Shown: positions 1 to 64,000 of the stretch, in pieces | How positions within the stretch are numbered: the first letter of the stretch is position 1 | Layout: each line of letters begins with the position of its first letter | Assembly (NCBI RefSeq): GCF_001668725.1 | Contig: NZ_LZKL01000085.1 | Coordinates: 1 to 64,000 of the forward strand | Origin: Mycobacterium sp. E787 | GTDB taxonomy: Bacteria > Actinomycetota > Actinomycetes > Mycobacteriales > Mycobacteriaceae | Direction of reading: 5' to 3' | DNA: 64,000 nt | Notes under the pieces: generated by a model | Database searches by the model: none | What the model was told of the DNA's origin: nothing | The model's input: the letters and a program-made list of their open reading frames with translations, nothing else | Program-made: the position numbers and the translations under genes

Positions 1-651
1 GCCTTCGACGGGGACGCCGACCGGTGCTTCGTGGTCGACGAGGGCGGGCGGCTGGTGTCGCCGTCGACGGTGACCAGCCTGGTGGCCGCGCGCGAGCTGG
101 GCCGGGAGATCGGCGCCACGATCATCCACAACGTGATCACCTCCCGCGCGGTGCCCGAACTGGTCACCGAGCGCGGCGGCACCCCGCTGCGCTCGCGGGT
201 CGGCCACTCCTACATCAAGGCGCTGATGGCCGACACCGGCGCGATCTTCGGCGGCGAGCATTCGGCGCACTACTACTTCCGCGATTTCTGGGGCGCCGAC
301 TCCGGGATGCTGGCGGCGCTGTACGTGCTGGCCGCACTCGGCGAGCAGGACCGGCCGCTGTCCGAGCTGACCGCCGACTACCAGCGCTACGAGTCGTCCG
401 GCGAGATCAACTTCACGGTGGCCGACGCGGCGGCCTGCGTGGAGGCGGTGCTGAAATCGTTCGGCACCCGGATCCAGTCCATCGACCACCTCGACGGGGT
501 GACGGTCGATCTGGGCGACGGCAGCTGGTTCAACCTGCGCAGCTCCAACACCGAGCCGTTGCTGCGGCTCAACGTGGAGGGCCGCACGACCGAGGACGTC
601 GACGCGGTGGTCGCCCAGGTTCGCGCCGAGATCGCCGGGTCCGCCCCGTGA
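1..651 (+). CDS. manB: Phosphomannomutase/phosphoglucomutase (ManB), C-terminal part
   Basis: The window opens inside this gene, in frame 1. The first residues read AFDGDADRCF, the metal-binding loop of the alpha-D-phosphohexomutase superfamily, whose aspartates hold the catalytic Mg2+. Near the end, RSSNTEPLLRLNVEG is the family phosphate-binding loop (R-x-S-N-T-E-P). The enzyme interconverts mannose-6-phosphate and mannose-1-phosphate in the cytoplasm, feeding GDP-mannose for phosphatidylinositol mannosides, lipomannan and lipoarabinomannan. The active-site serine region lies upstream of the window. The stop overlaps the next start by GTGA, and manA follows, so this is a mannose-metabolism operon, matching Rv3257c-Rv3255c order. 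Confidence 0.93.
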   Translation, partial: AFDGDADRCFVVDEGGRLVSPSTVTSLVAARELGREIGATIIHNVITSRAVPELVTERGGTPLRSRVGHSYIKALMADTGAIFGGEHSAHYYFRDFWGADSGMLAALYVLAALGEQDRPLSELTADYQRYESSGEINFTVADAAACVEAVLKSFGTRIQSIDHLDGVTVDLGDGSWFNLRSSNTEPLLRLNVEGRTTEDVDAVVAQVRAEIAGSAP

Positions 652-1745
652 GCGCCACCCGCGTCATCGACCTCGAAGACGGCGAGGGCCTGCTGGCCGC
701 CGACCGCGACGGCCTGCTGCGGGCGGCGTCCTCGGCCGGGGCGCAGGTGCGCGCGATCGCGGCCGCGGTCGACGAGGGCGCGCTGGACCCGCTGCGGACC
801 GACGACCGTGCGCGCAGCCTGATCTGGGTGTCCGGCCGCGGCCCCGCCGAGACCGCCGGGGCCATGCTCGCCGCCACGATGGGCGGCGTGGCGCCCGCCC
901 CGATCACGCTCACCGGCGAGGTGCCGCCGTGGATCGGCCCGCTGGACGTGCTGATCGTCGCGGGCGACGATCCCGGCGACCCCGCGCTCGTCATCGCCGC
1001 CGCCACCGGCGTGCGGCGCGGCGCCCGGGTGCTCGTCGTGGCGCCCAACGAGGGCCCGCTGCGCGACGCCGCGGCCGGGCGCGGCGCGGCGCTCGAGCCG
1101 CGGCTCGAGGTGCCCGAGGTGTTCGGTCTGTGCCGCTACTTCGCGGCCGGGCTGGCCGCCCTGCAAACCGTCGACGGCGGGCGGGGCGCCGACCTGAGTG
1201 TGCTCGCCGACGCGCTGGATGCGGAGGCGCTGCGCAACAGCGGGGGCCGCGAATTGTTCACCAACCCGGCCAAGGCGATCGCCGCGCGCGCGGACGGTCG
1301 CCGGTTGGTGCTGGCGGGTGACTGCGCCGCCACGCTGGCGCTGGCCCGGCACGGCAGCTCGGTGCTGCTGCGGCTGGCGCACGAGGTGGTCGCCGCCACC
1401 GGGCTGGCCGATGCCGTGCTGGCGCTGCGCGCGGCCGCCAACACGAGCGACGGGGCGGTCGACGACATCTTCCACGACGAGGAGATCGACGGGCCGCGGC
1501 CCGAGCGGTTGCGGGTGCTGGCGCTGACCCTGTCCGCCGAGCAGACGGTGGTGGCGGCCCGGACCGCCGGGCTCGAGGACGTGTACCTGCTCGCGGCCGA
1601 GGACGTGCCCGACGGGCCCGGCGGCTCGGCCGGCTCCACGGTGGCGCCGGCGTTGGGTGGCGCCATCAGCGCCGAGCAACAACTGGCAGTATTGGCCGTT
1701 CGGCTGGAGATGGCCGCGGTTTACATGCGACTGGTACGGGGATAG
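648..1745 (+). CDS. SIS-type sugar isomerase-like protein (Rv3256c/TobH-like)
   Basis: This 365-residue protein starts at a GTG that overlaps the manB stop (GTGA), which decides the start. It has SIS-like stretches (WVSGRGPAETAGAM around residues 63-76, DVLIVAGDDPGD around 101-112). Its C-terminus (EQQLAVLAVRLEMAAVYMRL) resembles the C-terminal helix of bacterial phosphoglucose/phosphomannose isomerases. The position between manB and manA matches Rv3256c of M. tuberculosis. A role in sugar-phosphate isomerisation is plausible but unproven, because a bona fide ManA follows directly. It ends 8 nt before manA, so the two are almost certainly co-transcribed. Confidence 0.85.
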   Translation: MSATRVIDLEDGEGLLAADRDGLLRAASSAGAQVRAIAAAVDEGALDPLRTDDRARSLIWVSGRGPAETAGAMLAATMGGVAPAPITLTGEVPPWIGPLDVLIVAGDDPGDPALVIAAATGVRRGARVLVVAPNEGPLRDAAAGRGAALEPRLEVPEVFGLCRYFAAGLAALQTVDGGRGADLSVLADALDAEALRNSGGRELFTNPAKAIAARADGRRLVLAGDCAATLALARHGSSVLLRLAHEVVAATGLADAVLALRAAANTSDGAVDDIFHDEEIDGPRPERLRVLALTLSAEQTVVAARTAGLEDVYLLAAEDVPDGPGGSAGSTVAPALGGAISAEQQLAVLAVRLEMAAVYMRLVRG

Positions 1746-1753
1746 ATAGACAA

Positions 1754-2980
1754 GTGGAACTGCTTCGCGGGGCGTTGAGGACCTACGCCTGGGGGTCGCG
1801 CACCGCCCTGGCGGAATTCACCGGGCGTCCGGTTCCGGCGGCCCACCCGGAGGCGGAGCTGTGGTTTGGCGCGCACCCCGGCGACCCGGCCTGGCTGGAA
1901 ACCGGCAGGGGCGAGGTTTCGCTGCTGGAGGAGCTGGTCGCCGACCCGGAGGGGCAGCTCGGCCCGGGGTCGCGTGCGCGGTTCGGGGACGTGTTGCCGT
2001 TTCTGGTCAAGGTGCTGGCCGCCGACGAGCCGCTGTCGCTGCAGGCCCATCCCAGCGCCGAGCAGGCCGTCGAGGGCTACCTGCGCGAGGAGCGATTGGG
2101 CATCCCGGTGAACTCCCCGGTCCGCAACTACCGCGACACCTCCCACAAGCCGGAGCTGTTGGTGGCGTTGCATTCCTTCGAGGCGCTGGCCGGATTTCGC
2201 CAGGTGCCGCGGACGGTCGAGCTGCTGCGGGCGCTGGCCGTCTCCGACCTCGACCCCTACATCGACCTGCTGAGCGACCAGTCCGACGCCGACGGCCTGC
2301 GTGCCTTGTTCACCACCTGGATCACCGCCCCGCAGCCCGACATCGACGTGTTGGTGCCGGCGGTGCTGGACGGCGCCATCCAGTACATCAGCTCCGGCGC
2401 AACGGAATTCGCGGCCGAAGCCAAGATGGTGCTCGAGCTCGGCGAGCGCTATCCCGGCGACGCCGGGGTGCTGGCGGCGCTGCTGCTCAACCGCATCACC
2501 CTGGCCCCGGGCGAGGCCATCTTCGTGTCTGCCGGCAACCTGCACACCTACCTGCGCGGCTTCGCGGTCGAGGTGATGGCCAACTCCGACAACGTCTTAC
2601 GCGGCGGGCTGACCCCCAAGCACGTGGACGTGCCCGAGCTGCTGAGGGTGCTGAACTTCACGCCCACCACCGAGGAGCAACTGCGCCCGCACATCCGCCG
2701 CGAGGGGTTGGGCCGGGTCTACGAGACGCCGACCGAGGAGTTCGCGGTCACGCTCTTGGCGCTCGACGGCGAGTACCTCGGCCACGAGGTCGACGCGTCG
2801 TGCAGCCACGAGGGCCCGCAGATCCTGTTGTGCACCGAGGGCTGCACGACGGTGCACGGCAAGGCCGGGTCGCTCACGCTGGAACGCGGGATGGCGGCCT
2901 GGGTGGCGGCCGACGACGGGCCCGTCAGGCTGGTCGCACGCGAACCCGCCAAGCTGTTCAGGGCGACCGTAGGGCTGTAA
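1754..2980 (+). CDS. manA: Mannose-6-phosphate isomerase, class I (ManA)
   Basis: The 408-residue product starts at GTG 1754. It is a cupin-type type I phosphomannose isomerase converting fructose-6-phosphate to mannose-6-phosphate, the entry into mannose metabolism. The zinc-site signature is visible as LSLQAHPSAEQA (about residues 95-106), followed by YRDTSHKPELLVAL (about 129-142). The conserved active-site stretch GEAIFVSAGNLHTYLRGFAVEVMANSDNVLRGG follows in the middle of the protein. Length is normal for actinobacterial ManA (Rv3255c). It ends two bases before the stop of the convergent oxidoreductase gene, with no room for a separate terminator. Confidence 0.95.
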   Translation: MELLRGALRTYAWGSRTALAEFTGRPVPAAHPEAELWFGAHPGDPAWLETGRGEVSLLEELVADPEGQLGPGSRARFGDVLPFLVKVLAADEPLSLQAHPSAEQAVEGYLREERLGIPVNSPVRNYRDTSHKPELLVALHSFEALAGFRQVPRTVELLRALAVSDLDPYIDLLSDQSDADGLRALFTTWITAPQPDIDVLVPAVLDGAIQYISSGATEFAAEAKMVLELGERYPGDAGVLAALLLNRITLAPGEAIFVSAGNLHTYLRGFAVEVMANSDNVLRGGLTPKHVDVPELLRVLNFTPTTEEQLRPHIRREGLGRVYETPTEEFAVTLLALDGEYLGHEVDASCSHEGPQILLCTEGCTTVHGKAGSLTLERGMAAWVAADDGPVRLVAREPAKLFRATVGL

Positions 2981-2982
2981 GG

Positions 2983-4419
2983 CTAGGCCTGCTGGTGGCG
3001 GCCTGCGTCGCCCGGCACCGTCGCGCTCGCGATCGCGACCCGTCGCCCCTTCCGGGCTTCCCGGCGCTCGCGCAGCCACAGCCGCATGTTGTGCGCCATG
3101 GCGCGGCCGACGATCCGCGGCGGCGGGACCATGTACAGGCTGTCCAGCAGCGAGAAGCGGCGCAAAAACCATTCGGCCAGCACGGGTTCGGTTTCGGCGG
3201 CCCCGAGGAACTGGTCGAACAGCGCCGCCGACGGCCGCCACCACCAGGGGACGGGCGCCGTGGTTCCGGCGTGGTGGAAGTTGACGTCGGCGATGCCGTT
3301 CATCATCCACACCGGGTAGGTGGTCCTGGCGGTGGCCCGGTTCAGTTCGACTTCGAGGTCGGGGGACCGCAGCGCCCGCCGCAAGTGACCGGCCTGCAGC
3401 GACGTCATCGTCATGCCCTGCCCGAACGTGGGGTTGAAGCTGGCGACGGCGTCGCCGAAGGGGACGATGCCGGCGGGGAAGCGGCTCAGCTTGTCGTAGC
3501 GACGCCACTTGCTGGCCGGAAACGCGTGATACGCCGGCTCCCCGAACGGTTCCGCCTGCGCCAGCGCGGCGGTGAAGTGGGCGGGCAGCAGCGTGCCGGC
3601 CAGCGCGAGCATGTCGCCGAACGTCTGCGGCGGTTTGGCGCCCGCCACCCCGAACGTGGTGAGCACCCAGGTGCGGTCCTCGTAATACAGCATGCCCAGC
3701 CCGAGCGACTGGTCGTGGGAGGCGCCGGCGACGACCACCTTCTCCGCGATCAGGCCCTCCGGCATCCGGAAGCGGTGGGTGGCGTAGTTGATGCCGATGT
3801 CGATGGTTTCCTCGCGGGGGCGATCAAATCCCCACTGCTGCAACCACACCGGCAGCCGGGTGCCCCGGCCCGCGGCGTCGACGACGAGGTCGGCGGGCAC
3901 GAACTCGCCCTCGCCCCCGTTCTGCGGGTCGAGCAGGACACCGGTCACCCGCCGGCGCGCGCGGTCGAAGCGCGGCTCGGCGACCGATCGCCGCGCGATT
4001 TGGACGTTGTCGATGTCGCGGACCCGCCGGCGCAGCTGCCATTCCAGGTGCGGGCGGCTGGGCACGTAGGCGGTGAACTCGTCGCGCAGCGTGTGCCCCG
4101 TGCCGAGGACGTGGCCCGCGGCGCCCAGGTGGATGCAGTCCGGCCGGTTCTCCAGCATCGGCACGCCCGCGGCCACCATGTCGGCCAGCAGGCCGGGAAA
4201 CAGGCCCTCGAACTCCGCCGCGCCCCGCGCCATCAGCATGTGCAGGTGCCGGTCCTGCGGGACCGTCGCCCGGTGGGCCGGGGCGCTCGGCACCTCGTCA
4301 CGTTCGTAGACGGTCACCCGGGTGTAGCAATCCGAGAGCACCCGGGCGGCACACAACCCGGCGATGCTGCCCCCGATGACTACCGCATGATCCGTCGCGT
4401 TCCCCCCGCTGTCCGCCAT
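2983..4419 (-). CDS. FAD-dependent oxidoreductase (Rv3254-like)
   Basis: This 478-residue protein has an N-terminal Rossmann fold for FAD (HAVVIGGSIAGLCAARVL, about residues 11-28) and a downstream DAAGRGTRLPVWLQQWG motif. The second FAD-contact motif is IVPFGDAVASFNPTFGQGM. This is the architecture of flavoprotein hydroxylases related to PHBH and geranylgeranyl reductases. The substrate is unknown. The gene converges on manA and diverges from the permease, exactly as Rv3254 sits between Rv3255c and Rv3253c. ATG at 4419 is the natural start, since the flavin motif begins about 10 residues later. Confidence 0.88.
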   Translation of the reverse strand: MADSGGNATDHAVVIGGSIAGLCAARVLSDCYTRVTVYERDEVPSAPAHRATVPQDRHLHMLMARGAAEFEGLFPGLLADMVAAGVPMLENRPDCIHLGAAGHVLGTGHTLRDEFTAYVPSRPHLEWQLRRRVRDIDNVQIARRSVAEPRFDRARRRVTGVLLDPQNGGEGEFVPADLVVDAAGRGTRLPVWLQQWGFDRPREETIDIGINYATHRFRMPEGLIAEKVVVAGASHDQSLGLGMLYYEDRTWVLTTFGVAGAKPPQTFGDMLALAGTLLPAHFTAALAQAEPFGEPAYHAFPASKWRRYDKLSRFPAGIVPFGDAVASFNPTFGQGMTMTSLQAGHLRRALRSPDLEVELNRATARTTYPVWMMNGIADVNFHHAGTTAPVPWWWRPSAALFDQFLGAAETEPVLAEWFLRRFSLLDSLYMVPPPRIVGRAMAHNMRLWLRERREARKGRRVAIASATVPGDAGRHQQA

Positions 4420-4483
4420 GCTCGCAGACTACCCAGTACTGTGCGGTCCAACGGGCGGGCGCATCGGGAAGGGGCGGGGCGGA

Positions 4484-5980
4484 ATGGCGAATCGCTGGCG
4501 CACCAAGTCGGTCGAACAGTCGATCGCCGACACCGACGAGCCCGAGACCCGGTTGCGCCGGGAGCTGACGTGGTGGGACCTCGTGGTGTTCGGTGTCGCG
4601 GTGGTGATCGGCGCCGGCATCTTCACGGTGACCGCGTCGACCACCGGCGACATCACCGGGCCGGCCATCTGGATCTCGTTCGTGATCGCGGCCATCACGT
4701 GCGCGCTGGCGGCCCTGTGCTACGCCGAATTCGCCTCGACGCTGCCGGTGGCGGGCAGCGCCTACACGTTCTCCTACGCCACCTTCGGCGAGTTCCTCGC
4801 CTGGATCATCGGCTGGAACCTGCTGCTGGAGTTGGCGATCGGCGCCGCCGTCGTGTCCAAAGGCTGGTCGAGCTACCTCGGTAACGTGTTCGGGTTCGCC
4901 GGTGGCACAGCGCAAATCGGGTCCGTTCAGCTGGACTGGGGCGCGCTGCTGATCGTCGCGGCGGTGGCGACGCTGATCGCCCTGGGCACCAAGCTGTCGT
5001 CGAGATTCTCCGCGGTGATCACCGGCATCAAGGTGTCGGTGGTGGTGCTGGTCGTGATCGTCGGCGCCTTCTACATCAAGGGCTCCAACTACTCGCCGTT
5101 CATCCCCAGGCCCGAGTCGGGGCGGGAGGCGTCGGGCATCAACCAGTCGGTGCTGTCGCTGCTGACCGGCGCGCAGGGTAGCCACTACGGCCTCTACGGC
5201 GTGCTGGCGGGGGCGTCCATCGTGTTCTTCGCGTTCATCGGTTTCGACATCGTCGCGACCATGGCCGAGGAGACCAAGCGGCCCCAGCGCGACGTCCCGC
5301 GGGGGATCCTGGTGTCGCTGGCGATCGTCACCCTGCTGTATGTCGCCGTCGCGGTCGTGCTGTCCGGCATGGTGTCCTACACCCAGCTCAAGACCCTGCC
5401 CGGCCACAAGCCGGCCAACCTGGCGACGGCGTTCGCAGCAAACGGGATCGGTTGGGCCAGCAAAATCATCGCCATCGGTGCCCTGGCGGGGCTGACCACC
5501 GTCGTGATGGTGCTGATGCTCGGGCAGTGCCGGGTGCTGTTCGCGATGGCGCGCGACGGGCTGTTGCCGCGGCCGCTCGCCAAGACCGGCTCGCGCGGCA
5601 CCCCGGTGCGGATCACGGTCCTGGTCGCGCTGGTGGTGGCGGCGACGGCGTCGGTGTTCCCGATCGCCAAGCTCGAGGAGATGGTCAACGTCGGGACGCT
5701 GTTCGCGTTCGTCCTGGTCTCCGCCGGCGTCATGGTCCTGCGCCGCACCCGGCCGGACCTCGAGCGCGGGTTCCGGGCCCCGTGGGTGCCGGTGCTGCCC
5801 ATCGCGTCGATCTGCGCCTGCGCATGGCTGATGCTCAACCTGACCGCGTTGACCTGGGTCCGGTTCGGCGTGTGGCTGGTGGTGGGAACCGCGATCTACG
5901 CCGGCTACGGGTACCGGCACTCCGTGCAGGGGCGCCGGGACGCCGGGCGCGGCGAGGCGGAGGCTGTGTTTACAAAATAG
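4484..5980 (+). CDS. APC-family cationic amino-acid permease (Rv3253c-like)
   Basis: The 498-residue integral membrane protein has about 12-14 hydrophobic segments and typical APC features. After a charged N-terminus, the first segment reads WWDLVVFGVAVVIGAGIFTV, holding the unwound helix-1 substrate motif (GAGIF). IVFFAFIGFDIVATMAEETKRPQRDVP is the conserved stretch after helix 6. It probably imports basic or neutral amino acids by proton symport. ATG 4484 is preferred over the in-frame ATG at 4418 because it follows a purine-rich GGGGCGGGGCGGA and gives the family length. The gene is divergent from the FAD oxidoreductase. Confidence 0.9.
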   Translation: MANRWRTKSVEQSIADTDEPETRLRRELTWWDLVVFGVAVVIGAGIFTVTASTTGDITGPAIWISFVIAAITCALAALCYAEFASTLPVAGSAYTFSYATFGEFLAWIIGWNLLLELAIGAAVVSKGWSSYLGNVFGFAGGTAQIGSVQLDWGALLIVAAVATLIALGTKLSSRFSAVITGIKVSVVVLVVIVGAFYIKGSNYSPFIPRPESGREASGINQSVLSLLTGAQGSHYGLYGVLAGASIVFFAFIGFDIVATMAEETKRPQRDVPRGILVSLAIVTLLYVAVAVVLSGMVSYTQLKTLPGHKPANLATAFAANGIGWASKIIAIGALAGLTTVVMVLMLGQCRVLFAMARDGLLPRPLAKTGSRGTPVRITVLVALVVAATASVFPIAKLEEMVNVGTLFAFVLVSAGVMVLRRTRPDLERGFRAPWVPVLPIASICACAWLMLNLTALTWVRFGVWLVVGTAIYAGYGYRHSVQGRRDAGRGEAEAVFTK

Positions 5981-5986
5981 CCTTCT

Positions 5987-5998
5987 GTGTCTAGACAC
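5987..5998. promoter_or_regulatory. 12-bp palindrome upstream of alkB, candidate TetR operator
   Basis: GTGTCTAGACAC is a perfect palindrome lying 62 nt upstream of the alkB start and 6 nt after the permease stop. The operon it precedes ends with a TetR-family gene, and alkane-hydroxylase operons in other actinomycetes are autoregulated by such repressors. That makes this the natural operator candidate. The symmetry is seen directly; its function is inferred. Confidence 0.5.
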
Positions 5999-6060
5999 GA
6001 GACGCAAGCGCCGGTAATGTCCAACTCCAACGTGGCATGACTCACAAGGAGGCTTGGCAT

Positions 6061-7296
6061 ATGACCACAGTGGAACCGGCCGAAGTGACCGTCTGGCGGG
6101 ACAAAAAGCGCCATCTGTGGCTGATGGGGCTCATCCCCCCGACGGCGCTGTTCGTGATGCTGCCGATCGTGTGGGGACTGAATTGGCTGGGCTGGCACGC
6201 CGCCGCGCAGGTGCCGTTGTGGATTGGTCCGATCCTGCTCTACGTCCTGCTGCCCATCCTCGACGTGCGTTTCGGGCCCGACGGGCAGAACCCGCCCGAC
6301 GAGGTGATGGAGCGCCTGGAGAACGACAAGTACTACCGCCGCTGCACCTACGTCTACATCCCGTTCCAGTACCTCAGCGTGATCCTGGGCGCCTACCTGT
6401 TCACCGCGTCCAACCTGAGCTGGCTCGGCTTCCCGGCCGGTTCTGAAGGCGGCCTGGGTTGGGCGGGCAAGCTGGGCGTGGCGCTGTCCGTCGGGGTCCT
6501 CGGCGGGGTGGGGATCAACACGGCCCACGAGATGGGGCACAAGAAGGAGTCGCTGGAGCGGTGGCTGTCCAAGATCACCCTGGCGCAGTCCTGCTACGGC
6601 CACTTCTACATCGAGCACAACCGCGGCCACCACGTGCGCGTCTCGACACCCGAAGACCCGGCCTCGGCGCGTTTCGGCGAGACGTTCTGGGAGTTTCTGC
6701 CGCGCAGCGTGTTCGGCAGCCTGCGTTCCGCGCTGCGGCTGGAGGCCCAGCGGATTCGCCGGCAGGACAGGAGCCCCTGGAACCCCACGACCTATCCGTC
6801 CAACGACGTGCTCAACGCCTGGCTGATGTCGATGGTGTTGTGGGGCGCGCTGATCGCGATCTTCGGCGTGGGCCTGGTCCCGTTCGTGATCATCCAGGCG
6901 GTGTTCGGGTTCAGCCTGCTCGAGGCGGTCAACTACCTCGAGCACTACGGGCTGCTGCGGCAGAAGAACGCGAACGGCCGCTATGAGCGGTGCGCGCCGG
7001 TGCACAGCTGGAACTCCGACCACATCGTGACGAACCTGTTCCTGTACCACCTGCAGCGGCACAGCGATCACCACGCCAACCCGACCCGTCGCTATCAGAC
7101 GCTGCGCAGCATCGAGGGCTCGCCCAACCTGCCCAGCGGGTACGCGTCGATGATCTCGCTCACCTACTTCCCGCCGCTGTGGCGCAAGGTGATGGACCAC
7201 CGGGTGCTGTCCCACTACGACGGCGACATCAGCAAGGTCAACATCCAGCCGCGGCTGCGCGACCGGGTGCTGGCACGCTACGGGGCGAGCGCATGA
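6061..7296 (+). CDS. alkB: Alkane 1-monooxygenase (AlkB)
   Basis: This 411-residue membrane di-iron enzyme hydroxylates the terminal carbon of medium/long-chain n-alkanes, taking electrons from rubredoxin. Several hydrophobic segments precede the histidine boxes. The boxes are HEMGHKKE (from H156), [15 protein letters not shown] (around H190), LEHYGL, and [16 protein letters not shown] (around H334). All family histidines are present. ATG 6061 is chosen because a strong AAGGAGG lies at 6046-6052; the upstream in-frame ATG at 6037 lies before that site. The stop overlaps rubA by ATGA. This corresponds to Rv3252c. Confidence 0.97.
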
Positions 7297-7466
7297 GCGC
7301 CTACCGCTGCCCGGGCTGCGACTACGTTTACGACGAAGCGAAAGGGGCTCCGCGGGAAGGCTTTCCCGCGGGCACGCCCTTCAGCGACATCCCCGACGAG
7401 TGGTGCTGCCCGGATTGCGCGGTGCGCGAGAAGGTCGACTTCGAGATGCAAGGAGCCAAGGCATGA
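7293..7466 (+). CDS. rubA: Rubredoxin RubA (AlkG1-like)
   Basis: A 57-residue rubredoxin with a single Fe(Cys)4 centre formed by CPGC (residues 6-9) and CPDC, and the aromatic core [12 protein letters not shown]. It is translationally coupled to alkB through ATGA at 7293-7296 and to rubB through ATGA at 7463-7466. After the second CxxC it reads AVREKVDF, one residue longer than in RubB and including an arginine. That arginine insertion is the hallmark described for AlkG1-type rubredoxins, which do not replace the AlkG2 type in alkane hydroxylation. Its exact role is therefore uncertain. Confidence 0.95.
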
Positions 7467-7645
7467 GTGACTACAAGCTGTTCCGCTGCATCCAGTGCGG
7501 CTTCGAATACGACGAGGCGCTGGGCTGGCCGGAGGACGGCATCGCGCCCGGGACCCGCTGGGACGACATCCCCGAGGACTGGAGCTGCCCGGACTGCGGC
7601 GCCGCGAAGTCCGATTTCGAGATGGTCGAGATCGCTCGATCGTGA
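7463..7645 (+). CDS. rubB: Rubredoxin RubB (AlkG2-like electron donor to AlkB)
   Basis: A 60-residue rubredoxin with CIQC and CPDC iron ligands, the acidic loop [20 protein letters not shown], and the ending [13 protein letters not shown]. It has the canonical spacing after the second CxxC, as in AlkG2-type rubredoxins that pass electrons from rubredoxin reductase to AlkB. It starts at an ATGA overlap with rubA and ends in a GTGA overlap with the tetR gene. All four genes are thus one tightly coupled unit. It corresponds to Rv3250c. Confidence 0.95.
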
Positions 7646-8292
7646 GCAGCGCAACCGCTAGTGTCGCGCCTGTGAAGCGGATGCCGTACGCGGAGGCGTC
7701 GCGCGTCCTGCTGCGCGACTCGGTGCTCGACGCGATGCGGGACCTGCTGCTGGCCCGCGACTGGTCGGCCATCACGCTGGCCGACGTGGCCCGCGCCGCG
7801 GGCATCAGCCGGCAGACCATCTACAACGAGTTCGGTTCGCGGCAGGGCCTGGCGCAGGGGTACGCCCTGCGCCTGGCCGACCGCCTGGTCGACGCGGTCG
7901 GCGGCGCGATCGACGCCAACGTCGGCAACATCCACGAGGCGTTCCTGCAGGGATTCCGCTCCTTCTTCGCGGAGTCGGCGGCCGACCCGCTGGTGATCTC
8001 GTTGCTGACCGGCGTCGCCAAGCCCGACCTGCTGCAGATCATCACCACCGACAGCGGGCCCATCATCACCCGGGCGTCGGCCCGGCTGACCACGGCGCTG
8101 ACCAACAGCTGGGTGGCCACCAGCGACGAGGACGCCGGCGTGCTGGCGCGCGCCATCGTGCGGCTGGCGCTGAGCTACGTGTCCATGCCCCCGGAGGCCG
8201 ACCATGATGTCGCCGCGGACCTTGCGCGGCTGATGACGCCGTTCGCGGAGCGTCATGGGGTCGCGGCTACAGTGGCGGAAGAACATACCTAA
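7642..8292 (+). CDS. TetR-family regulator of the alkB operon (Rv3249c-like)
   Basis: The 216-residue protein has an N-terminal TetR helix-turn-helix: [30 protein letters not shown]. The downstream ligand-binding half is mostly alpha-helical. GTG 7642 overlaps the rubB stop (GTGA); a second GTG at 7672 would also work and give 206 residues. As the last gene of alkB-rubA-rubB-tetR it is likely an autoregulatory, AlkX-like repressor that senses alkane-derived lipids. The 12-bp palindrome at 5987-5998 is its best candidate binding site. The effector is not known. Confidence 0.9.
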
Positions 8293-8350
8293 GCTAAGTA
8301 CCGCTTGGCTCGAGTGAGCCCCCCAAACGTCGAAGAAGGAAGATCACGCT

Positions 8351-9823
<1,473 letters not shown>

Positions 9824-9840
9824 GCGCCGGGTCGCCGAGC

Positions 9841-9886
9841 GTGCGGCCAGCCGCACATTCGGCACCGAGCGTGCGGCCTGCCGCAC
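9841..9886 (+). terminator. Tandem GTGCGGC hairpins between sahH and tmk
   Basis: Two copies of GTGCGGC-N2-GCCGCAC (9841-9856 and 9871-9886) occur with a 30-bp period, each preceded by C(G/A)CCGAGC and followed by AT/AC-TCG. Each can form a perfect 7-bp hairpin with a 2-nt loop. They lie just after the sahH stop, so an intrinsic terminator or attenuator without a U-tract is likely. The GAGCGTGCG core also resembles the palindrome at 43103-43164. Confidence 0.45.
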
Positions 9887-9921
9887 ACTCGTGCGCAGGG
9901 CGAGCCCGATAGGCTCGCGCC

Positions 9922-10554
9922 GTGCTGATCGCGATGGAAGGGGTCGACGGCTCCGGCAAGCGGACCCTGTCCGACGGCCTGCGCAAGGCCTTCGAACGCG
10001 CCGGCAAGTCGGTTGCCACACTGGCCTTCCCGCGTTATGGGCGGTCGGTGACCGCCGACATCGCGGCTGAGGCGTTGCACGGCGAGCACGGCGACCTGGC
10101 GTCGTCGGCGTACGCGATGGCGATGCTGTTCGCGCTCGACCGCGCCGGGGCGATCGCCGAGATCGAGGGCCTGTGCCGCGATTACGACGTGGTGATCCTG
10201 GATCGTTACGTCGCCTCCAACGCCGCCTACAGCGCGGCGCGGCTGCACCAGGACGCGGCCGGGGAGGCGGCGGCCTGGGTGCACCGGCTGGAATACGAGC
10301 GGTTGGGGGTGCCCGCGCCCGACTGTCAGGTGCTGCTCGCGGTGCCCGCAGAGCTCGCCGCGCAGCGGGCGCGCCACCGCGCCGAGAACGAACCCGGCCG
10401 CGCGCGCGACAGTTATGAACGCGACGACGGACTGCAGCGGCGCACCGGCGCGGTTTACGCGCAGTTGGCCGCGGCGGACTTCGGAGGTCGCTGGCTGGTC
10501 GTCGAGAAAGACGTCGATCCGGGGGATCTGGCGGCAACTTTGACCGCCGGGTAG
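9922..10554 (+). CDS. tmk: Thymidylate kinase
   Basis: The 210-residue protein phosphorylates dTMP to dTDP with ATP, an essential step in DNA precursor synthesis. The P-loop is GVDGSGKRTLSDGL (about residues 7-20). The nucleotide-binding DRY-type motif is VVILDRYVASNAAYSAAR. The lid follows (QRARHRAENEPGRARDSYE). GTG 9922 is the only start that places MEGVDGSGK near the N-terminus. It corresponds to Rv3247c and sits immediately before mtrA, as in M. tuberculosis. Confidence 0.95.
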   Translation: MLIAMEGVDGSGKRTLSDGLRKAFERAGKSVATLAFPRYGRSVTADIAAEALHGEHGDLASSAYAMAMLFALDRAGAIAEIEGLCRDYDVVILDRYVASNAAYSAARLHQDAAGEAAAWVHRLEYERLGVPAPDCQVLLAVPAELAAQRARHRAENEPGRARDSYERDDGLQRRTGAVYAQLAAADFGGRWLVVEKDVDPGDLAATLTAG

Positions 10555-10634
10555 CACAAATTGGTCACGATTTGGCCGTATCGAAGAAGAAACGCCCGTG
10601 TGGCGCCCCAAATTTATCCCGATCTGGTGACACC

Positions 10635-11321
10635 ATGGACTCCATGAGGCAAAGGATTTTGGTCGTCGACGACGACGCTTCGCTGGCCGAGATGCTCACC
10701 ATCGTGCTGCGTGGGGAGGGTTTCGACACGGCGGTCATCGGCGACGGCACTCAGGCCCTGACCGCGGTGCGCGAGTTGCGCCCCGACCTGGTGCTGCTGG
10801 ACCTGATGCTGCCGGGCATGAACGGGATCGACGTGTGCCGGGTGCTGCGCGCCGACTCCGGCGTCCCGATCGTGATGCTGACCGCCAAGACCGACACCGT
10901 CGACGTGGTGCTCGGCCTCGAGTCGGGCGCCGACGACTACATCATGAAGCCGTTCAAGCCGAAGGAACTGGTCGCCCGGGTGCGCGCGCGGCTGCGGCGC
11001 AACGACGACGAGCCCGCCGAGATGCTGTCGATCGCCGACGTGGACATCGACGTGCCCGCGCACAAGGTCACCCGCAACGGCGAGCAGATCTCCCTGACAC
11101 CGCTGGAGTTCGACCTGTTGGTCGCGCTGGCACGCAAACCGCGCCAGGTGTTTACTCGTGATGTGCTGCTCGAACAGGTGTGGGGATATCGGCACCCGGC
11201 GGACACCCGCCTGGTGAACGTGCATGTCCAGCGTCTGCGGGCCAAGGTCGAGAAGGACCCTGAGAACCCGACTGTGGTGTTGACCGTTCGAGGAGTGGGA
11301 TACAAGGCCGGACCTCCGTGA
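10635..11321 (+). CDS. mtrA: Response regulator MtrA
   Basis: The 228-residue OmpR/PhoB-type regulator has an N-terminal receiver domain with the acidic pocket VVDDD (about residues 10-14) and phospho-acceptor D56 (LLLDLMLPG). A C-terminal winged helix follows ([20 protein letters not shown] to RGVGYKAG). MtrA is essential in M. tuberculosis and controls division, replication and cell-wall genes. The start at ATG 10635 gives the M. tuberculosis length; the in-frame extension to 10572 has no family counterpart. The stop overlaps the mtrB start (GTGA). Confidence 0.97.
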
Positions 11322-12991
11322 TCTGGCGCTCGCCGCGACGCACGAGAAGCCGTTGGGGGCGCTCTGGCCCCATGACCCGCGGCATGGGTGCGTTGAGTCG
11401 AGCCGTGGGCGTTGCCTGGCGCCGATCGCTACAGCTGCGGGTCGTGGCGCTGACACTCGGATTGTCGCTGGCGGTGATCCTCGCGCTCGGCTTCGTGCTG
11501 ACCAGCCAGGTCACCAATCGGGTGCTGGACGTCAAGGTCAAGGCCGCCATCGAGCAGATCGAGCGGGCGCGCACCACCGTCGGCGGCATCGTCAACGGCG
11601 AGGAGACGCGCTCGCTGGACAGCAGCCTGCAGCTGGCCCGCAACACCCTGACCTCGAAGACCGACACCGCCTCGGGCGCCGGGCTGGCCGGGCCTTTCGA
11701 CGCGGTGCTGATCGTCCCGGGCGACGGCCCGCGCGCCGCGACCACGGCCGGCCCCGTCGACCAGGTGCCCGGCTCGTTGCGCGGGTTCGTCAAGGCCGGC
11801 CAGGCGGCCTACCAGTACGCGACCGTGCACACCGAGGGCTTTTCGGGGCCGGCGCTGATCGTCGGGACGCCGACGTCGTCACAGGTGGCGAACGTTGAGC
11901 TGTACCTGATCTTCCCGCTGAAGAACGAGCAGGCCACGATCCAGCTGGTGCGCGGCACGATGATCACCGGCGGCGGGGTGCTGCTGGTCCTGCTGGCCGG
12001 GATCGCGCTCCTGGTCTCGCGGCAGGTGGTGGTGCCGGTGCGGTCGGCGTCGCGGATCGCCGAGCGGTTCGCCGAGGGGCACCTGTCCGAACGCATGCCG
12101 GTGCGCGGCGAGGACGACATGGCCCGGCTGGCGTTGTCGTTCAACGACATGGCCGAGAGCCTGTCCCGGCAGATCACTCAGCTGGAGGAGTTCGGCAACC
12201 TGCAGCGCCGGTTCACCTCCGACGTCAGCCACGAACTGCGCACCCCGCTCACGACGGTGCGGATGGCCGCCGACCTGATCTACGACCACAGCGCCGACCT
12301 CGACCCGACCCTGGCCCGGTCCACCGAGCTGATGGTCAACGAGCTGGACCGGTTCGAGACACTGCTCAACGACCTGCTGGAAATCTCGCGGCACGACGCC
12401 GGTGTGGCCGAGCTGTCCGTCGAGGCGGTGGACCTGCGCACCACTGTGCAGAGCGCGCTGGGCAACGTCGGCCACCTGGCCGAGGACGCAGGCATCGAAC
12501 TGCAGGTGGACATGCCGTCCGAGGAGGTGATCGCCGAGGTCGATCCGCGGCGGGTGGAGCGCATCCTGCGCAACCTGATCGCCAATGCCATCGACCACGC
12601 CGAGCACAAACCGGTGGACATCCGGATGGGCGTCGACGAGGACACCGTCGCCGTGACCGTTCGCGACTACGGCGTCGGGCTGCGGCCGGGCGAGGAGAAG
12701 CTGGTGTTCAGCCGGTTCTGGCGCTCGGACCCGTCGCGGGTGCGCCGGTCCGGCGGCACCGGGCTGGGCCTGGCGATCAGCGTCGAGGACGCGCGGCTGC
12801 ACCAGGGGCGGCTGGAGGCCTGGGGCGAGCCGGGCCAGGGCGCCTGCTTCCGGCTGACGCTTCCGCTGGTACGCGGCCACAAGGTCACCACCAGCCCGCT
12901 GCCGCTGAAGCCCATCCCGCAGCCCATGCCGGAGCCGAGCGCCCCCGAACATAAGGCGCGCCAACCGGAACCCGCCGAGAGGAGCGTCTGA
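11318..12991 (+). CDS. mtrB: Sensor histidine kinase MtrB
   Basis: The 557-residue inner-membrane kinase starts at GTG 11318, overlapping the mtrA stop. Two transmembrane segments (about residues 40-65 and 210-235) flank an extracytoplasmic sensor region. A HAMP domain follows, then the dimerisation helix with phospho-acceptor H305 ([15 protein letters not shown]). The ATP-binding domain shows the N box ([11 protein letters not shown]), G1 (VRDYGVGL) and G2 (GGTGLGLAI). It phosphorylates MtrA and partners with LpqB. The C-terminal tail is proline-rich ([14 protein letters not shown]). It corresponds to Rv3245c. Confidence 0.97.
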
Positions 12992-14757
12992 TGCGGGGGC
13001 TGGCACGGCTGCTGGCGCTGCTGTTCCTGGCGGTGCTGCTCGCCGGGTGCGCGGGGGTGCCCAGCTCGTCGGCCCCGCAGGCGATCGGCACCGTCGAACG
13101 CCCGGCCCCGTCGAACCTGCCCAAGCCCACCCCGGGCATGGATCCCGACGTGTTGCTGCGCGAATTCCTCAAGGCCACAGCGGATCCGGCTAACCGGCAC
13201 CTGGCGGCGCGGCAGTTCCTCACCCAGTCGGCGTCCAACGCGTGGGACGACGCCGGCAGCGCGCTGCTGATCGACCACGTGGTGTTCGTGGAAACCCGTG
13301 GCGCCGAACGGGTTTCGGCCACCATGCGCGCGGACATCCTGGGCTCGCTGTCCGACGTCGGCGTGTTCGAAACCGCCGAGGGCGTGCTTCCGGACCCGGG
13401 CCCGATCGAGTTGGTCAAGACCTCCGGCGGCTGGCGGATCGACCGCCTGCCCAACGGGGTGTTCCTGGACTGGCAGCAATTCCAGGAGACCTACAAACGC
13501 AACACGCTGTACTTCGCCGACCCGACCGGCAAGACGGTGGTTCCCGATCCCCGCTATGTGGCGGTGGCCGATCACGACCAGCTGGCCACCGAGCTGGTGT
13601 CCAAGATGCTGGCCGGGCCGCGGCCCGAGATGGCCCACACGGTGCGCAACCTGCTCGCCCCGCCGCTGCGGCTGCGCGGGCCGGTGACCCGCGCCGACGG
13701 CGGCAAGAACGGGATCGGGCTCGGTTACGGCGGCGCCCGCATCGATCTGGAGAAACTGTCCACCACCGATCCGCACAGCAGGCAATTGCTTGCCGCACAG
13801 ATCATCTGGACGTTGGCCCGCGCGGACATCCGCGGTCCGTATGTGATCAACGCCGACGGCGCGCCGCTGGACGACAGGTTCGCGGAGGGGTGGACCACCT
13901 CCGATGTCGCGGCCACCGACCCGGGCGTGGCCGACGGGGCGGGTGCGGGCGTGCACGCCCTGGTCAACGGGTCGCTGGTCGGGCTGGACGGGCAGCACAC
14001 CACCAACGTGGCGGGAGCCTTCGGGCGGATGGGCGATCAGACTGGCGCCGCGCTGTCCCGCAGCGGGCGGCAGGTGGCGTCGGTGGTGACGCTGCGGCGC
14101 GGCGCGCCGGACCAGGCGGCGTCGCTGTGGATCGGCGATCTGGGTGGCGAGGCGGTCCAGTCCGCCGACGGGCACAACCTGACCCGGCCCAGCTGGTCGC
14201 TGGACGACGCCGTCTGGGTGGTGGTGGACAACAACAACGTGCTGCGCGCGATCCAGGAACCGGCGTCCGGGCAGCCCGCGCGGATCCCGGTGGATTCCGC
14301 GCTGGTGGCGGCCAGCTTCCCCGGGCCGATCACCGACCTGCAGCTGTCCCGCGATTCCACCCGCGCCGCGATGGTGATCAACGGCCAGGTGATCCTCGCC
14401 GGCGTGGAGCAGACGCAGGCCGGGCAGTACGCCCTGACCTACCCGCGCCGCCTGGGTTTCGGGCTGGGCAACTCGGTGGTCTCGCTGTCGTGGCGCACCG
14501 GCGACGACATCGTGGTCACCCGCACCGACGCCAGCCATCCGGTGTCCTACGTCAACCTCGACGGGGTCAACTCCGACGCGCCGGCCCGCGGCCTGCAGGT
14601 CCCGGTGACGACGGTCGCGGCCAACCCGTCGGCGGTCTACGTCGCCGCCCCGCAGGGGGTGCTGCAGTATTCGGCCTCGGCGCCCGAAAGCCAGCAGAGC
14701 TGGTCGGACGTCTCCGGGCTGAACATGCCCGGCGCGGCGCCGGTCTTGCCGGGCTGA
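12991..14757 (+). CDS. lpqB: Lipoprotein LpqB, MtrB accessory protein
   Basis: The 588-residue protein has a lipoprotein signal peptide with lipobox LLAGC, so the mature protein is lipid-anchored at Cys20. A GerMN domain and a beta-propeller-like C-terminal domain characterise the family. In mycobacteria LpqB binds the MtrB extracellular domain and modulates MtrA signalling. The ATG overlaps the mtrB stop by one base (TGATG), showing translational coupling. It corresponds to Rv3244c. A GC-rich hairpin follows at 14781-14798. Confidence 0.95.
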
Positions 14758-14780
14758 CTCAGAGGCGCCGTGCGCGACGG

Positions 14781-14798
14781 GGGTCGTGTGCACGACCC
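14781..14798 (+). terminator. Hairpin downstream of mtrA-mtrB-lpqB
   Basis: GGGTCGTG-TG-CACGACCC is a perfect 8-bp stem with a 2-nt loop, 23 nt after the lpqB stop. There is no U-tract after it, which is usual for mycobacterial terminators. It plausibly ends the mtrAB-lpqB transcript. Confidence 0.5.
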
Positions 14799-15167
14799 TG
14801 AATACGGCTAAGTCAACCGGGATGGGTGCGCGTTCGGGAACCGCGGTGACGTGCGCAGACAATCGCTCGTTATGGCGCGATATATAGAATCTATCATCAC
14901 GCCCGCCAACGGATTATCGAGCTAAATACGTTGCATCACAACGAATTACAGACCGTCGGCGCTTGCCCTCGGTACGTCAGTGAGTGGGAGTTGATGTGCC
15001 GGTGATCATCGGTAATGTCCCGGTAACACGCCAAACCTACTGTTGGCGAGGCACATTGGTGTTCACAACAACTCGCGCTGTCTGAAAATTTGTTTCGGAC
15101 AAGCGCTTTGGCATTTCGAAACGCCCCGATATCACCGCCGGCACGTAACTGGAAACGGAGAGCCGCT
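14799..15167. other. Non-coding, relatively AT-rich gap before the MFS transporter
   Basis: No supportable gene was found here; the apparent open frames lack ribosome sites and family-like sequence. About 14870-14960 is clearly richer in A+T than its surroundings (for example GATATATAGAATCTATCATC). It contains an ATAGA-A-TCTAT inverted repeat at 14884-14894, a possible regulator site. The stretch probably holds the promoter of the downstream transporter. Confidence 0.4.
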
Positions 15168-16460
15168 TTGCTTGCTAACACGGACGCCTTGAGCTCCACG
15201 GCAGCGGCTACAGCGCCGACCGTCGCGCGCACCCGCTGGCTCCAGCTCGGCCTGGGCCTGGTGTGCATGATGACGATATCGAGTCCGCAGTACGTGTGGA
15301 CGCTGATGACCAAGCCGCTCGCCGCCAAACTCGGGATTGCCCTGCCGGAATTGCAGGTCACCTTCTCGATTCTCGTGGTTTTGCAGGCCTTTTTCTCGCC
15401 ATTCCAGGGGGCGCTGGTCGACCGTTTCGGGCCCCGCCGGCTGATCTCTATCGGCACGCTGCTGGCGGGCTTGAGCTGGGTGCTCGCATCCCACGCGACT
15501 ACCGCGCCGATGCTGTACCTCACCTATGGCGGTGTCGGCGGCATCGGCACGGGGATCGTGTATGTCGGCGTCGTCGGGCTGATGGTCCAGTGGTTTCCCG
15601 ATCGGCGCGGATTCGCCGCCGGTGTGGTGGCGGCCGGCTACGGAATGGGCGCCATGCTCACCACTTTTCCGATCGCCTCATCGCTGGCCGCACGCGGCGT
15701 GGAGTCGACGTTGTGGCTGTTCGGCGTCGCGTTCGCCGCCGTCGGTTGCGTTGCGGCGCAGGGGTTGCACGTGCCGCCGACGGATCTGGCATTGAGTACG
15801 TCGAGCGCCCGCGCGTCCACCACCGTGCGCGATTATCGGCCATCCGAAATGCTCAAGCGGCCCCTCTTCTGGTTGATGTTCGTGATGATGACGACGATGG
15901 CCACCTCGGGCCTGATGGTCACGTCGCAGCTGGCGACGTTCGCCGCTGACTTCGGTGTGAGCAAGGTATTGGTGTTCGGGCTCGCCGCCGTGCCGCTCGC
16001 CTTGACCATCGACCGCTTCACGAACGGGCTTACCCGGCCGTTGTTCGGTTGGGTATCGGATCGGCTGGGCCGTGAGAACACCATGGCGTTTGCCTTCGCG
16101 CTGGAGGGCGTCGCCATGACGCTCTGGCTGCTCACCCGACACGACGCGACGATGTTCGTCCTCCTGTCGGGGTTGGTGTTCTTCGGGTGGGGCGAGATCT
16201 TCTCGCTGTTCCCGTCCACCTTGACCGACACCTTCGGGACCCGTTACGCCACGGCGAACTATGGCTGGCTCTACATCTCGTTCGGGATCGGTTCGATCTT
16301 CGGCGGCCCGCTCGCCGCCCTGTTGCACCAACAAGCCCGCAGCTGGATCCCGGTGTTCGAGTGTGCGATCGCGCTCGATCTGGGAACCGCAGCGCTGGCC
16401 GTGTTCGTGTTGAAGCCGGCGCGTGGGCGTTTCGTCAGCGCGGGGCAACGAGAAGGCTAG
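15168..16460 (+). CDS. MFS transporter, oxalate/formate antiporter-like
   Basis: About 430 residues with 12 predicted transmembrane helices. It has the MFS A-motif-like loop GALVDRFGPRRLISIG after helix 2 and its half-repeat GWVSDRLGRENTMAFA after helix 8. The extended glycine-rich helix 4 region (GGVGGIGTGIVYVG) is typical of the OFA subfamily, which exchanges oxalate, formate or other monocarboxylates. TTG 15168 is preferred because GGAAACGGAG lies about 8 nt upstream; an in-frame ATG at 15090 would add an unusual tail. H37Rv has a different gene (Rv3243c) at this position. The substrate is unknown. Confidence 0.82.
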   Translation: MLANTDALSSTAAATAPTVARTRWLQLGLGLVCMMTISSPQYVWTLMTKPLAAKLGIALPELQVTFSILVVLQAFFSPFQGALVDRFGPRRLISIGTLLAGLSWVLASHATTAPMLYLTYGGVGGIGTGIVYVGVVGLMVQWFPDRRGFAAGVVAAGYGMGAMLTTFPIASSLAARGVESTLWLFGVAFAAVGCVAAQGLHVPPTDLALSTSSARASTTVRDYRPSEMLKRPLFWLMFVMMTTMATSGLMVTSQLATFAADFGVSKVLVFGLAAVPLALTIDRFTNGLTRPLFGWVSDRLGRENTMAFAFALEGVAMTLWLLTRHDATMFVLLSGLVFFGWGEIFSLFPSTLTDTFGTRYATANYGWLYISFGIGSIFGGPLAALLHQQARSWIPVFECAIALDLGTAALAVFVLKPARGRFVSAGQREG

Positions 16461-16516
16461 GCAGGCCACTCAGCCAAGCGGGTCGTGTTGTCGGACGCGC
16501 CCACCAGACTGTGTCC

Positions 16517-17149
16517 GTGCTCGACCTCATCCTGCCCCTGGAATGCGGCGGCTGCGGGGCGCCGTCGACCCGCTGGTGTGCCGCCTGCGCGGCCGAGCTC
16601 GAGGCCAAACCGGACCAGCCGCACGTGGTTGACCCGCGGATCGACCCGGAGGTGCCGGTGTTCGCGCTGGGCCGTTACGCCGGGGCGCGCCGCCGGGCGA
16701 TCCTCGCGTGCAAGGAGCGCGGCCGCGGGGACCTGGTGTCGCCCCTGGCCCGGGCGCTGGCCGTCGGGGTGCACCGGCTGCTGACCTGGGGCATGGTCGA
16801 GACGCCGCTGACGATCGTGCCTGCGCCGACCCGGCGTTCGGCGGCGCGCCGCCGGGGCGGTGACCCCGTCGCCCGGCTGGCGCGGGCCGCGGTGGCCGGC
16901 TACCCGGACGTCGGCGTCGTGCAGGCGCTGCGGATGAAGGCGCTGGTCCGCGACTCGGTGGGGCTTTCCACGTCGGACCGCGAGCGCAATGTCGCGGGCC
17001 GGGTCGTGTTGTGCCGGCGGCCGCCGAGTACCGAGGTCCTGGTCGTCGACGACATCGTCACCACGGGGGCGACGGCGCGCGAGTCGGTGCGGATCCTGCG
17101 TGCCGCGGGGGTGCGCGTGGCGGCGGTGCTGGCGATCGCGGCCGCGTGA
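16517..17149 (+). CDS. ComF-family phosphoribosyltransferase (Rv3242c-like)
   Basis: The 210-residue protein has an N-terminal four-cysteine zinc ribbon (C10, C13, C21, C24) and a type I phosphoribosyltransferase domain. The PRPP-binding loop VLVVDDIVTTGAT is at about residues 174-186. ComF-like proteins serve natural transformation in other bacteria; in mycobacteria the role and substrate are unknown. GTG 16517 (VLDLILPLECGGCG) matches the start and length of Rv3242c; GTG 16511, two codons upstream, is an alternative. It lies upstream of hpf and secA1 as in M. tuberculosis. Confidence 0.85.
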   Translation: MLDLILPLECGGCGAPSTRWCAACAAELEAKPDQPHVVDPRIDPEVPVFALGRYAGARRRAILACKERGRGDLVSPLARALAVGVHRLLTWGMVETPLTIVPAPTRRSAARRRGGDPVARLARAAVAGYPDVGVVQALRMKALVRDSVGLSTSDRERNVAGRVVLCRRPPSTEVLVVDDIVTTGATARESVRILRAAGVRVAAVLAIAAA

Positions 17150-17318
17150 GGCTGTGGCCCGGGCATGAGGTTGTGAAGAACATGCAACAGCTCTGCGAAA
17201 TTGGTGGCGTCCCAAGGCGAACACGAGCTAACGTCGAGGACAACCTTCAGGAACACCCTGGGCTTCCTGAACACGCAACACACTCGTCGCGATTCCCCAG
17301 GTTGAAGCGCCGCACGCG

Positions 17319-17399
17319 AAGGAGGTGAGTATTCGACTCCTAGCACCGGCGGGCAGCCTGCGGCCAAAACCGCTCCCACCCCGTCGGCGCGTTTCGTAG
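17319..17399 (+). promoter_or_regulatory. hpf leader with near-perfect Shine-Dalgarno and 22-codon frame
   Basis: GAAGGAGGTGA (ending at 17328) matches the 16S rRNA anti-SD almost end to end. No normal start codon lies at the right distance: GTG 17325 is inside the SD itself, while an ATT codon (17331) sits 2 nt after it. From that ATT an open frame of 22 codons runs to TAG at 17397-17399 and reads IRLLAPAGSLRP then a proline/arginine-rich end. It lies 52 nt upstream of hpf. It could be an ATT-started leader peptide or a ribosome-binding decoy. The sequence is seen directly; function is inferred. Confidence 0.35.
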
Positions 17400-17450
17400 C
17401 AAGCCGGCACGCAGCGCGTGCAACGTGGAAAAGGAAACGAGTTGACACGT

Positions 17451-18158
17451 ATGTCAAGGCTTACCGTGGATTCCGGTCAGACTCTCGACCAACCGCCGGC
17501 AGACACCACCGGGCCGGCCGAACCGACATTGAACGCCGAGGTCGTGTTCAAGGGCCGCAACGTCGAAATCCCCGATCACTACCGCATCTACGTCTCGCAG
17601 AAACTCGCCCGCCTCGAACGATTCGATCGCTCCATCTACCTTTTCGACGTCGAGCTCAAGCACGCCCCCAACCGCCGCCAGCGCAAGTCCTGTCAGCGCG
17701 TGGAGATCACCGCCCGCGGGCGCGGGCCGGTCAGCCGCGCGGAGGCCTGCGCCGACAGCTTCTACGCCGCCTTCGAGTCGGCGGTCGACAAGCTGGAGAA
17801 CCGGCTGCGCCGCGTCAAGGACCGACGCAAGGTCCACTATGGCGACAAGACGCCGGTGTCGCTGGCCGCGGCGACCGCGGTCGCCCCGCTACCCGCGAAG
17901 GCCTTCGACAGCGAGCCGGTGCAGCCGCACGAGCACGACGGCGCCGGTGTCGACGGGCACGAACACCTTGACCGCGAGCCGGGGCGGGTGGTGCGCACCA
18001 AGGAGCACCAGGCCAAACCGATGACGGTCGACGACGCGCTGTACGAGATGGAACGGGTCGGGCACGACTTCTTCTTGTTCTTCGACAAGCAGACCGAGCG
18101 GCCGTCCGTCGTCTACCGTCGCCACGCCTACGACTACGGGCTGATCAGTCTGTCCTGA
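17451..18158 (+). CDS. hpf: Long-form ribosome hibernation promoting factor
   Basis: The 235-residue protein has an N-terminal HPF/RaiA beta-alpha-beta domain (VVFKGRNVEIPDHYRIYVSQ to AFESAVDKLENRLRRVKDRR). An acidic linker follows, then the C-terminal dimerisation domain found in long HPFs (MTVDDALYEMERVGHDFFLFF to VVYRRHAYDYGLISL). It binds the decoding centre of idle 30S subunits and supports stationary-phase or hypoxic survival; mycobacteria use it to stabilise 70S ribosomes. ATG 17451 follows AAGGAAACGAG, while TTG 17442 is a less likely start. It corresponds to Rv3241c. Confidence 0.93.
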   Translation: MSRLTVDSGQTLDQPPADTTGPAEPTLNAEVVFKGRNVEIPDHYRIYVSQKLARLERFDRSIYLFDVELKHAPNRRQRKSCQRVEITARGRGPVSRAEACADSFYAAFESAVDKLENRLRRVKDRRKVHYGDKTPVSLAAATAVAPLPAKAFDSEPVQPHEHDGAGVDGHEHLDREPGRVVRTKEHQAKPMTVDDALYEMERVGHDFFLFFDKQTERPSVVYRRHAYDYGLISLS

Positions 18159-18269
18159 CGACGTTCGCGGGCTTTTCCGGCGTGTCACCTACGATGGATG
18201 GCGCCGAACACTGATGCGGCGAAGAACAACGCCATCCAACAGGGGAACATCCCCAAGAGGGACGACACC

Positions 18270-21110
<2,841 letters not shown>

Positions 21111-21168
21111 GTCGGCAACCGGTCGGAGATGCCGCGGGCCTGACCCGGTCGAGAAAGGGGCACGTTTC

Positions 21169-22725
21169 ATGCCCTTCGACGGAGCGGTGTCGCGGACCGA
21201 GGTGCTGGCGGCGCTGTCGTTGGCGATCGACCTCGGGCTCGGGCAGCCGATGGACCACATGCTGCGATCGGCGGCGCTGGGCACCAGGCTCGGCGAGCGG
21301 CTCGGGCTGAGCGAGCGCGAGCGCGGCACCGTTTTCTACACCGGCCTGGTGATGTGGATCGGTTGTCACGCCGACTCCCACGAGTACGCGCGCTGGTTCG
21401 GCGACGACATCGCGGTGCGGCACGCCAGCCACTACATCGACTGGTCCGGCGCGCCGTACCGCCGATTCCTCATGAGCAATCTGGGCCGCGGGGCCACGTT
21501 GCCGAAGCGGGCGCAGCTGGCGGCCAGGGTGTTTTGGGACGCACGCGGGAATATCGGCGGGCTGGTGCAATCCCATTGCCTGTCGGCCGCATTGCTCGCC
21601 GAGGAGATCGGCTTGGGCGCGGACGTGTGCGAGGCCCTGCCGTATGCGTATGAACGATGGGATGGCAGCGGCATGCCCGCCGGCGCCGCCCGAGACCGCA
21701 TACCGGTGGCGATGCGGGTGGCGCAGGTAGCCGACATCGCCGAAGTGCACCATCGCGCCTACGGTGCGGAGGCCGCGATCGCCGAGGTGCGCAAGCGCAG
21801 CGGCAAGCAATTCGACCCCGACGTGGTCGCGGCGTTCACCGCGGCCGCCGGCGAGCTGTTGCGCGAGAACGAAGATGCGTGGTCGGCCGCCGCCGACCTT
21901 GCTCCTGATCCCGGCGAGGCGCTGAGCGGCGACGCGCTGGACCGGCTCCTGCGCGCGATGGGGGACTTCGCGGACCTGAAATGCCCGTTCACCCTTGGTC
22001 ATTCGCGTGCCGTGGCCGAGCTGGCGGAGAACGCCGGGAAATGCGCCGGGCTGCCGAGCGACGACATCGACGTTCTGCGCCGCGCCGGTTACGTGCACGA
22101 CCTCGGTCGCATCGGCGTGTCCAACCGGGTGTGGGAAAAGCCCGGTGAACTCACCCACGCCGAACGCGAGCGGGTGCATCTGCACCCGTATCTGTCCGGC
22201 AGGATCTTGGCGCGGGTCGGTGGGCTGAAGGCCGTCCGGGAGGTCGCGGTGAACCACCACGAACGACTGGACGGGTCGGGATATCCGAACGGTCTGCGGG
22301 GTGAGGACCTGTCCGTCCGCGACCGGATACTCGCCGCCGCCGAAAGCTATTGCGCCTCAACCGAGCCGCGACCGCATCGCGAGGCATCCGACGAGACGGG
22401 CGCGGCCGGGCGGCTGCGCGGTGAAGCGTCGCGCGGCCGCCTCGACGGCGACGCGGTCGAGGCCGTGCTCGAAGCCGCGGGCCACCGGCCGTCGCGCAGG
22501 CCCGCCAGGCCGGCGGGATTGACCCGCCGCGAGGCCGAGGTGCTGCTGCACGTCGCGCAGGGGCTCACCAACCGCGAGATCGCCTCGGCCCTTTGGATTT
22601 CGGAGAAGACGGTGCGCAATCACGTTGAGCACATCTATGCCAAGATCGGGGTGTCCAACCGGATCGGGGCCAGCCTGTATGCGACGCGGCACGGCCTGAC
22701 CGGCAGCGCCCCGACCGGGTCCTGA
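21169..22725 (+). CDS. Tandem HD/HD-GYP protein with C-terminal LuxR HTH
   Basis: This 518-residue protein has a C-terminal LuxR-type DNA-binding domain (about 450-505, LTRREAEVLLHVAQGLTNREIA). Before it lies an HD-GYP-type domain with HD (310-311), HLHPYLSGRIL and NHHERLDGSGYPNG (GYP at 371-373), the metal-binding signature of cyclic-di-GMP phosphodiesterases. The N-terminal half contains a second, degenerate copy: ERWDGSGMPAG (about 162-172) replaces GYP with GMP. It may couple nucleotide turnover to transcription. ATG 21169 follows GAGAAAGGGG. An adenylyl cyclase gene follows downstream. H37Rv has Rv3239c here instead. Confidence 0.82.
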   Translation: MPFDGAVSRTEVLAALSLAIDLGLGQPMDHMLRSAALGTRLGERLGLSERERGTVFYTGLVMWIGCHADSHEYARWFGDDIAVRHASHYIDWSGAPYRRFLMSNLGRGATLPKRAQLAARVFWDARGNIGGLVQSHCLSAALLAEEIGLGADVCEALPYAYERWDGSGMPAGAARDRIPVAMRVAQVADIAEVHHRAYGAEAAIAEVRKRSGKQFDPDVVAAFTAAAGELLRENEDAWSAAADLAPDPGEALSGDALDRLLRAMGDFADLKCPFTLGHSRAVAELAENAGKCAGLPSDDIDVLRRAGYVHDLGRIGVSNRVWEKPGELTHAERERVHLHPYLSGRILARVGGLKAVREVAVNHHERLDGSGYPNGLRGEDLSVRDRILAAAESYCASTEPRPHREASDETGAAGRLRGEASRGRLDGDAVEAVLEAAGHRPSRRPARPAGLTRREAEVLLHVAQGLTNREIASALWISEKTVRNHVEHIYAKIGVSNRIGASLYATRHGLTGSAPTGS

Positions 22726-22779
22726 TATTTGGGGCCGATGCCCCATGCGCGGACGGTCACCGGCAGCGATCATTGCCGC

Positions 22780-23556
22780 ATGACCAGCATCGCGCCTCCG
22801 GATGCGGTGACGTCGGGAGTGTGGGACAAGGTGCTCATCGACGGGCACGCGTCTCTGGTCAGGGCCAGGCACGCGTTCCGCTACCTGCCCTCCGCGCCGC
22901 GATGCAAGCTCTGCAACAACCCCTTCGGCGGCCCCGTCGGCCGGGTGTTCGCCGCCGCCGGGTTCCGCCGCTCGCGCAAGAATCCCAACCTCTGCGAGCG
23001 ATGCTGCGACGCGTTGCCGCGGGGCGGAGCGGAGGTCGACATCGCGGTGTTGTTCGCCGACGTCCGCGGCTCCACGGCGCTGGGCGACTTGCGGGCCGCC
23101 GCGGACTTCGCCGGCCTGCTCAACCGCTTCTACACCGCCGCGACGCAGACGCTGCTGCGCCACGACGCGGTGATCGACAAGCTCATCGGCGATGAGGTGA
23201 TGGCGTTCTTCGTCCGGGGCATCAGCGGCCCCCACTATCGGCAACGGGCCGTCGAGGCGGGAAAAGACCTGCTCAACGCCGTCGGGCACGGCACACCGGG
23301 CGGTCCGTGGCTGAACGTCGGCGTCGCGGTGAACGCCGGCGTCGCATACGTCGGCAACGTCGGCGGGGCCGTGGTCGATTTCACCGCGCTCGGTAGTCCC
23401 GTCAACGCCGCAGCCCGGATGCAACAACACGCCGCCGGCGGTGAGTTGCTGGTCGCTGGGGGAGTCGCAGATGCACTCATGGCCGGCGCGCGGCGGCGCA
23501 CACTGCATCTGCGGGGGCAATCGGCGCCGATTGACGTCTTCGTGGCTTCGGCGTAA
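22780..23556 (+). CDS. Zn-ribbon class III adenylyl cyclase
   Basis: The 258-residue protein has an N-terminal four-cysteine cluster (C42, C45, C72, C75), likely a zinc ribbon. A C-terminal class III nucleotide cyclase domain follows. Catalytic residues are present: metal aspartates D94 (FADVRGST) and D138 (IGDEVMAFF), purine-selecting K134 and D200, and transition-state N209 and R213 (VNAAARMQ). The K/D pair predicts ATP rather than GTP as substrate. No transmembrane segment is seen. ATG 22780 is the working start, but ATG 22738 and TTG 22729 are in frame, and the ribosome site is weak for all. Confidence 0.82.
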   Translation: MTSIAPPDAVTSGVWDKVLIDGHASLVRARHAFRYLPSAPRCKLCNNPFGGPVGRVFAAAGFRRSRKNPNLCERCCDALPRGGAEVDIAVLFADVRGSTALGDLRAAADFAGLLNRFYTAATQTLLRHDAVIDKLIGDEVMAFFVRGISGPHYRQRAVEAGKDLLNAVGHGTPGGPWLNVGVAVNAGVAYVGNVGGAVVDFTALGSPVNAAARMQQHAAGGELLVAGGVADALMAGARRRTLHLRGQSAPIDVFVASA

Positions 23557-23561
23557 TGCCG

Positions 23562-23595
23562 TGAACCGGGCCCGCGGGATCGCGGGCCCGGTTCA
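23562..23595. terminator. Strong bidirectional hairpin between cyclase and ABC genes
   Basis: TGAACCGGGCCCGC (23562-23575) pairs perfectly with GCGGGCCCGGTTCA (23582-23595) across a 6-nt loop. This 14-bp GC-rich stem sits between the convergent stops at 23556 and 23605, so it can end transcription from both sides. Confidence 0.8.
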
Positions 23596-23604
23596 GCGGG
23601 GTTG

Positions 23605-25323
23605 TCATCGCACGGCGGCCCCGGGCCGGGATCGCCGGTCCAGCACCCAGACGGTGGCCAGCGTGAGCACAACCGCGAACGAACCGAGCGCCATGAGGCT
23701 GGCGGCGGTACCCCCCTGGAAGGTGGCATGGTAGGCCGACATCGCCGGCAGCGTGGTGGTGTAGCGGTCCAGCCCCAGGTCGCGACCCAACGCGTCGAAG
23801 GCGTGTCGGTTCGACAGGACCAGGCTCATCAGGCGGCCCGGCGTGGCCATCTGGTCGACGGGGACGATGGCGCCGCCGAACAGAACCTGGGGGAAGCACA
23901 GCATCGGCAGGGCCAGGGCCGCCTGCGCGGCGTTGGAGACGGCGGCCGAGGCGAACAGGCCCAGGGCCAGTGCCGAGGTCGCTTCGATCACAATCGTCGC
24001 GAACAGCGCGGCGTACACGCCCCACCCGACGGCGGGAAGCCGACCCAGCGCGCGCAGCACCACCAGCAACACCGCGCTCACCCCCGCCAGAACCGGAAGC
24101 AGTGCCGTCACCTTCGATCCGACGTAGGCGCTCACGCTGAGGCCGGCCAGGCGTTCGCGCCGGAAAACGGCCATCTCGCCGACGATCTGGAGCAGGCCGT
24201 ACGTCAGACCGAAGAAGAAGCCGTCGAAAGCGATCCAGAAAACCAGCTGCGCGGGGCCGGCGCCGGCCGCGCCGCCCGGATCGAACGCGCCGCGCTTGAA
24301 CAACGTCGCCATCATGACCGTCACCAGCACCGGTGAGCCGAGCAGGATCGCCAGCGTCAGTCGGTTGCGGGCCAGGACGTCGACATTGCGCCGGGTCAGT
24401 AGCCACCATTGCCGGGCCATGCCCGGGCGCCTGACGTCGGGGCGGACGGCCGGTACGGGCCGCGGGTGTGAGCCGGGCCGGGTGGTCGAGTTCACCCGGC
24501 TTTCCGCGAATCGCTTCGCCCAGAGCTGCGGACTGTGCTCGCCCGCCAGCCGCTCGTACACCTCGGTGAGGTTCTCCACGCCGAAGTAGCGCCGCGCGGC
24601 GGCCGGACTGCCGGTGAATGCCAAGTGGCCGTCGCGAGCCAGGAAGACCACCCGGTCACACTGGTCGATCCCCGCCGGCTCGTGCGTCGTCAGAACGATC
24701 GTGATTCCGCGCTGGCTGAGCCGGCGCAACAAGCGCATCACGTCAGCCGCAGTGGAGGGATCGAGCCCGGAGGTGGGTTCGTCCAGGAAGAAAAGGTGCG
24801 GCCGGGTCAGCAGCTCCACGGCGATGCTGGCCCGCTTGCGTTGACCGCCGGACAGGGCGCGCACCGGCACGTCGGCCCGGTCGGCCAGGTCGAGGTCGTG
24901 CAGGGTCTCGTCGACGATCCGTTCCGCTTCCGCCGCAGTTGTGCCGGCGGGCAGCCGTAGCAGCGCCGCGTAGCGCAGCGTGCGGCGCAGGGGCATCTCC
25001 AGGTGGATGATGTCGTCCTGGGGTACGTAGCCGATCGCGGAGCCGGAGCTGATGCGGGGAGCGACGCCGTCGTGGCGAAGCTCTCCCACCGACGGCGGTT
25101 GCAGTCCGGCGAGGATTTCCAGCAAGGTGGTCTTGCCCGCACCGCTGCCGCCGGCGATGGCGACCAATTCTCCGGGCTCCACCGACAGCGACAGTTCATG
25201 GAGGATCTGCCGCCCACCCACGCGCCGGCCGACGCCGATCGCGTCGACGCGAACGCCGCCGGATGCTGATCGTCGCGTGCCGGTGGCCTCGGTAGTCGTT
25301 GCCCTGCATGTCGATTCGGTCAT
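23605..25323 (-). CDS. ABCG-type half-transporter (ATPase fused to ABC-2 permease)
   Basis: About 572 residues with an N-terminal ATPase and C-terminal membrane domain. Walker A GGSGAGKTT is at about 58-66, the signature LSGGQRKRAS at about 157-166, and Walker B LFFLDEP at about 177-183. Roughly six hydrophobic segments of the ABC-2 type follow (from LAILLGSPVLVTVMMATLF). This is the layout of eukaryote-like ABCG half-transporters and of Rv1747 without its FHA domains. It probably dimerises to export a lipid or drug-like molecule. ATG 25323 is favoured; in-frame ATGs at 25362 and 25413 are possible. Confidence 0.85.
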   Translation of the reverse strand: MTESTCRATTTEATGTRRSASGGVRVDAIGVGRRVGGRQILHELSLSVEPGELVAIAGGSGAGKTTLLEILAGLQPPSVGELRHDGVAPRISSGSAIGYVPQDDIIHLEMPLRRTLRYAALLRLPAGTTAAEAERIVDETLHDLDLADRADVPVRALSGGQRKRASIAVELLTRPHLFFLDEPTSGLDPSTAADVMRLLRRLSQRGITIVLTTHEPAGIDQCDRVVFLARDGHLAFTGSPAAARRYFGVENLTEVYERLAGEHSPQLWAKRFAESRVNSTTRPGSHPRPVPAVRPDVRRPGMARQWWLLTRRNVDVLARNRLTLAILLGSPVLVTVMMATLFKRGAFDPGGAAGAGPAQLVFWIAFDGFFFGLTYGLLQIVGEMAVFRRERLAGLSVSAYVGSKVTALLPVLAGVSAVLLVVLRALGRLPAVGWGVYAALFATIVIEATSALALGLFASAAVSNAAQAALALPMLCFPQVLFGGAIVPVDQMATPGRLMSLVLSNRHAFDALGRDLGLDRYTTTLPAMSAYHATFQGGTAASLMALGSFAVVLTLATVWVLDRRSRPGAAVR

Positions 25324-25520
25324 GATGTGGCCTCGGTGCTTTCCTCGAAGTGGCGTCGTCATGGCCGATCGTCGCCCTACCGCGTCCGCGTTCGCATGAG
25401 GCATCTGCCCCATCTGCCACCAGCTCGCGAAAACTAGTCAAAATTGACTAGTCGCCCGCCCCGCGAAATTGAGGCAAATGACCTATATCCCGCACCGTCC
25501 GCCCGGCGGAGACTTGGGTC

Positions 25521-26285
25521 ATGAAGCGTTACTTGATCATTGGTTACGGCGCCGCAGCGTACCTGCTGTTCCTCGCGGCCTTCTTGTATCTCGTCGGTTT
25601 CCTGGCCAACCTCTGGGTGCCCCGATCCGTCGATCACGGGCTCCCCGCTCCGGTCGGCCAGGCGGTGCTGATCAACGTGTTGCTGGTAGGCGCGTTCGGT
25701 GTCCAGCACAGCGTCATGGCGCGGAAGTCGTTCAAGGCGTGGTGGACACGGTTGGTGCCGCGGTCCATAGAGCGCAGCACCTACGTGGTGCTGTCGAGCG
25801 CTGTGCTGATGCTGCTCTACTGGCAATGGCGCGACATGCCGGCCGTCATCTGGGATGTGCGGGACACGGCGGTGCGACCGGCGATATGGGCCGTGTTCTG
25901 GCTCGGCTGGGCGATCGCGCTGGCGTCGACCTTCATGATCAACCACTTCGACCTGTTCGGCCTGCGGCACGTGTTTCTGGCGTGGCGCGGAAAACCATAC
26001 GCCGAGTTGGGTTTTCGCACCCACCTGTTCTACCGTTTGGTGCGCCACCCGCTCATGCTGGGATTCCTGATCGCATTCTGGGCGACACCCACGATGACGG
26101 CCGGGCACCTGCTGTTCTCGATCGCCATCACGGCCTACATCCTGGTCGCACTGCAGATCGAGGAGCGCAGCCTGGTCGCGGCGCTCGGCGATCAGTACCG
26201 CGACTACCAGCGCGACGTGCCGATGCTGGTACCGCTCAAGCGCGCGCCGCGCCGGCGCCCGGCCGAAGCCGTTGCCCAGCACTAA
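25521..26285 (+). CDS. mddA: Methanethiol S-methyltransferase (MddA), Rv3238c-like
   Basis: The 254-residue NnrU/isoprenylcysteine-methyltransferase-like membrane protein has about five hydrophobic segments. Family motifs include GVQHSVMARKSFKAWW, the FRTHLFYRLVRHPLMLGFLIAFW SAM-binding region (RHP) and EERSLVAALGDQYRDYQRDVP near the C-terminus. MddA methylates methanethiol, and H2S in the M. tuberculosis protein, to give volatile dimethyl sulfide. The position upstream of the antiporter pair matches Rv3238c. ATG 25521 is the first in-frame methionine before the first helix. Confidence 0.87.
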   Translation: MKRYLIIGYGAAAYLLFLAAFLYLVGFLANLWVPRSVDHGLPAPVGQAVLINVLLVGAFGVQHSVMARKSFKAWWTRLVPRSIERSTYVVLSSAVLMLLYWQWRDMPAVIWDVRDTAVRPAIWAVFWLGWAIALASTFMINHFDLFGLRHVFLAWRGKPYAELGFRTHLFYRLVRHPLMLGFLIAFWATPTMTAGHLLFSIAITAYILVALQIEERSLVAALGDQYRDYQRDVPMLVPLKRAPRRRPAEAVAQH

Positions 26286-26304
26286 TCCTCCAAGGCCCAA
26301 AAGC

Positions 26305-26366
26305 CCGCGAGCGTAACGCCATTGCGAATCCCGATGCGATTTTCCGCGGTGTCGTTACGCTCGCGG
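26305..26366. repeat. Palindromic GAGCGTAACG element after mddA
   Basis: CCGCGAGCGTAACG (26305-26318) and CGTTACGCTCGCGG (26353-26366) are perfect 14-bp inverted arms around a 34-nt centre that includes TTGCGAATCCCGATGCGATTTTCCG. A decayed relative occurs at 60087-60142. It looks like a dispersed mycobacterial intergenic palindrome. It may also act as a terminator between mddA and the antiporter genes. Confidence 0.7.
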
Positions 26367-26407
26367 CAAGCGGTCCGCTTACGAAAAGCGCCGCCCGGCT
26401 GGTAAGC

Positions 26408-26899
26408 ATGGACGGTATGGATGTCAAGGAGGTGTTGCTGCCGGGCGTCGGTCTCCGCTACGAGTTCACCAGCCACAACGGTGAGCGCATCGGGATCGTC
26501 GCACGCCGCGGCGGCGACTTCGACGTCGTCCTGTACGGCCCCGACGACCCCGACCGGGCCCGGCCGGTCTTTCACCTGACCGACGACGAGGCCGAGGCGG
26601 TGGCCCAGATCCTGGGTGCCCCGCGCATCGCCGAGCGGTTCACCGAGCTGTCCAGGGCGGTCACCGGACTCGAGACGGGACAGGTTCACATCGTCGCGGG
26701 TAGCCCGTTCGTGGGCCACCCGCTCGGCGACACCCGCGCCCGCACCCGCACCGGGGCGTCGATCGTCGCGATCGTGCGCGACGAGCAGGTGCTCGCCTCG
26801 CCCGGTCCGGCCGAAATGCTGCACGCGCGAGACGTTCTGATCGTGATCGGCACCGAAGACGGCATCGCCGGCGTCGAGCAGATCATCGACAAGGGCTGA
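26408..26899 (+). CDS. TrkA-C domain regulatory subunit of a K+/H+ antiporter (Rv3237c-like)
   Basis: The 163-residue soluble protein has a KhtT-like arrangement. An N-terminal domain (VKEVLLPGVGLRYEFTSHNGERIGIV) is followed by a C-terminal TrkA-C/RCK-C domain (GASIVAIVRDEQVLASPGPAEMLHARDVLIVIGTEDG). Such subunits bind nucleotides or sense pH and gate the partner antiporter. It ends 4 nt before the membrane antiporter gene, so the two form an operon and probably one complex. ATG 26408 matches the Rv3237c length; ATG 26417 is an alternative. Confidence 0.87.
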   Translation: MDGMDVKEVLLPGVGLRYEFTSHNGERIGIVARRGGDFDVVLYGPDDPDRARPVFHLTDDEAEAVAQILGAPRIAERFTELSRAVTGLETGQVHIVAGSPFVGHPLGDTRARTRTGASIVAIVRDEQVLASPGPAEMLHARDVLIVIGTEDGIAGVEQIIDKG

Positions 26900-26903
26900 G
26901 CCG

Positions 26904-28043
26904 ATGCAGGTTTCGGGGGCGCTACTCTTTCAACTCGGCGCCCTCCTGGCCACGCTGGCCGTATTGGGCACCGTCGCAAGGCGTTTCGCGTTGTCACCGA
27001 TACCCGTCTACCTGCTGGCGGGCCTCTCGCTGGGCAAGGGTGGCCTGCTCCCGGTCGCGGCGGCGGGCGAGTTCATCGAGACGGCGGCGCCCATCGGCAT
27101 CGTGCTGTTGCTGCTGACCCTCGGCCTGGAATTCTCGGCGACCGAATTCGCCAGCAGCCTGCGCCACCACCTGCCGTCGGCCGGCGTCGACCTCGTCCTC
27201 AACGCCACACCCGGCGCCGTGGCCGGTTGGCTGCTGGGCCTGGACGGCGTGGCCATCCTGGCCCTGGCCGGGGTCACCTATATCTCCTCGTCGGGCGTGA
27301 TCGCGCGCCTGGTGCAGGACCTCGGCAGGCTGGGCAACCGGGAGACGCCGGCGGTGCTGTCGGTGCTGGTGCTGGAGGACTTCGCGATGGCGGCGTACCT
27401 GCCGCTGTTCGCGGTCCTGGCGTCCGGCGGCGGCTGGGTGCAGGCGGTCGCCGGCATGGCGGCCGCCGTCGGTGCGCTGCTGGTGGCGTTCGCCGCGTCC
27501 TACCGCTGGGGCCACCACGTCGGCCGGCTGGTCGAACACCCCGATTCCGAGCAGCTGCTGCTGCGGGTCCTGGGGATCACCCTGATGGTGGCGGCCGTGG
27601 CGGAGGTCCTGCACGCGTCGGCGGCGGTCGGCGCGTTCCTCGTGGGGCTGACCCTGACCGGTGAGACGGCGAACCGGGCGCGCCGGGTGCTGGGCCCGCT
27701 GCGCGACCTGTTCGCCGCCATCTTCTTCCTGGCGATCGGCCTGTCGGTGGACCCGCATGAGCTGCTGCCGATGCTGCCGGTGGCGCTGGCCCTGGCCGCC
27801 GTCACCGCCGTGACGAAGGTGGTCACCGGGATGGTCGCCGCCCGGCGCGACGGCGTGGCGCGGCGCGGGCAGCTGCGCGCGGGCACCGCGCTGATCGCCA
27901 GGGGCGAGTTTTCGTTGATCATCATCGGCTTGGTCGGCGCCTCCATCCCCGCGGTGGCGGCGCTGGCGACGTCGTACGTCTTCGTGATGGCGATCGCCGG
28001 CCCGGCGCTGGCCCGTTACGTCGGCGGCTCCCGCCGGCCCTAG
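26904..28043 (+). CDS. CPA2-family cation/proton antiporter (Rv3236c-like)
   Basis: The 379-residue polytopic membrane protein of the KefB/KhtU class has about 12 hydrophobic segments. Typical features are IPVYLLAGLSLGKGG, the region TLGLEFSATEF, LVLEDFAMAAYLP (with the conserved acidic ion-binding residue) and FFLAIGLSVDPHELLP. It exchanges K+ or Na+ for H+ across the cell membrane and is probably gated by the preceding TrkA-C protein. The stop codon interlocks with the stop of the convergent Rv3235-like gene. Confidence 0.9.
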   Translation: MQVSGALLFQLGALLATLAVLGTVARRFALSPIPVYLLAGLSLGKGGLLPVAAAGEFIETAAPIGIVLLLLTLGLEFSATEFASSLRHHLPSAGVDLVLNATPGAVAGWLLGLDGVAILALAGVTYISSSGVIARLVQDLGRLGNRETPAVLSVLVLEDFAMAAYLPLFAVLASGGGWVQAVAGMAAAVGALLVAFAASYRWGHHVGRLVEHPDSEQLLLRVLGITLMVAAVAEVLHASAAVGAFLVGLTLTGETANRARRVLGPLRDLFAAIFFLAIGLSVDPHELLPMLPVALALAAVTAVTKVVTGMVAARRDGVARRGQLRAGTALIARGEFSLIIIGLVGASIPAVAALATSYVFVMAIAGPALARYVGGSRRP

Positions 28044-28537
28044 CCGATGTGTAGCGCCACCACCTGCCACTCGCCGGTGGGCGCCTGCTCCACCCGGCAG
28101 GCGATGGCATGGATGCGGTCCCCGCGGCTGTACGACCCGGCAACCTCGGCCGCGGTCTCCCGGTGCCCGGACGGTTGCAGCCGCATCCGGCGCAGCACCG
28201 CGGCGCCGGAGTGCCCGCGCGCGTGGCCGGTCGCCGAGCGGCCGATCGCCAGCACGGATTCCACCAGGCCGGGGGCCAGCATGGGCCGCAGCTGGGCGGC
28301 GGGGCGGCGACGGTCGATGACTTCCAGCACCCGGCGCAGGGCGGCATCGGCGAAGGCGCCCGCGGCACGCATCGGCGCGGAGGTCGGCGCCTGCGGTGGT
28401 GGTCGCCCCGTTTGGGTGGTGCGGGCCCGGCGGGGCGCACGGTGACGCGGGGAGGCGGGGGACGGCTGCCGGCACCGCCGCACGTCACTTCCGGGAGGCT
28501 CGTAGTCGACGACGGGCGTCACGGCGAAGACGGTCAA
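28040..28537 (-). CDS. Rv3235-family alanine/arginine/proline-rich protein
   Basis: The 165-residue protein has a disordered, basic, proline-rich N-terminal third (residues 15-55) and a conserved C-terminal domain (AALRRVLEVIDRRRPAAQLRPML to GEWQVVALHIG). The C-terminal domain is the Rv3235 family, found widely in actinobacteria and often near secA; its function is unknown. It is shorter than Rv3235 of M. tuberculosis. It converges on the antiporter gene with a 4-nt stop overlap (28040-28043). No signal peptide or membrane segment is seen. Confidence 0.8.
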   Translation of the reverse strand: MTVFAVTPVVDYEPPGSDVRRCRQPSPASPRHRAPRRARTTQTGRPPPQAPTSAPMRAAGAFADAALRRVLEVIDRRRPAAQLRPMLAPGLVESVLAIGRSATGHARGHSGAAVLRRMRLQPSGHRETAAEVAGSYSRGDRIHAIACRVEQAPTGEWQVVALHIG

Positions 28538-28760
28538 GGCGCACTCTCCAACTCGAACGGTCGCGTAAGAGCCTGCTGGAGAGTGGCAGACGCCGGTGGT
28601 CAGTGGTCATCATGGCACAGGTCGAGCGGGCGCGTATCCGCGCCGGCGGAGCCCACCCGCACCCGCGCCGAGCTCCGTCCCGGCGGGACGATTACGGTGG
28701 GCGGGTACATCAGTCCACTAAACGAACCGAGGGCGAGTTGATAAGAAGGACAACGCCGTA

Positions 28761-30179
28761 ATGGTGGCCCGGCTGTCCCCCGCGGACGCCTCCTTCTATC
28801 GGCTAGAGAACACTGCCACCCCGATGTATGTCGGATCGCTGTCCATCCTGCAGCGACCGCGCGCCGGGTTGAGCTACGAGACGCTCCTGGCGACCGTGGA
28901 GAAGCGGCTGCCCCAGATCCCGCGCTACCGGCAGAAGGTCCGGGAGGTGGGCTTCCCGGGGGCCCGCCCGGTGTGGATCGACGACAACGACTTCGACATC
29001 ACCTACCACGTGCGGCGCTCGGCCCTGCCCTCGCCGGGCAGCGATGAGCAGCTGCACGAGCTCGTCGCGCGGCTGGCCGCGCGGGCGCTGGACAAGTCGC
29101 GGCCGCTGTGGGAGATGTACCTGGTCGAGGGCCTGGCGAAAAACCGGGTCGCGCTGTACACCAAATCCCACCAGGCACTGATCAACGGCATGACCGCGCT
29201 GGAGATCGGCCATGTCATCGCCGACCGGACGCGGCGCCCGCCGCCGTTTCCCGAGGACATCTGGATACCGGAACGCGACCCCGGCAACACCCGGCTGGTC
29301 CTGGGCGCCGTCGGTGACTGGCTGGCGGGGCCGGGCACGCAGCTGCAGGCCGTCGGGTCCGCGGTGGCCGGCGCGGTCACGAACTACGGCGAGCTGCTCG
29401 ACGCGGGCCGCCGCGTCGTCGACATCGCGCGCGCGGTGGCGCGGGGCAACCCGCCCAGCAGCCCGCTCAACGCCACCGTGTCGCGGCACCGGCGGTTCGC
29501 GGTCGCTCACGGCAGCCTCGAGGACTACCGCGCCGTCCGCGCGCGCTACGACTGCGACATCAACGACGTGGTGCTCGCCGTCATCGCCGGCGCGCTGGGC
29601 AACTGGCTGCTGTCCCGCGGGGTGGCGGTGTCGCCCACCGCGACGATCCGCGCGATGGCGCCGCTGTCGGTGTATGCCGACGACCACCTCGACGCGTCCG
29701 GGCCCGGCCAGACGATGAGTCAGGTCACGCCTTTCCTGGTGGATCTGCCGGTGGGGGAGGCGAATCCGGTGGTGCGGCTGTCGCAGATCGCCCACGCCAC
29801 CGAGTCGAATGCCACGTCGGCCAGCCTGGTCGACGCGCAGACCATCGTCACCCTCTCGGGTTTCGCGCCGCCCACCCTGCACGCCATGGGCATCCGGGTC
29901 GCCACCAGCTTCCCGAGCTTTTCCAAGCTGACGTTCAACCTCTTGATCACCAATGCGCCGGGCGCCCAGTCGCAGATGTATATCGCGGGCACCAAACTGC
30001 TGGAGACCTACGCCGTCCCGCCGCTGTTGCCCAACCAGGCCTTGGCGATCAGCGTGACGTCCTACAACGGCATGCTGTATTTCGGGATCAACGCCGACCG
30101 CGAAGCGATGAGCGACGTCGACCTGCTGCCGGGCCTGTTGAAGCAGTCCCTCGAGGAACTTCTGGAAGCTTCCCGCTAG
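28761..30179 (+). CDS. tgs3: Wax ester synthase/diacylglycerol acyltransferase (Tgs3-like), intact
   Basis: The 472-residue WS/DGAT family enzyme has the N-terminal acyltransferase fold and a C-terminal DUF1298 region. In M. tuberculosis the equivalent is split into Rv3234c and Rv3233c; here it is one frame. The usual HHxxxDG catalytic motif reads HQALING (137-143), replacing the second histidine and the aspartate. SPLNATVSRHRRFA and the NDVVLAVIAGAL motif are normal. It may make triacylglycerol or wax esters, but the altered motif leaves activity in doubt. A GAAGG-type site precedes ATG 28761. Confidence 0.88.
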   Translation: MVARLSPADASFYRLENTATPMYVGSLSILQRPRAGLSYETLLATVEKRLPQIPRYRQKVREVGFPGARPVWIDDNDFDITYHVRRSALPSPGSDEQLHELVARLAARALDKSRPLWEMYLVEGLAKNRVALYTKSHQALINGMTALEIGHVIADRTRRPPPFPEDIWIPERDPGNTRLVLGAVGDWLAGPGTQLQAVGSAVAGAVTNYGELLDAGRRVVDIARAVARGNPPSSPLNATVSRHRRFAVAHGSLEDYRAVRARYDCDINDVVLAVIAGALGNWLLSRGVAVSPTATIRAMAPLSVYADDHLDASGPGQTMSQVTPFLVDLPVGEANPVVRLSQIAHATESNATSASLVDAQTIVTLSGFAPPTLHAMGIRVATSFPSFSKLTFNLLITNAPGAQSQMYIAGTKLLETYAVPPLLPNQALAISVTSYNGMLYFGINADREAMSDVDLLPGLLKQSLEELLEASR

Positions 30180-30223
30180 TTAGTCGGGGTGAAAATCGGT
30201 GCCCGGTTCTATGATTCGTAATT

Positions 30224-31084
30224 GTGAGCACCGCGACAAATGACGGCAAGCCGAGCGAAAGCAAATCGACCGCGCCGCCCGCACACCGAATTTCCAATGC
30301 CGTCTACGGGGCCGAATTGTTCCGGCTGCAAACGGAATTCGTGAAATTGCAGGAGTGGCTGCGGCACACCGGCGCGCGTCTGGTGATCATCTTCGAAGGC
30401 CGCGACGGGGCGGGCAAAGGCGGAACCATCAAACGCATCACCGAATACCTGAACCCCCGGGTCGCCCGCATCGCGGCGTTGCCCGCCCCGAGCGATCGCG
30501 AACGCGGCCAGTGGTACTACCAGCGCTACATCGCCCACCTGCCCGCGAAGGGCGAGATCGTGCTCTTCGACCGGTCCTGGTACAACCGCGCCGGCGTGGA
30601 GCGGGTGATGGGATTCTGCACGGCGCAGGAGTATGTGCTGTTTTTGCGGCAGACGCCGATCTTCGAGCAGATGCTGATCGACGACGGGATTCTGTTGCGC
30701 AAGTATTGGTTTTCCGTGTCCGAGGACGAACAGCTGCGCCGGTTCCGCGCGCGGCTGAATGACCCTGTCCGGCAATGGAAACTCAGCCCGATGGACATGG
30801 AATCGTTGTATCGGTGGGAGGACTATTCGCGCGCCAAGGACGAGATGATGGTGCACACCGACACCCCGATCAGCCCTTGGTATGTCGTGGAATCCGACAT
30901 CAAGAAGCACGCGCGGCTGAACATGATGGCCCACCTGCTGTCGACGATCGAGTATCACGACGTGGAGCGGCCCAAGGTCAAACTGCCCAAGCACCCGGTG
31001 GTGAGCGCGAACTATCAGCGGCCGCCGCGTGAGCTGTCGAAGTACGTCGACGACCATGCGGCCACGTTGATCGAGAAGAAATGA
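30224..31084 (+). CDS. ppk2: Polyphosphate kinase 2
   Basis: The 286-residue PPK2-family kinase starts at GTG 30224. Walker A is GRDGAGKGG (59-67), followed by the TIKRITEYLNPRVARIAAL stretch. Walker B-type FDRSWYNRAGVERVMGF comes next, then the lid and catalytic arginines downstream (LNDPVRQWKLSPMD). It transfers phosphate between polyphosphate and nucleoside diphosphates, in mycobacteria mainly making GTP or ATP from polyphosphate. It corresponds to Rv3232c. Its stop overlaps the next start (ATGA), coupling the two. Confidence 0.95.
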   Translation: MSTATNDGKPSESKSTAPPAHRISNAVYGAELFRLQTEFVKLQEWLRHTGARLVIIFEGRDGAGKGGTIKRITEYLNPRVARIAALPAPSDRERGQWYYQRYIAHLPAKGEIVLFDRSWYNRAGVERVMGFCTAQEYVLFLRQTPIFEQMLIDDGILLRKYWFSVSEDEQLRRFRARLNDPVRQWKLSPMDMESLYRWEDYSRAKDEMMVHTDTPISPWYVVESDIKKHARLNMMAHLLSTIEYHDVERPKVKLPKHPVVSANYQRPPRELSKYVDDHAATLIEKK

Positions 31085-31614
31085 TCCAGGTTTACATCCC
31101 GGCCACCTTGGAGATGTTGCAGCAGCTGATCACCGACGGATCCCTGTGGCCGGTCAACGGCACCGCGTTCGCGGTGACGCCGGCGTTGCGCGAGGCCTAC
31201 GCGGAGGGCGACGACGACGAGCTCGCCGACGTGGCGCTGCGCGAAGCGGCGCTCGCGTCGCTGCGCCTGCTGGCCGCCCAAGAGGACCACCATGCGCAGG
31301 AAGGCCAGGCCGGTCTGCCACCCCGGCGGGCGGTGCTGGCCGCCGAGGTCGACTGGGGTGAATCCGGGGCCAGGTACCGCCCCGATCTCGACGACGCCGT
31401 CGTCAGACTGGCCGCCCCGGTCACGATCGAACAGGTGGTCGCGGCCTACGTCGACAACGCCGCCGCCGAGCCGGACGTCACCAGGGCGATCGAGGTGATC
31501 GACGACGCCGACCTGGGCGACGAGGACGCCGAGCTGGTCGTCGGCGATGCCTTGGACCACGACCTCGCCTGGTACGCGAACCAGGAGCTGCCGTTCCTGC
31601 TCGACCTGCTGTGA
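31081..31614 (+). CDS. Conserved actinobacterial protein (Rv3231c-like)
   Basis: A 177-residue acidic soluble protein beginning MIQVYIPATLEMLQQLITDG. It matches Rv3231c in position, size and its coupling to ppk2 (ATGA at 31081-31084). No catalytic motif is recognisable; the sequence is rich in Asp/Glu and Ala, especially near the C-terminus (DDADLGDEDAELVVGDALDHD). The conserved linkage suggests a partner of PPK2 or of nearby lipid genes, but this is only context. Confidence 0.82.
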   Translation: MIQVYIPATLEMLQQLITDGSLWPVNGTAFAVTPALREAYAEGDDDELADVALREAALASLRLLAAQEDHHAQEGQAGLPPRRAVLAAEVDWGESGARYRPDLDDAVVRLAAPVTIEQVVAAYVDNAAAEPDVTRAIEVIDDADLGDEDAELVVGDALDHDLAWYANQELPFLLDLL

Positions 31615-31667
31615 CCCGCCCGATGTGACGCAATCCTGGCGCGCGCGTCTGGCTGCGCCGACGTAAC

Positions 31668-31681
31668 CTACGGTACCGTAG
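31668..31681. promoter_or_regulatory. CTACG-N4-CGTAG palindrome upstream of the reductase gene
   Basis: CTACGGTACCGTAG is a perfect 14-bp palindrome 34 nt before the ferredoxin-reductase ATG. The same half-sites with the same 4-nt centre recur upstream of desA3 (32875-32898). The two genes encode partner proteins, so a shared repressor is likely. Confidence 0.65.
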
Positions 31682-31715
31682 CCTTTGTGAGGGGCGTCGT
31701 GAGCAGGAGTTTCGG

Positions 31716-32861
31716 ATGAGCAAGAAATACGCGCCGATCACCGCGAATGTCGTCGACACCAAGCGCCCGGTCGTCGCCGGGGCGGACCGGCATCCCGGCT
31801 GGCACGCGCTGCGCAAACTGGCAGCCCGCATTACCACGCCGCTGCTGCCCGACGACTACCTGCGCCTGGCCAACCCGCTGTGGTCCGCCCGCGAATTGCG
31901 CGGCCGCATCGTCGAGGTGCGCCGCGAGACCGAAGATTCCGCGACGCTGGTGATCAAGCCGGGCTGGGGCTTCAGCTTCGACTACCAGCCGGGCCAGTAC
32001 ATCGGGATCGGGCTGCTGGTCGACGGGCGCTGGCGCTGGCGGTCGTATTCGCTGACGTCGAGCCCGGCCGAGACCTCAGCCGCGCCGCGCACGGTGACCA
32101 TCACCGTCAAGGCGATGCCCGAAGGCTTTTTGTCCACCCACCTGGTGGCCGGCGTGGAGCCGGGCACCATCGTGCGGCTGGCCGCGCCGCAGGGCAACTT
32201 CGTCCTGCCCGATCCGGCGCCGCCGAAGATCCTGTTCCTGACCGCGGGGTCCGGGATCACGCCGGTGATGTCGATGCTGCGAACGTTGGTGCGGCGCAAC
32301 CAAATCGGTGACATCACCCACCTGCATTCGGCGCCCACCGAATCCGACGTCATGTTCGGCGCCGAGCTGGCCGCGCTGGCCGCCAACCAGCCGGGCTATC
32401 GCCTGCAGGTGCGCGAGACCCGCAGGCAGGGCCGGCTGGATCTCGCCACGCTGGACCACGAGGTGCCGGACTGGCGCGAGCGCCAGACCTGGGCGTGCGG
32501 GCCGGAGGGCATGCTCGCCGCGGCCCAGAAGGTGTGGTCGTCGGCCGGCATCGGCGACCGGCTGCACCTGGAGCGATTCGCGGTATCCAAGGCGGCGCCC
32601 GCCGGAGCCGGCGGGACGGTCACGTTCGCGCGCAGCGGGCGCGCCGTTGCCGCGGACGCGGCGACCTCGTTGATGGACGCCGGGGAAGGCGCCGGTGTGC
32701 AGATGCCCTTCGGCTGCCGGATGGGCATCTGCCAATCGTGCGTCGTCAGCCTGGTGGACGGCCACGTCCGGGACCTGAGGACCGGCGCGGAGCACGAGCC
32801 CGGCACGCGAATCCAGACGTGTGTGTCGGCCGCCTCCGGGGATTGTGTGCTCGACATCTAA
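31716..32861 (+). CDS. Ferredoxin reductase, electron donor to DesA3 (Rv3230c-like)
   Basis: The 381-residue flavoprotein has three domains. The FAD domain carries RSYSLTSSP-type binding ([14 protein letters not shown]). The NADPH domain includes [18 protein letters not shown] and [11 protein letters not shown]. The C-terminal 2Fe-2S plant-type ferredoxin has ligands C334, C339, C342 and C369. In M. tuberculosis the homologue Rv3230c passes NADPH electrons to the DesA3 stearoyl-CoA desaturase. ATG 31716 is preceded by GAGCAGGAG. A palindrome (31668-31681) covers its promoter region. Confidence 0.93.
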
Positions 32862-32874
32862 AGGCTACTCACAG

Positions 32875-32898
32875 GTAACCTACGCCTTCGTAGGTTAC
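32875..32898. promoter_or_regulatory. GTAACCTACG-N4-CGTAGGTTAC operator upstream of desA3
   Basis: Perfect 10-bp inverted arms (32875-32884 and 32889-32898) flank a CCTT centre, 50 nt before the desA3 ATG. The inner CTACG-N4-CGTAG equals the palindrome before the partner reductase. A further GTAGGTAAG half-site follows at about 32905-32913. This looks like a TetR-family operator. The regulator is not identifiable in this window with confidence. Confidence 0.7.
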
Positions 32899-32947
32899 GA
32901 TAACGTAGGTAAGTGACCGGACAACGACCGCAGGGAGAAGAAAGACG

Positions 32948-34237
32948 ATGGCGATCACCGACGTCGACGTATTCGCCCATCTGACGGACGCCGACATCGA
33001 AAGCCTGGCCGTTGAGCTCGACGCGATCCGCCAGGACATCGAAGACTCACGCGGGGCGCGCGACGCCCGCTACATCCGTCGCACCATCGCCGCGCAGCGC
33101 GCGCTCGAGGTGGCCGGCCGGCTGCTGCTGGCCGCCAGTTCCCGCCGTTCGGCGTGGTGGGCCGGGACCGTCACATTGGGCGTGGCCAAGATCATCGAGA
33201 ACATGGAGATCGGCCACAACGTCATGCACGGCCAGTGGGACTGGATGAACGACCCCGAGATCCACTCCTCGACGTGGGAGTGGGACATGAGCGGGTCGTC
33301 CAAGCACTGGCGCTACACCCACAACTTCGTCCATCACAAGTACACCAACATCCTCGGGATGGACGACGACGTCGGCTACGGCCTGCTGCGGGTCACCCGC
33401 GACCAGCGCTGGAAGCGCTTCAACATGTTCAACCTGCTGTACAACACCCTGCTGGCGCTCGGGTTCGAATGGGGCGTCGGCCTCCAGCACGTGGAGCTCG
33501 GCAAGATCGCCAAGAAACGTATGGACAACGACGACGCCCGGCAGCGGGTCGACGAGTTCCTGGCCAAGGCGGGCCGCCAGGTGCTCAAGGATTACGTCGC
33601 GTTCCCGGCGCTGACCGCGCTGTCGCCCGGCGCGACCTACCGGTCGACGCTGACGGCCAACGCGACCGCCAACGTGATCCGCAACGTGTGGGCCAACGCC
33701 GTCATCTTCTGCGGGCACTTCCCCGATGGCGCGGAGAAATTCACCAAGACCGACATGATCGGCGAAACCAAGGGCCAGTGGTACCTGCGCCAGATGCTCG
33801 GCAGCGCCAACTTCGAAGCCGGTCCGGCGCTGCGGTTCATGAGCGGCAACCTCTGCCACCAGATCGAGCACCACCTGTACCCCGACCTGCCCAGCAACCG
33901 GTTGCACGAGATCTCGGTGCGGGTCCGCGCGCTCTGCGACAAGTACGACCTGCCCTACACCACCGGCTCTTTCCTGCTGCAGTACGGCAAGACGTGGCGC
34001 ACCCTGGCCAAGCTGTCGTTGCCGAACAAATACCTGCGCGACGACGCCGACGACGCGCCGGAGACGCGTAGCGAGCGGATGTTCGCCGAACTGGAGCCGG
34101 GTTTCGCGGGCACCGACCCGCAGACCGGCCGGCGGCGCGGCCTCAAGACCGCCATCGCGACCGTGCGTGGCTGGCGGCGCGCCAAGCGCGCCAAAAGGCA
34201 AGGCGCGCAGGCGGACTCCGCCGACCTGGCGGCCTGA
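32948..34237 (+). CDS. desA3: Acyl-CoA delta-9 desaturase DesA3
   Basis: The 429-residue membrane di-iron fatty-acid desaturase has three histidine boxes: H90NVMH94, H125NFVHH130 and H304QIEHH309. Hydrophobic stretches lie between them. It converts stearoyl-CoA to oleoyl-CoA for membrane lipids and triacylglycerol, with electrons from the upstream reductase. It is a target of isoxyl in M. tuberculosis (Rv3229c). ATG 32948 follows GGGAGAAGAAAG. The C-terminal tail is basic (GWRRAKRAKRQG). In H37Rv the next gene is Rv3228; here about 9 kb of other genes intervenes. Confidence 0.95.
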   Translation: MAITDVDVFAHLTDADIESLAVELDAIRQDIEDSRGARDARYIRRTIAAQRALEVAGRLLLAASSRRSAWWAGTVTLGVAKIIENMEIGHNVMHGQWDWMNDPEIHSSTWEWDMSGSSKHWRYTHNFVHHKYTNILGMDDDVGYGLLRVTRDQRWKRFNMFNLLYNTLLALGFEWGVGLQHVELGKIAKKRMDNDDARQRVDEFLAKAGRQVLKDYVAFPALTALSPGATYRSTLTANATANVIRNVWANAVIFCGHFPDGAEKFTKTDMIGETKGQWYLRQMLGSANFEAGPALRFMSGNLCHQIEHHLYPDLPSNRLHEISVRVRALCDKYDLPYTTGSFLLQYGKTWRTLAKLSLPNKYLRDDADDAPETRSERMFAELEPGFAGTDPQTGRRRGLKTAIATVRGWRRAKRAKRQGAQADSADLAA

Positions 34238-34305
34238 AACATCCGACCGTCCCGCGCGCCGCATCGCCTGGGCTACCCTCGACAAGGTACGAGGAGAGGT
34301 GCGCG

Positions 34306-34842
34306 ATGCTTGCAGCGTTCGGATTCGAAGCCCTCGGTCTGGTCGTCGGCGACATGTACTTCGTCGACCCTCGCCCGCTCGAAGGTCAGGAAACCCCGGA
34401 ACGGGGAGTCAGGCTGGAACTTCGGCTGATCGAGCGGGACGAGCCCCGTGGCTCCATCTACGCCGGCGTCCCGATCACCTTCGCGCGCCCGGTGTGGCGG
34501 GTGGACCTGTTCGGGTCCACCGAGAGCCCGCCCGGGACGCTGGACCGGGCCCATCACCATCCCCGTTTCGACGGGTGGGAGCCCGGGCGCCGGCATTTCG
34601 TCCCCGAGCTGTCCGCCGACCCGGTGGGCTGGCTGGCCGGCCAGCTGGCCGACCCGGCCGCCGTGCTGGCCCGGGCGGGCGTCGACCCCGACGAGGTTCC
34701 CGAAGCCGATAAGGCCGGGCTCGCAGCGGCGGCCCCGGAGATCGTCGCCGCGGTGAAGCGCATGCTCGACGGCGTGCGGGTCGGCGAGTTAGCCCCGTCG
34801 CCACCCGAGCCGGTCGCCGCGGCCCGCACCGGCTGGCTCTGA
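34306..34842 (+). CDS. Uncharacterised 178-residue protein
   Basis: It starts at ATG 34306 with a GAGGAGAGG ribosome site. It begins MLAAFGFEALGLVVGDMYFVDPRP, continues with a soluble mixed region (RLELRLIERDEPRGSIYAGVP, VWRVDLFGSTE) and ends in alanine-rich helices. It contains HHHPRFDGWEPGRRHF, a histidine cluster that could bind metal, but no family is recognised. It is the first gene of the block that separates desA3 from rsgA. It converges on the diadenylate-cyclase-like gene, 27 nt away. Confidence 0.65.
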   Translation: MLAAFGFEALGLVVGDMYFVDPRPLEGQETPERGVRLELRLIERDEPRGSIYAGVPITFARPVWRVDLFGSTESPPGTLDRAHHHPRFDGWEPGRRHFVPELSADPVGWLAGQLADPAAVLARAGVDPDEVPEADKAGLAAAAPEIVAAVKRMLDGVRVGELAPSPPEPVAAARTGWL

Positions 34843-34869
34843 TTTCGCCCGGTGGCTTGTCCCGCGCCT

Positions 34870-36666
34870 TTAGTCGATGAGGTACTCCTCGGTCATTTCC
34901 GGGTCGGCGCGGAGAGGGTGCTCGAAAGTGCGAACGTTGGCGCCGTCTGCCATGCGGCGCTCCCAGTGGTCGTCCATCAGGGCGTTGACCTCCGAGATCT
35001 GATCCGGCGAGAGGTAGAACGCCTTGGCCTCGATCCGCCGGTACGCCTTGTAGAACTCTTCGGGGTGGACCGGATCGATGGCCGCCGCTTCCCGCAGCGC
35101 GGCGAGCAGGGCATCCCGCTCGCTGCGACGCATCCTGGGCCGCAGGTCCGGTAAGAGGTTGATCATGCCGTCCTCCGACACCAGCAGGATCACGGTCGGC
35201 ATCCGCGCGTCTCGGGCATGAGCGAGGTACTTCACCGCGGAGTTGTACCGCGCGCCGCGGGAACGGTCACCCTCGCTGGTGGCGGTGCCGTCCAGGATGA
35301 CCCCGATCGCGTGGCAATACCCGGACGGGTCGACGAGCACAGCGCCATCGATGCCGGTGACTTTTCCGACGAATTCCTGGTCCAGCCTTGTCGGTTCGAT
35401 GGTCAGCGCCTGGCTTTCCAGCCGGGCTGCCTCTTCGGCGGCGCGTTCGGAGATGACAAGCATGGTTCCATGTGCGGCCCTGCTCGCCGCAGTGGCGAGG
35501 TCCCACAAAGCGCCGCCGTCGTATTGCTGGAACACCCGGCCGCAGAGGTCGTCGAGCCGTTCGGGGGGCAGTGGCTGGTCGGGCAGCCGCGCGGCTCCGA
35601 ACTGCACGGTCACCAGCCGGACGCCGGCGTGGCTCAACTCCCAGATGCCGTCGCCGAGAACGACGACCTGGAAAACCGACTCGGACGTTTCGGGATAATC
35701 CGGCCGCTGCCGTCCGAATCCGTAAACCTCGTTGCCGTCGGTGAGCAGCGACTCGCCGTGGAAGCTGCTGGTCTCCAACAGCTTTCGGAGTGTTCGGGTC
35801 TCGCTGACGGGGACCGGGGAGCGAAGCGTCACCGAGCGGTCGATGTGCTCCGAGCGCGCGTCGGCGAGTAGCAGCGATCCGACGCCCACCCGCGTTTCGT
35901 ACCGTGTTGTCGACACCCGGTTCAGCCCATCGAACAAGTCGGTCCAGGTGTCGTTGCCGGCCAACAAGGTGGCCGAACGGGTCAGGGCCCTGCCCGCCGC
36001 CCTCGCCACATCCGCGGGGTCGTGGCCGATGCTCAGCCCCGAGCCGGCGTGCGGTTCGTACAGTGCCCGCCTGCTCAGGCGAAGGATCTCGTCAACCGCG
36101 CCATGGACGAGCGATGGCGTGACGGGGTGGCCGCCCGCCGTCGTGGTTAGCAGGTGCGGGGTGCTGTGGTGCACTCGGTCGGGCAGTCCGATCGCCGCGA
36201 ACACGAGGTGCTGCTCCACGGGTGCCGGCAGTCCTACGACCAACCGCAGACCCGGTCGAAGCTTCCCCTCGAGCACCTCACCGATGGCCGTGGTGTAGGC
36301 GCGGTGGCGCAGTTCCTGGTGCCGCTTCTCCCGCACCCCCGGCGAGCTGAATTCGGTTGTGGTTTCGCCGTTTTGGCGGTAGAGCTCGGCGGCCCGGTCA
36401 AACAGGCCGTCAAAGTCGGCCGGGACGATCAGCCCGTCCTCGGGCTCCACGCACAACGGATGGCCCGACCCCTTCTTCCTCGGCAGCCCGATCAGGAAGA
36501 CCGTCGGCTCGGCGGATACGCCGAGCGCCTCCAGCGAACTGCGGAGCGCGATCTCCACAGAACCCCGGAATGGGCTCTGGAAGCCCCACATGAACCGATC
36601 GATGGCATCTGGCACCCCATAATGGTGCCTACATCCGTCCCCGTCGGTCCAGGGCAAAATTCGCAC
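34870..36666 (-). CDS. Putative sensor with C-terminal DisA-type diadenylate cyclase domain
   Basis: A 598-residue protein. Residues about 385-510 match the DisA_N (DAC) fold: GTMLVISERAAEEAARLESQ (400-419), the DGA motif (440-442) and a second motif RGARYNSA (470-477) where DisA has GTRHRAA. TVILLVSEDGMINLLPDLRP (491-510) is equivalent to the VSEETG region. The first 380 residues resemble no family I can name and may be a sensor domain. The protein probably makes c-di-AMP or a related dinucleotide. The H-to-Y and R-to-N changes in motif two could alter substrate. It would be additional to housekeeping DisA, encoded elsewhere. Confidence 0.7.
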   Translation of the reverse strand: MRILPWTDGDGCRHHYGVPDAIDRFMWGFQSPFRGSVEIALRSSLEALGVSAEPTVFLIGLPRKKGSGHPLCVEPEDGLIVPADFDGLFDRAAELYRQNGETTTEFSSPGVREKRHQELRHRAYTTAIGEVLEGKLRPGLRLVVGLPAPVEQHLVFAAIGLPDRVHHSTPHLLTTTAGGHPVTPSLVHGAVDEILRLSRRALYEPHAGSGLSIGHDPADVARAAGRALTRSATLLAGNDTWTDLFDGLNRVSTTRYETRVGVGSLLLADARSEHIDRSVTLRSPVPVSETRTLRKLLETSSFHGESLLTDGNEVYGFGRQRPDYPETSESVFQVVVLGDGIWELSHAGVRLVTVQFGAARLPDQPLPPERLDDLCGRVFQQYDGGALWDLATAASRAAHGTMLVISERAAEEAARLESQALTIEPTRLDQEFVGKVTGIDGAVLVDPSGYCHAIGVILDGTATSEGDRSRGARYNSAVKYLAHARDARMPTVILLVSEDGMINLLPDLRPRMRRSERDALLAALREAAAIDPVHPEEFYKAYRRIEAKAFYLSPDQISEVNALMDDHWERRMADGANVRTFEHPLRADPEMTEEYLID

Positions 36667-36784
36667 CGCGAGCGTTGGTCCACGCCTTGATCGCCTTGAT
36701 GGCCGGCAGCGCGGGTGTGCATCGATTTTCGTTGCGGCGCTGAGCTGCTGCGCGCGGCCGGCAATGAGGTACGACTTCAGTCGC

Positions 36785-38023
36785 TCACTTCGACTCGGTT
36801 CGCCGCGCGAATTGCGGGGCGTGCTCGGGGAGCGGGCCGACGCCGACCGCGTAGGCGGGGATCACCGCCAGCGAGGGGATCCAGCCGAAAAGCCTTGCGG
36901 CGGCGTTGGTGATCAGGGGCGGCGGTGGCTTGATCTCGCCACGCAGGACGACCGGGATGAGGACTCGCCCTGCGGCCTGTTGCACCGCCTGGGTGATTGC
37001 CGCGGGGAGCTTCCGGCGCCGCTGGACCGCGGCCAGGTTCCGAGTGGTGAGCCGGTGGGCCAGCAGCGGGTCGGCCAGGATCCGTGCGGCGGCCACTGCG
37101 TCGGCGATCGCGAGGTTGATCCCGACCCCGCCGGCCGGGGACATGGCGTGGGCGGCGTCCCCGATGCACAACAGTCCCTTCCTGTACCAACGACGGAGCC
37201 GGTTCACCCGCACGTCGAGAACTTTGACGTCGTCCCACGATCTGAGGTTCTGCACCGAGGCCTCGGGCACCAATTCAGCTACCTGAGATCGGAAAGTGTC
37301 GAACCCGCGGGAGTGCAATTGTTGCTCACCCCCTTTGGGGAGGAAGCATCCGGCCTGGAAGTACCCTTCGCGCGGGATCAGCACCAAAGTCAGGCTGGGC
37401 GAAGTGCGCGGCGTCAGTTGAAATTTCACTTCGGTCTTGCGGTCGAGTCGAAACCACCCGACGTCGAACGGCACCGGGTACTCGCGCGCGGTCAATCCGG
37501 CCTCGCGGCGCACGGTCGACGTGCGGCCGTCGCAGCCCACGGTGAGGTCGGCGCGCAACTCTGCGGGCCCGTCGGGCCCGAGGTAGCGCACCCCGGTGAT
37601 GGCGTCGCCGTCGCGCAGCAACCCGGTGACCTCGGTTTGCATCCGCAACGTGAACGTGGGTTCGTCCTTGCCCGCCTCGGCGAGCAGATCGAGGAAATCC
37701 CATTGCGGCACCAGCGCGATATAGCGATGGGGCAGGCGCAGGCGGCGGAAGTCGACCAAAGTGACCTGCCGTCCGTTGATGTCGAATTCGGCCTTCTCGA
37801 ACTTGCTGTGCGGCAGGGCGTCGAAGCGGTGAAACAACCCGAGTTCGTCGAGCAAGCGCAGGGTGACCGGGTGCACCGTGTCACCGCGAAAGTCGCGGAG
37901 GAAGTCGGGGTGCTTCTCGAACACGGTGACCTCGACGCCGGCTCGGGCCAGCAGCAGCCCGAGGATCATTCCGGCGGGACCACCTCCGGCGATCGCGCAG
38001 GTGGTGGATTTCGGTTCGGTCAT
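36785..38023 (-). CDS. FAD-dependent aromatic monooxygenase
   Basis: The 412-residue class A flavoprotein hydroxylase has three diagnostic motifs. These are the N-terminal GxGxxG (CAIAGGGPAGMILGLLLARAG), the central DG motif (LTVGCDGRTSTVRREAGL) and the C-terminal GD motif (LLCIGDAAHAMSPAGGVGINLAI). It uses NAD(P)H and O2 to hydroxylate or epoxidise an unknown organic substrate. It ends 118 nt before the diadenylate-cyclase-like gene on the same strand, and lies downstream of the F420-type gene, also on the minus strand. Nothing in the sequence ties it functionally to either neighbour. Confidence 0.88.
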   Translation of the reverse strand: MTEPKSTTCAIAGGGPAGMILGLLLARAGVEVTVFEKHPDFLRDFRGDTVHPVTLRLLDELGLFHRFDALPHSKFEKAEFDINGRQVTLVDFRRLRLPHRYIALVPQWDFLDLLAEAGKDEPTFTLRMQTEVTGLLRDGDAITGVRYLGPDGPAELRADLTVGCDGRTSTVRREAGLTAREYPVPFDVGWFRLDRKTEVKFQLTPRTSPSLTLVLIPREGYFQAGCFLPKGGEQQLHSRGFDTFRSQVAELVPEASVQNLRSWDDVKVLDVRVNRLRRWYRKGLLCIGDAAHAMSPAGGVGINLAIADAVAAARILADPLLAHRLTTRNLAAVQRRRKLPAAITQAVQQAAGRVLIPVVLRGEIKPPPPLITNAAARLFGWIPSLAVIPAYAVGVGPLPEHAPQFARRTESK

Positions 38024-38144
38024 TGTGTTCTTCGCTTCCGACGGGCTTCGACAGGGCGGATCGCGTCGCGTCGTATCACATCACGGCTGGTGATGTCCCT
38101 GCTACCACCACAGGTCTCAGCCGCATCGCCCGGATGGACGGCGG

Positions 38145-38645
38145 CTACCCTGAATGCTCCGCAGAGAAGACGTCGATCGCCCGCACGGGCGCCAACATCA
38201 CCAGCGGGATCTGCCGACTCGTCGACCTCTGATAGGCGAGGTACGGCGGGTAGAGGTGAGTCATGTACGCCCACACCTCGTGCCGTTCCTCGCCTTCGGG
38301 CTCGCGCCAGGTCGCCTCGAATGCCTGGGTGGCGATCTGAACGCCGATCGTGTTGCTCTGTAAGACATTCAAGTACCACTCCGGGTGCGCGTCGGCGCCA
38401 CCCTTGGATGCGACGATCACGATCTCGCCGCCGACGTTGCCGTAGATCAGCGGTCTGACATAGCTCTTACCCGATTTGCGCCCGACAACCTCGATCAAGC
38501 AGTGCGTGGTCAGCTTGCGGCCCCCGAGCGCGCTCAGGTCCATGATGTGGCCTCGCGTGCCGCCGGAGGTCAGGTAGCTCTCGAGGTGCTCGCTGATCCA
38601 GTCACTGCGCTCCGCTCGGATCGCGGCCGCGTCGGCGTCGCTCAT
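38145..38645 (-). CDS. Ddn-like deazaflavin (F420)-dependent nitroreductase family protein
   Basis: The 166-residue split-barrel protein belongs to the actinobacterial Ddn/DUF385 family. Signature stretches are HCLIEVVGRKSGKSYVRPLIYG and VIVASKGGADAHPEWYLNV, which line the F420 pocket. A C-terminal PPYLAYQRSTSRQIPLVML segment is also typical. Family members reduce quinones or nitro-compounds with F420H2; the substrate here is unknown. ATG 38645 is preceded on the coding strand by GGAGGAGT. It diverges from the DUF732 gene across a 280-bp spacer in which no gene is seen. Confidence 0.88.
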   Translation of the reverse strand: MSDADAAAIRAERSDWISEHLESYLTSGGTRGHIMDLSALGGRKLTTHCLIEVVGRKSGKSYVRPLIYGNVGGEIVIVASKGGADAHPEWYLNVLQSNTIGVQIATQAFEATWREPEGEERHEVWAYMTHLYPPYLAYQRSTSRQIPLVMLAPVRAIDVFSAEHSG

Positions 38646-38925
38646 GGATGACTCCTCCCGTCAACGAGGCGAGGCCGCACGACCGCGCCTCCGTCCGCTG
38701 ATTTTGCCAGGCTGACCATGCAACCATGTGCCGGCACGCGGCCGCGCAAGGACGTAGCCCGTGCCATAAGGGCTGGCCGATGCCGCTGGCATCGCCGTCA
38801 CCGTTGGTGTTGGTCGGATCCGTGCCGTTTCGATTTGCCAGCCGGCAGGATCCAGCTAATCTAGCTGCAGCCGCGTGAGCGTCAGGGGGCTTGGAAATCC
38901 GTAGTCCACACCGAGGAGTCAACGA

Positions 38926-39258
38926 ATGAAGAAGCCCGCTCGACTGACCGGCCCGCTGGCCGCCGTCCTGGGTGGTGTCGCCGTCGTCACGGCCCCGCTC
39001 GCGACTGCCGACTCGGCGGATGACGCTTACCTGTCGACGCTCAAGGACAAGGGCATCACCTGGCCGAGCGGCGCCGACCCGACGATGGTCCAGATCGGGC
39101 ACGCGGTGTGCACCGACTGGTCCAAAGGGATGACCTTCGAGCAAACGCTCGCCGACGCGAAGTCGGGGATGCCACAATTAGCCGACACCTCCCTCGCCAA
39201 GATCATGGGTGCGGCGACGGGGGTTTACTGCCCGCAGTACTCGAGCAAATTCGACTGA
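38926..39258 (+). CDS. DUF732 secreted protein
   Basis: The 110-residue protein has a cleavable Sec signal (KKPARL, then an Ala/Gly/Val-rich core, cleavage likely after ATA at residue 28). A short mature domain starts DSADDAYLSTLKDKGITWPSG. Two cysteines (AVCTDW and VYCPQY) probably form a disulfide. DUF732 proteins are small exported mycobacterial proteins of unknown role, present in many copies per genome. ATG 38926 follows CCGAGGAGT. Confidence 0.87.
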   Translation: MKKPARLTGPLAAVLGGVAVVTAPLATADSADDAYLSTLKDKGITWPSGADPTMVQIGHAVCTDWSKGMTFEQTLADAKSGMPQLADTSLAKIMGAATGVYCPQYSSKFD

Positions 39259-39293
39259 CGTTGCGCCGCAACAACGCGGATTGACGCGGCGAC

Positions 39294-40145
39294 TCAGCGC
39301 GCGGGACCGTTCGGCGCCGCGCAGAGCCGGTCCAATGCCGCCCGGCTCTCGTCGTCCGCTGCGCGGCAGATCATCAACCGCTGGTCCGTATCCTGCAGGG
39401 GCGTGAGCACTTCGAAGTGAATCGCGAGCGCGCCGACGTCAGGATGCCGCATCGCCTTGCGCCCGCGGCCATTGACCTTGACCTCGCGCTCTGACCACAA
39501 TCGCGCGAATTCGTCTTCGTGGGTGGTGAATTCGGTTATGAGGTCGGTCAAGGCCCGATCATCCGGATGGGCGGCCCAGGCGGCGCGCAGGTGGGCGACC
39601 CCCTCCCGCACGACACGGTCACGGTCGACGTAATACTCGCGGATCTCAGGATGCATCAGGCACAGCCACATCGCATTGCGCTGCGACGGCGGCAGGGTGT
39701 CGAAATCCACTAGCAGCCGTGCCATCTCGCCGTTCCAGGCCAGGATGTCGAAGCGATGGTTCATCAGCATGGCCGGCAGTGGCGACAGGTCGTCGACCAG
39801 CTGCGCCAGCGGGGGCGCCGCGGCGGTCGCCGGGCTGTGGGTGTTGCGCGGGCGCCGCCGGGCCAGGTCGAAGAGGTAGGCGCGTTCCTCGGCTCCCAGG
39901 CGCAACGCTCGGGCCAGCGCCTCGATCACGTCCGCGGAAGGCCGCAGCCCGCGGCCCTGTTCCAGCCGCACGATGTAGTCGATGCTCACCCCGGCCAGTT
40001 CGGCAACCTCTTCACGGCGCAGTCCCGGCGTCCGCCGGGACCGCCGCCGCAACGGCAGGCCGAAATCACGCGGGTCCAGCCGTTCCCGTCGGGCCCTAAG
40101 GAACGCGGCCATCTCCTGTGTCGTGTCCACGGTGCGGGTAGTCAC
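39294..40145 (-). CDS. XRE-family regulator with MmyB-like ligand domain
   Basis: The 283-residue protein has an N-terminal HTH_31/XRE domain (RTPGLRREEVAELAGVSIDYIVRLEQGRGLRPS, about residues 37-69). A C-terminal MmyB-like domain with a PAS-like fold follows (LPAMLMNHRFDILAWNGEMARLL). Such regulators commonly control a divergent oxidoreductase gene, sometimes in response to fatty acids. Here the aldo/keto reductase gene begins 116 nt away on the opposite strand, so it is the likely target. ATG 40145 is the only sensible start. Confidence 0.9.
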   Translation of the reverse strand: MTTRTVDTTQEMAAFLRARRERLDPRDFGLPLRRRSRRTPGLRREEVAELAGVSIDYIVRLEQGRGLRPSADVIEALARALRLGAEERAYLFDLARRRPRNTHSPATAAAPPLAQLVDDLSPLPAMLMNHRFDILAWNGEMARLLVDFDTLPPSQRNAMWLCLMHPEIREYYVDRDRVVREGVAHLRAAWAAHPDDRALTDLITEFTTHEDEFARLWSEREVKVNGRGRKAMRHPDVGALAIHFEVLTPLQDTDQRLMICRAADDESRAALDRLCAAPNGPAR

Positions 40146-40261
40146 GTGCGGTCCAACGGCCGGGGTGGGACTCCTGTTCCCAGGAACTTCTTTCCCTTAC
40201 CCCCTGCCGGTTGCGGTGACAGCGTCGTTGTCGAAAGCGATCACGAGCATGGGAGGACACG

Positions 40262-41326
40262 ATGTCGCTCACCCTGGACACCTATCGGCTGCTGGGCCGC
40301 TCCGGACTCCGGGTGTCACCGCTGGCGTTGGGGGCCGCGACCTTTGGCACCGAGTGGGGCTGGGGCGCCGAGCAGGACGAGGCGCGGAAGCTTTTCGAAG
40401 TCTATGTCGAGCGCGGTGGCAACTTCATCGACACCGCCAACACCTACACGGATGGCAGCTCCGAGCGTCTGCTGGGCGAATTTGTCGCACATAACCGCGA
40501 AAGCCTGGTGCTGGCAACGAAGTACAGTACGCTACGACGGCCCCGCGATCCGAATTCCGGCGGCGCTCATCGTAAGAGCCTGTTCGCTTCGGTGGAAGCC
40601 AGCCTGCGACAGCTGAATACGGACTACATCGATCTGCTTTATCTGCATGTGTGGGACTTCACAACACCGGCCGAGGAGATCCTGCGCGGCATGGACGATC
40701 TGGTCCGGCAGGGCAAGGTCTTGTACGTGGCGATCTCCAACGCTCCGGCCTGGCAGGTTTCCCGCATGCAGACGATCGCCGATCTGCGCGGCTGGTCCCC
40801 GCTGGTCGCGCTGCAGATCGAATACAACCTGATCGAGCGGACCGGCGAGCGAGACTTGATTCCCATGGCACGCGAGATGGGGTTGGGTGTCGTTCCGTAT
40901 TCGCCGCTGGCCGGTGGGGTGCTCAGCGGCAAGTACAGCCTCGACGACCTGGCCGCGGCCGGCGTCGCTTCCGGCGACGGCACCCGGAAGAGCTTCAACC
41001 TCGCGCTGGGCACGCTGACGGAGCGCAACCTTGCCGTCGCTGACGTCGTCAAGGAGGTCGCGACCGAGCTGGGTCGCCCCCCAGCCCAGGTCGCGCTGGC
41101 CTGGACCCTGCAGAACCCGGGCGTGACGGCGCCGATCATCGGTGCCCGCACCGCCGCGCAGCTCGAGGACAACCTCGGCGCCCTGGAAGTGGATTTCGAC
41201 GCCGCCCAACTGGCGCGCCTCGACGAGGCCAGCGCGATCGCACCGGGTTTTCCGCACGACATACTCGCCAGCGACCACCTCCGCACGGTGACCGCCGGCG
41301 AGCTGAAGATCGAAACCCGCCGCTGA
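40262..41326 (+). CDS. Aldo/keto reductase
   Basis: A 354-residue NADPH-dependent TIM-barrel reductase. The catalytic tetrad is visible as FIDTANTYTDGSSERLLGEF (Asp and Tyr), LVLATKYST (Lys) and DLLYLHVWD (His). The C-terminal cofactor motif is VTAPIIGARTAAQLEDNLGAL. It belongs to the YajO/Tas-like AKRs that reduce aldehydes or ketones; the physiological substrate is unknown. It is divergent from the XRE regulator and convergent with the thiolase, 11 nt from its stop. ATG 40262 has a GGGAGGACACG site. Confidence 0.92.
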   Translation: MSLTLDTYRLLGRSGLRVSPLALGAATFGTEWGWGAEQDEARKLFEVYVERGGNFIDTANTYTDGSSERLLGEFVAHNRESLVLATKYSTLRRPRDPNSGGAHRKSLFASVEASLRQLNTDYIDLLYLHVWDFTTPAEEILRGMDDLVRQGKVLYVAISNAPAWQVSRMQTIADLRGWSPLVALQIEYNLIERTGERDLIPMAREMGLGVVPYSPLAGGVLSGKYSLDDLAAAGVASGDGTRKSFNLALGTLTERNLAVADVVKEVATELGRPPAQVALAWTLQNPGVTAPIIGARTAAQLEDNLGALEVDFDAAQLARLDEASAIAPGFPHDILASDHLRTVTAGELKIETRR

Positions 41327-41337
41327 GGCCGGGTTTC

Positions 41338-42519
<1,182 letters not shown>

Positions 42520-42542
42520 GGCTCCTCCTCGAGTCCAACGCT

Positions 42543-42580
42543 AGGTATGTCTAGCTGTACCCAGGTAAACATCTAGGTAC
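42543..42580. promoter_or_regulatory. Two operator-like direct repeats between thiolase and hxlR
   Basis: AGGTATGTCTAGCTGTAC (42543-42560) and AGGTAAACATCTAGGTAC (42563-42580) share both ends (AGGTA and GTAC) and a CTAG core, and are offset by exactly 20 bp, about two helical turns. They fill the 94-bp divergent promoter region. HxlR-type regulators often bind such pairs, so autoregulation plus thiolase control is the simple reading. Confidence 0.5.
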
Positions 42581-42613
42581 ACTAAAATCAACCCAGACCA
42601 GGAGGTGATCTAC

Positions 42614-43087
42614 GTGACATTTCTGCAGGGCGTGCTGGCGGACCGCGAGAAATGGTCGGCGGTCGGGGAGTGCGCGATCGAGAAGACCATGGCGGTGGTC
42701 GGCACCAAGTCCGCGATGCTGATCATGCGCGAGGCCTATTACGGCACCACCCGGTTCGATGACTTCGCCCGCCGGGTCGGTATCACCAAGGCGGCCACGT
42801 CGGCGCGGCTGGCCGAACTGGTCGACCTCGGGCTGCTTCAGCGGCGGCCCTACCGCGAGCCCGGGCAGCGCGGCCGCGAGGAGTACGTGCTCACCGAGGC
42901 CGGCGTCGACTTCATGCCGGTGGTGTGGGCGATGTTCGAGTGGGGCCGACGCCATCTGCCGGGCAGCAACCGCCTGCGGCTCACCCACCTGGGCTGCGGC
43001 GCCGAGGCGGGCGTTGAAATCCGTTGCGCCGAGGGGCATCTGGTGCCGCCCGGCGAGCTGGGCATGCGGCTGGCCAAGTCTGGTTGA
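42614..43087 (+). CDS. HxlR-family transcriptional regulator
   Basis: A 157-residue protein with the HxlR winged helix: CAIEKTMAVVGTKSAMLIMREAYYGTTRFDDFARRVGITKAATSARLAELVDLGLLQRRPY. The C-terminal part adds a region with three cysteines (HLGCGAEAGVEIRCAEGH plus the first Cys of the HTH) that could be redox or metal sensitive. GTG 42614 is chosen because AGGAGGTGATC just upstream is a near-perfect ribosome site; the in-frame GTG 42605 lies inside it. It probably represses the divergent thiolase gene. Confidence 0.88.
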   Translation: MTFLQGVLADREKWSAVGECAIEKTMAVVGTKSAMLIMREAYYGTTRFDDFARRVGITKAATSARLAELVDLGLLQRRPYREPGQRGREEYVLTEAGVDFMPVVWAMFEWGRRHLPGSNRLRLTHLGCGAEAGVEIRCAEGHLVPPGELGMRLAKSG

Positions 43088-43102
43088 GCGCCACCGGTCG
43101 GC

Positions 43103-43164
43103 GCCGAGGGTGCGCAATTGTACGCCTTTTACGGCGTGTCGCCGTACAAACGCGCACGCTCGCC
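43103..43164. repeat. Dispersed palindrome between hxlR and rsgA
   Basis: GCCGAGGGTGCGCAATTGTACG (43103-43124, written here as an arm) and the complement of 43143-43164 agree at 18 of 22 positions around an 18-nt centre. It sits between convergent stops, where a terminator would be expected. The GAGCGTGCG...TGTACG pattern resembles palindromes common in mycobacterial intergenic regions. Confidence 0.6.
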
Positions 43165-43171
43165 CCGTTTG

Positions 43172-44152
43172 TCAGGTCTGGTTGAGCACCCCGAGCAGCC
43201 GGCGCGCGGCGGCGACGCGGCGGACCGCGGCCCCCGACAGCGCGTCCAGCGCGCATTCGGGGTCGGCCGGCGGCCCCATGTGCCCGCACCCGCGCGGGCA
43301 GTCGCGAATCGCCTCGGCCAGATCCGAGAAGGCCATCAGCACGTCGTCGGGCTCGATGTGGGCCAGCCCGAAGGAGCGGATCCCGGGCGTGTCGATCACC
43401 CACCCGGAGCCCTCCAGCGGGAGCGCCACCGACTGGGTCGACGTGTGCCGCCCCCTGCCGATCTCCGTCACCTCGCCGACGGCCCGATCCGCCTCGGGCA
43501 CAAGGCGATTCACCAGCGTCGATTTTCCGACCCCGGAATGGCCCAGTAGCACGGTGATCTGGCCTTCGAGCAGGTCGGCCACCGCCAGCAGGGGATCGTC
43601 GACGCCCGCGGCGACCACCGTCAGGTCCAGGTCCAGGAACTGCTTGGCGAACGGCTCCGGCGGGGCGAGGTCGGTCTTGGTCAGGCACAGGATCGGGGCC
43701 AGGCCGCCGGCGTAGGCGGCGATCAGCGCCCGGTCGACGAGCCCGGTGCGCGGCGGCGGGTCGGCGAGTGCGACCACGATCAGCAGCTGGTCGGCGTTGG
43801 CCACCACCACGCGCTCGCTGGGATCGGTGTCATCGGCGGTGCGGCGCAACACCGTTCGGCGCTCGCCGCGGCGCACGATGCGGGCCAGGGTGTCCGTCCG
43901 CCCGGACAGGTCGCCGACGAGGTCGACGTCGTCCCCGACGACGATCGGGGTGCGGCCCAGCTCGCGCGCCCGCATGGCGGTGACCCGGCGGGCGGGGTCG
44001 CCGCCCAGCACGCACCCCCAGCGCCCGCGATCGACGCTGACGACCATCGCCGCTTCGGCGTCGGCGTGCTCGGGACGCGTCTTGGTGCGCGGTCGCGTGC
44101 CCTTGCCGGAACGGACCTTGACGTCGGACTCGTCGTAGTCGCCGGGCCTCAC
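43172..44152 (-). CDS. rsgA: Ribosome small subunit-dependent GTPase (RsgA)
   Basis: The 326-residue circularly permuted GTPase acts late in 30S subunit maturation. The G-motifs appear in permuted order: LCLTKTDLA (G4), then [14 protein letters not shown] (G1), and [12 protein letters not shown] (G3). A C-terminal zinc site, [18 protein letters not shown], follows. The N-terminal OB domain includes [12 protein letters not shown]. The start is GTG 44152, overlapping the aroA stop (GTGA), which matches the M. tuberculosis Rv3228 N-terminus; the longer open frame upstream is aroA in another frame. Confidence 0.93.
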
Positions 44153-45441
44153 ATGCCGGGCTCCCCATCGGCCAACATGCGCGCCCACAGCTGCGGAAAC
44201 TCCGGCAACGTCTTGCTGGTGGCGCCGATGTCGTCCACCTCGACCCCGGCGACCCGCAGCCCGACGATGGCGCCGGCCATCGCCATCCGATGGTCGGCGT
44301 ACACGCGCCAGGTGCCCGGCCGCAGCGGCGTCGCGGTGATCACCAGGCCGTCGGGCGTTTCGGCGCAATTGCCGCCAAGGCGGTTGATCTCGGCGCTCAG
44401 CGCGGCGAGCCGATCGGTCTCGTGGCCCCGCAGGTGGGCGATGCCGGACAGGTGTGACACTGACCCGGGGGTCGCCAGCGCGGCCAGCGCCGCCACCGAC
44501 GGTGTCAGCTCTCCGACGTCACGCAGGTCGACGTCAAAGCCGGGGTAGTCGGGTGCCCCCCGCACCTCCAGGTACGAATCAGTCCGTGTCACAACGGCAT
44601 TCAGCTTGCTCAGCACGTGCAGGATGTTGTCGGCGGGCTGCACGCTGGTCGCGGGCCAGCCGGTGATGCGCACCTTTCCGCCGGTGACCACGGCCGCGGC
44701 GAGGAACGGGACGGCGTTGGTCAGGTCGGGCTCGACCTCCCAGTGCCGGGCCGCGACCGCGCCGGCGCGCACCCGCCAGCGGTTGGGGACGGAGTCGTCG
44801 ACGTCGACGCCGGCCTGCCGCAGCATCACGGTCGTCATCGCGATGTGCGGCGCCGACGGCAGCTGCGATCCGGTGTGCTCGACGGTCAGGCCCTCGGCGA
44901 AGGATGCCGCGCACAACAGCAGGCCCGACACGAACTGCGACGACGCCGAGGCATCGATCGCCACGGTCCCGCCGGCGACCGCTCCGCTGCCCTGGACGCG
45001 GAACGGGAGACCGGTGCCGTCGATCTTCACGCCGAGGCCGCGCAGCGCGTCCAGCAGCGGCGCGATGGGCCGGGCCCGCGCTTGCTCGTCGCCGTCGAAC
45101 TCCACGACCGTGTCGGCGAGCGCCGCCAACGGCGGCACGAAACGCAGGACCGTGCCGGCCAGGCCGCAATCCACGCGGGCGCCGGGGCCGGGTGAGATTT
45201 CGCCGCTGACGGTCAGGTCGGGTCCGGCCCCGTCGACGCGCAGGCCCAGGGTGCGCAGGGCCCCGATCATGAGGTCGGTGTCCCGGCTGCGCAGCGCCCC
45301 GGTGATGGTGGAGGTGCCACCGCCCTGCGCGGCCGCGAGCGCCGCCAGCACCAGGGCGCGGTTGGTTTGCGACTTCGAGCCCGCGACGGTCACGGTCGCG
45401 TGCACCGGTGCGGTGGCCTGTGGGGCGGTCCATGCGGTCAC
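44149..45441 (-). CDS. aroA: 3-phosphoshikimate 1-carboxyvinyltransferase (EPSP synthase)
   Basis: The 430-residue enzyme of the shikimate pathway joins shikimate-3-phosphate and phosphoenolpyruvate. Motifs are [19 protein letters not shown] (phosphate binding), [32 protein letters not shown] and the C-terminal [24 protein letters not shown] 45441 gives [19 protein letters not shown], in register with known AroA N-termini. It is the glyphosate-target family. It is translationally coupled to rsgA and divergent from the SRAP gene. It corresponds to Rv3227. Confidence 0.95.
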
Positions 45442-45474
45442 CGGTACATCATCGCCTGTTACCGCGTTCTGCAA

Positions 45475-45525
45475 CCAATGGGAGTTTGTGCTCTGCCACC
45501 CAATGGGAGTTACGTGGCTCTGCCA
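45475..45525. repeat. 25-bp direct repeats in the aroA/SRAP divergent region
   Basis: CCAATGGGAGTT occurs at 45475-45486 and 45500-45511, each followed by a version of (T/A)(C)GTG(G)CTCTGCCA. A third partial copy (CCATGGAGC) runs into the SRAP ribosome-site region. The repeats occupy most of the 94-bp divergent promoter and could be a regulator site. No protein is implicated. Confidence 0.55.
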
Positions 45526-45535
45526 CCATGGAGCT

Positions 45536-46303
45536 ATGTGTGGGCGGTTTGCGGTGACCACGGATCCGGCGAAGCTGGCGGAGAAGATCAAGGCGATCGA
45601 CGAGGCGACCGGAACCGCGCCCAACGCCGGTGAGCCGAACTTCAACGTCGCACCGACAACGACGATCGCGACCGTGGTCACCCGGCATACCGAGCCCGAC
45701 GACGACCCCACCCGCCGCGTCCGGCTCATGCGCTGGGGCCTGATCCCGCCCTGGGCCAAGGCCGACGCTGACGGCGCACCCGAGGGTAAGGGCCCGCTGC
45801 TGATCAACGCCCGCGCCGACAAGGTCACCAGCTCGCCCGCCTTCCGCTCGAGCGCCAAGTCGAAGCGGTGCCTGATACCGATGGACGGCTACTACGAATG
45901 GCGCGTCAATCCCGACGTCGATGGCAAGAAATCCCGGAAGACGCCGTTCTTCATGTACCGCGAGGATGGCGAGCCGCTGTTCATGGCCGGGCTCTGGTCG
46001 GTGTGGAAGCCCAACGACCAGAAAGACGCTCAGCCGCTGCTGAGTTGCACGATCATCACCACCGACGCGCCGGGTGAGCTCGCCGAAATCCACGACCGGA
46101 TGCCGCTGGTGGTTGCGGACCGGGATTGGGACCGCTGGCTGAATCCCGACGCCCCGGTCGACGAGGAGCTGCTCGCCCGGACACCCGACGTGCACGGCAT
46201 CCGGATGCGCGAGGTGTCGACACTGGTCAACAACGTGCGCAACAACGGGCCGGAGTTGCTCGAACCGGTCGGCGAGCAGTCGGAGCAGATGAAGCTGCTG
46301 TAG
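45536..46303 (+). CDS. SRAP-domain (YedK/HMCES-like) abasic-site protein
   Basis: The 255-residue protein begins MCGRFAV, and Cys2 is the conserved nucleophile that forms a DNA-protein crosslink with abasic sites in single-stranded DNA. Other active-site elements are [14 protein letters not shown], the glutamate in MDGYYEWR and the histidine in [10 protein letters not shown]. It protects stalled forks from strand breaks. ATG 45536 is fixed by the need for Cys at position 2 after initiator removal. It corresponds to Rv3226c. Confidence 0.93.
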
Positions 46304-46312
46304 CGCTGATCG

Positions 46313-47704
46313 CTATGCCGCGTCGGGGCTGTGGTCTTCGTCTTCCTCGTCCCCGTCGTTGTGGAGGAGTTTTTCGGGGTGCCAGTAGGTGTTGGTTCTT
46401 GGTTGGCCGCGGTCGAGGTGGGGTGGTGGGATCCATTCGGTGTCGCCGTGTGTGTTTTTACGGGTGGTCCAGCCGTCGGGTTGGATGATGCGGTGTTGGG
46501 TGCCGCAGCCCAGGGTGAGGTTGTTGATGTCGGTGGCGCGGCAGACGGCGTAGCCGATGACGTGGTGGACTTCGCAGTAGTAGCCGGGCACGGTGCAGCC
46601 GGGGGCGCTGCAGCCGCGGTCTTTGGCGTAGAGGACGAGTCGTTGGGCCGGGGAGGCCAGGCGTTTGGTGTGATACAGCGCCAAGGGTTTGCCGTGGTCG
46701 AAGATGGCCAGGTAGTGCCGCGCGTGGCGGGACAGGCGGATGACGTCGCTCATGGGCAGCAGGGTGCCTCCGCCGGTCAGGGCGCTCCCGGCGGCGGCTT
46801 CGAGTTCAGCCAGGGTGGTGGTGGCGATGATCGAGACGGGCAGGCCGTTGTGCTGGCCCAGGTTGCCGGACATCAGCAGGGCGCGCAGCGCGGTGAGCAG
46901 CGCGTCGTGTTGGCGTTGGGCGCAGCTGCGGGTGTCGTTTTCGATGGCCTGTTGGCTCGGTGTGCCGTCCACGCACGGGGTGTCGTCGAGGGGGTTGCAC
47001 ATGCCGGGCGCGGCCAGCTTGGCCAGTACGGCTTCCAGGGTGGCGCGCAGTTCGGGGGTCAGCCAGCCGTGGAGTTCGGACATGCCGTCGGCGTGCTGGT
47101 TGCCCAACGTCAGCCCGCGGCGCCGCGCGCGGTCGTTGTCGGTGTAGGTGCCGTCGGGGTTGAGGCAGTCGGCCAGGGTTTCGGCCAGGGCGGCCAGTTG
47201 TTCGGGCCGGTACCGGGTGCCCTCTTTGGCCAGGCGGGCTTCGACGTGGCCGCGGGTGGCGGTGTCGATCCAGCCGGGCAGGCGGTGAAAGAATTTGCGG
47301 ATCACCGCCACCTGCTCGGGACCGAGCGTGCCGTGGCGTTGGGCGGCGGCGGTGGCCGGCAGCACCGGCGGCAAGGGTTCGCCGGTCAGGCCGTGGCGTG
47401 GGCCCAGGTCGGCGGCCTGTTTGACCCGCCGCGCGGCTTCGGCGCGGCTGACCAGGGTGGCCTCGGCCAGCGCGTGCGACAGTGTGCCGCCCAACTCCGC
47501 GGGGCTGGCCTGGCGGCCCACGGCGTTGATCAGCGGGTGCTCCAGGGCCGGGATGCGCCGGCGCATCTTTTCGAAGCGCTCCAGCAACCCCAGCTGCTCG
47601 CGGGTGGTCAACGCCGTGCAGTCGAACCCGGCGACCGTGTCGAAGGCGGCATCCATCGCATCCAGCGCCGCCGTCAGCGCCTCGCGATCAACACCACCAG
47701 CCAT
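46313..47704 (-). CDS. DUF222/HNH endonuclease, 13E12 repeat family
   Basis: The 463-residue protein has an N-terminal DUF222 domain ([30 protein letters not shown] onwards) and a C-terminal HNH nuclease motif ([22 protein letters not shown] to [14 protein letters not shown]). The metal ligands are intact. The family is the one carried by the 13E12 repeats of mycobacteria. It is abundant, sometimes linked to mobile prophage-like elements such as phiRv sites, and its role is unclear. ATG 47704 begins the conserved part. No flanking repeats or attachment sites were found. Confidence 0.85.
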
Positions 47705-47868
47705 AGCCCCGAAACTATTCGAGCCCACCGACAAAAACGGCTGACGTGAGACCACTGAAACCAAAGTGGCCCAAGTGAATTGGATTTTGTCTCCCCGGTG
47801 CAACTTTCGGCGCATCTTTGTCGCTCGGCGACGGATCCATGCATGCCAACGCGACCTAGGATGCGTGT

Positions 47869-48735
47869 GTGGCCCGCACCTACACCTACACGTTCGAGGA
47901 CATCCAGAACCGCCCGGTGGCGGTGATCGGCGCGGGAACGCTGGGCCGCCGCATAGCGCTGATGTTCGCCAGCCGGGGCGGAACGGTCCGGATCTTCGCG
48001 CCCCGCGCCGAACAGCGCGCCGCCGCGATCCAATACGTGACCGAGACGCTGCCGAAGGTGTTGGCGCAGCGGGGTTTTGGTGACGTGGGCGGTGCGATCG
48101 GCGCGGGGTCGCTCGAAGAGGCATTGGATGACGCCTGGCTCGTCGTCGAATCCGTCCCCGAGAAGCTCGAGATCAAAAGGGCGACATGGGACCAGATCGA
48201 CCAAGCGGCCCCGCCCGACACCATCTTCGGCACCAATTCGTCGTCGTACCCGTCGCGCCTGATGGCCGTCAGCGTGCGGGACAAGTCGCGCCTCTGCAAC
48301 ACCCACTTCTACATGCCGCCGGAGGCCAACGCCGTCGACCTGATGTCGGACGGTGAGACCGACCGTGGGCTGCTCGACACGCTGCTGACGGTGCTGCCCG
48401 AGTTCGGCGTCTTTCCCTTCGAGGCGCGCAAGGAGTGCACCGGCTTCATCTTCAATCGGGTCTGGGCGGCGATCAAGCGTGAGTGTCTGGCCGTGGTTGC
48501 GGAGGGCGTGGCCCGCCCGGAGGACGTCGACGGGATGTTCAAGGTCAACTGGGGGGTGCCGGCCGGGCCGTTCCAGATGATGGATCTCGTCGGCCTCGAC
48601 GTCGTTCTGGACATCGAAAACCACTACGCCGAGGAGTTCCCGCACCTACCGGAACACGTGCGGGAGCTGCTGCAGAGCTATGTCGACGCCGGCAAGCTCG
48701 GCGTCAAGACCGGCCAGGGCTTCTACACGTATTGA
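47869..48735 (+). CDS. 3-hydroxyacyl-CoA dehydrogenase NAD-binding protein
   Basis: The 288-residue protein begins with GTG 47869 and has an NAD(H) Rossmann motif ([22 protein letters not shown], about residues 15-36). The catalytic region has [16 protein letters not shown] (His) with [15 protein letters not shown] (Asn). The C-terminal helical domain ends [11 protein letters not shown], a hallmark of the HBDH/HAD family. It oxidises a beta-hydroxyacyl-CoA or a related hydroxy acid. It lies alone between the HNH gene (divergent) and the phytoene-desaturase-like gene (convergent). Confidence 0.9.
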
Positions 48736-48904
48736 CCTGGCGCTCAGTTGCTCGGGACCAAACGCCACATACCGGCGGCCGTGCGGTCCGGGACACGCCA
48801 GAAGTTGTTCCAGTTTCCCTGCGTCGGTGTCGGCCGGTCCATTCCATCGTCGCGAGTCGACGAAGAATGCCGCCGCGTTTGTCGACCGGCGATGGCGGCG
48901 GCGA

Positions 48905-50326
48905 TCAGGCGACGGTGCGGAGGTAGCCGAGGGCATGTGCGGCCGCGTTCGCGCCGCACATGCCGTGGGCGCCGGGCCCGGGCGGGGTGGCGGCCGAGCA
49001 GATGTACATGCCCGGCACCCCAATGGTGTAGGGCGACAGGGTTATCCGCGGCCCGAACGTCAACTGGCGGATGTCCTTGGCTCCGGTCATGATGTCGCCG
49101 CCGACGAAGTTGGGGTTGTAGGCGTCCATCTGCGTCGTCGGGCGCACCGCGAGGCCGACGACGCGGTCGCGGAAACCCGGGGCGAACCGCTCGATCTGCG
49201 CGACGATCGCCTCGGTGGCGTCGCCGGCATAGCCGTTGGGCACGTGCGCGTAGCTCCACACGGGATGCGTATCGCCCACCGAGCGCTGCGGATCGGCCAG
49301 GTACTGCTGACCCACCAACACGAACGGGCGCTCCGGCATCCGTCCGGCATGGATCTCCCGCTCGGTCGCGGCCAGCTCGGAGTAGGTCCCGGCCAGGTGC
49401 ACCGTGCCCGCCCGATGCGCGTCGGCGTTGGTCCACGGCACGCCGCCCTCGACGGCGAAGTCGACCTTGAACGCGCCGGGGCCACGGCGAAACCGCCTGA
49501 AGGAGCGCGAGATCCGGCGTGGAAGACGATCACCCACGATCGCCGCGACGGCCTCCGGCGCCAGGTCGAACATCGTGACGTCAGCCGGCGGCAGCTGCGA
49601 CGCCGCCTGAACCCGGACGCCCGTCGCGATCTTGCCGCCCAGGTCGGTCAGCAGCGCCACCATCGCGTTGGTGATCGCCTGCGACCCACCCTCGGCGACC
49701 GCCCAGCCGTGCCGGTGGCCGGCGGCGATGATGCCCATCCCGATGGCCGAGGTCATCGGGTAGTGCAGCGGCCGAAAAGTATGGGCCGCAACGCCGCCGA
49801 ACAACGCCCGCCCCTCTTCGGTGCGGAAGAACCGGGCGAACGTCGACCCGGGAAGCACGGTCGGGGCGCCGAACCGGGCCAGCATCAGCGGATGACGCGG
49901 GATCCGCAGCAGGGGCCGCATGATGTCCTCGCTCAGCGCGTCGAAGCGGGAAGCCGAGTAGCCGAACGCCAGCCTCCATCGCGATCCGTCGCGGCCGAGA
50001 CCGGCCGCGGTCCGCGCCACCGAGCGGTGCAGGACGCCGGCACCGCCACCGTCGAGGGGGTGCACGCAATCGATCGCGGGCCACCGCCAGGTGAGGCCGT
50101 AGCGCTCCAGCCCGAAACGGCTCAGGAACGGTGAGCCGACGGCCATCGGGTGGATCGCCGAGCAGTGGTCGTGCAGCAGACCCGGGACGATCGCCTCGCT
50201 GCTGCGCGCACCGCCGCCCACCTCGTCGGCGGCCTCGAGCACGGTGACCTGCACGCCCTCGGCCGCCAGGCAGATGGCGGCGGCGAGCCCGTTGGGGCCG
50301 CCGCCCACCACCAGCGCGGTTGTCAT
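48905..50326 (-). CDS. Phytoene-desaturase-like FAD oxidoreductase
   Basis: The 473-residue NAD(P)/FAD-dependent oxidoreductase resembles carotenoid desaturases and their pyridine nucleotide-disulfide oxidoreductase (PYROXD2) relatives. The N-terminal dinucleotide motif is ALVVGGGPNGLAAAICLAAEG with EAADEVGGGARSSEA. The C-terminal FAD motif is MYICSAATPPGPGAHGMCGANAA. Its ATG overlaps the stop of the DUF3556 gene (ATGA on the coding strand), so the two are translationally coupled and probably act on one lipid substrate. The substrate is unknown; carotenogenesis genes are not nearby. Confidence 0.9.
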   Translation of the reverse strand: MTTALVVGGGPNGLAAAICLAAEGVQVTVLEAADEVGGGARSSEAIVPGLLHDHCSAIHPMAVGSPFLSRFGLERYGLTWRWPAIDCVHPLDGGGAGVLHRSVARTAAGLGRDGSRWRLAFGYSASRFDALSEDIMRPLLRIPRHPLMLARFGAPTVLPGSTFARFFRTEEGRALFGGVAAHTFRPLHYPMTSAIGMGIIAAGHRHGWAVAEGGSQAITNAMVALLTDLGGKIATGVRVQAASQLPPADVTMFDLAPEAVAAIVGDRLPRRISRSFRRFRRGPGAFKVDFAVEGGVPWTNADAHRAGTVHLAGTYSELAATEREIHAGRMPERPFVLVGQQYLADPQRSVGDTHPVWSYAHVPNGYAGDATEAIVAQIERFAPGFRDRVVGLAVRPTTQMDAYNPNFVGGDIMTGAKDIRQLTFGPRITLSPYTIGVPGMYICSAATPPGPGAHGMCGANAAAHALGYLRTVA

Positions 50327-52107
50327 GTCAGTGAGCCCGCCTTGACCGCCGCCGTGCCCAGCAGCGACCAACCGACCTGAAGCGGGATAGGGCCGTTGGG
50401 CAGCCACGGTTGCTCGGCGACGGCGTCGGCCACCTTCCATGTCCCCCGCTCAACGACCCCGAGCGCCGCGTCGATCAGCTTGTAGTGCTGCACGCCGCTG
50501 CCGAACGCCTCGGACTCGACCCAGGCGATGACGCACTCGCCCGGCTCGAACGCGGCTTCGCTCTGCGCGGCACGGATCAAGTCTTCATTGTGCAGGTGCC
50601 CATCGCCGAAATTGAAGCCGATGAGGGAATTGCACACGAACTCACCCTCGCGCACGATGCGGGCGTCGACGTCGGGCAGGTGGGTCAACAGCAGCGAGAA
50701 CAAGCCGCGCCCCTGGCTGTGCATGCTGCGCCAGGCGATCGTCTTCTGCATGGTGACCTCTGCCCACTTCGGCTCGTAGCCGGCGGCGACGAACTGGTCG
50801 ATCTGGTTGGCAGCGGTGCGGGTCACCCGGTTCAGTTTCTGCTCGGCGCCCGGCGTGAAGGCCCACATCGCCGAGGCCCAGTTGCCCGCGTACTGGCGCA
50901 TCGACGGCAGGAAGGACACCTTGTCCGGCCGCAGGTTGCCCAGCACCGGGTAGAACACCAGGATGGCGGCGATCACCGGGGCGAGCCACGGTGGCGTCAT
51001 GTCCCACGGGGCATAGCCGTTCCAGTTGGGGAACCCGAGGAACAGGAACACCGCGGTGTAGCCGAACACGACGTTCCATTCCAGCGGAACGGCCAGCGGG
51101 AACGTCGAAATGATGAACAAGTGGAATCCCACCATCAGCAGCGCCGCCGCCAGCGTCAGCCACTTGTTGGTGGAGAACAACAGGACGAGCGGGGCGACGA
51201 TCTCGACCGTGGTGCCGTTGACGTGCGCCATGAACTTCGCCACCCGCGACGGCCGCATGTCGCGCCCGAAGTCGCGGTAGTGTGCCCGGCGCACCCGGGT
51301 GGGCAGGTAGATCGTGTTGCTGACCATCGGCGGGATGACGTTGGCGAAGTGCTTACCGAATTTCGAGAAGCCGGCGCCGATCCACACCACCACGATCACC
51401 AGCTTCAGCGCGATGATCATGTTGACGAAAGGCGACGCGGCGAACACGACCAGAACCGGCAGATACTGTTCCCCTCGGGCGGCCAGGAAAACGGTCTTGT
51501 CGCGCAGCCCGATCAGCACCAGCAGCGCGATCGGCGCGACCAACAGGGCCGGGTTCACGAGGCCGGAGGTGTTGTGCGGCAGAGCTTTTGTCAACGATTC
51601 GCTGTGCACACCGGGTGATAGCAGCGCGACGGCCAGGGTGACCAACAGCGCCAGGTACACCGCGATGTCGAACCAGGTCCGCCGGTCACCTCGCGTGAAC
51701 GGCACCCACTTCCACGGCCGCAGCCGGATGGTGCCGGGCCGGGCCCAGAACAGAATGCCGCCGGTCATCGGCTTGACCTTGCCGGCCAACGGACCCCAGG
51801 AACCGGCCACGCCGATGGCCTCGAGTAGCACCGTCCACAGGATCACCTTCTGGTAGACGATCGGTTGGTTCCACCACTGCGTGACATGCCAGAAGGCCGG
51901 CAGCCCCGAGGTCGCCGTCGCGACCGTGATGCCGCCGATGGCGAAGAAAACGACCAGCTTGAGGATGTAGATGGCGTGCACCATCTTGGGCGAGCCGAAG
52001 CCCTTTTCGCCCCAATCGAGGGCGAGGATCCGCATCCGCTCCATCAGCGGCTTCTGCAGGAAGGTGTCCGGGTCGACCGCGGCGAGATCTGGCTGTTTGA
52101 ATCCCAT
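50323..52107 (-). CDS. DUF3556 polytopic membrane protein
   Basis: A 594-residue protein with about nine hydrophobic segments over residues 45-420, then a soluble C-terminal domain (KVSFLPSMRQYAGNWASAMWAF to LGVVERGTWKVADAV). It matches the mycobacterial DUF3556 family, of unknown function. The coding-strand sequence GAAGGAA just before ATG 52107 supports this start over the longer frame. Coupling with the FAD oxidoreductase suggests membrane-lipid modification. It is divergent from a PucR/CdaR-type regulator, 139 nt away. Confidence 0.82.
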   Translation of the reverse strand: MGFKQPDLAAVDPDTFLQKPLMERMRILALDWGEKGFGSPKMVHAIYILKLVVFFAIGGITVATATSGLPAFWHVTQWWNQPIVYQKVILWTVLLEAIGVAGSWGPLAGKVKPMTGGILFWARPGTIRLRPWKWVPFTRGDRRTWFDIAVYLALLVTLAVALLSPGVHSESLTKALPHNTSGLVNPALLVAPIALLVLIGLRDKTVFLAARGEQYLPVLVVFAASPFVNMIIALKLVIVVVWIGAGFSKFGKHFANVIPPMVSNTIYLPTRVRRAHYRDFGRDMRPSRVAKFMAHVNGTTVEIVAPLVLLFSTNKWLTLAAALLMVGFHLFIISTFPLAVPLEWNVVFGYTAVFLFLGFPNWNGYAPWDMTPPWLAPVIAAILVFYPVLGNLRPDKVSFLPSMRQYAGNWASAMWAFTPGAEQKLNRVTRTAANQIDQFVAAGYEPKWAEVTMQKTIAWRSMHSQGRGLFSLLLTHLPDVDARIVREGEFVCNSLIGFNFGDGHLHNEDLIRAAQSEAAFEPGECVIAWVESEAFGSGVQHYKLIDAALGVVERGTWKVADAVAEQPWLPNGPIPLQVGWSLLGTAAVKAGSLT

Positions 52108-52246
52108 TTCCTTCGCTCCTTCGGCTTCGGGAGTAACCGTGGCGACAAAGCTAGGCGCGGAGTGCGGCGCGACACAGTCGCGAAGCGACAAAACCGCCCA
52201 CCGCAGTTATCGCCAGAAGACAACGTCGGCGTCTAACGTCATTGAG

Positions 52247-53545
52247 GTGAAGAAATCGCACGTCGACGCCCCGGACGCCGACGTGGGGGTGCGGGGTTAC
52301 GTCGCCGAGGTCGCCGGCCGACTGCACCGCAGATTGGCCGACGTGACGTCTGAGATTCATCGCGCCCTCGAGGAACAGATCCCGGATCTGCCGCGCGAGC
52401 CGCGGATCACGGAGTTGCTCGGTGCCAGCGTCGAGGGAAACGTCGACACGATGCTGCACGCGCTGCGCTACGACATCGCGGTCGAGCGCGTTGAGGCGCC
52501 GACCGCCGCGCTCGAGTATGCCCGCCGGCTGGCGCAACACGGGGTGCCGGTCAACGCGTTGGTGCGTGCCTACCGGCTCGGTCAGCGCCGGATGAACGAG
52601 CTGGTATTCGCCGAGCTGCACGCGGTCGACATCCCCGACTCGGCGCGGGTGGCGGTGATCGAGGCGATGAGCGCCGCGATGTTCGCCTACATCGACTGGA
52701 TGTCGCAACAGGTCGTGGCGGTGTACGAAGAAGAGCGCGAACGATGGCTGGACAACCAGAACAGCCTTCGCGGTATGCGGGTGCGTGAAGTGTTGTCGTC
52801 CAACAGGGTTGTCGACATCGACGCGGCCACCACGGTGATCCGTTATCCGCTGCGGTGGCACCACGTGGGCCTCATCATGTGGTACCCGGATCAGGGCGAC
52901 GCGGGCGACGAACTCACGCGGCTGCAACGGTTCATGCGCGATCTGGCCGACGCGGTCGCCGCCGATGCGGGGCCGCTCTTCGTCCCCGCCGACCAAAGCT
53001 GCGCGTGGGCGTGGCTGCCCTTCCGCGCCGCGGCCGCCGACGTCGTCGAGAAGGTCCGGCGCTTCGCCCTGGGCCGGTCGGATTCGCCGAATGTCGCGAT
53101 TGGAACGACGGGGGCCGGCGTCGAGGGCTTTCGCCGCTCCCACCGTGCGGCGGTCGAGGCCCGCGGCGTCGCGATGGTCGCCCAGCGGACGGCCTCGTCG
53201 GGTCCGGCGGTGATCGCCGCGGCCGATCCGGGCCTCTCCGTCGTGGCCCGCCTGGGCGGCGACGTGGCGGGCACCCGGGAATGGGTGGCGAGCGTGCTCG
53301 GCGACCTCGCGAGCGACAGCGACAACGACGCGCGGCTACGGGAGACTTTGCGGATATTTCTGGGCTGCGGTTCCAGTTACAAATTGGCCGCCGAGGAGCT
53401 CAACATGCACTTCAACTCGGTGAAATACCGAGTGGGCCGGGCCGTCGCCCGGCGCGGACGGGAGATCGGCGCTGACCGGCTCGATGTGGAACTGGCGTTG
53501 CAAGCATGCCACTGGTACGGGAGCGCGGTGCTGCAGCCCAAATGA
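52247..53545 (+). CDS. PucR/CdaR-type regulator (RsbRD-like N-terminus)
   Basis: The 432-residue protein has an N-terminal helical sensor (RRLADVTSEIHRALEEQIPDLP to YRLGQRRMNELVFAEL) and a central GGDEF-like CdaR region (WHHVGLIMWYPDQGD). It ends in a C-terminal PucR-type helix-turn-helix (LRIFLGCGSSYKLAAEELNMHFNSVKYRVGRAVARRG). It is divergent from the DUF3556/oxidoreductase pair, which it probably controls. GTG 52247 gives a start only 8 codons before the conserved part; the longer open frame overlaps the neighbour and is not credible. Confidence 0.82.
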   Translation: MKKSHVDAPDADVGVRGYVAEVAGRLHRRLADVTSEIHRALEEQIPDLPREPRITELLGASVEGNVDTMLHALRYDIAVERVEAPTAALEYARRLAQHGVPVNALVRAYRLGQRRMNELVFAELHAVDIPDSARVAVIEAMSAAMFAYIDWMSQQVVAVYEEERERWLDNQNSLRGMRVREVLSSNRVVDIDAATTVIRYPLRWHHVGLIMWYPDQGDAGDELTRLQRFMRDLADAVAADAGPLFVPADQSCAWAWLPFRAAAADVVEKVRRFALGRSDSPNVAIGTTGAGVEGFRRSHRAAVEARGVAMVAQRTASSGPAVIAAADPGLSVVARLGGDVAGTREWVASVLGDLASDSDNDARLRETLRIFLGCGSSYKLAAEELNMHFNSVKYRVGRAVARRGREIGADRLDVELALQACHWYGSAVLQPK

Positions 53546-53559
53546 GCCGGCCGGCGGCA

Positions 53560-53754
53560 TCACCCCGCGGCGGGAATGGCGACGCGACGGGAGACCAGGA
53601 GCCGCGGGAGGCGCACCCTCGACACCGCGCGCAGTGGCCGCGCCGAGCGCCAATCGCGCAGAAAATGGACCGCATGGATGGTCGCCGGAATCAGGACGGG
53701 CGTGAAGACGCCCATGACGTAGATCATGATCACGAGCATCGATTCAAACATCAT
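53560..53754 (-). CDS. Small membrane protein, about 64 residues
   Basis: A short protein starting MMFESMLVIMIYVMGVFTPVLIP, with one strong transmembrane helix (residues 6-28). IHAVHFLRDWRSARPLR and a basic tail (VRLPRLLVSRRV) follow. A good ribosome site (GAGGAAG) lies on the coding strand upstream, which argues that it is real; the preceding TTG at 53757 is an alternative start. No family is recognised. It lies between the PucR-type regulator and the HdeD gene on the opposite strand. Confidence 0.5.
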   Translation of the reverse strand: MMFESMLVIMIYVMGVFTPVLIPATIHAVHFLRDWRSARPLRAVSRVRLPRLLVSRRVAIPAAG

Positions 53755-54043
53755 CAACCTGCGCTTCCTCGCTGAGTGGAATCGAATTGGTTGTGGCGGT
53801 TGCGAATTGGTCCAGCCAGGATCGATTCGGCGGTTCGTCGCAGAACGTAGCGGCGCCGCTCCGGTGCGGCGATGTCGCGGGACGACGAAGTTGCGACGCG
53901 TTGTTGTCTTCGGGCGACAAATGGATGCGGCGCTGATCCGTTATCGCTGAGCGGGGCGCATTGTTGGCCATGACATTGCGCGTTGCCGAATTGTGTCCAA
54001 AAGGCCCTATACGTTTGCCACCGAGAAGGCAAATCATATTTAC

Positions 54044-54640
54044 ATGACAACTACCGAGAACACTGTTTTCGAGCGTCCGCTGCAGCAGTTGGCACGTAGC
54101 GCGTGGCAATTGACTCTGTTTATCGGCATCGTGGCCATCGCACTCGGTGTCATTGTGTTGGCCTGGCCGGGCAAGACCCTGTTCGTGGCCGGCGTGCTGT
54201 TCGGTATCTACCTGGTGGTGTCCGGGATCGGCTACATGTTCGCCGCTTTCGGAACCCACATCGGGGCCGCGATGCGGGTGTTGGCCTTCCTCACCGGCGC
54301 CGTGTCGGTGGTGCTCGGCGTCTTCTGTTTCCGCGACAAATTCGAGGCGGTCTGGCTGCTGGCCCTGTGGATCGGCATCAGCTGGGTGTTCCGCGGGATG
54401 ACGCTGCTCGCCGCGGCGCTGTCCTTCGATCACCTGCCCGGTCGCGGCTGGCAGATACTCTCCGGCATCATCATCGTCGCCGGCGGCGTGGTGCTGATCA
54501 TCTACCCGATGGATTCGATCGCGGTCCTGACCCTGGTCGCCGGTTGCTGGCTGATCGCGATAGGCATCGTGGACATCGTCAGCGGGTTCCAGGTTCGCCA
54601 CCAGGCGAAGCAGGTGGCGCAATCGGTCGGGGCCCGTTAG
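54044..54640 (+). CDS. HdeD/DUF308-family membrane protein
   Basis: The 198-residue protein has six hydrophobic segments in three hairpin pairs (for example LFIGIVAIALGVIVLAWPG and FVAGVLFGIYLVVSGIGYMF). This is the DUF308 repeat seen in HdeD, an acid-resistance membrane protein of enterobacteria. Mycobacterial members are uncharacterised. ATG 54044 begins MTTTENTVFERPLQQLARS; the longer frame from 53993 has no better ribosome site. It converges on the second PucR-type gene with a 4-nt stop overlap. Confidence 0.85.
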   Translation: MTTTENTVFERPLQQLARSAWQLTLFIGIVAIALGVIVLAWPGKTLFVAGVLFGIYLVVSGIGYMFAAFGTHIGAAMRVLAFLTGAVSVVLGVFCFRDKFEAVWLLALWIGISWVFRGMTLLAAALSFDHLPGRGWQILSGIIIVAGGVVLIIYPMDSIAVLTLVAGCWLIAIGIVDIVSGFQVRHQAKQVAQSVGAR

Positions 54641-55860
54641 GGCAGGCGCCGCTCCACCTCGAGCGCCAGGCACAGCTCGGCGAGATCCCTTGGCCGCGAG
54701 AGTGATCGGCCGGTCAGCTCCTCGATGCGGCGCAGCCGGTGCCGCACCGTGTTGGGGTGGCAGAAGATCTTCGCCGCGGTGTCGTTGGCCGAGCCGCCCG
54801 CCTCTACCCAGGCCCGGAACGTGTCGAGCAGGATGGCACGTTCCTCGGCGGGCAGCTCGTCGAGGCGCGACAGCACCAGGTTCTTGATCTTCGCCATCAC
54901 CTCGGGCGCGCTGACCGCCGCGACGGCCAGGGGGGTGTCGTCGAACAACGAAACCAGCGACTCGCCGGAGGGCTTGCCGGTGACCGCGAGCCTGGCCAAT
55001 CGCAATGCGTCGCTGGTCTCGGCCAGATCGCGAAACGTCGGGCTGATGCCGACCCGCGCCGTCGCGGCCTCACCCAGCACCTCGACGAGGATGCCCATGC
55101 CGGCGGCCGTCCGCGGCCCGCGCAGGTGGACGATGCCCACCTGCAGGTCGGGCAACAGCCGCCACGCGGACCGAATGTCCCTTGCCGACAGCTTGTTTTC
55201 GATCGCCGGCAACCCCAGCCGCCCGATCGCGGGCAGCTCGGCGGCCACCACGACGTAGGGTCCGGAGGTGGGCAGCCGAAGTAAATCGGCTGCCTCCCAA
55301 AGGCTTTGCCGGTCGGTGATCCGATGAGCCAGCAGCGCCTCGACCAACGCCGATCGCTCTTCCTCGCGCTCGATGATCTGCGTGGTCAGCTGCTGGCGGT
55401 AGGCGCTGGCCATCGCCTGGGTGAACGTCTCCTGGGCAAAGAAGATCCGCGCGGTGGCGTCCAGTATGGCGTCGGTGGGTATGCCCGCGGCGCGGGCGAC
55501 GGCGAGGGTCTCCTCCCACACGAACCGAAACCCGATGCGGTAGGCGGTCATCACCGCCGGCAGCGGCACCCCGGCGATCGCACGCTCGGTGCCGGTGCGC
55601 TCGGCGGGCGAGACGTCGACATCGGCGCCGCGGGTGAGCGAGTCGAAGATGAACGCCACGTTCGCCGCACAGCTTTCGGCGACCTGTTCCTTGGTGACGA
55701 CCGTGCCGTCGCGGTAGGCGTCGATTTCACGGCAGAGCAGGTCGGCCATCGCTCGTCCCAGTTTCGGGGCGCGGGACGTCATCAGCTTGCTGAGCTCCAC
55801 GACGTGCGGGTCCGCCGCCGCATCAGGTCGGACGCCGCGGTGCTCCGATGCCACGCCCAT
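54637..55860 (-). CDS. PucR/CdaR-type regulator next to the fadD-PHA operon
   Basis: The 407-residue protein has an N-terminal RsbRD-like helical region (RAMADLLCREIDAYRDGTVVTKEQVAESCAANVAFIFDSL). A CdaR GGDEF-like central part and a C-terminal PucR HTH (FRAWVEAGGSANDTAAKIFCHPNTVRHRLRRIEELTG) follow. It is divergent from the acyl-CoA ligase operon that starts 143 nt away, so that operon is the likely target. ATG 55860 sits after AAGGTTTGCGGT; an upstream in-frame ATG at 55938 is less likely. It is a paralogue of the regulator at 52247. Confidence 0.88.
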   Translation of the reverse strand: MGVASEHRGVRPDAAADPHVVELSKLMTSRAPKLGRAMADLLCREIDAYRDGTVVTKEQVAESCAANVAFIFDSLTRGADVDVSPAERTGTERAIAGVPLPAVMTAYRIGFRFVWEETLAVARAAGIPTDAILDATARIFFAQETFTQAMASAYRQQLTTQIIEREEERSALVEALLAHRITDRQSLWEAADLLRLPTSGPYVVVAAELPAIGRLGLPAIENKLSARDIRSAWRLLPDLQVGIVHLRGPRTAAGMGILVEVLGEAATARVGISPTFRDLAETSDALRLARLAVTGKPSGESLVSLFDDTPLAVAAVSAPEVMAKIKNLVLSRLDELPAEERAILLDTFRAWVEAGGSANDTAAKIFCHPNTVRHRLRRIEELTGRSLSRPRDLAELCLALEVERRLP

Positions 55861-56003
55861 ACCGCAAACCTTAAGCCCCGGGACCGCCGAATGTGACCGC
55901 TCACACCGAACGGGGTCGGCTGTTGTTTGCGCGAACATTGTGGCCAGGGGTGCCCTGGATCACGCTTGAAGCACGCACCATTGGCACGTCCCGGAGGCAT
56001 CCC

Positions 56004-57515
56004 ATGACCGCTCTGAGCGCCGATCTCGCCGCGTCGAAGAATCGTCACCCACGAGGCGTGGCGCTGCGGTGCGGCGACCTGCAGCTCACCTACGCCGAAT
56101 TCGACGACGCGGCGGCCCGGGTGGCGACGCTGCTGGAGCGGGCGGGGATCGAGCCGGGCGACCGGGTGGGCGTGATGCTGCCCAACACGCCCGCCTTCGC
56201 CATCGCCTTCTACGGCATCGCCTATCGCGGCGCCGTCGCCGTACCGATGAATCCCCTGCTCAAGGCCCGCGAGATCGCCTATTACCTGTCCAACAGCGGC
56301 GCCAAGGCCATGTTCGCGACGCCGGCCTTCGCCGAGGAGGTCACCGCCGGGGCGGCCGGGACCGGGGTGCAGTGCTGGCTCGTTGACGACGCCGGGCTGG
56401 CCGACCTCATCGCCGACCTGCCCGCCCAGGGCTCCCCGGTACCGCGCGACGACGAGGACGTCGCGGTCATCCTGCACACCTCCGGGACCACCGGTAAGCC
56501 CAAGGGCGCCATGCTCACCCACGGCAATCTCCGGCGCAACGCCGACGTCAGCGTCCGCACCCTGATCGACACCGGGCCGGACGACGTGGTGATGGGCTGC
56601 CTGCCGCTGTTTCACGTCTTCGGCCTGACCTGTGGCCTCAACGGCGCCGTCCGCGCCGGCGCGACGTTGACGCTGATCCCGCGGTTCGACCCGCACAAGG
56701 CGCTCGAGGTGATCGAGCGCGACGCCGTCACCGTCTTCCAGGGCGTGCCGACGATGTATTCGGCACTGCTGGCCGTGGCGGCCGACGCCGCGCCGGGGGC
56801 GGCGCGCAGCCTGCGGATCTGCGTCTCCGGCGGCGCGGCGCTGCCGGTCCAGGTGCTCACCGACTTCGAAAAGGCGTTCGGCTGCCCGGTTCTCGAGGGG
56901 TACGGGCTCTCCGAGAGCTCCCCGGTGGCGGCGTTCAATCACCCGAACCGGCCGCGCAAGGCCGGTTCGATCGGGACCCCGATCGAGGGTGTCGAGATGC
57001 GGGTGGTCGACCTCGACGGCGTCGAGGTGCCGCAGGGGCAGGCGGGCGAGGTGCAGATCCGCGGCCACAACGTGATGAAGGGCTACTGGAACCTGCCGGA
57101 GGCCACCGCGACCACCATCACCGCCGACGGCTGGCTGAACACCGGCGACGTCGGCCGGGTCGACGAGGACGGCTACTTCTACATCGTCGACCGGACCAAG
57201 GACATGATCATCCGCGGCGGGTACAACGTCTATCCCCGCGAGATCGAGGAGGTGCTCTACGAGCATCCGGCGGTGGCCGAAGCCGCCGTCGTCGGCGTCC
57301 CGCACGATTCCCTCGGCGAGGAGGTCGGCGCCGCCGTCGCGCTCAAGGAGGGCGCAGCCGTCGAGCCCGAAGAGTTGGTCGAGTACGTCAAGGCGCGGGT
57401 GGCCGCCTACAAATACCCGCGCCTGGTGTGGCTCCTCGACACCTTGCCCAAGGGACCCACCGGCAAGGTCCTCAAGCGCGAAATCACCGTTCCGACAACC
57501 GAAAGCACGCGATAA
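56004..57515 (+). CDS. Long-chain fatty-acid--CoA ligase (FadD-type)
   Basis: The 503-residue ANL-superfamily enzyme activates a carboxylic acid with ATP to acyl-AMP, then to acyl-CoA. The P-loop is HTSGTTGKPKG (158-168). The aromatic/adenine motif is GYGLSESSPVAAFN, the hinge motif DGWLNTGDVGRVDEDGYFYIVDRTKDMI, and the catalytic lysine region GPTGKVLKREI lies at the C-terminus. ATG 56004 follows CCGGAGG. It is separated from the PHA-synthase-like gene by only 2 nt, so the ligase may supply that enzyme with acyl-CoA. Confidence 0.93.
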   Translation: MTALSADLAASKNRHPRGVALRCGDLQLTYAEFDDAAARVATLLERAGIEPGDRVGVMLPNTPAFAIAFYGIAYRGAVAVPMNPLLKAREIAYYLSNSGAKAMFATPAFAEEVTAGAAGTGVQCWLVDDAGLADLIADLPAQGSPVPRDDEDVAVILHTSGTTGKPKGAMLTHGNLRRNADVSVRTLIDTGPDDVVMGCLPLFHVFGLTCGLNGAVRAGATLTLIPRFDPHKALEVIERDAVTVFQGVPTMYSALLAVAADAAPGAARSLRICVSGGAALPVQVLTDFEKAFGCPVLEGYGLSESSPVAAFNHPNRPRKAGSIGTPIEGVEMRVVDLDGVEVPQGQAGEVQIRGHNVMKGYWNLPEATATTITADGWLNTGDVGRVDEDGYFYIVDRTKDMIIRGGYNVYPREIEEVLYEHPAVAEAAVVGVPHDSLGEEVGAAVALKEGAAVEPEELVEYVKARVAAYKYPRLVWLLDTLPKGPTGKVLKREITVPTTESTR

Positions 57516-57517
57516 CC

Positions 57518-59209
57518 ATGGTCACCCAAACCGCGAAAGCCGACGAGCTGGCCGCACCCCTCGACCTGCTGCTGAGCAGTGCCACCAAACCGTTTGCCAG
57601 CCGGATGATGCCGGACGCCACCTGGGCCCGCTTCGGCGCCAACCTCGCGCAGCGTCCCGGCGCGGTGGCCGGCCGGGCCGCCGCCCTCACCCGCGAACTC
57701 GGCGCCATCGCGGCCGGCAACTCGCACCGCGTGCCGGCCCGGGCCGACAAGCGCTTCAGCGACACCGCCTGGCAGGACAATCCATTGCTGCACCGGATCA
57801 TGCAGGCCTATCTGGCGACCGCCGAGGCCGCCGAGGGGCTGCTCGCCGAAGCCGAGCTGGATTGGCGCGACAATCAGCGGATGCAGTTCGTCGTCGACAA
57901 CCTCGTCGAGGGCCTGGCGCCCAGCAACAACCCGCTGATCAGCCCGCTCGGCTGGAAGGCGATGATCGACACCGGCGGCCTGAGCGCCGTCCGGGGCGTC
58001 AAAGCCTTTGCGCGGGACATGCTTTCGAAGCCTCGGGTCCCCGCAATGGTGGAGCCGGACGCCTTCGCGGTGGGCGAGACCCTGGCGGTCACCAAGGGGG
58101 CGGTCGTGCTGCAGACCTCGATGTTCGAGCTGATCCAGTACGCCCCGCAGACACCGAAGGTCAATGCGATCCCGTTGTTGATGGTGCCGCCGGTGATCAA
58201 CAAGTTCTACATCATGGACATCGCACCCGGGCGCAGCATGATCGAGTACTTCGTGCAGCAGGGCCAGCAGGTCTTCGCCATCTCCTGGCGCAATCCGCAA
58301 AAGCGGCACCGGGATTGGGGCTTCGACGCGTACGGCGCCGCGATCGTCGAGGCGATGGACGCGGTGCAGAAGATCGCCGGGACGGACAGCACCCATCTGT
58401 TGGCCACCTGCTCGGGCGGAATCCTGGCCGCGATGACGGCGGCGCACCTGGCTGACATCGGCGAGGGTGACCGGGTGGCCGGCCTGAACCTATCGGTCAC
58501 CGTGCTGGACGAGACGCGCGCCGGTTTCGCGGCCGCCATGATGAGCGATCGCGGCGCCCAGGCGGCGATCCGCGTCTCGGGCCGCAAGGGCTATCTCGAC
58601 GGGCGCGACATGGCGGAGATCTTCGCCTGGCTGCGGCCCACCGATCTGGTCTGGCGGTACTGGGTGAACAACTACGTGCAGGGCCGCAAGCCCGCGGCGT
58701 TCGACGTGTTGTTCTGGAATGCCGACACCACCCGGATGACCGCCGCATTGCACCGCGACATGATTTTGATGGCGCAACGCAACGCCCTCGTCACCCCTGG
58801 CGCGCTCACCATGCTGGACAGCCCGGTCGACCTGGGGAAGGTCACCGCCGACGCGTACGTCGTCGGAGGCGTCGCCGATCACATCTCACCGTGGCAGGCG
58901 ACCTATCGCAGCGCCCGACTGCTCGGCAGCAAGGACAACCGCTACGTGCTGTCCACCAGCGGCCACATTGCGGCGTTGGTCAACCCGCCGGGCAACCCGA
59001 AGGCGTCCTACCGCACCGGACCGGTCGACGCCGAGGATCCGCAACAGTGGCTGGAGTCGTCGACGCAGTCGAGCGACTCCTGGTGGCCGGACTACGTCGA
59101 GTGGCTCGACGAGCGCAGCGGCCCGAAGGTCGATGCTCCGAAAGCGCTCGGCGGCGAGGGGCTTCCGCCACTTGGGCCGGCCCCCGGCGGTTATGTGATG
59201 GAGAAGTGA
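57518..59209 (+). CDS. Polyhydroxyalkanoate synthase-like alpha/beta hydrolase
   Basis: A 563-residue protein with the PhaC fold. The nucleophile is Cys298 in the box LATCSGGILAAM (class II PhaC normally G-x-C-x-G). The acid is the Asp in VVGGVADHISPW and the base is the His in STSGHIAALVNPPGNPK, both classic PhaC signatures. A PhaC N-terminal domain precedes. It should polymerise 3-hydroxyacyl-CoA or transfer acyl groups. A first position Ala instead of Gly in the box is unusual. The stop overlaps the next start (GTGA at 59206-59209). Confidence 0.85.
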   Translation: MVTQTAKADELAAPLDLLLSSATKPFASRMMPDATWARFGANLAQRPGAVAGRAAALTRELGAIAAGNSHRVPARADKRFSDTAWQDNPLLHRIMQAYLATAEAAEGLLAEAELDWRDNQRMQFVVDNLVEGLAPSNNPLISPLGWKAMIDTGGLSAVRGVKAFARDMLSKPRVPAMVEPDAFAVGETLAVTKGAVVLQTSMFELIQYAPQTPKVNAIPLLMVPPVINKFYIMDIAPGRSMIEYFVQQGQQVFAISWRNPQKRHRDWGFDAYGAAIVEAMDAVQKIAGTDSTHLLATCSGGILAAMTAAHLADIGEGDRVAGLNLSVTVLDETRAGFAAAMMSDRGAQAAIRVSGRKGYLDGRDMAEIFAWLRPTDLVWRYWVNNYVQGRKPAAFDVLFWNADTTRMTAALHRDMILMAQRNALVTPGALTMLDSPVDLGKVTADAYVVGGVADHISPWQATYRSARLLGSKDNRYVLSTSGHIAALVNPPGNPKASYRTGPVDAEDPQQWLESSTQSSDSWWPDYVEWLDERSGPKVDAPKALGGEGLPPLGPAPGGYVMEK

Positions 59210-60063
59210 GCAAGCGTGGCGCACCGCAGAGGCGCCTGCGCGTGGTAACGCCGAGCACGATCGGCGAGGAGCGCTACGTCAGTGCCGGCGGGCAGCGGAT
59301 CCGGGTGAACGTGCGCGAAGGCACGGGCGTGCCGCTGGTGCTGTGCAACGGCATCGGGGCGAGCCTGGAGGTGCTCGATCCGCTGGTCGAGCAGCTGCCG
59401 ATGACCGTGGTCAGGTTCGACGTGCCGGGCACCGGGGGATCGCCGACGTCGCCGCTGCCGTATGGGTTTCCCTACCTGGCCTGGGTTTTGGGCCGGGTGC
59501 TGTCCAAGCTCGACATCGGCGTGGTGGACATCTTCGGGCTGTCGTGGGGCGGCGCGCTGGCGCAGCAGTTCGCCTTCCAGAATCCGCGTCGTTGCCGGCG
59601 GATGGTGTTGGTGGCGACCGGCACCGGCGTGCTCATGGTGCCCGCCCGCTTATCGGTGCTGTCGAAAATGATCACCCCGCGGCGGTTTTCGGATCCCGAC
59701 TACGCCGCGTCGATCGCCGGTGATCTCTACGGCGGTACCGTGCGCGCCCACGGTGAAGACGTGGCGCGCCTGTTCGTGCGGCAGTTGCACGCCGGGTCGA
59801 AGCTCGGCTACCTGCACCAACTGCTCGCGGGCTCGGTGTGGACCAGCCTGTTCGCGCTGCCCGCGGTGCGGCAGGAGACGCTGATCGTCTCGGGCACCGA
59901 CGACCCGATCATCCCGGTGGTCAACGCGCACATCCTGCACCGGCTGCTGCCCCATGCGATTCTCTACCTGCATTCGGGCGGCCACATCGACATCGTGCAC
60001 AACGCGACCGAACTCGCACCCGTCATCGAGGGCTTTCTCAGCGAGGCGGGCGACCGAGCCTGA
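59206..60063 (+). CDS. Alpha/beta hydrolase, PHA depolymerase/lipase-like
   Basis: The 285-residue alpha/beta hydrolase has serine nucleophile motif IFGLSWGGALAQQ (GxSxG). The acid lies in VSGTDDPIIPVVNAHI and the base in HSGGHIDIVHN. The lid region is variable. Members include intracellular PHA depolymerases and lipases. GTG 59206 overlaps the stop of the PhaC-like gene, so it is translationally coupled and probably hydrolyses or mobilises what that enzyme makes. GTG 59239 is an alternative start. Confidence 0.87.
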   Translation: MSKRGAPQRRLRVVTPSTIGEERYVSAGGQRIRVNVREGTGVPLVLCNGIGASLEVLDPLVEQLPMTVVRFDVPGTGGSPTSPLPYGFPYLAWVLGRVLSKLDIGVVDIFGLSWGGALAQQFAFQNPRRCRRMVLVATGTGVLMVPARLSVLSKMITPRRFSDPDYAASIAGDLYGGTVRAHGEDVARLFVRQLHAGSKLGYLHQLLAGSVWTSLFALPAVRQETLIVSGTDDPIIPVVNAHILHRLLPHAILYLHSGGHIDIVHNATELAPVIEGFLSEAGDRA

Positions 60064-60086
60064 GCCGCGGCGCGTTCCGCGCGCTT

Positions 60087-60142
60087 CGAGCCTGACCGCA
60101 CTGCGAAAATCCACCCGGAAAACCGCAGCCCGGTTACGCTCG
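60087..60142. repeat. Decayed GAGCGTAAC palindrome after the hydrolase gene
   Basis: CGAGCCTGACC (60087-60097) pairs with GGTTACGCTCG (60132-60142) at 9 of 11 positions. The centre (ACTGCGAAAATCC) resembles the interior of the element at 26305-26366 (ATTGCGAATCC). It lies between convergent stops (60063 and 60148) and may serve as a terminator. Confidence 0.5.
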
Positions 60143-60147
60143 CGGGC

Positions 60148-60636
60148 TCAGGCCGCGATGTCGGCGGTGATCGCGGCGGTGAGCCGGATCAGATCCTGCG
60201 GCGCGACACCGACGTCCCAGCCGCGCCTTCCCGCGCTGCAGTACACCCGCTCCCAGTCGAGGGCGCCGGCGTCGATGACCGTGGGCAGCGCCCGGCGCTG
60301 ACCGAACGGCGAAATGGCGCCGACGACGTAGCCGGTGGCCCGCTGGGCGGCCGCCGGTTCGGCCATGCTCGCCTTGGCGACACCCAGCGCGGCGGCGGCC
60401 GCCTTCAGCGACAGCCGGGCCGGTGCGGGCAGCACCGCGACCGCCAGCCCGCCAGGCACCGCCATGACCAGGGTCTTGTAGATCTGCCCCGGCGCGATCC
60501 CGTGCGCTTCGGTCAGCGCGTGCACCGCCTCGGCGCCGTACGACGCTTCGCGGGGATCGTGGGAGAATCTGACGACCTCGTGCGCAACGCCGGCCTGCAC
60601 CAGTGCGGCGATCGCCGGCGTGGCGGCACCGGCCAC
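60148..60636 (-). CDS. YbaK/EbsC-family Cys-tRNA(Pro) deacylase
   Basis: The 162-residue protein has the YbaK fold: HEVVRFSHDPREASYGAEAVHAL, then the conserved lysine in GQIYKTLVMAV, and YVVGAISPFGQRRALPTVID. It hydrolyses misacylated tRNA (typically Cys-tRNA-Pro). In M. tuberculosis the region is annotated as two fragments (Rv3224A/Rv3224B); here it is intact. GTG 60636 (VAGAATPAIAALVQAG) is chosen. An ATG at 60705 is in frame through the 56-bp duplication and would add 23 unusual residues derived from the repeat. Confidence 0.85.
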   Translation of the reverse strand: MAGAATPAIAALVQAGVAHEVVRFSHDPREASYGAEAVHALTEAHGIAPGQIYKTLVMAVPGGLAVAVLPAPARLSLKAAAAALGVAKASMAEPAAAQRATGYVVGAISPFGQRRALPTVIDAGALDWERVYCSAGRRGWDVGVAPQDLIRLTAAITADIAA

Positions 60637-60755
60637 GACTACGTCCCATGGTCGTGACCCGCTGCGCCCGGCTGCGCCGCGCTTGCGATCACGACTACGT
60701 CCCATGGTCGTGACCCGCTGCGCCTGGCTGCGCCGCGCTTGCGATCACGACTACG
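60634..60755. repeat. 56-bp tandem duplication at the ybaK 5' end
   Basis: Units 60634-60689 and 60690-60745 differ at one base (C60669 versus T60725). A third partial copy gives the first 10 bases (CACGACTACG, 60746-60755). The repeat starts exactly at the GTG start of ybaK and runs into the stop codon of the SDR gene (60751-60753). Each unit contains an inverted CACGAC-N11-GTCGTG and a CCATGG. It fills the whole intergenic space. Confidence 0.9.
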
Positions 60756-61599
60756 GACCCGTGTACCCCGGCGGGTTGACGCCGTCCACCCAGAAGTCGA
60801 CGCCGAGCTGCGAACCCGGTACGCAGTTGTACACCGACAGGTCGGTGACGCCCGATTCCACCAGCACGTCTTCGCACAGCAGCGTGTTGCCGGTGTACTC
60901 GCGGGCGGGCTTGTTGAGGATGACGTAGGCCGCGTCGGAGTACACCTCGGGCTTGCGGGCCCGGCCCATGGCCTCGTCGCCGCCGAGCAGGTTCTGCACC
61001 GCGGCCGTGGCCACCAAGGTGCGCGGCCACAGCGTGTTCGACGCGATGCCCGCCTCGCGCATCTCCTCGGCAATCCCCAACGCGCACAACGTCATTCCGA
61101 ACTTGGCCATCATGTACGCGGTCGGCTTGAGCCACTCCTTGCCGAGCAGCACCGGCGGCGACAGCGTCAGGATGTGCGGGTTCTCCCGGCCCTTCAGATG
61201 GGGGATGCAGGCCTGCGACACCGCATACGTGCCGCGCACCTGGATGCCGTTCATCAGGTCGAACCGCTTCATCGGCACCTCGGTGATGGAGCCCAGGTTG
61301 ATCGCCGAGGCGTTGTTGACGCAGATGTCGATGCCGCCGAATTGCTCGACGGTCTTGGCCACCGCGGACTCCACCGAATCGGGGTCGCGCACGTCCCCGA
61401 CGATCGGCAGGGCCTGTCCGCCCGCGTCCTCGAGCTCCTTGGCGGCGGTGAACACCGTGCCCGGCAGCTTCGGGTGCGGCTCGGCGGTCTTGGCGATCAG
61501 GGCGATGTTGGCGCCATCCTGTGCGGCGCGTTTGGCGATGGCCAGGCCGATACCGCGACTGGCGCCGGAGATGAACATGGTCTTGCCGTTCAGGGACAT
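60751..61599 (-). CDS. Short-chain dehydrogenase (HSDL2/Rv3224-like)
   Basis: The 282-residue Rossmann-fold SDR has cofactor motif FISGASRGIGLAIA (about residues 9-22), NNAS (CVNNASAINLGS), and the catalytic TAYMMAKFGMTL (Y-x3-K). The C-terminus is VDFWVDGVNPPGYTGP. It is in the HSDL2/peroxisomal-type SDR group, and the substrate is unknown. It is upstream of ybaK on the same strand, with the 56-bp repeats between them. It is divergent from sigH. It corresponds to Rv3224. Confidence 0.9.
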   Translation of the reverse strand: MSLNGKTMFISGASRGIGLAIAKRAAQDGANIALIAKTAEPHPKLPGTVFTAAKELEDAGGQALPIVGDVRDPDSVESAVAKTVEQFGGIDICVNNASAINLGSITEVPMKRFDLMNGIQVRGTYAVSQACIPHLKGRENPHILTLSPPVLLGKEWLKPTAYMMAKFGMTLCALGIAEEMREAGIASNTLWPRTLVATAAVQNLLGGDEAMGRARKPEVYSDAAYVILNKPAREYTGNTLLCEDVLVESGVTDLSVYNCVPGSQLGVDFWVDGVNPPGYTGP

Positions 61600-61629
61600 G
61601 GCGTCACACTAACGCCACCGGGAGACCCG

Positions 61630-61656
61630 GGAATTAGCTGGTCGCCCGGCGCTGTT
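61630..61656 (+). promoter_or_regulatory. Candidate SigH-type promoter upstream of sigH
   Basis: GGAATT (61630-61635) and CTGTT (61652-61656) are spaced 16-18 nt, close to the known SigH consensus GGAA(T/C)-N17-CGTT. The elements lie 174 nt before ATG 61830. SigH is autoregulated in M. tuberculosis, so such a promoter is expected. The match is partial at the -10 element. Confidence 0.45.
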
Positions 61657-61829
61657 ACAGCAGTCGGTTTCTGATGCAGACGCGGCAGGCCCAGGCAGAC
61701 ACTGTCGGGGGCAGCCTCTAGATTGGGAGGAGCAGTCTGGTGCCAACGGCGACGTGCCTGCTTGCGCGCCCGGCGGCGCTTTCGATGCCGCTCGGCGACA
61801 CCGCTGCGGAAGGGACCGTGTTAATCGAA

Positions 61830-62480
61830 ATGGCCGATATCGACGGCGCTAGCGGTTTAGAGGCTCTCGAGCCGGCACCGCCGGAGGAGACCGACGAGGA
61901 GCTGATGGCGCGCTTCGAGCGCGACGCGATTCCCCTGCTGGACCAGCTGTACGGCGGCGCGCTGCGCATGACGCGCAACCCCGCCGACGCGGAGGACCTG
62001 CTGCAGGAGACGATGGTGAAGGCCTACGCGGGATTCCGCTCGTTTCGGGCCGGCACCAACCTCAAGGCGTGGCTGTACCGCATCCTGACCAACACCTATA
62101 TCAACAGCTACCGCAAGAGGCAGCGTCAGCCGGCGGAATACCCGACCGAGGAGATCACCGACTGGCAGTTGGCGTCCAACGCCGAGCATTCCTCGACGGG
62201 GTTGCGTTCGGCGGAGGTCGAGGCGCTGGAATCGCTGCCCGACGACGAGATCAAAGCGGCGCTGCAGGCCCTGCCGGAGGAGTTCCGGATGGCGGTCTAC
62301 TACGCCGACGTCGAGGGATTTCCGTACAAGGAAATCGCCGAGATCATGGATACGCCGATCGGGACGGTAATGTCACGGCTGCACCGCGGCAGACGGCAAC
62401 TCCGCGGTCTGTTGGCCGACGTGGCCAAGGAGCGCGGTTTCAACCGCGGTCAGCAAGCGCACGAGGAGGTGTCGTCATGA
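61830..62480 (+). CDS. sigH: ECF RNA polymerase sigma factor SigH
   Basis: The 216-residue ECF sigma factor has region 2 ([40 protein letters not shown]) and region 4 ([44 protein letters not shown]). It drives oxidative- and heat-stress genes such as thioredoxin and sigE. ATG 61830 gives the H37Rv length (Rv3223c); an in-frame GTG at 61740 would add 30 residues. The stop overlaps the rshA start (ATGA). SigH is held inactive by the zinc anti-sigma factor RshA. Confidence 0.96.
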
Positions 62481-62782
62481 GCGAGTCCGCCGGTCCCCCC
62501 GACCCGCGCGCCGACGACGACAGCCACTCCCACGGCATCGGGTGTGCCGAAGTGATTGCCGAGGTATGGACCCTGCTCGACGGCGAGTGCACCCCGGAGG
62601 CCAAGGAGCGGCTGCGCCATCATCTCGAGGCGTGCCCCGGGTGCTTCCAGCACTACGGCATCGAGGAGCGGCTCAAGGCCCTGATCGCGACGAAATGCAC
62701 CGGCGAGAAGGCCCCCGAGGGGCTGAAGGAGCGCCTCCGGCTGGAAATCCGCCGGACCACCATCATCCGCGGAGCGGACTAG
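62477..62782 (+). CDS. rshA: Redox-sensing anti-sigma factor RshA
   Basis: The 101-residue protein is a ZAS (zinc-associated anti-sigma) family member. The motif H49-x3-C53-x2-C56 (HLEACPGC) binds zinc with C23 (GIGCAEV). Oxidation of the thiols releases SigH. The start is ATG 62477, coupled to sigH by ATGA. The N-terminus (residues 1-20) is Asp/Ser-rich. It corresponds to Rv3221A and is controlled together with sigH. Confidence 0.95.
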
Positions 62783-62791
62783 CGGCCCCGA

Positions 62792-62866
62792 CTAGGAGTT
62801 GGGCCGCTTGCCGTGGTTGGCCTTGCTGTACTTGCGGTCGCGCTTCTTCCGGCCACGCTTGGCCAT
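62792..62866 (-). CDS. Ribosomal protein bL37 (24 residues)
   Basis: On the minus strand an ATG at 62866 begins a 24-residue, very basic protein. It starts MAKRGRKKRDRKYSKANHGK (residues 1-20) and continues RPNS. This matches the tiny 50S protein bL37 seen in mycobacterial ribosome structures (known family, recalled from memory). A GGAGGAT site lies about 5 nt before the ATG. It is convergent with rshA, 9 nt from its stop. It is easily missed because it is below usual gene-length cut-offs. Confidence 0.85.
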   Translation of the reverse strand: MAKRGRKKRDRKYSKANHGKRPNS

Positions 62867-63055
62867 CGTCATCCTCCGTGATTGCTTCGTCGCTGATTGG
62901 TTCGCCGAGAAAGGGCGCCGGGCGCCCGTCAGGTTGCCTCACATTGTCTCACGCCCCGCGTCCCGCCCTCGGAACCGGTCCTATGGTTCGATATACATGA
63001 CCTTGATGCACCAGCAGCCAGCATGCACAGATGGCCCGGGACGAGTGGGGTGAAG

Positions 63056-63271
63056 ATGGCGGAGGATGTTCGCGCCGAGATCGTGGCCAGCGTGCTCGAG
63101 GTTGTTGTGAGCGAGGGTGACCCGATCGGCAAGGGCGACGTCGTCGTGCTGCTGGAGTCGATGAAGATGGAGATCCCCGTCCTGGCCGAGGTCGACGGCA
63201 CGGTCAGCAAGGTCAGTGTGGCGGTGGGCGACGTCATTCAGGCGGGCGACCTCATCGCCGTGATCAGCTAG
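63056..63271 (+). CDS. Biotinylated protein TB7.3 (biotin carboxyl carrier-like)
   Basis: A 71-residue single-domain biotinyl/lipoyl carrier with the biotin-accepting lysine K37 in ESMKMEIPV, the invariant M-K-M of biotin carriers. The surrounding beta-barrel shows VVVLLESMK and AVGDVIQAGDLIAVIS. It may serve an acyl-CoA carboxylase, but no carboxylase gene is in the window. ATG 63056 is chosen over upstream frames because it matches the H37Rv protein (Rv3221c) and follows GGGGTGAAG. Confidence 0.93.
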   Translation: MAEDVRAEIVASVLEVVVSEGDPIGKGDVVVLLESMKMEIPVLAEVDGTVSKVSVAVGDVIQAGDLIAVIS

Positions 63272-63320
63272 CCGCTTGACGCTTTCTCTCTGCCGCCCGG
63301 AAACGACGCGGGAGTAATCC

Positions 63321-64000
63321 ATGTCCACGCTCGGTGACCTGCTTGCCGAACACACGATGCTGCCGGGCAACGCGGTCGACCACCTGCACGCGGTGGTGGG
63401 GGAGTGGCAGCTGCTGGCCGACCTGTCCTTCGCTGACTACCTGATGTGGGTGCGCCGCGACGACGGCATGCTGGTGTGCGTGGCGCAGTGCCGACCCAAC
63501 ACCGCGCCCACGGTTCTGCAAACCGATGCGGTGGGCACCGTCGTCACCGCCGACCGGCTGCCGCTCGTCGACGAGGTGTTCGTCTCCGGCGCCGGCGTGG
63601 TGGAAGCCGATGCGGGCCAAGAGCATTCGTGGCCGCTGCCCGGCCCCCACGTCACGGCCTCCCCGGTGCGGTACGGCGGCCACGTGGTCGCGGCGATCAC
63701 ACGACACCAGACCGCCGAAGCGGCCGACCGCACGCCCGGCCAGCTGGAGACCGCCTACCGCGACTGCGCCATGGACTTGGTGCAGATGCTTGCCGAGGGC
63801 ACCTTTCCCGACGTCGGGGACGTCGTCATGTCGCGCTCCACCCCGCGCGCGGGCGACGGCTTCATCCGCCTCGACGTCGACGGCGTCGTCGCCTACGCCA
63901 GCCCCAACGCGCTGTCGGCCTACCACCGGATGGGCCTGACGTCGGAGCTGGAGGGCCACCATCTCGTCGAAGCGACGCGGCCGCTGATCTCCGACCCGTT
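63321..64000 (+). CDS. pdtaS: Sensor histidine kinase PdtaS, N-terminal part
   Basis: The gene runs off the window edge, and about 226 residues are visible. It starts MSTLGDLLAEHTMLPGNAVDHL at ATG 63321 after a GGGAG site. The N-terminal GAF-like region (LSFADYLMWVRRDDGMLVCVAQCRP) and the following PAS-like region (RLDVDGVVAYASPNALSAYHRMG) fit the cytosolic PdtaS kinase. That kinase phosphorylates the RNA-binding antiterminator PdtaR in M. tuberculosis (Rv3220c). The HisKA_2/ATPase domain lies beyond the window. Confidence 0.88.
   Translation, partial: MSTLGDLLAEHTMLPGNAVDHLHAVVGEWQLLADLSFADYLMWVRRDDGMLVCVAQCRPNTAPTVLQTDAVGTVVTADRLPLVDEVFVSGAGVVEADAGQEHSWPLPGPHVTASPVRYGGHVVAAITRHQTAEAADRTPGQLETAYRDCAMDLVQMLAEGTFPDVGDVVMSRSTPRAGDGFIRLDVDGVVAYASPNALSAYHRMGLTSELEGHHLVEATRPLISDP

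Follow-up and report, generated by a model that had tools for sequence, protein, structure and literature searches.

The window, i.e., the whole stretch of 64,000 nucleotides analysed here, encodes on its minus strand a protein with two probable sensor domains and a C-terminal domain predicted to have the DisA-type diadenylate cyclase (DAC) fold. The gene is an orphan, which is unusual in comparison with its CBASS-linked relatives. According to the best explanation, in which we place slightly better than even confidence, it provides an inducible second source of cyclic dinucleotide that is probably related to defence. The sensors DACNG and DACNH would gate the C-terminal DisA-type cyclase, which, once an infection- or stress-derived cue is sensed, would combine two ATP into a cyclic dinucleotide, most likely c-di-AMP, and would thereby raise the level of c-di-AMP without DisA. 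In relatives, the DAC gene appears as a part of CBASS-type anti-phage operons (CD-NTase, phospholipase or Cap15 effector, DAC); the window copy would have been borrowed from such an anti-phage setting and acquired at a variable chromosomal site. Because it would work without CBASS partners, its signal would have to target either an effector whose gene lies elsewhere or the general c-di-AMP network. Mycobacteria are studied as organisms with a single DAC (DisA), and a second DAC of the defence type would open phage-induced c-di-AMP signalling to tests in a well-developed host.

The gene and its parts are as follows, with positions in the window and residues counted along the open reading frame (ORF).

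34870..36666, minus strand: DACNG-DACNH-DAC protein, DS2_3-type diadenylate cyclase (ORF of 598 codons; NCBIfam NF053872; AF2 model)
35983..36591, minus strand: DACNG, probable sensor domain, residues 26-228 (PF21752, 5e-42; recovered again by a six-frame search)
35626..35940, minus strand: DACNH, probable sensor domain, residues 243-347 (PF21750, 2.4e-22)
35137..35559, minus strand: predicted DisA-type DAC catalytic domain, approximately residues 370-510 (PDB fold matches, hhalign, and PF02457 matches in the family)
35341..35349, minus strand: DGA motif, residues 440-442 (D440 and G441 invariant in 71/71)
35236..35259, minus strand: RGARYNSA motif, residues 470-477, at the RHR position of DisA (R470, G471, and R473 invariant; N475 in 68/71)
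35155..35181, minus strand: VSEDGMINL motif, residues 496-504 (S497 and D499 invariant in 71/71)
34873..35136, minus strand: C-terminal helical extension, residues 511-598 (AF2 helices 514-529, 535-547, and 554-573)

The ORF at 34870-36666 proposed in an earlier note made from the sequence alone is confirmed (minus strand, 598 codons), and the positions given there for the DGA, RGARYNSA, and VSEDGMINL motifs are exact. The ORF represents a real gene, since it can be aligned along its length with 70 relatives, full-length or nearly so, from many phyla (71 rows together with the window protein), and D440, G441, R470, G471, R473, S497, and D499 are invariant in 71/71. Translation probably begins at the in-frame GTG at 36615 (codon 18), which gives a product of 581 aa, because AlphaFold pLDDT values <50 are confined to residues 1-19 of the 598-codon product and the N-termini of homologues begin at approximately residues 18-22.

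According to NCBIfam, the protein matches DS2_3_antiphage (NF053872) at profile positions 1-576 of 576 with 580.8 bits (2.6e-174). Judged by this profile, it is homologous to the family over the full length but is not an equivalog, as the curated line of 630 bits is not reached; this shortfall counts against the best explanation. PADLOC and PHROGs give no match for the protein. The first 380 residues, described in the earlier note as matching no family, contain DACNG and DACNH according to Pfam (5e-42 and 2e-22), and the fused architecture that seemed uncharacterised had already been named in NCBIfam. The profile search proposed there succeeded for the two sensor domains and failed for the cyclase: the window copy falls below the cut-off of the Pfam DAC model PF02457, which matches 46/71 rows of the family alignment, while DACNG and DACNH match 71/71. 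The DAC domain of this copy is thus, by its sequence, too divergent for that model, and the DACNG, DACNH, and DAC architecture is assigned by Pfam for the first two and by fold comparison for the third.

As for the fold, the full-length AlphaFold model has pLDDT of 91.1 and pTM of 0.86. In the comparison with PDB structures, which the earlier note had suggested, ranks 1-27 are all DACs, mostly with probability 1.00, and at rank 28 the probability falls to 0.06. The top match is M. tuberculosis DisA with c-di-AMP (9y4s, E 8e-5, probability 1.00). Sequence searches of the PDB with the protein or its profile retrieve no DAC, so that DACs are reached by fold comparison alone. The family profile aligns weakly with DisA of the same genome by hhalign (residues 370-488, probability 46%, E 2e-4). 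Motifs, profile comparison, and predicted fold agree with the DisA-type catalytic domain recognised from the sequence, and the model assigns the C-terminal domain to the DisA-type DAC fold. The full-length family match, both sensor domains, the predicted fold, and the intact invariant active site all count in favour of the best explanation. The C-terminal helical extension is missing in some relatives, including M. sphagni, whose protein stops after the DAC domain.

The N-terminal half (window:35569-36609, residues 20-366), folded without the DAC domain, reaches pLDDT of 94.4. With this whole 20-366 fold as the query, DACs take all of the first 11 ranks in the PDB, albeit as weak matches (E 0.013-0.27, probability up to 0.97), and on inspection of the model the order of strands and helices in residues 263-346 resembles that of residues 401-505 minus two helices. 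Hhalign of DACNH or DACNG against DAC does not support homology. It is distinctly unlikely, though suggested by the models, that DACNH represents a degenerate DAC-fold copy, packed on the cyclase as a built-in false dimer partner and keeping it off until a cue breaks the contact. If so, orphan copies would be self-contained switches injecting a cyclic dinucleotide, perhaps a non-standard one from the R-x-N site.

Regarding the active site, D440, G441, H452, D459, R470, G471, R473, S497, and D499 are invariant in 71/71 aligned proteins. The window protein keeps DGA, and the position of DisA's RHR reads R-Y-N. The earlier note took Y and N in this motif for a peculiarity of the gene, yet they are the family norm: position 474 is Y in 51 rows, F in 17, and L in 3, and position 475 is N in 68/71. 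Since these positions are so restricted, R-x-N in place of DisA's R-H-R is, across the aligned sequences, the rule of the DACNG-DACNH-DAC family. In M. tuberculosis DisA, replacement of RHR by AAA abolishes both ATP binding and c-di-AMP synthesis (PMC3328451). For this reason the question whether c-di-AMP or a different cyclic dinucleotide is made was fairly raised, the chemistry of the R-x-N family merits a separate test, and the substitution counts against the best explanation. The literature examined does not report the chemical product of this family.

A canonical DisA is encoded elsewhere in the same genome (G000:C42, PF02457 2e-26), which makes the window protein a second DAC-type protein, as had been proposed. 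With M. tuberculosis DisA (Rv3586, DacA) it shares the catalytic fold, according to the best PDB match (9y4s), as well as the DGA motif and the order of motifs. The DAC domain, however, is C-terminal in the window protein and N-terminal in DisA. DisA proper continues with a linker and a C-terminal HhH DNA-binding domain, whereas Pfam finds neither linker nor HhH in the window protein, which combines R-Y-N with DACNG and DACNH sensors where DisA has R-H-R.

The closest characterised setting is DS-2, a validated CBASS-type anti-phage system of a phospholipase, a cGAS-like CD-NTase, and a DAC (PMC13092281). Catalytic mutants of its DAC lose defence, and 15/30 DAC homologues lie beside CBASS (PMC13092281, DefensePredictor), both of which count in favour of the best explanation. 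We read the name DS2_3_antiphage as referring to the third DS-2 gene, because a Citrobacter plasmid carries patatin, nucleotidyltransferase, and DAC in this order; the trio also occurs on a Gluconobacter plasmid, where the DAC lies on the opposite strand. The third DS-2 gene and the window protein share the full-length DACNG-DACNH-DAC architecture and all active-site residues of the family, with approximately 30% identity to the Citrobacter protein. In contrast to DS-2, no phospholipase or CD-NTase adjoins the window gene. CBASS loci composed of CD-NTase, Cap15, and DAC (e.g., L011, L012, L018, and L024) carry a homologous DAC in the third operon position, 31-39% identical to the window protein, but the window locus has neither of the other two genes.

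The comparison covered 85 loci: the best 80 of 138 relatives confirmed in a scan across species genomes, four loci from plasmids, and the window itself; the fractions are biased because the sample was taken from the top of the ranking. Within this best-scoring sample, a CD-NTase is found nearby in 27/85 loci (in 25 of these within approximately 1.1 kb of the DAC), and a patatin or Cap15-like effector gene accompanies it in 26/27. Cap15 identity is confirmed by Pfam in two loci and by whole-genome search in five. Together with the plasmid trios, these counts argue for the best explanation, and the suspected link to conflict systems is supported. The CBASS label clusters strongly on the tree (6 changes versus a mean of 23 in shuffles). 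The window protein pairs solely with the M. sphagni protein (approximately 58% identical, support 100), and this pair lies apart from the CBASS-linked clades.

The neighbours of the DAC gene, according to Pfam, are a desaturase, a ferredoxin reductase, a conserved 178-aa protein, a FAD oxidoreductase, an F420-dependent reductase, an HTH regulator, an aldo-keto reductase, and a thiolase. Among the ten neighbouring genes no defence partner is detected by Pfam, PADLOC, or NCBIfam, and none encodes a phospholipase or Cap15 effector. The whole-genome search finds no Cap15 (S-2TMbeta) in the same genome. The SMODS Pfam model detects no CD-NTase in the locus or genome, but it was dropped as too insensitive because it missed the enzyme of L011. 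A 22-sequence profile, used instead, finds no DS-2-type CD-NTase in the genome, with two positive controls at 1e-111 or better. The same profile finds none in 32 other genomes whose DAC is unlinked to a DS-2-type CD-NTase, save one weak unlinked match. Such members of the DS-2 family, which lack the partners, prompt the question what role a DAC plays without a CD-NTase.

The surroundings of the gene comprise the following features.

34306..34842, plus strand: conserved 178-aa flanking gene, outside the system, bounding the variable site on one side (84-91% identity in the majority of ten relatives, order kept)
36785..41326, no strand assigned: rest of the variable block, with FAD oxidoreductase, F420-dependent reductase, HTH regulator, and aldo-keto reductase (Pfam; relatives carry other genes)
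41338..42519, minus strand: thiolase, likewise conserved and bounding the variable site on the other side (88-90% identical, in order, in four or more relatives)

Where relatives lack the DAC gene, the 178-aa gene and the thiolase are still found in the same order, separated by variable genes, so the accessory block interrupting a conserved order had been read correctly. The genes at 36785..41326 are linked to the DAC by adjacency only. The site as a whole (window:34842-41338) differs in gene content in every relative examined. An intact DAC gene is present in 2/397 sampled genomes of the genus (this one and M. sphagni), with short relics in 2 more; in the phylum, the family occurs in 3/397 genomes, counting this one, and it is also found on plasmids. 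The gene is rare and was laterally acquired at a variable chromosomal site. Phage origin was rejected, as phages, IMG/VR, and PHROGs give no match and no viral structure matches under E 0.001; tRNA-linked insertion was rejected as well, since the window contains no tRNA.

The closest relative, from Mycolicibacterium sphagni (L085:2209-6429), is 58% identical and has no counterpart of the C-terminal 90 residues. Its gene lies directly downstream of a Multi_ubiq, ThiF/DUF6791, and DUF6527 operon, a bacterial ubiquitin-like conjugation set, so the two mycobacterial copies stand in different settings. This neighbourhood, the rarity, the variable site, the absence of partners beside the gene, and the absence of Cap15 and of a DS-2-type CD-NTase from the genome count in favour of the best explanation. 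The relics correspond to residues 545-598 (L094, G467:C26:24376-24537) and residues 467-517 (L093, G018:C9:17897-18040).

These relics, and a genome in which neither Cap15 nor a DS-2-type CD-NTase is found, are what could be expected if the window gene were itself a non-functional leftover of a CBASS operon, stranded and decaying. We regard this as very improbable: the ORF is full length, every invariant residue is kept, and the M. sphagni protein is likewise partnerless with all motifs retained, which means that the orphan state has outlasted considerable divergence.

The chief rival to the best explanation is a c-di-AMP synthase controlled by stress or a metabolite, with no role in defence, that feeds a housekeeping network (osmolyte, DNA-damage, or envelope control); clades outside CBASS would then consist of ordinary signalling enzymes. 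It owes this rank to the partnerless clades, which are large and in part apparently inherited vertically. CD-NTase, patatin, and Cap15 are all absent from 54/85 loci of the best-scoring sample, and Propionibacteriaceae and Pedobacter clades retain the gene in several species, with a conserved gene order in the case of Pedobacter. A defence role of orphan members is weakened by these figures, as several such clades look vertically inherited, and the ten neighbours in the window, free of defence genes, agree with the rival. The patchy presence (2/397, relics in 2), variable site, and plasmid carriage, however, fit accessory defence better, as does the position of the M. sphagni copy beside an unrelated accessory conjugation operon. 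On balance, we consider a synthase without any defence role unlikely, although far from negligible. A conserved partner gene was sought for the non-CBASS class, and lineage-specific synteny alone was found. The Pedobacter loci (L060, L065, L068, L072, L073, L077, L084, and L086) carry DACNG-DACNH-DAC without CBASS in a conserved chromosomal order, as if vertically inherited, and possibly form a non-defence branch of the family.

Little credence is given to a guard enzyme of the Panoptes kind, whose steady product would restrain a membrane effector until a phage protein soaking up cyclic dinucleotides frees it. In Panoptes, a synthase restrains a Cap15-like effector that phage sponges release, and the effector OptE, homologous to Cap15, is kept inactive by 2',3'-c-di-AMP (PMC12657218). 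The pairing of mCpol OptS with S-2TMbeta OptE resembles L042 and L054, where the DAC forms a direct pair with a Cap15-like gene. The Panoptes synthase, however, has the mCpol fold, unrelated to the DAC fold predicted for the window protein, and neither the window locus nor the genome has a Cap15 effector. Moreover, the dead DAC in DS-2 loses defence (PMC13092281), whereas restraint predicts toxicity. As for the two loci themselves, L042:9980-12359 (Amycolatopsis nivea) and L054:9285-11728 (Methylomonas methanica) each contain the DAC and the Cap15-like gene as a tight pair with no linked CD-NTase. By analogy, they are possibly a Panoptes-like arrangement in which a DAC replaces mCpol; an unlinked SMODS gene is present in each of the two genomes.
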